Source: Lewinellaceae bacterium
Lineage (GTDB): Bacteria > Bacteroidota > Bacteroidia > Chitinophagales > Saprospiraceae
Assembly (NCBI GenBank): GCA_947476195.1
Contig: CANJPT010000052.1
Span: 1-32,736, forward strand
DNA: 32,736 nt
Direction: 5' to 3'
Below the pieces are notes generated by a model, which was not told the DNA's origin, did not search any database, and was given only the letters and a program-made list of their open reading frames with translations. Within the stretch, counting starts at the first letter, position 1, and every line of letters begins with the position of its first letter. A program made the position numbers and the translations under genes. This document shows, piece after piece, positions 1 to 32,736 of this stretch.

Positions 1-213
1 GTCATTGTTCAGTGTAAAGCCTGCACAGCAAGGAAATGCCCTTGACTGGTTGTTGTTGTTGATGGTGTTGCAATACCCATCAAGGTTTTCACAGATAACG
101 GGGCTGCCACAGTTGTTGCCCGAGGTTGGAAAACCGGGTGGTGGGCATTGGGCGAAAAGAGGACTTGAAAGGCTAAGTAGAAAAAGGGTGAGGAGCAAGT
201 AGAGAAATCTCAT
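1..213 (-). CDS. N-terminus of a secreted Saprospiria-type protein (partial)
   Basis: This minus-strand frame opens with ATG at 213 and stays open for 71 codons to the window edge, so only the N-terminus is present. Residues 1-22 are a clear signal peptide: a hydrophobic Leu/Phe core ending in LFAQ. The mature part starts CPPPGFPTSGNNCG and continues with Cys-rich, Asn-rich sequence (VICENLDGYCNTINNNN, then FPCCAG). From memory, this CPPPGFP...C...LDGYC pattern is typical of large secreted, gliding-motility-associated or type IX-secreted proteins of Saprospiria, but the C-terminal domain that would prove it lies outside the window. It is divergent from the alpha-amylase gene. I am confident that it is a secreted protein and less sure of the family. 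Confidence 0.72.
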   Translation of the reverse strand, partial: MRFLYLLLTLFLLSLSSPLFAQCPPPGFPTSGNNCGSPVICENLDGYCNTINNNNQSRAFPCCAGFTLNND

Positions 214-454
214 AGCAGACAAAGGTTAATTCGTCGTAAAAGTTATTCCGACTCAGTAGCAATATATTTGAAATAAGCCTTCGGAATGCTACAACGCTTG
301 AGACGAAATCGATGCGCCATAGTAAAGGTTCTGCACATAGATTTTTTGGAGGCGTAAATGTAGAAAATTATGGATTAAACAACATTATTTTTGGTTTAAA
401 ATAGCTTTGGCCTATTTGTAAAAAAAACTAAGGGCCGAATTTCTTTCCAGCGGC

Positions 455-462
455 TACTTTCG
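455..462 (+). promoter_or_regulatory. candidate -7 box of the alpha-amylase gene
   Basis: TACTTTCG matches the Bacteroidota -7 consensus TAnnTTTG at all but one position and lies 24 bases before the ATG. No convincing -33 TTG is at the usual distance. A perfect TAGCTTTG at 402-409 is an alternative. The rest of 214-486 holds nothing else I recognise. Confidence 0.33.
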
Positions 463-486
463 CCCACGTTTAACTATCAATCCATT

Positions 487-2202
487 ATGAAAAAACAGTT
501 TTTTGGTTTATTTGGACATGCCTTTGCGGGCAAGAAAGCTTGGTCGTTGGGAGCGATACTATGCCTTCTATACATATTCGCATGCTCAGTGCTTAAAAAT
601 GGTTCGCAAACCGCCAACGGCAAACCGCCATTCCTATGGCAAAATGCCAATATTTACTTCCTGCTTACAGACCGTTTCCAAAATGGTGATAAAACCAACG
701 ACCTCAATTTTGACCGTACAGCGCCCACAGCGATCCTCCGGGGGTTTATGGGTGGTGACATCAAAGGGGTCACTCACAAAATTGAAGATGGATATTTTGA
801 TCGCCTGGGTATTTCAGCAATATGGTTCACGCCAGTCGTAGAGCAGATCCACGCCGCCGTAAATGAAGGAACCGGAAATACCTATGGATATCATGGGTAC
901 TGGGCCAAAGACTGGACCTCCCTCGATCCCAATTTTGGAACACAAAAAGACCTTGAACAACTCGTCGAAACAGCCCACAGCCACGGCATTCGTATCGTAC
1001 TTGATGGGGTAATCAACCACACCGGGCCAGCCACTATTCAAGATCCGTTTTGGACGAATTGGGCCCGAACTGGCCCAAATTGTACGTATAAAAGTTACGA
1101 AACAACTACCGCCTGTTCGCTGGTAGACAACCTGCCGGATATTTTAACCGAAAGTAACGCTGCAGTAGACTTACCTCCGTTTTTAATCGAAAAATGGCGC
1201 AAAGAAGGCCGTCTCGAAAAAGAAACCGCAGAACTTGATGCGTTTTTTAAACGCACAGGTTATCCACGTGCGCCTCGTTTTTATATCATTAAGTGGCTGA
1301 CAGACTATATCCGAAAATACGGTGTGGATGGCTATCGCTGTGATACAGCCAAGCACATCGAAGAAAGTGTATGGGGAGTATTCAGAAAAGAAGCCGATCT
1401 GGCGTTTCATGACTGGAAAAAAGCGAACCCAACCAAAGTTTTGGATAATAACAGCTTTTACCTCGTAGGTGAGGTGTATAATTACGGAATCTCTGGGGGT
1501 AAATTCTATGATTACGGGGACAAAAAAGTAGACTTTTTTGCCAATGGCTTTGATGCACTGATCAATTTTGACCTGAAAAGTGACGCACAAAAAACCTCTT
1601 ATGAGACCATTTTCTCTAAGTATGATAACTTGCTAAGAACCGAACTAAAAGGGAAAAGTGTACTGAACTATTTAAGCTCCCACGATGATGGTAGCCCGTA
1701 CGATAAATCCAGGCAAAAGCCGATCGAAGCTGGTACCAAACTCCTGCTCTGCCCCGGTACATCACAGGTTTATTACGGAGACGAGACATTCCGTTCACTC
1801 GAAATTCAGGGTACTCAAGGCGATGCTACCCTTCGCTCTTTTATGAACTGGAATGAACTGATTACAAATGCCGAACGCAATGGGTTTAAAACACAGGAAG
1901 TGCTGGCACACTGGCAGAAATTAGGCCGTTTTCGCCTTGAACATCCTGCCGTGGGTGCTGGAACACATATGATGCTCACAACGGAGCCATATACTTTCAA
2001 AAGGGTCTACCATTCTGGAAAATATTCCGATTCCGTGGTTGTAGGGTTAGACCTGCCCAAAGGCAAAAAAACGCTTGATGTAGGAAGCGTTTTTGCTGAC
2101 GGTACGGTGGTTACGGACTATTATTCCGGGCAAAAACTAAGGGTTAGTGGTGGGAAAGTAATGGTGGATTCGGGGTGGGGGATTGTGCTGCTGGGACGAT
2201 AA
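487..2202 (+). CDS. GH13 alpha-amylase family glycoside hydrolase, probable lipoprotein
   Basis: This 571-residue enzyme should hydrolyse alpha-1,4-glucans such as starch or maltodextrin. The four GH13 motifs are in order: DGVINH (173-178), GYRCD with Arg284 and the predicted nucleophile Asp286, LVGE with the acid/base Glu329, and SSHD with His399-Asp400. MGGDIKGV (88-95) and the NxxDGSP stretch recall the MalS-like branch, but the subfamily is inferred. The N-terminus has a charged region, a hydrophobic segment (21-32) and a possible lipobox IFAC with Cys33, so surface or periplasmic anchoring is likely. A short C-terminal beta domain follows the barrel. There is no SusCD pair or other polysaccharide locus next to it. 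The gene appears to stand alone, since a palindromic element follows 10 bases after its stop. Confidence 0.9.
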   Translation: MKKQFFGLFGHAFAGKKAWSLGAILCLLYIFACSVLKNGSQTANGKPPFLWQNANIYFLLTDRFQNGDKTNDLNFDRTAPTAILRGFMGGDIKGVTHKIEDGYFDRLGISAIWFTPVVEQIHAAVNEGTGNTYGYHGYWAKDWTSLDPNFGTQKDLEQLVETAHSHGIRIVLDGVINHTGPATIQDPFWTNWARTGPNCTYKSYETTTACSLVDNLPDILTESNAAVDLPPFLIEKWRKEGRLEKETAELDAFFKRTGYPRAPRFYIIKWLTDYIRKYGVDGYRCDTAKHIEESVWGVFRKEADLAFHDWKKANPTKVLDNNSFYLVGEVYNYGISGGKFYDYGDKKVDFFANGFDALINFDLKSDAQKTSYETIFSKYDNLLRTELKGKSVLNYLSSHDDGSPYDKSRQKPIEAGTKLLLCPGTSQVYYGDETFRSLEIQGTQGDATLRSFMNWNELITNAERNGFKTQEVLAHWQKLGRFRLEHPAVGAGTHMMLTTEPYTFKRVYHSGKYSDSVVVGLDLPKGKKTLDVGSVFADGTVVTDYYSGQKLRVSGGKVMVDSGWGIVLLGR

Positions 2203-2211
2203 GGCTCAATA

Positions 2212-2361
2212 AAATGTCCAATGTCCAACAAGGAATTTCCAATGTCCAAATAGGCTTCGGACCTGGCTACTCACGTTGACTTTATGGTATTAGGCAACAA
2301 CTAATCCCAAGAGCAGCGCCTCCCTGGACATTGGAAATTCCTTGTTGGATATTGGACATTT
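2212..2361. repeat. palindromic element, copy 1 (MITE/REP-like)
   Basis: This 150-base element has 37-base terminal inverted repeats (2212-2248 and 2325-2361) with a single mismatch. The arms are built of repeated ATGTCCA units. A non-palindromic core of about 76 bases lies between them. Copy 2 at 2986-3133 has the same arms and core in the same orientation. I see no transposase and no clear target-site duplication. Confidence 0.85.
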
Positions 2362-2419
2362 ATTAAAATAAATTGCTCATCTCGGTCAATTTCGATTGGC
2401 GCTGAAATCGCAACGATTT

Positions 2420-2986
2420 ATGGAAATCACCCTTGTTTTCTATCCAAGCTCCCGCGCCGAATGGCGTGCCTGGCTGGAAGCCAATCACCAAATTGAACGA
2501 GAGGTCTGGGTTCGAACTTTCAACAAAGCCTCTGGTAAACCTTCCGTTCATTACAACGACCTGGTCGAAGAATGCCTTTGTTTTGGCTGGATCGATGGTG
2601 CTGTGAAAAAATATGACATGGAAAGTAAGGTTCAACGCATTACCCCACGGCGAAAAAAAAGTTTTCTCTCAGAACTGAACCGTCAGCGTATCTGGAAACT
2701 TCAGGCCAATGGACGTATGATGCCTGCTGGAATTGAACCCGTCAAGGATCAGATCGGCTTGCCCGAAGATGTGCAGGAAATTCCTGATTGGGTAGAGGAG
2801 CAGCTTCGTGCTGATCCAGGCGTCTGGTCTGTTTTTCATTCCTTTCCGCCGCCTTACAAACGCCTGAAAATTGGTTGGATATCCGAAATAAAAGGCCTTA
2901 GCCGCCGCGCAGAAGCGCAAAAACGGCTCGATTACCTGATCAAAATGACCCGACAGGGGAAGATGTATGGAACAAGGCCAATTTGA
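2420..2986 (+). CDS. YdeI/OmpD-associated family protein
   Basis: The protein has 188 residues from the ATG at 2420; the frame also opens at a TTG at 2396, but ATG gives the better family N-terminus (MEITLVFYPSSRAEWRAWL). The family signature is visible: ECLCFGWIDG (about 51-60), then RITPRRKKSFLSELNRQRIWKL, then GRMMPAG, and a C-terminal region typical of the OmdA/YdeI type ending in a basic helix. The family is linked to bacteriocin protection by association with OmpD/YdeI, but the biochemical role is not established. No signal peptide is visible, so it is probably cytoplasmic. The gene lies exactly between the two palindromic elements, and the last base of its TGA coincides with the first base of copy 2. 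Confidence 0.85.
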   Translation: MEITLVFYPSSRAEWRAWLEANHQIEREVWVRTFNKASGKPSVHYNDLVEECLCFGWIDGAVKKYDMESKVQRITPRRKKSFLSELNRQRIWKLQANGRMMPAGIEPVKDQIGLPEDVQEIPDWVEEQLRADPGVWSVFHSFPPPYKRLKIGWISEIKGLSRRAEAQKRLDYLIKMTRQGKMYGTRPI

Positions 2987-3133
2987 ATGTCCAATATCCA
3001 ACAAGGAATGTCCAATGTCCAAATAGGCTTCGCGCCTGGCAACTCACATTGACTTTATAGCATTAGGTAACAACTGATCCCAAGAGCAGCGCATCCTTGG
3101 ACATTGGACATTCCTTGTTGGATATTGGACATT
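2986..3133. repeat. palindromic element, copy 2 (MITE/REP-like)
   Basis: The terminal inverted repeats are perfect over 36 bases (2986-3021 and 3098-3133). The core differs from copy 1 at about ten of 76 positions. The element fills the whole space between two convergent genes: the upstream TGA ends at 2986 and the TAA of the minus-strand permease begins at 3134. As RNA it would form a long hairpin in either direction and could end both transcripts. Confidence 0.87.
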
Positions 3134-4324
3134 TTATCCAACCGGTTTCACCCGCCCGGCAAGCCAAACGCTCACCAGAATCAGTGTAATAGAAAAATAG
3201 CCCACCCAGTTGTAATGCAGCAAATGGCCATCGGGACTTTTCGAAACGATGACACCGCTGAGCATGGCCGCAAATCCCGTTGCAAGTTGTTGCATGGAAC
3301 CATTGATGCTCATAAACCCGCCGCGTTGTTGTGGATGAACGACACTCGAAATAAGCGCTTGTGTAGGGATCATCCTTCCGTTAACCACAATAAAAAATAA
3401 GCCTGAAATGGTCAGGACTGCCCACAATGGCATAGGCCAGAGATTGGTTATGAGCCAGACCGGCAGGAGTGAAAATAGCGCGAAAAACACAAATACAGGA
3501 TATTTTCCAAGTCTATCTGCTAACTTTCCAACCAAGGGTGCACTGAAAATCGTGAGTACGCCCCCCACAAGATAGATGAGAAAAATATTGTCCTGACTAT
3601 AGCCAACATTGCCCACCAACGAAGGCGCAATGAATGGAATAATAGCAAAATGTCCCATCATCAGCACGATAGAGAGCGAGAGGGCGCGCATCTGATTAGG
3701 TGTTTGGAATATGTCGGTGAGTACCTGAAAAGGTTTGTGGGAGGGCAGTTTCTCCCGGATGTGATTATCCATCGGCGGCAAGCCAAATGCTACAAGTACC
3801 AGCACCGCAATTCCTGCAAAGCCAATCGCCAAAAATGGCATGTGCCAGCTGTATTTCGCAGCCAGCCATAAGCCGGTGGGAACCCCTGCCACTGAAGCTG
3901 CGGAAAAGGCGGTCATGAGCACGCCCATTGCAGAGGCCCGACGGTAATAATCAAAAGTATCGGCCACAATAGCCATTACCTGTGCCCCGATCATACCGCC
4001 AAATAAACCAGCCAATATGCGTGCGGCTACCAACAGCTCATAATTCGGTGCAAAAGCACAGGAAAAGGTTCCCATTAAGAAGCCCACGTAGGCAAATACC
4101 AATACCTTTTTGCGGTCAAACTGGTCTACAAAAAAAGCAGCAGCAAAACTCGAAACTCCGGCAGTGATCCCGTAAGCTGAAACAGCCAGGCTAAATTGTT
4201 GCGCATTGATATGCAAGAGGTCCATCAACTGAGGTCCCAGCGGCATCATGATCATAAAGTCCATGATGTGGGTGAAGTTGACGGCAGCAAGGGCTAAGAG
4301 TAGCAGGCGTTCTTTAGAAGTCAT
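3134..4324 (-). CDS. MFS efflux-type transporter (AraJ-like DHA1)
   Basis: This major facilitator permease has 396 residues from the ATG at 4324; a GTG six codons upstream is less likely because related proteins start MTxKERxLLL. Twelve hydrophobic segments can be followed. The N-terminus (NFTHIMDFMIMMPLGPQLM) and the loop DQFDRKKVLVF after helix 2 match the AraJ-like drug or sugar efflux group, and the second half has KLADRLGKYPVF. The substrate cannot be read from the sequence. It lies downstream of the CNNM/CorC gene on the same strand with a gap of about 210 bases, so co-transcription is uncertain. Its stop codon directly touches palindromic element copy 2. Confidence 0.86.
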   Translation of the reverse strand: MTSKERLLLLALAAVNFTHIMDFMIMMPLGPQLMDLLHINAQQFSLAVSAYGITAGVSSFAAAFFVDQFDRKKVLVFAYVGFLMGTFSCAFAPNYELLVAARILAGLFGGMIGAQVMAIVADTFDYYRRASAMGVLMTAFSAASVAGVPTGLWLAAKYSWHMPFLAIGFAGIAVLVLVAFGLPPMDNHIREKLPSHKPFQVLTDIFQTPNQMRALSLSIVLMMGHFAIIPFIAPSLVGNVGYSQDNIFLIYLVGGVLTIFSAPLVGKLADRLGKYPVFVFFALFSLLPVWLITNLWPMPLWAVLTISGLFFIVVNGRMIPTQALISSVVHPQQRGGFMSINGSMQQLATGFAAMLSGVIVSKSPDGHLLHYNWVGYFSITLILVSVWLAGRVKPVG

Positions 4325-4537
4325 AGATGGCTTAAACAGCACGCTTGGGCGAGGGTTTAAGTTATTTTTTAAAACAGGTTATTATTTTACAAGGATTAGC
4401 TTTCGATTTCTGTCAAAATGGATGTAAAGGCCTATTCGGAATTTGACGCCACGTAGCCAAGCCTCCGAACGTAGTTTAAACGCCGCTAATCAGGACACTT
4501 GATAAGCAAATTTTTGGAGTTGGATTAAATCCTCCAA

Positions 4538-5854
4538 TTACGCCTCCTCAGTCATTCCGAGCGTTCCATCCAGTAACCGAACCTGGAACGACATCAGAAT
4601 ATTCTGCCGCCGTTCCAGTATTGTTATTTCGTAGGGCAAGATCTGAATTGGGTCATTGCTTGTAGGTATACGCCCAAAACGATTAAGTACAAGTCCATTG
4701 AGGGTGTTGTATTGCTTGTTTTCGAGGAATGGGAAAGGGAGGAAATGGTTCACATCATGTAAGGGGGAAATACCGGATACATTAAAGGTGCCATCCTCAT
4801 TTTTAGTAACCGGAGATACCTCGTCGTCGTGTTCGTCTTGAATTTCACCCACCAATTCTTCTAAGATATCTTCCAGGGCGATTAGTCCCTCTGTACCCCC
4901 ATATTCATCGATGACCATACCGATGTGTATTTTTTTACTTTGAAAATCCTTTAAAACCCGGTTTAGTTTTACAGAGTTGTACACATAATGTACTGGTCGC
5001 ATGAGTGCTTTAAGGTTCCAGTCATCCCCTTTGGTATTGGCCTTGAAAATGTCTTTGGCGAACACAATGCCCATCAGGTTGTCAATATCATTATCGTACA
5101 CAGGTATACGGGAATAGCCGTTTTCAAGCACGGCAATGAGGATCTCATCTCGGCTGCTGTCGATTTCAAGTGCAAAGATGCTTTTGCGGGGCACCATGAC
5201 CTGTTGCGCAGTCAGTTCAGAAAAATCAAAGGCATTTTGGATAATCTGGAAATTATCTTCTTTAATGGCTCCGCTGGCTTTGCTTTGGCGCATGAGTAAG
5301 CGCAGTTCATCGGCACTGTGTGCTTCGTGTTCATCCGCTGGTTCTAAGCCGACTATTTTTAAAATCCGGTTGGCAAGTCCATTAAGTACCCAGATAATAG
5401 GCCGAAAAACAAGAAAAAACGCCTGCATAGGTAACGAAACGAATAAGGTGGTCTCCTCCGGTTTTCGGATGGCAATGGATTTAGGTGCCAATTCTCCAAA
5501 TACGATATGTAAAACAGTGATGGTCGCAAAGGCAACAGGCAAGGCGATTTTGTGCGTCATTTCATCCGACACGTCCATTCCAAGCCCATGGAAACTTGCG
5601 ACCAGGATCTTCGAAACGACTGGTTCGCCAATCCAACCCAGACCCAGACTGGCCAGCGTAATGCCAAGTTGCGTAGCGGAGAGGTAAGCATCGAGGTGGT
5701 CAAGAATACTTTTAGCCACTTTTGCTGCATGATTTCCCGCTTTTGTGCGCAATTCAATCTGGGAATAGCGCACCTTGACGATGGCAAATTCCGCAGCGAC
5801 AAAAAAACCGTTGAGGAAAACCAGGAAAAAGGTGAGCAGTATATCAAAGGCCAT
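4538..5854 (-). CDS. CNNM/CorC-HlyC family membrane protein (DUF21 + CBS pair)
   Basis: The protein has 438 residues from the ATG at 5854 (MAFDILLTFFLVFLNGFFVAAEF); the open frame extends to a TTG at 5908, but DUF21 proteins start just before this first helix. Domains in order: DUF21/CNNM membrane domain (about 1-190, with AAEFAIVKVR and the SLGLGWIGEP stretch), a CBS pair (about 205-330, with QQVMVPRKSIFALE and IHIGMVIDEYGGTEGLI), and a C-terminal CorC_HlyC domain (about 345-435). Annotated members are called hemolysins or magnesium/cobalt efflux proteins; Mg2+ transport or its regulation is the better supported role. The 248 bases upstream hold no gene. All domains look complete. Confidence 0.88.
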   Translation of the reverse strand: MAFDILLTFFLVFLNGFFVAAEFAIVKVRYSQIELRTKAGNHAAKVAKSILDHLDAYLSATQLGITLASLGLGWIGEPVVSKILVASFHGLGMDVSDEMTHKIALPVAFATITVLHIVFGELAPKSIAIRKPEETTLFVSLPMQAFFLVFRPIIWVLNGLANRILKIVGLEPADEHEAHSADELRLLMRQSKASGAIKEDNFQIIQNAFDFSELTAQQVMVPRKSIFALEIDSSRDEILIAVLENGYSRIPVYDNDIDNLMGIVFAKDIFKANTKGDDWNLKALMRPVHYVYNSVKLNRVLKDFQSKKIHIGMVIDEYGGTEGLIALEDILEELVGEIQDEHDDEVSPVTKNEDGTFNVSGISPLHDVNHFLPFPFLENKQYNTLNGLVLNRFGRIPTSNDPIQILPYEITILERRQNILMSFQVRLLDGTLGMTEEA

Positions 5855-6102
5855 AAGTGAAGGGTTTTGGTTGAAATCAGTTGCAAAAGACAGGTTTTTT
5901 TTGATCAAAGCTTGTCTTTTCTTGGGGTATAGTGCCGCGTCCAGCCATTAAAACGTAAATAGGTCGGCCAAATTTTTCCTTGCGCTGCGTTGCTCGTCGG
6001 TTAAAATGTCCCGCATTGCGCCCTCCTCCGGACTTGATAACCCAAAAATTTGTCTCCTCAATTCATGTGTTGATGCATGCATACGGCATTAGTTTGGAAT
6101 CC

Positions 6103-6723
6103 TTATTCCGTCGTAAACTTTATTGCATCATAGTTGCCGGAGACAATTCCGATTAGTCCATAGGTTGTTTCCCCTTTTTTTAGGGTTCTTCCCAATAAAT
6201 AATGCTCTTTTAAATCCTTTTTGTACTGCTTGTTGGAAGAGCTGGCAACGATCACGTTTCTCCCTGCTAATCCTGGGCCGGCAAAGAGACCAATTGGGAT
6301 CGATTCTGACGAATAGGGTCCAGTTTGTTTTGAAGTATTGATGGTTAACTGCAATGGAGTCAAGGCTAAATACAAAAAGTATGCCCCGGCAATCTGTTTG
6401 GTTTCTTGATAAATCTCATCGCGTTCTAACAACTTTATTAGGCTCCCGTTTTCGTAAGCGAGTTTTAAGTGTTGTCCAAATACAAGGTCTTTGTCACTTA
6501 AATTTGTCAACTTTAGTGCAACCAGCCGCACATCATGTTTTCGTTCCTTTTTCTTATATTTATTGGTTAAAAGCTCATATTTATATTCTAAAAGAATCTC
6601 GTTGGAGGCGCTTTTGGAATTAAAAGACACTATTTTTGGGTTAATGGTCTGGTAGCCGGATGCGCAACCGATGAGAAATAAAACTAAAAAAGTAAAGAGG
6701 AAAAGTGGGGCGTTTTGCTTCAT
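6103..6723 (-). CDS. hypothetical lipoprotein
   Basis: I do not recognise this 206-residue protein. It begins with a classical lipoprotein signal: MKQNAPLF, a hydrophobic core and the lipobox LIGC with Cys20. Residues about 40-90 look like a beta-rich domain (EILLEYKYELL, VRLVALKLTNLSDKDLVFG), as in proteins with an exposed Ig-like or DUF4352-type fold. A hydrophobic stretch around 114-125 (YFLYLALTPLQL) and a Gly-rich one (IPIGLFAGPGLAG) follow. The start is 38 bases downstream of the next lipoprotein gene on the same strand, so the two may form an operon. Localisation to an outer or inner membrane leaflet is inferred; the function is unknown. Confidence 0.75.
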   Translation of the reverse strand: MKQNAPLFLFTFLVLFLIGCASGYQTINPKIVSFNSKSASNEILLEYKYELLTNKYKKKERKHDVRLVALKLTNLSDKDLVFGQHLKLAYENGSLIKLLERDEIYQETKQIAGAYFLYLALTPLQLTINTSKQTGPYSSESIPIGLFAGPGLAGRNVIVASSSNKQYKKDLKEHYLLGRTLKKGETTYGLIGIVSGNYDAIKFTTE

Positions 6724-6761
6724 AGGTGCAAAGGATTGTTTTTAGAATTCTGGTAGAATGC

Positions 6762-7265
6762 TTACTGGTGATAGGCATTGTTGTGCAAAAGTGGTTTTCC
6801 ACATTTCGGGCAATTGCCTTCAGCGCCAGTCCCCCCAGTACAGCCCTTGGAGCAAATGAAATGCCATACGCCTGCCGCATTCTGAGGAGGTTCTGCCTGG
6901 TTTGCACTGACTGAGACTCCTTGCTTTTGGCCAGGAGTGCCAGCCTGATCTGGCGTTATGGATGGAGCCTCTGAGCTGTGGTAGATTTGGTTGTGGGTTA
7001 GCGTGGTGCCACAGGTTGTACAAGCGGTGGCAGATCCGGAACCTCCTGCACAGCCCTTTGGGCAAGTGTAATGCCATATTCCAGCGGCATTTTGAGGTGG
7101 TTCCGGAGCAGTTGGTTTGCTGGCAGGTGCAGGAGTATTGTCTTTTGTCAAGGCCTCTTCGCTCATAAGGGTAACATCTTTTGAGGTGTCGCCGTCATTT
7201 TTACAAGCAGAAAAGAGGGCTATGGCACTGATTGCCAGGATGGAAAGCAAGGATGGTAGTTTCAT
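6762..7265 (-). CDS. lipoprotein with a duplicated CxxxC/CxxC zinc-ribbon-like module
   Basis: The protein has 167 residues. Its lipoprotein signal ends in LFSAC (Cys21), followed by an acidic, then Pro/Ala-rich linker. Two copies of one module occupy about 55-96 and 125-166. Each reads EPPQNAAGxWH, then CxxGC, a Gly-rich turn, CxxCG and HNxxYH. The Cys pairs are C68/C72 with C82/C85 and C138/C142 with C152/C155. The arrangement resembles small zinc-ribbon or heavy-metal-binding domains, so metal binding on the cell surface or in the periplasm is a fair inference. Single-module relatives are, from memory, common hypothetical proteins in Bacteroidota. It is divergent from the acylase gene and 38 bases upstream of another lipoprotein gene. 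Confidence 0.82.
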   Translation of the reverse strand: MKLPSLLSILAISAIALFSACKNDGDTSKDVTLMSEEALTKDNTPAPASKPTAPEPPQNAAGIWHYTCPKGCAGGSGSATACTTCGTTLTHNQIYHSSEAPSITPDQAGTPGQKQGVSVSANQAEPPQNAAGVWHFICSKGCTGGTGAEGNCPKCGKPLLHNNAYHQ

Positions 7266-7311
7266 AAAAGGTATATTGTTTTAGTTTTTGCGCAAAATTA
7301 TTGACTTTTAC

Positions 7312-7319
7312 CAAAAGTA
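7312..7319 (-). promoter_or_regulatory. candidate -7 box for the 7265 lipoprotein gene
   Basis: The minus strand reads TACTTTTG, an exact TAnnTTTG match, 46 bases before the ATG. No clear -33 element is seen. It lies back to back with the plus-strand box at 7335-7342. Confidence 0.43.
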
Positions 7320-7334
7320 CCCTTGTAGAATCAT

Positions 7335-7342
7335 TATCTTTC
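7335..7342 (+). promoter_or_regulatory. candidate -7 box for the acylase gene
   Basis: TATCTTTC matches TAnnTTTG except for the last base and lies 26 bases before the ATG at 7369. With 7312-7319 it forms a compact divergent promoter region. Confidence 0.35.
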
Positions 7343-7368
7343 GCACTTAACAATAAGGACAAAGATAC

Positions 7369-9645
7369 ATGAATGGTATGTACGGCTTCCCGTTCCCGAA
7401 ATTGAATGGTCCAATCAGGCTATTCCACTTTTTCATACTTTGCTTTTTCTTCCTTCCTGTCGCTTCATTTGCACAGGCTTTTTCTTCAAAAGAGATTGCC
7501 CGCTGGGAAAAACAAGCTGCCCAGGTAAGTATTCTACGGGATAACTGGGGTATTCCGCACATCTACGGCAAAACGGATGCCGATGCGGTTTTCGGATTGC
7601 TTTATGCGCAATGTGAGGATGATTTCAAGCGCATTGAGATGAATTATATTGAAAAACTGGGTCGAATGGCAGAGGTAAAAGGGGAGTCGTCTTTGTACGA
7701 CGATCTACTGATCCGGCTGATCATCGATGCACAAGAGGCGAAATCGGACTTTAGTAAATCGCCTCGCTGGCTGAAAAAACTCCTGAACGCTCAGGCTGAT
7801 GCCCTGAATTATTATTTATACAAACACCCGGAGGTTAAACCTGCTTTGCTCACTCGTTTTGAGCCCTGGTTCAACCTGCTCTGGACGGACGGCAGTATTG
7901 GCGCGATCAATACCGACATCCTTACGCCAGATGATTTGAAGGAATTATATGGTGGGGAAGCTATAGGAAGTAATGATAGTCATCGGGTATTTGAAAAAAC
8001 ACCCCTAAGGAAGGCATCCGGCGAGCCCGATCCAACCGGCTCCAATGGTTTCGCTTTTGGCCCGTCGATCACGGCTTCCGGCAATGCGATCTTGTATATC
8101 AATCCCCATGTCACCTTCTATTTTCGTCCGGAAGTGCACCTGGTGAGTGAACAGGGCCTGAATACTTACGGTGCAGTGACTTGGGGACAATTCTTTGTAT
8201 ATCAGGGGTTTAATGAGCATTGTGGCTGGATGCATACCTCCAGCTACGCAGATATTTCAGATACGTATATTGAAAAACTCAGTAAGGTGGAGGACCGATG
8301 GTTCTATGAATACGACGGCCAATTGAAACCAGTACGGACAAAAACGATTTCCCTGTGTTACCTCAAAGGTGGCCGGTTGGAAGAAAAATTCATCGAAGCC
8401 ATGTATACGCATCATGGCCCTATCATGGCCAAACGTGACGGACAATGGATGAGCATGAAAGCCATGAATCGCTCCTTGACCAGTCTGAAGCAAAGTTGGT
8501 TGCGTACCAAAGCAAGCAGTTTTGCAGAATTTCAAAAGATCATGGAGCTGCGCGGAAACACCTCAAACAATACCGTTTATGCAGATGCAGCGGGTAACAT
8601 CGCCTATTGGCATGGCAACTTTATGCCCATCCGGGATACAAAGTTTGACTGGTCAAAGCCGGTAGATGGAAGTACTTCAGCGACCGAATGGAAAGGTTTG
8701 CACCCGGTAGCTGAAACCGTTCATCTCATCAATCCACCCAACGGCTGGATTCAAAACTGCAATTCCACGCCATTTACGGCTGCAGGGGTCAATAGTCCCA
8801 AACGAGCGGATTATCCACCCTACATGGCACCGGACGGAGAAAATTACCGGGGGCTCAATGCGGTGAGGGTACTGGCTAGCGAGAAAAAGTATACCATCGA
8901 CAAAGCTATTTCTGCCGGATATGATACCAGGCTTACGGCATTTGAGACCCTGGTGCCGGCTTTGGTAAAAGCGTTTGAACTAAATGTTCATCCAGGAGAT
9001 TCCCTTTTTGATGCATTCAAAAACCCTATCCAAGTGCTCAAAAAATGGGATTTTCACGCGGGGGAAAGCTCCGTGCCAACCACCTTAGCGGTTGAATGGG
9101 GCGAGCGTCTTTTGCCTTCAATTCAGCAGGTTTACAATATTTTGCTCGATGAAGAAGCCGATCAGGTGCAGAAAACGAAACAATTTATAGCCACAGCCGA
9201 ACCAGATGTTTTACTGCTGCCTTTTCTGGAGACCCTTCGGGATCTGGAAAAACGTTTCGGAACCTGGCAGGTAGCCTGGGGCGAGATCAACCGGTACCAG
9301 CGGATTTCTGAAGAAATAGAACAGCCTTTTGATGATAGCAAAACAAGCTATCCTGTCGGTTTTGCTTCGTCCACCTGGGGCATGCTGCCATCCTATAATG
9401 CCAGATATTTTCCTGGAACACTAAAAAGGTATGGGGTAAACGGCAATAGTTTTGTCTGTGTAGTAGCATTTGGCAAACACTTAAGTGCCAAATCCTTGCT
9501 TGCCGGTGGACAAAGCGGCCATCAGTTGTCCCCGCATTTCACAGATCAATTGGAGTCTTATACCAAGGGGCGGTTTAAGGAAGTGCTATTCTATGAAGCA
9601 GATGTATTGAAACATGTAGCGCGCAGGTATCATCCGGGGGAGTGA
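7369..9645 (+). CDS. penicillin acylase family Ntn-hydrolase
   Basis: This 758-residue secreted amidohydrolase belongs to the penicillin G/AHL/aculeacin acylase family, which cleaves itself into alpha and beta chains and then hydrolyses amide-linked acyl groups. A signal peptide ends near VASFAQA (about 31-37). The alpha-chain start ILRDNWGIPHIYGKTDADAVFG (55-76) is characteristic. The cleavage site is in DPTGSNGFAFGPS: Ser225, followed by Asn226, would be the N-terminal nucleophile of the beta chain. YINPHVTFYFRPE follows, as in family members where PH precedes the substrate pocket. The length fits the family. The substrate (acyl-homoserine lactone, lipopeptide or other amide) cannot be told. 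Residues 1-20 are longer than usual, so a start at the fourth codon (Met4) is possible. Confidence 0.9.
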   Translation: MNGMYGFPFPKLNGPIRLFHFFILCFFFLPVASFAQAFSSKEIARWEKQAAQVSILRDNWGIPHIYGKTDADAVFGLLYAQCEDDFKRIEMNYIEKLGRMAEVKGESSLYDDLLIRLIIDAQEAKSDFSKSPRWLKKLLNAQADALNYYLYKHPEVKPALLTRFEPWFNLLWTDGSIGAINTDILTPDDLKELYGGEAIGSNDSHRVFEKTPLRKASGEPDPTGSNGFAFGPSITASGNAILYINPHVTFYFRPEVHLVSEQGLNTYGAVTWGQFFVYQGFNEHCGWMHTSSYADISDTYIEKLSKVEDRWFYEYDGQLKPVRTKTISLCYLKGGRLEEKFIEAMYTHHGPIMAKRDGQWMSMKAMNRSLTSLKQSWLRTKASSFAEFQKIMELRGNTSNNTVYADAAGNIAYWHGNFMPIRDTKFDWSKPVDGSTSATEWKGLHPVAETVHLINPPNGWIQNCNSTPFTAAGVNSPKRADYPPYMAPDGENYRGLNAVRVLASEKKYTIDKAISAGYDTRLTAFETLVPALVKAFELNVHPGDSLFDAFKNPIQVLKKWDFHAGESSVPTTLAVEWGERLLPSIQQVYNILLDEEADQVQKTKQFIATAEPDVLLLPFLETLRDLEKRFGTWQVAWGEINRYQRISEEIEQPFDDSKTSYPVGFASSTWGMLPSYNARYFPGTLKRYGVNGNSFVCVVAFGKHLSAKSLLAGGQSGHQLSPHFTDQLESYTKGRFKEVLFYEADVLKHVARRYHPGE

Positions 9646-9795
9646 AAATATTTTTGCTTGAATCAAAATTGGCTCTGCTAAGGTTTTGGGGCGATAGAAG
9701 CGCAACTGATTTGACACATGGCAAGCGAATTATTGCCTTGGTATAAGGAATAATGGCGTTGACCTATACAATCCAAAAAGAAGATTAAATCTGGC

Positions 9796-9826
9796 TTGGA
9801 TTTACAGGATATTAGAAGTACCTTTG
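9796..9826 (+). promoter_or_regulatory. promoter of rplU-rpmA
   Basis: The -33 element TTGG (9796-9799) is 19 bases from TACCTTTG (9819-9826), an exact -7 box. This is the best complete Bacteroidota promoter in the window and sits 53 bases before rplU. The leader contains a short perfect palindrome (ATCTAAATTTTAGAT, 9857-9871). The rest of 9646-9795 shows nothing else. Confidence 0.6.
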
Positions 9827-9879
9827 CCCGCCTTTTTTAAAAAGGTTATTCTTTTCATCTAAATTTTAGATTTACTACA

Positions 9880-10191
9880 ATGTTCGCAATTGTTTCCATC
9901 GCCGGTCAACAATTTAAAGTTGAGGAAGGTCAGCAGATCTTCGTCCACCGGCTGGCAGCCAACGACGGCGACGCTGTGAGTTTCGATACCGTTCATCTTA
10001 TTGATAACGACGGTAAAGTAACCATAGGCGTGCCCAACATCAAAGGTGCTAATGTTAGCGCCACCGTCCTCGGTCATCTGAAGGGCGATAAAGTGATCGT
10101 TTTCAAAAAGAAGCGCCGTAAGGGCTACCGCAAGAAAAACGGTCACCGCCAACAATTTTCTAAAATCAAAATCGAATCTATCAAGGGATAA
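9880..10191 (+). CDS. rplU: 50S ribosomal protein L21
   Basis: This 103-residue protein of the large ribosomal subunit binds 23S rRNA. The start MFAIVSIAGQQFKVEEGQQI and the basic C-terminal segment KVIVFKKKRRKGYRKKNGHRQ are diagnostic for L21. The length is that of a plain L21, without the C-terminal helix-hairpin-helix extension that I recall from L21 in some other Bacteroidota. The gene precedes rpmA by 107 bases in the conserved L21-L27 order, and a good promoter lies upstream. Confidence 0.97.
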   Translation: MFAIVSIAGQQFKVEEGQQIFVHRLAANDGDAVSFDTVHLIDNDGKVTIGVPNIKGANVSATVLGHLKGDKVIVFKKKRRKGYRKKNGHRQQFSKIKIESIKG

Positions 10192-10298
10192 TTAGTAAGA
10201 AGTTGCAAGTTTAGCGTTGAAAGTTTATACTAGATACTTTGCACTTGAAACTACCTACTTATTCCTCATTCATTCATTGCAAATTCACTCATTGAAAA

Positions 10299-11021
10299 AT
10301 GGCACACAAAAAAGGTGCGGGTAGTTCCGATAACGGCCGCGACAGTAAAAGTAAACGCCTTGGCGTAAAATTATTTGGCGGCCAACGCGCGGTGGCCGGC
10401 AATATTATCATTCGTCAGCGCGGCACAGAATTTCACGCTGGTGACAACGTGTACATGGGCCGTGACCATACATTACATGCAGCCATTGATGGTGTTGTAG
10501 TGTTCAAGCGCAGTTTCAAGGATCGTCGTTTTGTAAGTATCATTCCGATGCAAGACGTACCTGCAATACCTTTGAAACCAGCAAAAAAGGTAGCCAGTCC
10601 CAAAGTTGAAACGGTGGCAGCTCCTTCCCCCAAATCTGCTCCTGCTACAAATGCCGCTGTTGAAGCCGTATCTGTTGCAGAAGAAGTGGAGGTAACAATG
10701 CCAGAACTTGCTCCTGCTGAAAAGAAGGCTGCGGCTCCTAAAAAAGAAAAAGGTCCTAAGCTTGACGACCTGAAAATCATCGAAGGTGTTGGCCCAAAAA
10801 TCGAGACTTTGCTGAAAGAAGGCGGTGTCTCTACCTGGGCTGAACTGGCTGCTGCTTCTGAAGATCGCCTCAAAGAGATCCTCAATGCTGCTGGTCCCCG
10901 GTACCAGATCCACGATCCAAGTACCTGGCCCGCACAGGCTAAATTTGCTGTCGAAGGCAAGTGGGAGGAACTGAAAGAGTATCAGGACATGCTCACCGGT
11001 GGGCGTGACAAATCAGAATAA
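10299..11021 (+). CDS. rpmA: 50S ribosomal protein L27 with C-terminal helix-hairpin-helix extension
   Basis: Residues 1-84 are a complete L27 ([16 protein letters not shown], then [38 protein letters not shown] and RRFVSI). L27 sits at the peptidyl-transferase centre. A flexible Ala/Pro/Lys/Glu linker follows (about 85-154). Residues 155-236 form a helix-hairpin-helix type domain: [20 protein letters not shown] with the GVGP hairpin at 163-166, then a helical tail ending in [13 protein letters not shown]. Normal L27 is about 85-95 residues, so this 240-residue protein is a fusion. No frameshift or start codon separates the parts, and codon use runs smoothly. The tail presumably contacts nucleic acid or another ribosomal component; its role is unknown. 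A strong terminator follows. Confidence 0.95.
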
Positions 11022-11032
11022 TTACAATATTG

Positions 11033-11060
11033 AAAATGCCGCTTGCAAAAGCGGCATTTT
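11033..11060 (+). terminator. Rho-independent terminator of rplU-rpmA
   Basis: A perfect 12-bp stem (AAAATGCCGCTT / AAGCGGCATTTT) encloses the loop GCAA. The right arm ends in four T. It starts 12 bases after the rpmA stop. Confidence 0.88.
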
Positions 11061-11211
11061 CTATTTTATGGTTATCTGTCGCATAGCCTTTTCAAAGGCT
11101 TCAATAAATCCCAAAAGCTATGTCGAGTAAATGGCAGATAATACCTTGCTTTTTGCTCAAGGCATAGGACTTAGCAGTTTTTGTTTTCAAAGCTTAATTT
11201 TTGAGTTATTT

Positions 11212-11239
11212 CCCCGGCTGTAATTAGTTGGGGTTTTTT
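11212..11239 (+). terminator. terminator-like hairpin in the crcB leader
   Basis: CCCCGGCT (11212-11219) can pair over 8 bp, with two G-T wobbles, with AGTTGGGG (11226-11233). Six T follow. It ends 37 bases before the crcB ATG. It could be an attenuator in the crcB leader or a backup terminator for the upstream operon. Another small hairpin (AGCCTTT/AAAGGCT) lies at 11085-11100. Confidence 0.45.
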
Positions 11240-11276
11240 GTTTTACCCAGAAACAGACTTTCAGGGTACCTGTATC

Positions 11277-11639
11277 ATGCTCTATTTTTTTCTCGTTTTT
11301 GTAGGTGGCGGTCTTGGTAGCGTTGCCAGATGGGGTCTTAGTCTGACTCTTCAACCCCTGTTGCCGCGCTTCCCCTGGGCCACGCTTACCGCCAATGCCC
11401 TGGCCTGTTTTGTTATGGGTACCTTACTTGGATATCAACTCAGCATGGGTGTTGTTGAACAGCGCAGACTTTTTCTTGCTGTTGGGTTTTGTGGCGGATT
11501 TAGCACGTTCTCGACCTTCACGGCAGAATCCCTTTTACTATGGCAAAATGGCCAGCAAACTTTGGCAGCCCTCAATGTCCTGGTAAGTTTGGTGCTCTGT
11601 TTTGCGTGCCTACTTTTGGGGCTTAAAATTTTTGGATAG
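11277..11639 (+). CDS. crcB: fluoride channel/exporter CrcB (Fluc)
   Basis: This 120-residue protein has four hydrophobic helices and should work as a dual-topology dimer that lets fluoride leave the cytoplasm. Family motifs: GGGLGSVARW (about 9-18), the ATLTANALACFVMG segment of helix 2 with the conserved Asn, and GFCGGFSTFSTF, which carries the Phe-box and the central sodium-binding region. The start is placed at ATG 11277 because the frame upstream (from a TTG at 11238) is polar and overlaps a terminator-like hairpin. The gene stands alone after the L27 operon. No canonical fluoride riboswitch motif is seen in its leader. Confidence 0.93.
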   Translation: MLYFFLVFVGGGLGSVARWGLSLTLQPLLPRFPWATLTANALACFVMGTLLGYQLSMGVVEQRRLFLAVGFCGGFSTFSTFTAESLLLWQNGQQTLAALNVLVSLVLCFACLLLGLKIFG

Positions 11640-11755
11640 TTTATGGATTGCTTAAGTCATTTGGATCGTGGAGTTATTAGCCATTGACCTAAATAAATTG
11701 CCCCTAATATCCAATTGACACAAAATACATCAACAGGGGTATTTCACTTGCCGGG

Positions 11756-11914
11756 ATCTCTGACCTCATCCAAAGCCGTCGTTCTGTTTTCTCCAGATTT
11801 CACTTGCCCGGAAGGCCGATCGACAAGGGCTTATTCTCCCTGGTCTGGTATGAGATGCCAGCAGACATTCAGGGCAAACGAGGTGATGTAGCAGAGAAGA
11901 CGGTGTGGTGGTAA
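11756..11914 (+). pseudogene. collapsed nitroreductase-like gene remnant
   Basis: A 52-codon open stretch without a start codon ends in TAA at 11912-11914. It begins ISDLIQSRRSVFSRF, then GRPIDKGL, which resembles the N-terminus of small FMN nitroreductases of Bacteroidota (xxxLIxSRRSxFPxxY). It then jumps to EMPADIQGKRGDVAEKTVWW, which resembles the C-terminal tail of the same family (GKRGxxxEKVxW). About 130 residues that would carry the core fold are missing, so I read it as an in-frame internal deletion plus loss of the start. The repeat TTTCACTTGCC at about 11742 and 11795 may reflect the deletion history. The family assignment is from pattern memory. Surrounding sequence (11640-11755) shows no gene. 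Confidence 0.45.
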
Positions 11915-11929
11915 AAGGTCAATTAGCAA

Positions 11930-13462
11930 TCAACTTTGTTCTTCCCGGTAAGAGATCCCCCAAAGTCCAACGGTGGTGAATAGTCCATTGATCAGGATAG
12001 TTAGGAAGCCCACATTGAAACCAGCCCATTTTTGACAGAAAAATTCAAAAATAAAGGCCAAAACAGGCGCTGCAAGACAGACATGTAACGCGTATCGGTC
12101 GCGGATCTTCAAATCAGTGAAAAGGCCAAACATGAAAAGGCCAAGCAAAGGCCCATAGGTATAGCCTGCTATTTTGAAGATGAGTGAAATGACGGATGAG
12201 TCGCTAACTGCATTTAGGATCAAAATAATGACTACGAACAACCCTGAAAAACTGAGGTGCACAAGGGTGCGTACTTTGCGCTGTTTAACTTCGATGGCTT
12301 GTTCGTGTGCGAGGCGTTCTGATTCGTAAGCAAAGGTTTGTACATCGGTATCCTTCCCTTTTTCAAAGTTTAAAAAGTCAATACAAAAACTTGTAGTGAG
12401 CGCAGTGAGTGCCGAATCGCTGCTGGCATAGGTGCTTCCAATGAGTCCAAGTATAAAGAAAATGCCAGCCACAGCATCCAAGTGATCAAATGCGATCTTT
12501 GGATAAAGCTGATCGGCACGGGCAGGAATTTCGAGGCCAATACTGCCAGCATAGAGGTAAAGCAAGGCTCCCAGTATCAGAAAAAGGAAATTGATGACCA
12601 CGAGATAGAAGCTGAAAACAAGCATGTTTTTCTGCGCTTCCCGGATGTTTTTACAGGCAAGGTTTTTCTGCATCAGATCCTGATCAAGCCCGGTCATAGC
12701 GATGGCAACTAATGCGCCGCTCACAAACTGCTTGACAAAGTGGTTTGGATCAGAAAGGAAATTGTCGAAGAAAAATACTTGTCCGTACTTGCTGCCCATC
12801 ACATTGGTGACAATATCCCAACTAACCAGATTCAACGATTTCCCAACGGTCCAAACCGTAAATACCAGGGCCGCCAGGAAAAACGTGGTCATGATTGAGT
12901 CTGTCCAAATGATGGTTTTTAACCCGCCTTTGAACGTATATCCATAAATTAAGGCCAACATTAGGGTTACGGTGGCAAAGAACGGCACACCCAAAGGCCC
13001 AAATACAAACATCTGCAACACGCTGGCTGCCAGGAACATCCGCGCTGCCGATCCCAAAGTGCGTGAAAGTAAAAAGAATCCCGCGCCTGTTTTGTACGAC
13101 CACCATCCAAACCGTTGCTCCAGATATCCATAAATGCTGGTAAGGTTCAGGCGGTAATACAGGGGCATCAAAACAGTGGCAATGAACAGGTAGCCAACCA
13201 GATAACCCATCACTACCTGCATGTACGAGAAGGCCATGTTTACCCCCGTACCACCTACCGCACCAGGAATGCTGATGAAGGTGACCCCGCTGATGCTTGT
13301 GCCAATCATGGCATAGGCGACCACATACCAAGGTACCTTTCGGTTGGCGAGAAAAAAACCTTCGTTGCTGTTGTTACGTCCAGTGAACCAAGCCACTCCT
13401 ACGAGCATGAGGAAGTAGAATAGAAGGACGATTAAGACGAAGGTAGGTGTAAGGTGATCCAT
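11930..13462 (-). CDS. sodium:solute symporter (SSS/SLC5 family)
   Basis: The protein has 510 residues from the ATG at 13462; a longer open frame reaches 13582, but its extra N-terminus is polar and unlike the family. It has 13 or so hydrophobic segments. The second segment region IGTSISGVTFISIPGAVGGTG is the SSS core with the Na+-site unwound helix, and GLDQDLMQKNLACKN and GSTYASSDSALTALTTSFCIDF are also typical (the SxxS motif of helix 8). It probably imports a small solute with Na+; the substrate (sugar, proline or sialic acid type) is not deducible. Its 3' end converges on the nitroreductase remnant. A truncated TonB-dependent receptor gene lies 147 bases upstream on the same strand. Confidence 0.9.
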   Translation of the reverse strand: MDHLTPTFVLIVLLFYFLMLVGVAWFTGRNNSNEGFFLANRKVPWYVVAYAMIGTSISGVTFISIPGAVGGTGVNMAFSYMQVVMGYLVGYLFIATVLMPLYYRLNLTSIYGYLEQRFGWWSYKTGAGFFLLSRTLGSAARMFLAASVLQMFVFGPLGVPFFATVTLMLALIYGYTFKGGLKTIIWTDSIMTTFFLAALVFTVWTVGKSLNLVSWDIVTNVMGSKYGQVFFFDNFLSDPNHFVKQFVSGALVAIAMTGLDQDLMQKNLACKNIREAQKNMLVFSFYLVVINFLFLILGALLYLYAGSIGLEIPARADQLYPKIAFDHLDAVAGIFFILGLIGSTYASSDSALTALTTSFCIDFLNFEKGKDTDVQTFAYESERLAHEQAIEVKQRKVRTLVHLSFSGLFVVIILILNAVSDSSVISLIFKIAGYTYGPLLGLFMFGLFTDLKIRDRYALHVCLAAPVLAFIFEFFCQKWAGFNVGFLTILINGLFTTVGLWGISYREEQS

Positions 13463-13609
13463 TTCTGTTGTAGTCCTTGTTGCTATGCAGTTGGTAATAG
13501 CCGATATTAAACAATATTCCTTGGTCGCGCACTGAAAAAAGTGCCTGTGGTTACCGCTTAATGGCCCTGTACCTACAGACAAAGATTGGCAAAAGTAGGC
13601 ATTTAAACC

Positions 13610-14332
13610 TTACAAATCAAGCTGAAAGCTCAACACTGGAACAAGCCCACTCTGCTCCCTATAAACCCAGACATTGGGGTCTGGGTCATAGGTCCGGCTG
13701 AGCGGGCCAATGTTTTTCCGGCCAATGATATTCTGAATATCCAGTGCTAAGGTCCAGGCCGTTTTGGGGTTATTTTTACGGTAAGCTATTCGCAGATCTG
13801 GACGGAAATAGGGGTCTACTTGCTCCGTAAATGCATTGAATTCATCTAAAAGAGGTTCCTGGCTATATCGGTTTACAGATTGACCTGGTAGCAAGGGCGT
13901 GAGTCTTTGGCCACCATTGTAAAGTACCTTAGGTACGTCCTTTATTTTTTGGAAATAGACATCTGCATGCAAACACAAGGATTTTCCAGCGAGAAGATCC
14001 CAGCCTGCCACGTAGTGCTGTGCACGGATAAGATCAACATCGAGATTCACTTTATGACCTTTTATCTGGGTAAAATAATTGCCGAAGGGTAACACCCGTC
14101 CATGGATGCCCCAGGCAAGTCTAAAGGATTGTTTTTCAGAGAGCTGGTACTTGACTGCCAAACGGGGCTCGATACTGCTACTTTGATTTAAGGTAAAATA
14201 GAGTACGTGTAACCCTGCGTTAATGGTCCATTTGTCAGTAGGCCGTAAGCGTAAGTATGCATAGGGTTGTAACTGTGCTGTCGTGCCTTCGGCATTTAGA
14301 CCGATAAAGTCTTCAAGTGTATTTCGATAGAA
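13610..14332 (-). pseudogene. C-terminal fragment of a TonB-dependent receptor
   Basis: A 240-codon open stretch directly follows an in-frame TAA at 14333-14335. It encodes alternating beta strands of an outer-membrane barrel: QPYAYLRLRPTDKWTINAG, SSIEPRLAVKYQLSEKQSF, ADVYFQKIKDVP, DLRIAYRKNNPKTAWTLALDIQNIIGRKNIG, and the terminal GLVPVLSFQLDL. The last strand ending in an aromatic/aliphatic run and the DIQNIxGRKN motif are typical of Bacteroidota carboxypeptidase-regulatory TonB-dependent receptors. Such receptors have about 750-1000 residues; plug and N-terminal half are absent. A shorter protein could start at the ATG at 14161, but it would lack a signal peptide. I read it as a decayed remnant. 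Confidence 0.72.
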
Positions 14333-14364
14333 TTAATATGGCATCAGGTTGACGAAAACGCCTA

Positions 14365-14631
14365 TTATAAGGGATAACTGACGATTGCATACGAGTCAAT
14401 TCGGTTACGATTAAATTGGTAGAGGGTCAGTTTACCATTGATCTGAAATTTTTCTTTTGTTGCACTTTTGATTAAATCAACGAGCGCACCACCCGCTGCA
14501 AATATACCCGTACAACAAAGTCCGAGCATAAAGTCACTGGGGATTTCAAATTCAGTACTTATGATAATACTTGCGCCTTTGGCGGCACAGGTACTTATAC
14601 TATGCCTATCTATGTTTACCAAAAGGTACAT
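14365..14631 (-). pseudogene. fragment of a hypothetical protein with C-terminal INGxxxxFxxxRxRxxxYAI motif
   Basis: This 88-codon frame starts at an ATG just after a TGA and overlaps the end of the 14606-15691 gene by 26 bases. The first ten residues are therefore just the other frame of that gene. Residues about 30-88 look protein-like: a hydrophobic Gly-rich stretch (GLCCTGIFAAGGALVDLIKS), then KEKFQINGKLTLYQFNRNRIDSYAI. From memory, this ending resembles small Bacteroidota proteins with a glycine-zipper segment followed by INGxxxxF...Y. It has no signal peptide, and it lies against the truncated receptor. It may be the tail of a lost gene; a short real protein starting at 14529 is possible. 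Confidence 0.35.
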
Positions 14632-15691
14632 TCAGCCCAAGCCACGGAAGTGCGAAAAAGAAGTCTTCTCCTGATATCAGCGGGGCAAACAGTCCAAAGT
14701 CAACGGCAATATTTTTTCCGCCATAGCGACCGCCAACGGAAATTATCCCGGATCTTTCACCCTCTATGGAGAACAGGTAGTTTTCTGTTAGGAAGGAGAA
14801 TTTTTTAGTGGCCCGAAGCATACCGCTGAGTGTAAGGGTTGGGGATTTTGCCCAATCCCCGCCAGCAAAGCCGTAACCAAGCCCCAACGTCATATTTCGG
14901 TCCCGTGGTCCTAACGTAAGTACCCCATAGGTGACCCCTGCACCGCCTTCATTTTCTAAACCCAGGCCTACTGCATTGATATACATTACACCAACGCCAA
15001 GGTTTACAAGGTCCTTTTGGAGCGGTAAAGAAAATTTTGGCGTTACCCAGAAGGGGAATCCGGACGCTCCAAACAAAAAAGTTGGGATCATGCCAACACC
15101 AATAGAAAAATTGTCGGTAAATCCATAAGTCACTTGATTGAGTAAGACCCAGGTGTTTTGATAATACCCTTCTCCGCGCCGGAGTCCATAACCATTGGGA
15201 GACCAGAAATGCCGCGTATTGTGCGGGCTGTTGTACCAATAGTCACCGTTGACTATTTGTTCTTTCTTGACAGGCTCAAAGACCTTAATCTGGTATTTTG
15301 GAATGCCGATTTCTCCGAGCGATTTGGTGCGAATAACAACTTTATCACTATTCTGACTGATAATCGGCCCAAAATAATCATTGCCATCTATGATTTGGAT
15401 GTGCCATAACTGGGTAGTATCTGAAGCTGAAGGCAGGACTACCTCGCTCGTCTCTTTTTTGGCTCCCTGAAAGGTTCGGATTTCTTTGACAAAGGATTTG
15501 TTGAGGGTGCGTTCATTGCCGCCTGTATCACCACATTTATGATAAAAGATTTTCAGGTCGGTTGTTTTTGCGATATTCGCTAAGATGGTCTTGTCATTTT
15601 TCAACACGATCGTGTCGCATAGGCTAGGTTTTTGTGCAAAAAGCATGGTTTGTAGCACGCAAATAGCGAGCATTATAAAAAATCTTTTCAT
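14606..15691 (-). CDS. secreted hypothetical protein, outer-membrane beta-barrel-like
   Basis: The protein has 361 residues from the ATG at 15691; the frame extends to 15730, but this start gives a clean signal peptide (MKRFFIMLAICVLQTMLFAQ). After it comes a beta-rich N-terminal part with CDTIVLKNDKTILANIAKTTDLKIFYHKCG and GDYFGPIISQNSDKVVIRTKSLGEIGIP, which recall small 'KNG' beta modules of Bacteroidota secreted proteins. From about 170 onward there are amphipathic Gly/aromatic strands (LNQVTYGFTDNFSIGVGMIP, FSIEGERSGIISVGGRYGG), as in an outer-membrane barrel. I do not recognise the family. The 3' end overlaps a small fragment ORF. The upstream 550 bases have no supported gene. Confidence 0.75.
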   Translation of the reverse strand: MKRFFIMLAICVLQTMLFAQKPSLCDTIVLKNDKTILANIAKTTDLKIFYHKCGDTGGNERTLNKSFVKEIRTFQGAKKETSEVVLPSASDTTQLWHIQIIDGNDYFGPIISQNSDKVVIRTKSLGEIGIPKYQIKVFEPVKKEQIVNGDYWYNSPHNTRHFWSPNGYGLRRGEGYYQNTWVLLNQVTYGFTDNFSIGVGMIPTFLFGASGFPFWVTPKFSLPLQKDLVNLGVGVMYINAVGLGLENEGGAGVTYGVLTLGPRDRNMTLGLGYGFAGGDWAKSPTLTLSGMLRATKKFSFLTENYLFSIEGERSGIISVGGRYGGKNIAVDFGLFAPLISGEDFFFALPWLGLNVPFGKHR

Positions 15692-16243
15692 GGTAAAATT
15701 GGTTTGGTTAGAATTAAATTTTTTTAGCATCTATTGCTCGCCCAGTTATTAACACATAAATTTGGTCAAAATATTTATATTTTAATGGCTGTGCGCTGCA
15801 ATAGCCCAAATTTAAGTATGTCTCCTGCAAAGAACGCATTCAGCCAGCAAATTTTGCTTAATAAATTAACCTCGTTTCAAGAAATCACAAGCTAAATAGT
15901 TCGCAACCAGGAAAACAAGGCATAAATGTCCCGATATTCCAGTGTTCCACTCATGGATTTATCCACCAAAATCCCGAACAAGCACAAATGGTTGTTCAGT
16001 CCTTGGGACAACTGTTTAAATCCCTCAGAAGGCGGGCAAGAAAGAAATCTAATTTAAGCGCAAGTTCGGGAATTGAATTTTGGACTGCAACCGGCAAAAT
16101 TCATTTCATTCAGCGTTATGACTTTCGCTGCCCGCATACGAGTGAAAATCAGGCCTTGCCTAAAACAAAATTTACGCGCTTTGGGCTCGAAACCAATTTG
16201 AGAACAAGCTATAAAGCAACATGGGTGAAACAGGATGGCGTGG
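15692..16243. other. gene-free stretch of 552 bases
   Basis: I found no supported coding sequence. Short open frames exist on both strands around 15988-16266, but they overlap each other, lack family signatures and have unusual composition. TAnnTTTG-like boxes occur on both strands (TAAATTTG at 15757-15764 plus; minus at 15807-15814), the latter a possible promoter for the 15691 gene. The right part may be a degraded remnant that I cannot name. Confidence 0.4.
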
Positions 16244-18790
16244 CTAAAATTCCACCCAGACCCCAAATCTAACGCCTAAATTAACCGCCCCCGGATGTTC
16301 AAGATAGGTGAACCGGCGGATCAGATCTATCCTCAGAATTTTAAAAATATTAGTGATGCCCACGCTGGCTTCTATATAGGGCTTTTTTTCCAAGGTATAA
16401 GTAATCGGTGTTCCATCCGTGTAAGTAGGGAATTTGAGCAAATTGGATGATTCCGTTGGGCGGTTTTGTGCAGATACATGGCCATAAAGCACTTTCAAGG
16501 AGCAGGCTTCGCGCCATTTGAGTTTGCGGAAAAAGGGGACTTTATTGAAGAAAAAGCCATTGAAATAATGTTCTACCATGACCGTTGCGTACCGATCACT
16601 GATGAATTCCATAAAATTCATCATGTTATACGAAAACTGTTGCGTGATGTAACTTTGGTTGCCTCGGTGGATGGTTAATAGAGGGAAAGGTACTTTGCCA
16701 AAAAGCCCTCCTGCTTCAACATAGAATTTATTGTATCCCAAGGGAGGAGTATTGGTATATTTGTACAAACTTGCTACCAATTCATGGTAATTATATTGGC
16801 CACCTGCAAGGCCTTCAAAGCCCTTTGAATAGCGCAGCGCGGCGGTGTAATTGAAATCCACAATGGCGCGGGTGGCACCACCCTGATAAAACGTTTCGCC
16901 AGGAGAATATCGGAATTGTACAAACGCAGAAGTCGCAATTACAGGATCCTGAATCGCAGGGGCGTTGTCAGCGGGTTCAAAAAGGAGTGCACCTGCCGGC
17001 CGGAATTGGCGGTTTTCGCCCCCGAGAATGAAAGAAAAGTGATTCTTAAACTCTCGCTCATACTGCGCATTAAAACGATTGTAGTAAAAAAACTTATCGT
17101 TCGAGCCACGTACTACTGAAGTAGCAATGCTGGCATTTTGGGTTGCCTGAAAGTTTTGGGCAGGAAGCAACATGTCATTCAGATAATTGACACGAAGTAC
17201 TTGGTTGGGGAATTTGTTGAATTGCGTGCCGTTCAAGCCATATACGCCACCAATACTGTATTTCCAGTGTTCGTCCTTAATGCCATAAGCCAGCCAGCTT
17301 TCAATACGCCATCTTTTGTTCATTTTTGGGCCGGTTCGACCACCAAATCCAACGCGACTCCCTTCTACCCCATTGAAAGAATAAAAGCTGGGGATGGGTC
17401 CAATCTGAAATTTGCCCAATTCTAAATGCGCTCCTAAGAGGGCGTAGCCAATTTTAGCCCCCACTTTGTAAAATCTTGTCTGCCGTAGGCTATCCAGATT
17501 CTTGTAGGTGGCGGCCTCTGCTGCATTGAGAGGGGCAGGACGGGCCGTATCCCAATAGCTGTCCGCAACTACGGCTGCAGCTACCGGTAAAGTCACGATT
17601 TCCGACGTAGTACCTGTCAGAACAGTATCTGGCAGCATCGGATTTATTTGAGTATTTCGGTGCGTTACCAGGCGTTGTGCTACCATGCCAACCCCATTTT
17701 TATTGATACCAAAGTGCATTCGAAAATCTTCCTTGGAGATAACCCATTTTCCGGAAGGAAGGAGCTGAAAGTCCTGCTCTACCACCAATTCTTTAACCCA
17801 GTTTAGGTTAATAGTTGGATTTATTGAAAAATTGATCCGGGTAACGGCGTAAGTACTGTCCAGCGCGATGTAGAGATCGCCCTGTAACAACATATCCAGT
17901 TTGTTCTTTGGATAGAATTCGAGCCGAATGACTTTTCTACCTTCCTCTACAATGGTATCAGCAGCATAATACCGGTAAAAAAGAGGTGCGTTTTTGGAGA
18001 TTGGACTCATGAACTGGTCCGAAAGCATTTCTACATAATTATCGTAGATATCCACTTCCTGATAAAGGTATTGCAATGATCTGTCAAATCCCTCATCGTC
18101 TATCATTTCACCAAAACGTACTGATTTTGATGCTTTAATATACTTTTTCCACTGCTTTGGATCAGAGCGGCGGTAATAGTCCAGCACATTTTCCTGTAAA
18201 AAAATCGGAGTTACCGGCAACCCACCCAGCTTGCTTGTATCCGTGTTCTCCAATACAAAACGCATTGGCCGGAAGAAATGACTGGTCTTTAGATTTTCAT
18301 TCAGGTTGCTAAGGCCTAAGAAGATCTTTTCATATTGCTCATCCTGATAGGTTCGCAGGTCTTCAATGTGATTGCTGTCCCTATGGGCTATAACGAGTTC
18401 AATGAGTGCTATTACGGGGTTGTTTTTCTTTTGATACTTTTTGGCTTTTACGGTCACCTCTTCCAATTGCGTCGAGCTGGGCTTTAAAACTACATCGAGC
18501 GATTGTTGGACGCCTGTTTTTACAGGAAGTACCTGTGTAACATAACCAAGGTAGTTAAATTGTAATTGGGTGATCTTTTGCTCCGTTCGGAGTAAGTAAA
18601 AGCCGTTTTCATCTGTCCTTGTACCTGCTGCAAAACCAGGTGCATTAACACTTGCAAACGCAAGGCCCTCCTTGGTGTCTGCATCGGTGACTTTCCCTTT
18701 TACGATGGTTAATGTTGCCTTTTGGGAATAAACTGCAGTGACAGGAATTGAAAGAAATAAAGCGAGAACCGCCCAAAAATTGGAGCGCAT
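16244..18790 (-). CDS. DUF5686 and carboxypeptidase-like regulatory domain outer-membrane protein
   Basis: The protein has 848 residues from the ATG at 18790, chosen because it gives a signal peptide (MRSNFWAVLALFLSIPVTAVYSQ) and the 25 codons before it do not. Residues about 30-112 form a carboxypeptidase-regulatory-like (Ig-type) domain: IVKGKVTDADTKEGLAFASV, TRTDENGFYLL, ending LEEVTVKAKKYQKKNNP. The remainder matches DUF5686, a large beta-barrel of Bacteroidota: NPVIALIELVIAHR, TDTSKLGGLPVTPIFLQENV, YYRRSDPKQWKKYIKASKSV, LYIALDSTYAVTRINFSINP, and a strand ending VRFGVWVEF. It probably sits in the outer membrane; function is unknown. It lies 114 bases downstream of cinA. Confidence 0.88.
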   Translation of the reverse strand: MRSNFWAVLALFLSIPVTAVYSQKATLTIVKGKVTDADTKEGLAFASVNAPGFAAGTRTDENGFYLLRTEQKITQLQFNYLGYVTQVLPVKTGVQQSLDVVLKPSSTQLEEVTVKAKKYQKKNNPVIALIELVIAHRDSNHIEDLRTYQDEQYEKIFLGLSNLNENLKTSHFFRPMRFVLENTDTSKLGGLPVTPIFLQENVLDYYRRSDPKQWKKYIKASKSVRFGEMIDDEGFDRSLQYLYQEVDIYDNYVEMLSDQFMSPISKNAPLFYRYYAADTIVEEGRKVIRLEFYPKNKLDMLLQGDLYIALDSTYAVTRINFSINPTINLNWVKELVVEQDFQLLPSGKWVISKEDFRMHFGINKNGVGMVAQRLVTHRNTQINPMLPDTVLTGTTSEIVTLPVAAAVVADSYWDTARPAPLNAAEAATYKNLDSLRQTRFYKVGAKIGYALLGAHLELGKFQIGPIPSFYSFNGVEGSRVGFGGRTGPKMNKRWRIESWLAYGIKDEHWKYSIGGVYGLNGTQFNKFPNQVLRVNYLNDMLLPAQNFQATQNASIATSVVRGSNDKFFYYNRFNAQYEREFKNHFSFILGGENRQFRPAGALLFEPADNAPAIQDPVIATSAFVQFRYSPGETFYQGGATRAIVDFNYTAALRYSKGFEGLAGGQYNYHELVASLYKYTNTPPLGYNKFYVEAGGLFGKVPFPLLTIHRGNQSYITQQFSYNMMNFMEFISDRYATVMVEHYFNGFFFNKVPFFRKLKWREACSLKVLYGHVSAQNRPTESSNLLKFPTYTDGTPITYTLEKKPYIEASVGITNIFKILRIDLIRRFTYLEHPGAVNLGVRFGVWVEF

Positions 18791-18815
18791 AGCGAGTAGT
18801 TTTAAATTCGAACCG

Positions 18816-18845
18816 CAAAGATGCTCAAACCCTCGTTGGAACAAG
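18816..18845 (-). promoter_or_regulatory. candidate promoter of the DUF5686 gene
   Basis: On the minus strand CATCTTTG (18816-18823) differs from TAnnTTTG at one base, and CTTG (18842-18845) lies 18 bases upstream as a -33 element. The ATG follows 25 bases later. Confidence 0.4.
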
Positions 18846-18904
18846 TGGAAGGGGAGCAATAGCACCCTAGATTAACACATAAATAAGCCTTTTCCCATCA
18901 GGTA

Positions 18905-20170
18905 TCAAATTTCGCCCAGTAAAAACTTGCGCACCATGTTCAAAGCAAAGATTCCGGTAAGGTGAATGTTTTTGGCTCGGTCCCGCCCAAAAATATGCTT
19001 CGCAACCAATGTGCGCTGACCATCGCTTACCGCCATCCAAACCAAGCCGACAGGCTTGTCGGGCATGCCGCCACCAGGGCCTGCAATGCCGGAAATAGCG
19101 AGCGAAATATCCACACCCAGTGTGCCTCTGGCCCCTTCGGCCATTTCACAAACAGCCTCTGCACTTACTGCACCAAAGCTTGATAAGGTCGAATCTTTTA
19201 CGCCCAACAATTTGCTTTTCATCTCGTAAGAATAGCTCACCACTGAGCCGGGAAAGTAGTCCGATGAACCCGGTACCAAGGTGATCAAATGCGCCACATA
19301 GCCGCCTGTGCAGCTTTCCGCGGTGCCAAATTGTTTGCCTTGTTGGCGTAATAATCTGCCCACTACTTCCTGCAGGCTTTCATCCTCTTCACCAAAAATC
19401 AAATCCGGGAGGAGTGCACGTAATTCAGCCTTTTTTTTGTCCAACTCGGCGGTCAGGCGTGCCGCTGAATCGGAGGTTACTTCGCCTGGCCAGTTGCCCG
19501 TGAGGCGTAAACGGACCAATCCAAGTGCAGGCAGGTAAGCCAGCTTGATATGCTCCGGGAGACTATCCTCAAAGGCTTCGATGCGCTTAGCAACCACACT
19601 TTCACCCTCACAGGCGGTCTGTAAGGTGCGATGAACGATAGGACGACTGGGAAATTGGGCCTTCAAACGAGGCAAAACTTCATGGTTCATCAGGTGTTCC
19701 ATTTCAAATGGTACGCCTGGCAAGGAAATGAACACTTTGCCGTCGCGCTCAAACCACATCCCTGAAGCCGTACCTACCTTATTGGGAAGTATGGTGGCTT
19801 TATCGGGTAACATGGCTTGACTTTGGACAGATTCGACCTGAATCGGGCGATTTATTTTTTGAAAATAGGCTGCAATCTGATCATACACCGATTGGTGGAA
19901 AACTACCTGACAATCAAACATTTCCACCAGGGTCGCCTTGGTGATGTCGTCCTTGGTAGGCCCAAGTCCGCCTGTCATTATGACGATCTGGGCGGTCGAA
20001 GCCGCATGTTGGACGCCGTCGATGATGGCCTGTCGGGTATCACCCACGCTGCTTTTTCCAACAACGGTGATGCCACCGAGATTAAGTTGCCGGCTCATCC
20101 AGGCTGAATTCGTATCAACGATCTGGCCAATGAGTATTTCATCGCCAATGGTAAGGAGGTGTGCGGTCAT
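18905..20170 (-). CDS. cinA: CinA family protein (competence/damage-inducible, NMN deamidase-related)
   Basis: The protein has 421 residues and both CinA domains. The N-terminal MoCF-like domain begins MTAHLLTIGDEILIGQIVDTNS and contains MTGGLGPTKDD (65-75), linked in the family to ADP-ribose pyrophosphatase activity. The C-terminal PncC-like domain has TAESCTGG (283-290) and SGIAGPGGG (360-368), linked to nicotinamide mononucleotide deamidation in pyridine nucleotide salvage. The length is the family standard. The start at 20170 fits because related proteins begin directly with a short beta strand and GDEIL. It is divergent from the permease-trehalase operon. Active-site residues look intact. 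Confidence 0.93.
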   Translation of the reverse strand: MTAHLLTIGDEILIGQIVDTNSAWMSRQLNLGGITVVGKSSVGDTRQAIIDGVQHAASTAQIVIMTGGLGPTKDDITKATLVEMFDCQVVFHQSVYDQIAAYFQKINRPIQVESVQSQAMLPDKATILPNKVGTASGMWFERDGKVFISLPGVPFEMEHLMNHEVLPRLKAQFPSRPIVHRTLQTACEGESVVAKRIEAFEDSLPEHIKLAYLPALGLVRLRLTGNWPGEVTSDSAARLTAELDKKKAELRALLPDLIFGEEDESLQEVVGRLLRQQGKQFGTAESCTGGYVAHLITLVPGSSDYFPGSVVSYSYEMKSKLLGVKDSTLSSFGAVSAEAVCEMAEGARGTLGVDISLAISGIAGPGGGMPDKPVGLVWMAVSDGQRTLVAKHIFGRDRAKNIHLTGIFALNMVRKFLLGEI

Positions 20171-20554
20171 ATTAGGTGTAGATGTGTGGATTTATGGATT
20201 TGGTGGCAATATCCAACCTATCTGGCAATCCAGCCTGCTAACAATTTTCAGTAGGAACACACATTGACTGCAAGTGTTGTCATGCCAATACTTTTTTCTG
20301 ATGCAACCTGTCGCGGCATGCAGGCTATCTATGCTGCCCAAATCAAAGTATATTTTTAATCCGCTGACTAAAAAACTAAGGCTATGCGAATGAAACGAAC
20401 GACTCAAGCTGCTTAAACCCTCCATTGACTGCGAATAGTGATGCTTGTAATCAAATCCGGAAGAATAATCCGTGAGAATAGAGAATCACAGTTTTTTTTT
20501 AAACCTTCGCCACCCGTCGGAACAATTGAACAAACGAACCAAAACATATTCAAG
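20171..20554. other. gene-free divergent intergenic region, cinA / permease
   Basis: These 384 bases hold no supported gene. The permease frame is open back to 20438, but its N-terminus there is polar and atypical. Just after a T9 run, AACCTTCG (20502-20509) is a weak -7-like box for the permease. I see no convincing operator. Confidence 0.4.
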
Positions 20555-21793
20555 ATGAATAAATGGCAAATCAAGGCTTCCCTTTTTCTTAATTACTTCG
20601 TGTTCGCCATCCTGCTTAACAGTGTTGGTACGGTCATTTTGCAGGTGCAGAACAACTACAGCGTTTCGCCCGGTGATGCCTCGGTGCTGGAAGGGTTCAA
20701 AGACCTGAGTATTGCCCTGGTATCCTTCCTGCTTTCTTCTTTCATTACTCGTTGGGGATACAAAAATGCGATGCTTGCAGCATTGGCTCTGGTAACCCTG
20801 GCGTGTTTTCTGGTGCCGCTTTCGCCTGGATTTGGGTCTGCTAAACTGTTATTTGCTGCAGTAGGATCCAGTTTTGCCCTGATCAAAATGTCTGTGTACG
20901 GCACCATCGGTTTGGTCACAAAAAACGAAAAGGAACATATTAGCCTGATGAGTTTTATTGAATCATTTTTCATGGTAGGCATATTTGCAGGCTATTTTCT
21001 TTTTAGCGCATTTGTGGACGACTTCAATCTACAAAGCACCAATTGGCTTAATATTTATTACTGGTTGGGCGGGATCTCACTGGGAGCATTCGTGCTTTTA
21101 TTTTCTTCGACGTTGGATGAATCCGCATCCAAAACCGAAATCCCTAATTCGCTCGCCGAGGAGTTTGTACAAATGTTCCGCCTGGCTGCTGTACCGCTTG
21201 TGATGATATTCGTGTTATGCGCTTTCTTTTACGTACTCATTGAGCAAAGTATCATGAGCTGGTTGCCTACTTACAATCAGGAGGTTTTGCACTTGCCAAC
21301 TTCCCTGAGCATTCAAATGGCGAGTATTCTGGCTGGCAGCACGGCGCTTGGGCGGTTTTTAGCGGGTTTCGTGCTACAGAAATTTGAGTGGCACAAGGTG
21401 CTGTCGGCTTGTTTGTTGCTGGCTGCAGGACTGGTGTTGCTGGCCATTCCGCTCGCAAGCGCTCCAGGTAGTCAGGATATATCCGGATGGGGGAGTGCAC
21501 CCCTTGCAGCCTTCGTTTTTCCATTGATCGGCTTGTTTCTGGCGCCGATTTATCCTGCTATCAATTCGCGGATCCTGAGCAGTTTGCCCAAGCAAAAACA
21601 TGGCCTTATGTCGGGTTTGATCATCGTATTCTCCGCGCTGGGGGGTACCACGGGTTCGATCATTACGGGAAATATTTTTGGAAAATTGGGCGGACAAAAG
21701 GCTTTTTACTTTTCGCTGATCCCGATCGGAGTTTTATTAGTGGGCCTGTTTTTCTTTAAGAAACTGCAAGCGAAGCGTTCAGTTGAATTATAA
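20555..21793 (+). CDS. MFS transporter, probable disaccharide (trehalose) permease
   Basis: The protein has 412 residues from the ATG at 20555 (MNKWQIKASLFLNYFVFAILLNSVGTVIL), chosen over an upstream ATG because the preceding 39 residues are polar and unlike a permease. Twelve hydrophobic segments are visible. Other features are VSPGDASVLEGFKDLSIALVSFL after helix 1, FIESFFMVGIFAGYFLF in the middle and LGRFLAGFVLQKFEWHKVLSA in the second half. The stop is only 11 bases before the trehalase start, so the pair is surely one transcript. Uptake of trehalose or another glucose disaccharide is therefore inferred from context, not from the sequence itself. Confidence 0.88.
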   Translation: MNKWQIKASLFLNYFVFAILLNSVGTVILQVQNNYSVSPGDASVLEGFKDLSIALVSFLLSSFITRWGYKNAMLAALALVTLACFLVPLSPGFGSAKLLFAAVGSSFALIKMSVYGTIGLVTKNEKEHISLMSFIESFFMVGIFAGYFLFSAFVDDFNLQSTNWLNIYYWLGGISLGAFVLLFSSTLDESASKTEIPNSLAEEFVQMFRLAAVPLVMIFVLCAFFYVLIEQSIMSWLPTYNQEVLHLPTSLSIQMASILAGSTALGRFLAGFVLQKFEWHKVLSACLLLAAGLVLLAIPLASAPGSQDISGWGSAPLAAFVFPLIGLFLAPIYPAINSRILSSLPKQKHGLMSGLIIVFSALGGTTGSIITGNIFGKLGGQKAFYFSLIPIGVLLVGLFFFKKLQAKRSVEL

Positions 21794-21804
21794 ACAATGA
21801 CACA

Positions 21805-23331
21805 ATGACTAACGTCACCTTTCTCCATCTTCCCTCGCTTTCCCCGCTGTATGAGAACATTCAAATCAGCGGTATCTTTCCTGATTCCAAATTTTTTCCG
21901 GACTGCAGACCCAGATCTGAGCCGGCAAAAATTTTAGAAGCCTATGAGCTGGCCCAAAATCAGCCTGGCTTTGATCTAAAAAACTTCGTTGAAACCCACT
22001 TTGAGTTTCCCGAAACACCAGATACCCACTATGAATCCGCCAATAAGCCCATTCGAGAACACCTCGATAAGCTCTGGGACGTACTGCTGCGCAAGCCCAA
22101 CTCGTCAATAATCACGCCCAATTCATCACTTATAGCGCTCCCTCACCCTTATATCGTGCCTGGCGGGCGTTTTCGGGAGGTCTATTACTGGGATAGTTAT
22201 TTTACGATGCTGGGTTTACAGGTTTCCGGTCGTACCGAGGTGATCCAACACATGGTGGATAATTTTGCTTATCAGATCGAAACCTTCGGACACATCCCCA
22301 ATGGCAACCGAAGCTACTACCTCAGCCGCTCCCAGCCGCCGTTTTTTTCATTGATGGTCAGTTTTTTAGCTGAAATAAAAGGCGAAGCAACCCTGCTTCA
22401 TTATCGCAGGGCCTTAGAAAAAGAATATGCATTCTGGATGGATGGCGAAAATGAAATGGGCGCACAACTTGAAGGTCGTCCCCTGGTGGAAGCCCGTCGT
22501 CGTATTGTAAAGCTAACTGATGGCAGCATCCTGAACCGTTACTGGGATGATGACCCCAGTCCCCGTCCGGAAGCCTATATAGAAGACCTGCATACCGCTC
22601 AACAATCAAGTCGCCCCACAGCAGAAACCTACCGGCATCTGCGTGCTGCGGCCGAATCAGGCTGGGATTTTAGTAGCCGCTGGCTGAGCGACGAGCATAA
22701 GCTTGCAAGCATTCGGACCTGTGATCTGCTGCCGATAGATCTGAATTGCCTGCTCTATTTTCTTGAAAAAACACTTGTTCATACGTATAGACAATTGCCC
22801 GACCATACGCTTGTGGAGGTCTTTAAAGATCGCGCCCGATTACGCAAAGCAGCAATAATGAACCATTGCTGGGATGCCAGTCAGGGTTTCTTTTTTGATT
22901 TTAATCATATCGAAGATCAACGTACTAACTCCGTTACACTTGCAGCGGTTTTTCCCCTCTTCTTCCAAATGGCCGATGCCGAACAAGCGGCGGGTGTCGC
23001 TAAAATGATCGCGGAGAAATTTCTGTGCCCCGGTGGCCTCATTACGACGCTTTCCCATTCCGGTCAACAATGGGATGCTCCCAATGGCTGGGCTCCGCTA
23101 CAGTGGATGGCGTACAAAGGTTTAACCAACTATGGCCACACGGAGTTGGCCGAAAAGATCCGCCAAAACTGGCTAAGCCTTGGCGAAAAAACCTACAAAA
23201 AAACAGGCAAGATGATGGAAAAATACAATGTGGAAAATCCGGATGCTCCTGGCGGTGGGGGAGAATATCCCAATCAGGACGGATTTGGCTGGACCAACGG
23301 GGTGTACCTAAAAATGAAGGCTCAGTTTTAA
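21805..23331 (+). CDS. treF: trehalase (GH37), cytoplasmic TreF-like
   Basis: This 508-residue enzyme hydrolyses trehalose to two glucose. Both family signatures are intact: PGGRFREVYYWDSYF (119-133) and QWDAPNGWAPLQ (422-433). The catalytic acid is probably Asp288 in SGWDFSSRW and the base Glu487 in GGGGEY; QDGFGWTNGV follows near the end. There is no signal peptide, so a cytoplasmic enzyme acting on imported trehalose fits the permease that overlaps its transcript 11 bases upstream. Length and order agree with the family. The symbol treF is chosen for the cytoplasmic form and could be treA in other nomenclature. Confidence 0.93.
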   Translation: MTNVTFLHLPSLSPLYENIQISGIFPDSKFFPDCRPRSEPAKILEAYELAQNQPGFDLKNFVETHFEFPETPDTHYESANKPIREHLDKLWDVLLRKPNSSIITPNSSLIALPHPYIVPGGRFREVYYWDSYFTMLGLQVSGRTEVIQHMVDNFAYQIETFGHIPNGNRSYYLSRSQPPFFSLMVSFLAEIKGEATLLHYRRALEKEYAFWMDGENEMGAQLEGRPLVEARRRIVKLTDGSILNRYWDDDPSPRPEAYIEDLHTAQQSSRPTAETYRHLRAAAESGWDFSSRWLSDEHKLASIRTCDLLPIDLNCLLYFLEKTLVHTYRQLPDHTLVEVFKDRARLRKAAIMNHCWDASQGFFFDFNHIEDQRTNSVTLAAVFPLFFQMADAEQAAGVAKMIAEKFLCPGGLITTLSHSGQQWDAPNGWAPLQWMAYKGLTNYGHTELAEKIRQNWLSLGEKTYKKTGKMMEKYNVENPDAPGGGGEYPNQDGFGWTNGVYLKMKAQF

Positions 23332-23386
23332 CACTTGTTCGATGCATAGAACTGCTCTCAACGCCAACTAAGTCCGAAACTCGCCG

Positions 23387-23394
23387 TACCTTCG
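23387..23394 (+). promoter_or_regulatory. candidate -7 box upstream of the PfkB gene
   Basis: TACCTTCG has one mismatch to TAnnTTTG and lies 104 bases before the start codon, between the trehalase stop and the kinase. A 6-bp inverted repeat (CTCCTT / AAGGAG) follows at about 23396-23415. No -33 element is seen. Confidence 0.28.
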
Positions 23395-23498
23395 CTCCTT
23401 AAGTATAAAAGGAGAATCCGGGAGATCGCTTGAAAACTATGTCATAGCGCTATTGGAAAGCTCAAATTACCTTTGAAATAATTCTGTTAAAGGCGTAT

Positions 23499-24404
23499 AT
23501 GCGTAGAACTATCGACATCCTTTCGGCTGGAGAAATACTGGTTGATTTTGTCACGGCTGAATTTGTACAAACATTAGATGAGGGTACACTTTTCCGGCGA
23601 ATACCCAGTGGCAACCCTGCCAACCTGGCTATCAATATGGCACGGCTGGGTAACAATGCAATGGTAGCCGCAACGGTTGGTAACGATGATATGGGCTCTA
23701 CCCTGATTAATCACCTGAATCGTTTGGGGGTAGACACGTCCAGTGTTGCCCGGGTAGAAGAGCCGACAACCCTTATGTTGTCCACCAGTTCAGCTACTGC
23801 TTCCAATCTTCAGGTGTATCGGGGGGCTGATTCGATGTTGTCAATACGTCAGTTTCCGTTCCAATCTTTTGAAAACATAGGGGTTTTTCATTCTACCTGT
23901 TTCGCTTTGAGCAAAAACCCTTCGCAGCATGTGATCCTGCAAGCCGCTGAACGGGCCTTTCGAGCAGGATGCCTGGTTTCCATTGATATTAATTACAGCG
24001 AAAAAATATTTCCTGATCGTATCGAAGCCAAAAAGACTGTGTCTGAAATTTGCCGTTATAAGGCTCTGGTCAAAATAACAGACCAAGATTGGAAAAGACT
24101 ATACGAGGACGATGCTCCTTCACCGGAAGCAGTCCTTGAGCACTTTTTGAAGATTGGCGCTTCGCAGGTATGTTTCATTAATGATAAAGGCACTTGGGTA
24201 GGCAATGGTAGTGAAACACATTCCCTCCCTCACCGTCAAGGCTCATTAGGTACAAGCGATGCTTTTTTGGCAGGCTATCTCACGGCTCGGCTTGACGACA
24301 AAAATCTACTCGATTCCGCGATTGCAGGTAGAAAAATGTCAGAATTGAAACAGCTAATCACCGACAAGGTAGACAGAGCGCTAATCTATGAAGAACTGGA
24401 GTAA
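23499..24404 (+). CDS. PfkB family carbohydrate kinase
   Basis: The protein has 301 residues and a ribokinase/fructokinase fold. The start MRRTIDILSAGEILVDFV and PSGNPANLAINMARLG (36-51) are the sugar-site signature of fructokinase or 2-keto-3-deoxygluconate kinase relatives. SIDINY (161-166) lies at the usual place for the mid-protein D-x-N motif. In most PfkB proteins the anion-hole/base motif reads GAGDAF; here it is GTSDAFLAGYL, with Asp254 kept as the catalytic base but Ala and Gly replaced by Thr252 and Ser253. The C-terminal helix after it is unusual and short. It may phosphorylate a hexose produced nearby, but 167 bases separate it from trehalase and the link is inferred. Confidence 0.82.
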   Translation: MRRTIDILSAGEILVDFVTAEFVQTLDEGTLFRRIPSGNPANLAINMARLGNNAMVAATVGNDDMGSTLINHLNRLGVDTSSVARVEEPTTLMLSTSSATASNLQVYRGADSMLSIRQFPFQSFENIGVFHSTCFALSKNPSQHVILQAAERAFRAGCLVSIDINYSEKIFPDRIEAKKTVSEICRYKALVKITDQDWKRLYEDDAPSPEAVLEHFLKIGASQVCFINDKGTWVGNGSETHSLPHRQGSLGTSDAFLAGYLTARLDDKNLLDSAIAGRKMSELKQLITDKVDRALIYEELE

Positions 24405-24427
24405 ATGTGAATAATAGGATCAATGTG

Positions 24428-24510
24428 ATTAGTGTGGTCAATGTGTACTTGTGCTCACATTGACCACAATAATAATATTGATTAGCTTAAATATCATTGA
24501 CCACATTAAT
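24428..24510. repeat. palindromic GTGGTCAATG repeat cluster
   Basis: TGTGGTCAATGTG (24433-24445) and CACATTGACCACA (24456-24468) form a perfect 13-bp stem with a ten-base loop. A third unit, CATTGACCACATTAAT (24495-24510), matches the rc of 24428-24443 with one mismatch. The cluster fills most of the gap between the kinase and rocD. It could act as a terminator-like hairpin or an operator. Confidence 0.75.
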
Positions 24511-24521
24511 CAAATTTAATT

Positions 24522-25766
24522 ATGGAATTTCTCACCACACTTTCCTCTGTCGAACTGATTAATCTTGAAGAACGCTACAATGCCCATAATTACCATCCAC
24601 TTCCGGTAGTACTTGAGCGAGGCAAAGGGGTACATGTCTGGGACATGGAAGGCAAACAATATTTCGATTTTCTTTCCGCCTATAGTGCTGTAAATCAAGG
24701 TCATTGTCACCCCCGGATCATCGATGCCCTGGTAAAACAAGCACAAAAACTAACCCTCACTTCAAGGGCCTTTCATAATAATCTGCTTGGAGAATACGCT
24801 GAATTTATGACCAACTACTTTGGTTATGAGCGCATATTACCCATGAATACAGGTGTGGAAGCGGTAGAAACAGCCATCAAACTTGCCCGGAAATGGGCCT
24901 ATGAGGTAAAAGGGGTGGCAGAAGGTAAAGCAAAGGTGATCTTTGTTTCAGGTAATTTCCACGGAAGGACACTCGGTGTTATCTCGGCTTCTACCGACCT
25001 TGACAGCCGCAAAGGTTTTGGGCCCTATATGCGTGGCTTTGAGGTGATTCCCTATAATGATCTGCCTGCGCTAGAAATCGCCCTGCAGGATCCAAACGTG
25101 GCAGCATTCCTGGTAGAGCCCATTCAGGGGGAGGCCGGTGTTTATGTGCCAGATGAAGGGTACATTTCTACAGCCTACGATCTTTGCAAAGCGCAAAATG
25201 TCCTTTTTATAGCCGATGAAGTCCAGACCGGTATCGCGCGCACAGGCCGCTTGCTCTGCTGTGATCATGAGGGTGTCAAACCTGACCTGCTTATTCTCGG
25301 GAAAGCGCTTTCAGGTGGCGTATTACCTGTAAGTGCCGTGCTTAGCAGTGACGAAGTAATCCTTACCATAAAACCTGGCGAACATGGCTCCACTTTTGGC
25401 GGCAATCCGCTCGGATGTGCGGTAGCGATGGAGGCTTTAAAAGTAGTAGAAGAGGAACACCTCGCCGACAATGCCAAAGAACTTGGCAAAATCTTCCGCT
25501 CGCGTATGCGGGTGCTCCAGCAAAAGCGTCCGGACCTTATTACGCTGGTTCGAGGCAAAGGCTTGCTAAATGCAGTAGTTATCAATGATACTGAACAAAG
25601 CAAGACTGCCTGGAATATCTGTTTAAACATGGCTGAACATGGCTTGCTTGCCAAGCCAACCCACGGCAATGTGATCCGTTTTGCACCACCTTTGGTTATG
25701 ACCGAAAGCCAACTGGGCGAATGTTGTGATATTATTGAAGGGGTATTTATGGGATTTGGAGGGTAG
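24522..25766 (+). CDS. rocD: ornithine--oxo-acid aminotransferase
   Basis: This 414-residue, PLP-dependent class III aminotransferase moves the delta-amino group of ornithine to 2-oxoglutarate, giving glutamate semialdehyde and glutamate, so it links arginine/ornithine to proline or glutamate. N-terminal [22 protein letters not shown] is characteristic of Roc[18 protein letters not shown] (109-125) binds the phosphate region, [10 protein letters not shown] lies at the expected position, ADEVQTG (231-237) holds the pyridine-binding Asp232, and Lys261 in [10 protein letters not shown] should be the Schiff-base lysine. The length matches the family. The ATG at 24522 is directly downstream of the palindromic cluster. 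Confidence 0.95.
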
Positions 25767-25790
25767 TCACCTCGGCGAATAACCATAAAA

Positions 25791-25836
25791 AGTCCCCCTC
25801 GGAGTACCAGAAAGCACTTTTAGAGGGTGATTTTTT
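25791..25836 (+). terminator. candidate terminator of rocD
   Basis: AGTCCCCCTC (25791-25800) can pair imperfectly with GAGGGTGATT (from 25823), and a run of T follows. The loop is long (22 bases) and there is one mismatch and a wobble, so it is only a candidate. Confidence 0.35.
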
Positions 25837-25944
25837 CAAAACAGACGTATTGAAAATCAATTAACGTAGTTTAAATCAGCAGTAGTAACCCCACGATACC
25901 GCTCGCGTCCTGCTTTTTAGAAATCATTTAAGACCCTTGCGAGT

Positions 25945-25952
25945 TATCTTTG
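25945..25952 (+). promoter_or_regulatory. candidate -7 box in the leader of the haloperoxidase gene
   Basis: TATCTTTG is an exact TAnnTTTG match, but it lies 278 bases before the next ATG and has no clear -33 partner. If used, it makes a long leader. Confidence 0.28.
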
Positions 25953-26150
25953 CCCATAGAAGTGTTTGTCATGGGAGGACGCAGCATCAATTTCCATATA
26001 AAGAAATTAAAAAGGTATTAAAAATAGCTTATTCCGATAATTATTTCCGCTTTTTAGACCGCTTTTTGATAATATTTTAAGCTAAACCCACTTTTTTTGC
26101 TAAAAGATTTAGACTTTTGTAGAACATAACTGGCAGAAGGGGATTTTGAC

Positions 26151-26174
26151 TGCTAAACACTTGGTGTTTTAGCA
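26151..26174 (+). promoter_or_regulatory. imperfect inverted repeat upstream of the haloperoxidase gene
   Basis: TGCTAAACAC (26151-26160) and GTGTTTTAGCA (26164-26174) pair over 10 bp with a single T bulge and a TTG loop. A -7-like GATATTTG follows at 26176-26183, so the repeat sits where an operator would. GCTAAA recurs at 26081 and 26099. Confidence 0.38.
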
Positions 26175-26229
26175 CGATATTTGCCTCGGGATAATCAAGT
26201 CTCTTTCGGCATCAAACATTTTAATTCTT

Positions 26230-27702
26230 ATGAAGATATTCCAACTTACAAAAATCTTTGCACTCGGGGCATTCTTTCTTGGGATGATGCTCATACCACA
26301 GTCTTGCGGTGAAAAAGAAATCAACACGTCTTCGCTTCCTAATGCACACGACTACAACTATAAAGTGTACTGGGAATGGAACGAAACATTTCTTCAAATT
26401 GACCGCTACGCTAAAGGCTATCGTCCGGGCCCAGGCCCTCGTGCTTTGGCTTATCTCGGCCTTTCGGCTTACGAATGTGTAGTAGCTGGGATCCCTGAAA
26501 ATCGCTCGATTGCGCCACTTTATCCAGGTCTTGATTTGCCACAGGCGGATCCCAATCTGGAGTACTACTGGCCTGCATGCGTCAATGCGTCATATGCTTA
26601 CCTTATGGAGCGCTTTTTCCCGCACATGCAGAACGACCCTAACGCAAATGTCACCCATGCTTTTTCGTTGATTGAAACTACGCGTGCTAAATTGCATGGT
26701 ACCTATGCTCAAGAAACTACGTCTGAAATTCTGGATCGTTCTGAGAAATTCGGCCGGGATGTAGCTGCTGCTGTTTATGCCTGGGAGCAAACCGACGTAG
26801 CGGGTCACAATGCATTCCTGAATCCTCAGCCTACTTCGTACTCACCGCCTGTAGGGCCTGGCTTATGGGCGCCAACACCTCCGGACAATAACCGTGCGAT
26901 GTTCCCATATTGGGGGCAGGTGCGCACATTTGCACTCCGACCTGACGAAAGATTGTGCCGCCCTCCGATCGCTTATGGTGAGAATACCGCTTCTCCTTTC
27001 TATTCTCAGGCACTGGAGGTATACAGCACCGTAAATACGATCAAGAACCCACCAGCTGGTTTAGAGGATTGGGCTGCTAACCAACGTTGGGCCGCTATTT
27101 TCTGGAGTGATGATATCACAAATCTGACATTCGCTCCCCCTCCACGCCTTGTGGCTGTACTTAACCAGGTGGCCGCCAACGAACAACTTGACCTTGCTGG
27201 TTGCGCAGAAGCTTATGCCAAAATGGGCCTGGCGCTCAGCGATGCTGGTGTTGCACTCTGGAACTCTAAATATGTGTACAATGTAGAGCGTCCAGTTAGC
27301 TACATCCGCCGAGTAGTATCCCAACAATATCCTGAAGCAGCCAACTGGCTAAGCCTATTGGACGCTACTTCAGTGGGTGGAATGTATGGGATTACCCCTG
27401 CTTTCCCGGCGTATCCTTCCGGTCACTCTGGCTTTGGCGGTGCTGGGGGTAAGATCCTTTCCTCGTTCTTCGAATATAATGCCAGCCACCCTGGTACCTA
27501 TACTTTCACTGACCTGTGTCACCTGCTCCGTACAGAGTTCCTGGGTACGCCGCGCGTATTCACTTCCTTCTCTCAGTTAGGCGAAGAAGATGCTTACTCC
27601 CGTATTCCATTGGGTGTTCACTTCCGCATGGACTGCGAAGTTGGTCTCGAAGTGGGGCGTTTGGCTGCACAACGGGTCTTGGAACTTCCCTGGAAGAAAT
27701 AA
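26230..27702 (+). CDS. vanadium-dependent haloperoxidase-like lipoprotein (PAP2 superfamily)
   Basis: The protein has 490 residues. A lipoprotein signal ends near LIPQSC (Cys26). The C-terminal half carries the vanadate/phosphate pocket: Lys347 and Arg354 in LWNSKYVYNVERP (seven apart, as Lys353/Arg360 of the fungal chloroperoxidase), PAYPSGHS with Ser397-Gly398-His399, and SRIPLGVHF with Arg458 and the axial ligand His464 (six apart, as Arg490/His496). Intact ligands predict a haloperoxidase or a vanadate-sensitive acid phosphatase, anchored at the envelope. The nearest neighbour is a paralogue downstream, with a strong terminator between them. Halide preference cannot be read. Confidence 0.88.
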   Translation: MKIFQLTKIFALGAFFLGMMLIPQSCGEKEINTSSLPNAHDYNYKVYWEWNETFLQIDRYAKGYRPGPGPRALAYLGLSAYECVVAGIPENRSIAPLYPGLDLPQADPNLEYYWPACVNASYAYLMERFFPHMQNDPNANVTHAFSLIETTRAKLHGTYAQETTSEILDRSEKFGRDVAAAVYAWEQTDVAGHNAFLNPQPTSYSPPVGPGLWAPTPPDNNRAMFPYWGQVRTFALRPDERLCRPPIAYGENTASPFYSQALEVYSTVNTIKNPPAGLEDWAANQRWAAIFWSDDITNLTFAPPPRLVAVLNQVAANEQLDLAGCAEAYAKMGLALSDAGVALWNSKYVYNVERPVSYIRRVVSQQYPEAANWLSLLDATSVGGMYGITPAFPAYPSGHSGFGGAGGKILSSFFEYNASHPGTYTFTDLCHLLRTEFLGTPRVFTSFSQLGEEDAYSRIPLGVHFRMDCEVGLEVGRLAAQRVLELPWKK

Positions 27703-27736
27703 GATAATTCACGATTGCTAGCTCAATCTTGGAAAT

Positions 27737-27781
27737 AAAAAATGGGGCGAATGGCTATGTGCTGTTCGTCCCATTTTTTTT
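27737..27781 (+). terminator. Rho-independent terminator after the first haloperoxidase gene
   Basis: AAAAAATGGGGCGAA (27737-27751) pairs with TTCGTCCCATTTTTT (27765-27779) over 15 bp with one G-T wobble; the right arm ends in a T tract. Loop TGGCTATGTGCTG. Confidence 0.87.
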
Positions 27782-27883
27782 GTTCGGGTCCTCCATACTG
27801 ATAAATATTAGATAAGCGCTGGCGACACGATAGTTTGGTTGTTGTAAAAAAGCAATACCTTTCTATCAAATATTTCTCAGATT

Positions 27884-29341
27884 ATGAAAACCACGATCTT
27901 TTTAAGATGCATTTCGTTCAGCCTCTTTTGCGCTATTGTCTCCTGTGGACCTTCAGATCCAACCCCACCGGAACCTCAATTCCCACTGGCCAGCCAATTC
28001 GACTATCAGGTATACTGGAAGTGGAATGAATTGTTCAAAAAATTAGATCGCGTTGCTACAGGTTATCGGCCTTGCCCTGCGCCACGAACCCTGGCATATC
28101 TGGGGCTTTCGGCTTATGAATCGGTTGTGCCAGGAATGCCCTTTCACAAATCACTTGCGCCATTTTATGGCCTTAATTTGCCGCAGACAGACCCCAAACT
28201 TGAATACATCTGGCCTGCTTGTGTGAACGAATCATACGCTTACCTGCTGGAGCGATTCTTCCCGCATTTACAGAACAGTCCGAATCCAGCTGCTTCTGCA
28301 GCATTTGCCGAGATTGAGGTATTGAGAACCTACTTTCACGGTGAATTTGCTGAAGGGGGAACCAAGGCCATCTTATGCCGTTCTGAAAAGTTTGGGCAGG
28401 ATGTAGCCGCTGCGGTTTACACCTGGTCACAAACGGATATGGCAGGTCACAACGCATTTTTGGATCCTCAACCTACTTCCTACCTCCCACCATCAGATCC
28501 CGGGGATTGGCAACCAACTTATCCGGATTATCAAAAAGCTTTTTTTCCGCAATTCGGTCAAGCACAGGTCTTTGCAATGAATCAGGATGAATTATTGTGC
28601 AGACTGCCCATACCGTATAGCACACTACCAAGTTCTCCATACTACGCGCAAGCATTCGAATTGTACAACACAGTCAACGCCATCAAAGACCCGCCTTCAG
28701 GGTTAGAGTTCTGGGCTGCCGAACAGCATTGGATAAGTGAATTTTGGAGCGATGACAATCTCTATTCTACGTTTTCAGCTGGTACTCGTTGGATATCTAT
28801 CGCAGATCAAATGGTAGCTAATGAGAAACTTGATCTGGCAATTTGTGCAGAGATGTATGCCAAGCTAGGGCTCGCCCTAAATGATGCTACAGTGGCAGTT
28901 TGGAAATCAAAATATGTAGATAATGTGGAGCGCCCCATTAGTTATATCGGTCAGGTAATCCAAATTGATTACCCTGCAGCGGCCTATTGGAGTACATTGC
29001 TCAATAACCCAATAAATGGGGCTACGGGCATCACACCGGCATATCCTGCTTATCCTTCTGCACATGCTGGTTTCGGCGGTGCTGGAGCTAAAATATTATC
29101 TTCTTTTTTGGAAAACACGCCAGGACATAGTGGCAACTATATTTTTACAGATCTTTCTCATGAGTATGAAATAAACTTTTTAGGAACACCAAGGGTCTTT
29201 TCTTCTATTGTTCAAATGGGCGAAGAATGCGCTTATTCCAGAATTCCTTTGGGTGTTAATTACCGAATAGACTGCGAAGTTGGTCTCGAGGTAGGTCGCC
29301 TTGCCGCACAAAGAGTATTAGAGTTGCCCTGGAAAAAGTAA
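27884..29341 (+). CDS. haloperoxidase-like paralogue lacking the axial vanadate His
   Basis: The 485-residue protein is a tandem paralogue of the preceding gene, collinear along its length and ending in the same AAQRVLELPWKK. A lipoprotein signal ends in IVSC (Cys21). The vanadate pocket has Lys343 and Arg350 seven apart, but PSGH is changed to PSAH (Ala393), and SRIPLGVH is changed to SRIPLGVN: Asn459 (codon AAT at 29258-29260) replaces the His that binds vanadate in haloperoxidases and is the nucleophile in PAP2 phosphatases. Arg453 is kept. The reading frame is intact and conserved elsewhere, so this looks like a maintained pseudoenzyme or altered enzyme, not decay. The start at 27884 gives the signal peptide. 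Confidence 0.88.
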   Translation: MKTTIFLRCISFSLFCAIVSCGPSDPTPPEPQFPLASQFDYQVYWKWNELFKKLDRVATGYRPCPAPRTLAYLGLSAYESVVPGMPFHKSLAPFYGLNLPQTDPKLEYIWPACVNESYAYLLERFFPHLQNSPNPAASAAFAEIEVLRTYFHGEFAEGGTKAILCRSEKFGQDVAAAVYTWSQTDMAGHNAFLDPQPTSYLPPSDPGDWQPTYPDYQKAFFPQFGQAQVFAMNQDELLCRLPIPYSTLPSSPYYAQAFELYNTVNAIKDPPSGLEFWAAEQHWISEFWSDDNLYSTFSAGTRWISIADQMVANEKLDLAICAEMYAKLGLALNDATVAVWKSKYVDNVERPISYIGQVIQIDYPAAAYWSTLLNNPINGATGITPAYPAYPSAHAGFGGAGAKILSSFLENTPGHSGNYIFTDLSHEYEINFLGTPRVFSSIVQMGEECAYSRIPLGVNYRIDCEVGLEVGRLAAQRVLELPWKK

Positions 29342-29354
29342 TCCAGAAACACAA

Positions 29355-29387
29355 ACGGGGCGATTGGTTGAAAACCAATCGCCCCGT
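29355..29387. terminator. bidirectional hairpin between convergent genes
   Basis: ACGGGGCGATTGGTT (29355-29369) and its exact reverse complement (29373-29387) form a perfect 15-bp stem with a GAA loop. There is no long T tract. It lies between the haloperoxidase paralogue and the convergent thioredoxin-like gene, so it could end both transcripts. Confidence 0.75.
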
Positions 29388-29430
29388 ACTTATTAGGTCA
29401 AAATCTAAAGTCAGATCGTCCAAGATCCAA

Positions 29431-29964
29431 TCAATCCTTCCCGGCTTTATATTTCTCCCAGGTTGTTTTGTTGTACAGTTCTTCTGATGCAAATTTGAGT
29501 TCTTTCATCAAATCAGGCGATTCTTTAAAGCCCGGAGAGATCATGATACGTTCGTATTTTTCGTTCAGATATACCAACGTTGGATAACTCATTTGCCCAT
29601 CTAATAGTGCGACGGCAAGGGAATGTGCGCCGCCGCGCCCATTATCGTTTGGGACAAAGCTGAAGGTTTGATCGCTGAACTTAATGTCTCTACGTTGTTC
29701 TGCATTGAATTTAACAGGGTAAAAATTGGCCGAAATATAGGCGGCCACTGCTGGGTCGGAAAACGCGCCTTTATCCATTCTTTTACACCAGCCGCACCAG
29801 TCGGTGTAGACGTCTATCATCATTTTTTTGGGCTTTGTTTTATTGAGTTCTACCGCTTCTTCCCAGGTATACCATTTCAGTATTTCAGGCTCAGGAGTTC
29901 GGAATGATTGGGTCGCGACGGCGATCGCAGCGAACACCAGAACGAAGAGGGCAATTTTTTTCAT
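29431..29964 (-). CDS. secreted thioredoxin-like protein
   Basis: The 177-residue protein has an N-terminal signal peptide or anchor (MKKIALFVLVFAAIAVATQS) followed by a thioredoxin fold. WCGWC (Cys57, Cys60) in DVYTDWCGWCKRMD is the redox motif, and the cis-proline turn is SYPTLVYL (Pro128). The arrangement W-hydrophobic-E-E-A-V-E-L-N, KPKKMMIDVYTDWCGWC and DPAVAAYISANFYPVKFNAEQ is typical of periplasmic DUF255/thioredoxin_7-like proteins of Bacteroidota. It probably reduces or exchanges disulfides outside the cytoplasm; the partner is unknown. It lies 111 bases downstream of a glycosyltransferase gene and is convergent with the haloperoxidase paralogue. Confidence 0.9.
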   Translation of the reverse strand: MKKIALFVLVFAAIAVATQSFRTPEPEILKWYTWEEAVELNKTKPKKMMIDVYTDWCGWCKRMDKGAFSDPAVAAYISANFYPVKFNAEQRRDIKFSDQTFSFVPNDNGRGGAHSLAVALLDGQMSYPTLVYLNEKYERIMISPGFKESPDLMKELKFASEELYNKTTWEKYKAGKD

Positions 29965-30028
29965 ACTTAATGGTTGTTTTAAATGAATAAACTCCGGGGT
30001 CAGTTGAACCGCTCAGAAAAAAGGTAAA

Positions 30029-30036
30029 CAAAAGTA
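30029..30036 (-). promoter_or_regulatory. candidate -7 box of the thioredoxin-like gene
   Basis: The minus strand reads TACTTTTG, an exact TAnnTTTG match, 64 bases before the ATG at 29964. No clear -33 element. Confidence 0.4.
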
Positions 30037-30075
30037 CAGGGTCTGGTTATTTACTTTCGTTAAGAATTGGCAAAA

Positions 30076-30951
30076 CTACTTCAGTATAACATAGTTCCGA
30101 TATTCCCCTGGCCGCCATCCAGTCCATTTTTCTATCCAATTGGAAATACGCTCCTTCAGGGGCCATTGTACCCGGGTCGGGTCACTTTCAAAATGCCAGT
30201 TCTGTGCTTCGATCCGTGGTAACATCACGGCGGGGTGGGTTCCTTCAAAACGTTCAAGTGGCTCTAAACCATCATAAGGAAAGGTTTCATAGGTGCCCAC
30301 GTGGTTCAGCGCATCTTCATCATTGAGATACATTTTTTTGAAATGCAGTTGCTTCTGCTGTTGCACCCCTGGATGTCTTACCCATCCGTAATGATGGATA
30401 TATTCAGGGATCAGTCGGACATGCAATTTATCCCCTTTGCCTTTTCTGAATCCTTGCGCGTCCCGGTACGAAAAGATCTGCTTGTCATTTCGTACGATCC
30501 GGATCTCGCGTCGATACCAGCATCGACTTTTACCAATAAAGTCATAAGAGCCGTAAAAGTGGCGATAATTGAACAACAGCCCCTCTGTTTTCGGATCATC
30601 CAGCCAGCGTTCCATACTTGCCCGGATACCAGGAAGTGCATTTTCATGTACGCATTCATCACCCTGGATATAAAAACACCAGTCGTATTCGGGTGGAATG
30701 GCCTGGAATGCTTTGTCCGTTTCCAAAGCCAATACCCGTCCGCCTTCCCGGAGAGAATCGTCCCATTCCGTTTCTATAATATGGACCTTAGGATCCCCGA
30801 TACTGCGCACCAGCTCGAGCGTGGCATCTTCTGATTTCCCGACTGCAACTAAGAAATAATCGCAAATGGGTAGAATGGAGGTGATGGCTTGCACGACGGG
30901 ATAGTCGTAAGTGAGCGCATTTCTAACAAAGGTGAATCCGGCAACTTTCAT
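30076..30951 (-). CDS. glycosyltransferase family 2-like protein
   Basis: The protein has 291 residues from the ATG at 30951 (MKVAGFTFVRNALTYDYPVVQAI); a frame extension to 31062 is unlikely because this beta-strand start is typical. It has a GT-A-like fold: IICDY/LVAVGKSEDATLEL for the nucleotide-sugar strand and YIQGDECVHEN (about 95-105), where QGDE (96-99) is the metal-binding DxD-like motif. A basic central region (RCWYRREIRIVRNDKQ) and GTHPAVMLPR follow. No membrane segments are visible, so it may be cytosolic or membrane-associated. The acceptor is unknown. It is divergent from the peroxiredoxin-like gene. Confidence 0.85.
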   Translation of the reverse strand: MKVAGFTFVRNALTYDYPVVQAITSILPICDYFLVAVGKSEDATLELVRSIGDPKVHIIETEWDDSLREGGRVLALETDKAFQAIPPEYDWCFYIQGDECVHENALPGIRASMERWLDDPKTEGLLFNYRHFYGSYDFIGKSRCWYRREIRIVRNDKQIFSYRDAQGFRKGKGDKLHVRLIPEYIHHYGWVRHPGVQQQKQLHFKKMYLNDEDALNHVGTYETFPYDGLEPLERFEGTHPAVMLPRIEAQNWHFESDPTRVQWPLKERISNWIEKWTGWRPGEYRNYVILK

Positions 30952-31151
30952 AGGGGCAAAACTACGATAGACTTGTCGGGCTGAAAGGCTTTTTCCTGCC
31001 AGAAGCATCCACCTCAATAAGACAATTGTACTTTTCGACGAGAACCGCAGCACATTCCACAAATGTGGCTTATTTTTGAGGCGAATTTGAAAAGTACCAA
31101 CCCCAATGCCTCTTTTCAGAGTCTTATAAACTAAATTAAAGCCTATTTAAA

Positions 31152-31766
31152 ATGGAGCGCAGAAAAAAACTCCCGCAGATCGGAGATGTTGCCCCCGCCT
31201 TTGAGGTCCAAACCGAAAAAGGCCTGGTCCGCTTCCCGGAGTACAGCGAAGGCTGCTGGTGCATTTTTTTTGCACACCCGGCCAACTTTACCTCGGCTTG
31301 GACGATGTTTTCTGCTTTTCTTGCGATGAAGGAACGCTGGCTCAATGAACGCAATACTAAAGTACTTGCTCTTACGAATGAATCATTGCGCCCAGACAAC
31401 CAATGGGCAGACAAAGCGCGTCGTTTCATTGGTATTTATCTGAAAGCACCGGTCATTGAAGACCTCGATTTTCATATTGCTAAACTTTTTGGACTCGCTT
31501 CTGGTCGTCGACCACAGCATGGTTGCGATCGTCTTGCACTCATTATTGACCCGGGAGGTATTGTCCGCTTTATTATCCATCGTCCTTTGCCCAATATTGA
31601 AACGGCCCTGCTTGATATTGAGCGCGAATTAGAACGTTTACAGGGAAAGATCATTGAGCCTGCAATTTTTGTGCCTTTGAATGTTGAAGAGCAATTGGAT
31701 GCTTCCGGAGCGTTTTATAAAAGTGAGCCAGCCTATTTTTCCAGAAAGAAAATCAATCCGAATTAA
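31152..31766 (+). CDS. peroxiredoxin-fold protein lacking the peroxidatic cysteine
   Basis: The 204-residue protein aligns with AhpC/TSA peroxiredoxins of the Prx6/1-Cys type: IGDVAPAFEVQTEKG at the N-terminus, the FFAHPANFT strand-turn, NESLRPDNQWADKARRF, GCDRLALIIDPGGIVRFI and a long C-terminal dimer-type extension (IEPAIFVPLN). The catalytic site normally reads PADFTPVCTTE with the peroxidatic Cys; here it is PANFTSAWTMF, with Trp50 in its place (codon TGG at 31299-31301). Other Cys (35, 37, 125) lie elsewhere. Peroxidase activity is therefore doubtful, although the frame is intact. A single-base change from TGC/TGT would be enough, so a sequence error is also possible. It is divergent from the glycosyltransferase. 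Confidence 0.82.
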   Translation: MERRKKLPQIGDVAPAFEVQTEKGLVRFPEYSEGCWCIFFAHPANFTSAWTMFSAFLAMKERWLNERNTKVLALTNESLRPDNQWADKARRFIGIYLKAPVIEDLDFHIAKLFGLASGRRPQHGCDRLALIIDPGGIVRFIIHRPLPNIETALLDIERELERLQGKIIEPAIFVPLNVEEQLDASGAFYKSEPAYFSRKKINPN

Positions 31767-31867
31767 GTTTGGGTGAAGAGGCCGTAATTTTACGATCTTC
31801 ATCTTAGCCGGCAATTCTTTTGACAAAATCCTGATTCAAAGGTTACCCTTTATAGGCTTTACCGCAT

Positions 31868-31875
31868 TACATTTG
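31868..31875 (+). promoter_or_regulatory. candidate -7 box of feoAB
   Basis: TACATTTG matches TAnnTTTG exactly and lies 38 bases before the feoA ATG. No clear -33 partner and no convincing Fur box was recognised. Confidence 0.4.
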
Positions 31876-31913
31876 TGGGTCGAATTTGTCTAAATAAGAA
31901 TTAGTCCAATAAA

Positions 31914-32147
31914 ATGCAACGTCGTTATCGTACCATCCCTGATTTAAAGGTCAATGAAAGTGCCCGGGCCATTGCGTTTGATGATTCGGCTTTGGCCTGT
32001 AAACTCACTTCCATGGGGCTTTTGCCAGGTACGCGTATCGAAATGATCCGAAAATCTCCTTTCGGGAATGCCTATTACGTGAAAGCTGACGGTGTACGCT
32101 TTGCACTCCGCGAAGAAGAAGCGGCCAGTATTCTTTTGGAGATGTAA
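31914..32147 (+). CDS. feoA: ferrous iron transport protein A
   Basis: The 77-residue protein is a single SH3-like FeoA domain that assists the FeoB Fe(II) transporter at the inner membrane. LTSMGLLPGTRIEMIRKSPFGNAYYVKADGVRFALREEEAASI shows the conserved LxxxGLxPGxxI turn, the GxPxx/NAYYV strand and the terminal LREEEA...I segment. It lies 43 bases before feoB in the usual feoAB order. Length is normal for a free FeoA. Confidence 0.94.
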   Translation: MQRRYRTIPDLKVNESARAIAFDDSALACKLTSMGLLPGTRIEMIRKSPFGNAYYVKADGVRFALREEEAASILLEM

Positions 32148-32190
32148 GCACTTTTGACCCTGAGCGAAATGAATTTCGCACCCTTTATTT

Positions 32191-32736
32191 ATGAACGGAG
32201 ACGGTGACCTTCCAATAATCAAAATAGCCCTGATTGGCAATCCCAATAGCGGAAAATCTACGATTTTCAACCAAATGACCGGGTTGCGACAGCGCACGGG
32301 TAACTTTCCTGGTATAACGGTGGAGGTCAAAGAAGGTACACTCCATTTTCCCAGTGGCCAGGAAGCGGTACTTTACGATTTTCCCGGCACCTATAGTTTG
32401 TATCCTACTTCTTCCGATGAAAAGGTGGTGGCCTCGGTACTTACCAATCCGGCCGACCCGTATTTCCCTGAAGCCATGGTGTATGTGGCTGATGTGACGA
32501 AATTAGAAAAACACCTGTTGCTTTTTACCCAACTGCTGGACCTGAACATTCCCCTTTTACTTGCGCTCAATATGTCAGATAGCGCGGCTGAAATGGGCAT
32601 TAAAGTAAATGCTTCCAAACTTTCTGAAGCATTTGGCGTGCCTGTTATCCCAATCAGCGGACGTACAGGGCATAATACTATGCGTCTTATCGTAGAACTG
32701 GAGAAAATGGTACACGGTACACGGTTTACGGAGGAC
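32191..32736 (+). CDS. feoB: ferrous iron transporter FeoB, N-terminal G domain (partial)
   Basis: From the ATG at 32191 the frame is open for 182 codons to the window edge. The GTPase domain is complete: G1 GNPNSGKST (16-24), switch I GNFPGITVE, G3 DFPGTYSL, G4 NMSD and G5 SGRTG. FeoB uses GTP-regulated transport of Fe(II) across the inner membrane. The transmembrane part lies beyond the window. It follows feoA after 43 bases and is surely co-transcribed with it. Confidence 0.94.
   Translation, partial: MNGDGDLPIIKIALIGNPNSGKSTIFNQMTGLRQRTGNFPGITVEVKEGTLHFPSGQEAVLYDFPGTYSLYPTSSDEKVVASVLTNPADPYFPEAMVYVADVTKLEKHLLLFTQLLDLNIPLLLALNMSDSAAEMGIKVNASKLSEAFGVPVIPISGRTGHNTMRLIVELEKMVHGTRFTED

Follow-up and report, generated by a model that had tools for sequence, protein, structure and literature searches.

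Two vanadium-haloperoxidase-like lipoproteins are encoded in tandem in a Saprospiraceae genome, and the second of them (copy 2) has lost the axial vanadate ligand. We read copy 2, at a probability that we place near even, as a selectively kept pseudo-haloperoxidase lipoprotein that would retain an oxyanion site and lack both vanadate-linked and phosphoenzyme chemistry; its job we infer from the sequence. The catalytic residue is lost and the rest is conserved, the pattern of a pseudoenzyme under selection, here seen in two genomes only and with saturated dS. As far as their sequences go, relatives within this bacterial family show repeated losses of the axial His, and the changes that accompany them are often the same.

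All vanadium haloperoxidases so far known bind vanadate to an axial histidine, according to a 2025 paper (PMC11871015). No literature on vanadium haloperoxidase pseudoenzymes, or on homologues lacking the vanadate histidine, was found in a search with subscription journals mostly outside its scope. The paralogues described here lack this residue, with signs of selection on the remainder and recurrent companion changes, and represent a natural mutational experiment on the requirements of the vanadate and halide sites. They are also a warning for annotation, as some members of this family called 'haloperoxidase' or 'PAP2' probably carry out neither reaction. An intact and an altered protein within one genome offer a means to test what these lipoproteins do.

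The tandem gene pair

Both genes lie in the window, i.e. the whole stretch of DNA analysed (32,736 nucleotides; Table 1), and their products are 61% identical. Copy 1 scored above the Pfam PAP2 cut-off of 27.2 bits (31.7 bits) and matched 4cit with an E value of 6e-23, whereas copy 2 remained below the cut-off (23.4 bits). Both had been called lipoproteins in the initial annotation. The sequences support this well, in that the lipobox Cys (C26 in copy 1, C21 in copy 2) is invariant in 69 aligned homologues.

Table 1 Features of the haloperoxidase-like gene pair and its surroundings, in window coordinates.
Feature	Position	Strand	Remarks
Copy 1, vanadium-haloperoxidase-like lipoprotein, 490 aa	26230..27702	+	Full pocket; open ORF
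Copy 1 K347...R354	27268..27291	+	Equivalents of CPO K353/R360
Copy 1 S397-G398-H399	27418..27426	+	Equivalents of CPO S402-G403-H404
Copy 1 R458...H464	27601..27621	+	Equivalents of CPO R490/H496; H464 at the axial vanadate ligand position
19-bp hairpin between the copies, possible intrinsic terminator	27737..27779	+	A-rich 5' arm, U-rich 3' arm; -27 kcal/mol, z -8.3
Copy 2, pseudo-haloperoxidase lipoprotein (putative), 485 aa	27884..29341	+	Axial His replaced by Asn; open ORF
Copy 2 F224 and Q228	28553..28567	+	Family W and R; Y and Q in G229
Copy 2 residues 281-310	28724..28813	+	Longest stretch identical between both genomes
Copy 2 Y387 and S392-A393-H394	29042..29065	+	Family Phe (halide site) and SGH
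Copy 2 E429	29168..29170	+	Family Arg (99.5%)
Copy 2 R453...N459	29240..29260	+	Family R...H; N459 in place of the axial His
15-bp hairpin between convergent copy 2 and thioredoxin-like gene	29355..29387	-	Terminator-like on the - strand only
Thioredoxin-like protein, N-terminal hydrophobic stretch (by eye)	29431..29964	-	Pfam Thioredox_DsbH, Thioredoxin_7
AhpC/TSA-type peroxiredoxin	31152..31766	+	Pfam; neighbour also in the second carrier (L038)

Judged by its pocket, copy 1 is a putative vanadium-dependent haloperoxidase, with the set K, R, S-G-H, R and axial H. The equivalents in Curvularia CPO are numbered K353/R360, S402-G403-H404 and R490/H496 in PMC9144378 and PMC10278073. The copy 1 residues had been placed at the spacing of this fungal enzyme; the match holds within each motif and not between motifs, and among solved structures a Zobellia iodoperoxidase, not the fungal enzyme, is the nearest.

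Copy 2 in two genomes

The pair also occurs in tandem in a second Saprospiraceae genome of the same genus (JAUSMG010000044.1; G229/L038). Its copy 2 shares 72% identity with that of the window, and both keep K343, R350, S392, H394 and R453 (window numbering). The axial His is N459 in the window and likewise Asn in the orthologue, and the Gly of the SGH motif is Ala393 in both genomes. In CPO, this glycine (Gly403) stabilises a vanadate oxygen, as stated in PMC9144378. Ala393 and Asn459 in an otherwise kept pocket are thus found as initially described, although the departures from the family at conserved positions number seven, not two.

These departures were counted over 65 columns that 205 relatives with an intact pocket conserve at a level of 90% or higher. 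The reference was limited to intact-pocket ORFs no shorter than 440 aa and contained neither the eight ORFs with axial loss nor L006 and L007, which are remote paralogues. Copy 2 breaks seven of the 65 columns: all seven are broken in both genomes, six of them identically, and none in one genome only. The two orthologues differ at one of the 65 columns; the median of 218 intact-pocket control pairs of like identity was also one, in pairs drawn from the column-defining set and so biased toward looking conserved. Most simply, the altered residue set, read from the two sequences, would predate the split of the two known carriers. The loop that aligns with Asp292 of CPO lies within residues 281-310, as does A299, where the family has Pro. 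An identical stretch of this length arose in 17 of 5000 shuffles, which take no account of the clustering that conserved sites show in every protein.

Between the carriers, dN/dS of copy 2 was 0.094 (NG86) or 0.119 (YN00), with saturated dS. Its dN (NG86) was 0.203, about 2.5 times the 0.082 of copy 1. No stop or frameshift was present in copy 2 of either carrier. The copy 2 clade consists of two genomes only, both drafts: the window genome (G000) is in 224 contigs and L038 is a MAG. Since Ala and Asn are kept in an orthologue at 72% identity, error and drift are unlikely on these two genomes. The initial proposal that copy 2 is not decaying is backed by the clade and dN/dS checks it had called for. 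The form with PSAH...GVN was recovered as a clade (100/100) with conserved Asn, dN/dS was about 0.09-0.12 at saturated dS, and the other strain's copy 2 has Asn, not the His that had been named as counter-evidence.

Origin of copy 2

The copy 2 pair was sister to eight copy 1 orthologues, and the ten sequences grouped together at 100/99. The nearest ancestor of copy 2 is thereby shown, as far as a sequence tree can, to be shared with the copy 1 lineage. The copy 1 orthologues of eight genomes formed a clade excluding copy 2 (98/98), and the tree with a late duplication had a p-AU of 0.032. Both disfavour a recent duplication confined to the G000/G229 lineage; its rejection is not final because copy 2 has a long stem (0.72).

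Four related genomes (G222, G203, G209 and G208) have copy 1 followed by the thioredoxin-like gene, which is in pieces in G203, and no copy 2 at the site; copy 2 is therefore dispensable. In G199 and G219, the contig stops just past copy 1, which makes them uninformative on copy 2. Several genomes of the genus are less than 90% complete, so a genome-wide absence of copy 2 is weaker than the empty sites.

Recurrent loss of the axial histidine

Among 218 homologues, a set that spans 95 genomes and includes both copies of the window, eight lacked the axial His. Parsimony on a single, quickly built tree gave five inferred changes; this tree carries a long-branch warning (L159 and L138 among the branches). 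The pocket Gly was changed in seven of the eight axial-loss homologues versus three of the other 210, and the halide-site Phe in seven of eight versus two of 210. Fisher tests on such co-loss ignore relatedness; the tree offers five independent pairs, of which four had the Gly difference in the same direction and one had none, a number with which a sign test cannot reach 0.05.

After removal of duplicates and contained fragments, the census held 224 distinct ORFs. Letters in both motif columns were present in 220, and the 218 of at least 280 aa entered the tree and the final counts. From the genus search, every listed match down to E 4.3e-41 was included, and weaker ones from the window genome only. 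Many matches at 35-45% identity lie outside the census, so its frequencies hold for relatives close to copy 2. The recurrence was not visible to the initial annotation; the case in the window is one example of the pattern.

The rest of the oxyanion cage was kept in four of the eight axial-loss homologues, copy 2 among them. L138 has Ser for a cage Arg. L126, L128 and L129 lack the second Arg and the His of SGH, and L126 and L128 also the Ser. This last pair, homologous and with most of the pocket altered, had a dN/dS of 0.05-0.06 at unsaturated dS. With the remainder of its cage intact and frozen, copy 2 of the window is, by its residues, the cleanest case.

One generalisation is that Saprospiraceae repeatedly convert vanadium haloperoxidases to proteins without axial ligand by a coordinated change of the axial His, the SGH Gly and the halide-site Phe, often joined by the Pro in the loop that aligns with Asp292 of CPO. 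The converted site would gain a new job: for example, it might sense, buffer or present an oxyanion at the envelope, be it vanadate, phosphate or a phospho-ester, or it might catalyse a reaction that needs no vanadate. We hold this to be improbable as a whole. As half of the axial-loss homologues lack the full cage, they do not imply a common oxyanion-binding role; this speaks against a single common job and slightly lowered our estimate for the generalisation.

Predicted fold and relatives

The overall fold of copy 2 was predicted to be that of a vanadium haloperoxidase (AlphaFold2 model, mean pLDDT 94.9, pTM 0.92). The top Foldseek matches of the model were 4usz and 4cit, with TM scores of 0.84-0.86 on target length and E values of 2e-20 to 4e-20. 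These structures are of the vanadium iodoperoxidase of Zobellia galactanivorans, the best match of both copies in sequence and fold (about 24-25% identity in the Foldseek alignments). In the alignment, this enzyme has W, K, R, F, S-G-H and R...H; copy 2 has Tyr, Ala and Asn for its Phe, Gly and His.

The CPO of Curvularia inaequalis (1IDQ) and its H496A mutant (1VNH) resemble copy 2 in fold and pocket logic. H496A, a laboratory mutant and not an evolved paralogue, removes the residue that is naturally missing in copy 2 and is reportedly inactive. Copy 2, unlike the mutant, also alters the equivalents of Gly403 and Phe397. The 1VNH crystal is tabulated with VO4 in PMC8407142, and so the axial His may not be needed for an oxyanion to occupy the site.

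Bacterial acid phosphatases of the PAP2 superfamily (PhoN, PhoC) share the core fold (E 2e-3 and weaker) and the Pfam PAP2 domain, for which copy 2 is below the cut-off. In PAP2 phosphatases, the nucleophile is the His of the third motif, and copy 2, with Asn459 there, has no equivalent of it. Another fold neighbour of known structure is NapH3 (8CXL), which is remote at about 16% identity in Foldseek and whose PDB title names an alpha-hydroxyketone rearrangement. NapH3 and MarH2 are haloperoxidase homologues described as non-halogenases in PMC12871659, and as napyradiomycin-type biosynthetic enzymes in PMC8407142.

Possible roles of copy 2

Missing its axial His, copy 2 would be unable to hold vanadate by the bond required for peroxidation, and would form no phospho-histidine of the PAP2-phosphatase type. 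The equivalents of its five kept residues (Lys, Arg, Ser, His, Arg) hydrogen-bond the vanadate oxyanion, and with this cage copy 2 may still be able to bind, in a reversible manner, an oxyanion resembling phosphate or vanadate. A new ligand would follow from the reshaping of the site at Tyr387, Ala393 and the 281-310 loop. Most likely, then, copy 2 would be a non-catalytic oxyanion- or ligand-binding envelope lipoprotein. Two counterpoints are that the retained cage residues could serve fold stability, and that the side chain of Ala might obstruct the site. The new function proposed initially is a fair inference; the regulator, binding partner and altered cofactor offered for it are not separated by the evidence.

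A possible though unlikely alternative, drawn by analogy with NapH3, is a repurposed vanadate-independent enzyme, in which His394 and the cationic cage would catalyse another reaction (a rearrangement, isomerisation or lyase reaction). Such an enzyme is consistent with the keeping of every cage residue but the axial His in both genomes, with the identity of the 281-310 loop, and with the existence of a rearranging, non-halogenase fold neighbour, but no obvious biosynthetic cluster was seen among nine neighbours searched by Pfam only.

Copy 2 might also join copy 1 in a hetero-oligomer and serve it in a regulatory or structural role, as many pseudoenzymes do, which seems doubtful. Each carrier has copy 2 in tandem with a full-pocket paralogue, and all eight axial-loss genomes hold at least one such paralogue among the copies examined, but more than one copy is in any case present in 60 of the 95 genomes. 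The copy 1 proteins of the carriers share three unique residues, against zero to six in 27 other pairs; this lack of excess co-change is a weak point against an obligate complex. A possible terminator hairpin, missing from the output of a consensus terminator scan, separates the genes, and PMC8407142 lists 4CIT/4USZ, the nearest relatives of known structure, as monomers.

It is very unlikely that copy 2 has remained a haloperoxidase of lower activity or of altered halide or metal preference. Vanadate would be held by hydrogen bonds only, or Asn would be the axial ligand. The kept cage and the VO4 tabulated for CPO H496A agree with this, while the Gly and Phe of the vanadate and halide site change alongside His in most axial-loss homologues. 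Decay, or an Asn from sequencing or assembly error, would suit the long stem, the raised dN and the empty site in four sister genomes, but we give it only the slightest chance and treat it as contradicted by the independent genome with the same Asn and Ala and by the conserved-column analysis (0/65 altered in one carrier only), together with a dN/dS of about 0.1 and frames free of stops and frameshifts in both carriers. The pseudo-haloperoxidase reading is the one we retain.

Flanking genes, hairpins and the shared C-terminus

Nine neighbours in the window were run against Pfam; seven were named (amylase, MFS, trehalase, PfkB, aminotransferase, thioredoxin-like and peroxiredoxin) and two were not. 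By synteny, the thioredoxin-like gene is a conserved downstream neighbour. The terminator scan gave five terminator-like sites versus 3.4 in shuffles. A stem comparable to that between the copies was read by eye 3' of copy 1 in G229 and G222. The T-rich tail of the hairpin downstream of copy 2 would serve the thioredoxin-like gene.

The last 23 residues are common to both window copies. The conservation of this end, initially noted for the last 12 residues, is weak evidence: LPWKK is the family consensus, and copy 2 of the second carrier differs within those 23. Gene conversion as the origin of the common C-terminus was provisionally set aside, since in the DNA, by reading, a 20-base identical stretch gives way to synonymous differences.

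Pocket and fold of the tandem haloperoxidase paralogues

The proteins of the tandem genes copy 1 and copy 2 are 61% identical (483 aligned codons). PAP2 was the sole Pfam match for both, with copy 1 above (31.7 bits) and copy 2 below (23.4 bits) the cut-off of 27.2; neither matched NCBIfam. Among solved structures, sequence comparison put both copies closest to 4cit, a vanadium iodoperoxidase of Zobellia (E 6e-23 for copy 1, 3e-21 for copy 2), with the Curvularia chloroperoxidase (CPO) next. Their confident AlphaFold2 models (mean pLDDT 94.1 and 94.9, respectively) also matched the iodoperoxidase best in fold, with a TM of 0.84-0.86 relative to target length. The lipobox-position Cys was invariant (69/69 aligned homologues).

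Copy 1 has every pocket residue, K347, R354, S397-G398-H399, R458 and H464, as claimed in the initial annotation. The CPO equivalents are K353, R360, S402-G403-H404, R490 and the axial vanadate ligand H496, by the numbering in the available parts of PMC9144378 and PMC10278073. The exchanges described earlier for copy 2 were also found: Ala393 and Asn459 replace Gly and the axial His, with K, R, S, H and R retained. Fold and descent mark copy 2 as a paralogue of vanadium haloperoxidases; judged by the axial ligand that defines this class, it does not belong there. Non-halogenase haloperoxidase homologues are known (NapH3 and MarH2; available part of PMC12871659), and no description of an axial His lost in nature was found in the accessible parts of the open-licence literature.

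Coordinates of the paralogues, the kinase-haloperoxidase fusion ORFs and the homologues with axial-His loss
Feature	Location (genome)	Strand	Remark
Copy 1	26230-27702 (window)	+	490 aa, lipoprotein-like
Copy 2	27884-29341 (window)	+	485 aa, lipoprotein-like; axial Asn
Copy 2'	L038 (G229)		axial Asn
Axial-loss homologue	L094 (G209)		Cys
Axial-loss homologue	L138 (G024)		Asn
Axial-loss homologue	L159 (G084)		Cys
Axial-loss homologue	L126 (G231)		Asn
Axial-loss homologue	L128 (G226)		Asn
Axial-loss homologue	L129 (G211)		Gln
Fusion ORF	L140:2863-5631 (G024:C198)		Pfam HAMP, HisKA, HATPase_c, PAP2
Fusion ORF	L078:527-3337 (G202:C2)	minus	
Fusion ORF	L177:534-3338 (G146:C164)	minus	

Origin and conservation of copy 2

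A genome-contig scan found one close relative, a Saprospiraceae MAG (L038, JAUSMG010000044.1), which carries the same tandem pair (copy 1' 87% and copy 2' 72% identical to the window's copies). Judging by its equal length and match coordinates, L038 is evidently contig G229:C270 of the genus search. Copy 2' reads PSAHA and GVNY, the same Ala/Asn form. Downstream, both genomes share the order thioredoxin-like gene, Pfam-unnamed gene (judged only by eye to be a glycosyltransferase) and peroxiredoxin. The thioredoxin-like and AhpC/TSA peroxiredoxin genes (window 29431-31766) adjoin the haloperoxidase locus in L038 too, a redox-flavoured neighbourhood.

The search covered 42 genomes of the genus, several of them incomplete. 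A match was obtained in 40, and a protein grouping with copy 2 only in L038 and the window's genome. Copy 1 orthologues were found in eight, both carriers included; of the remaining six, four have the thioredoxin-like gene next after copy 1 and lack copy 2 at this place, and in two the contig ends after copy 1.

A tree of 42 sequences was built from copy 2, copy 2' and homologues sharing 54% or more identity with copy 1, with five pocket columns excluded. The check proposed earlier showed the PSAH...GVN form to be a clade with conserved Asn, represented by two genomes: copy 2 and copy 2' formed one group (100/100), and the copy 1 orthologues of the eight genomes were its sister clade (98/98). 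The copy 2 stem has a length of 0.72 changes per column. A late duplication within the two carriers was disfavoured (p-AU 0.032, with long-branch caution). Most simply, the tandem duplication is the older event, copy 2 was then converted, and several species lost it later.

The earlier view that copy 2 was not decaying agreed with its dN/dS between carriers, 0.094 (NG86) or 0.119 (YN00), at saturated dS (>1); for copy 1, values were 0.058 and 0.077, with dS likewise >1 and saturated. dN was ~2.5x higher in copy 2 than in copy 1 (0.203 vs 0.082, NG86), yet the changes are patterned. Of the 65 columns kept in 90% or more of the 205 relatives with an intact pocket, copy 2 departs at seven (numbered as in copy 1: W228F/Y, R232Q, P303A, F392Y, G398A, R434E, H464N). 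Each of these is altered in both carriers, six to the identical residue, and no column in one carrier alone. The two copy 2 proteins differ from each other at one of the 65 columns, the control median being 1 (mean 1.24; 218 intact-pocket pairs of like identity). Among the eight copy 1 orthologues, seven have no column altered and the eighth has one. Copy 2 looks like one episode of change, stable afterwards. Its longest run identical to copy 2', residues 281-310, reached a length seen in 17 of 5000 shuffles and includes the loop aligned by sequence with CPO Asp292, which the available part of PMC10278073 places among residues lying close to substrate in a complex of CPO that was computed.

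Possible role of copy 2

The CPO mutant H496A is reportedly inactive, and in PAP2 phosphatases the same His is the nucleophile. The title of 3BB0, a fold-search match, names a trapped phosphate intermediate in apo-CPO, consistent with that nucleophile. An H496A crystal is tabulated with VO4 (available part of PMC8407142). With axial ligand, Gly and Phe altered and the cage residues intact, copy 2 would support neither vanadate-linked peroxidation nor phosphohistidine chemistry, and could still hold an oxyanion.

Ahead of both rivals we place an envelope lipoprotein that binds an oxyanion or a ligand without catalysis, a role to which we give about an even chance. A repurposed, vanadate-free enzyme seems unlikely, and a partner of copy 1 less likely again. 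Between the copies lies a stable hairpin (z -8.3), possibly a terminator, though not among the sites listed by a consensus terminator scan; two relatives have a similar stem 3' of copy 1, as judged by eye. No excess of changes in copy 1 accompanying the presence of copy 2 was found. Hairpin and absent co-change speak only mildly against an obligate complex.

Axial-His loss among homologues

The census collected 224 distinct homologous ORFs, 218 of them usable, from 95 genomes including the window's. The axial His was absent in eight, accounted for by five changes on the tree of the 218; in each of these genomes, one or more of the copies examined has the full pocket. Compared with the 210 others, axial-loss homologues had the SGH Gly altered in 7/8 vs 3 (exception L094), the halide-site Phe in 7/8 vs 2 (exception L129) and Pro303 in 5/8 vs 6; W228 changes showed no association (2/8 vs 21/210). 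These accompanying changes are striking, but the counts are weakened because the homologues are related; in five independent tree pairs, Gly changed in the same direction in four, with no difference in one. All five residues of the oxyanion cage (K, R, S, H and R) are present in copy 2, copy 2', L094 and L159; in the remaining four the cage is broken.

L126 and L128, with most of the pocket altered, are under purifying selection (dN/dS 0.052-0.062 at unsaturated dS 0.37-0.48). A full-pocket paralogue of the same two genomes (L106/L107) gave 0.41-0.56 at dS ~0.02, too few changes to weigh. Since dS is so unlike between the same genomes, the two pairs may have differing histories, by transfer or conversion.

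In a small clade, L077, L080 and L111 keep the axial His and have Ser, Asp or Ala for the SGH Gly, possibly an intermediate step; the fourth member, L081, retains Gly. Isolated changes at other pocket positions occur in two further ORFs that are otherwise open: L029:1492-2892 (SGH to SGR) and L188 (second Arg to Gly, together with halide-site Trp to Phe).

Kinase fusions and regulatory cassettes

In three stop-to-stop ORFs (935-948 aa), a hydrophobic segment that looks lipobox-like by eye links a sensor histidine kinase with a haloperoxidase domain; the Pfam domains given are those of L140, the only one analysed with Pfam. In a recurrent cassette, e.g. L089:1719-7520 (C96 of the window's own genome), haloperoxidase gene(s) lie on one strand, and a response regulator, a histidine kinase and a further haloperoxidase on the divergent one. 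Regulator and kinase matches were both present in 28 of 209 loci, overlapping loci included.
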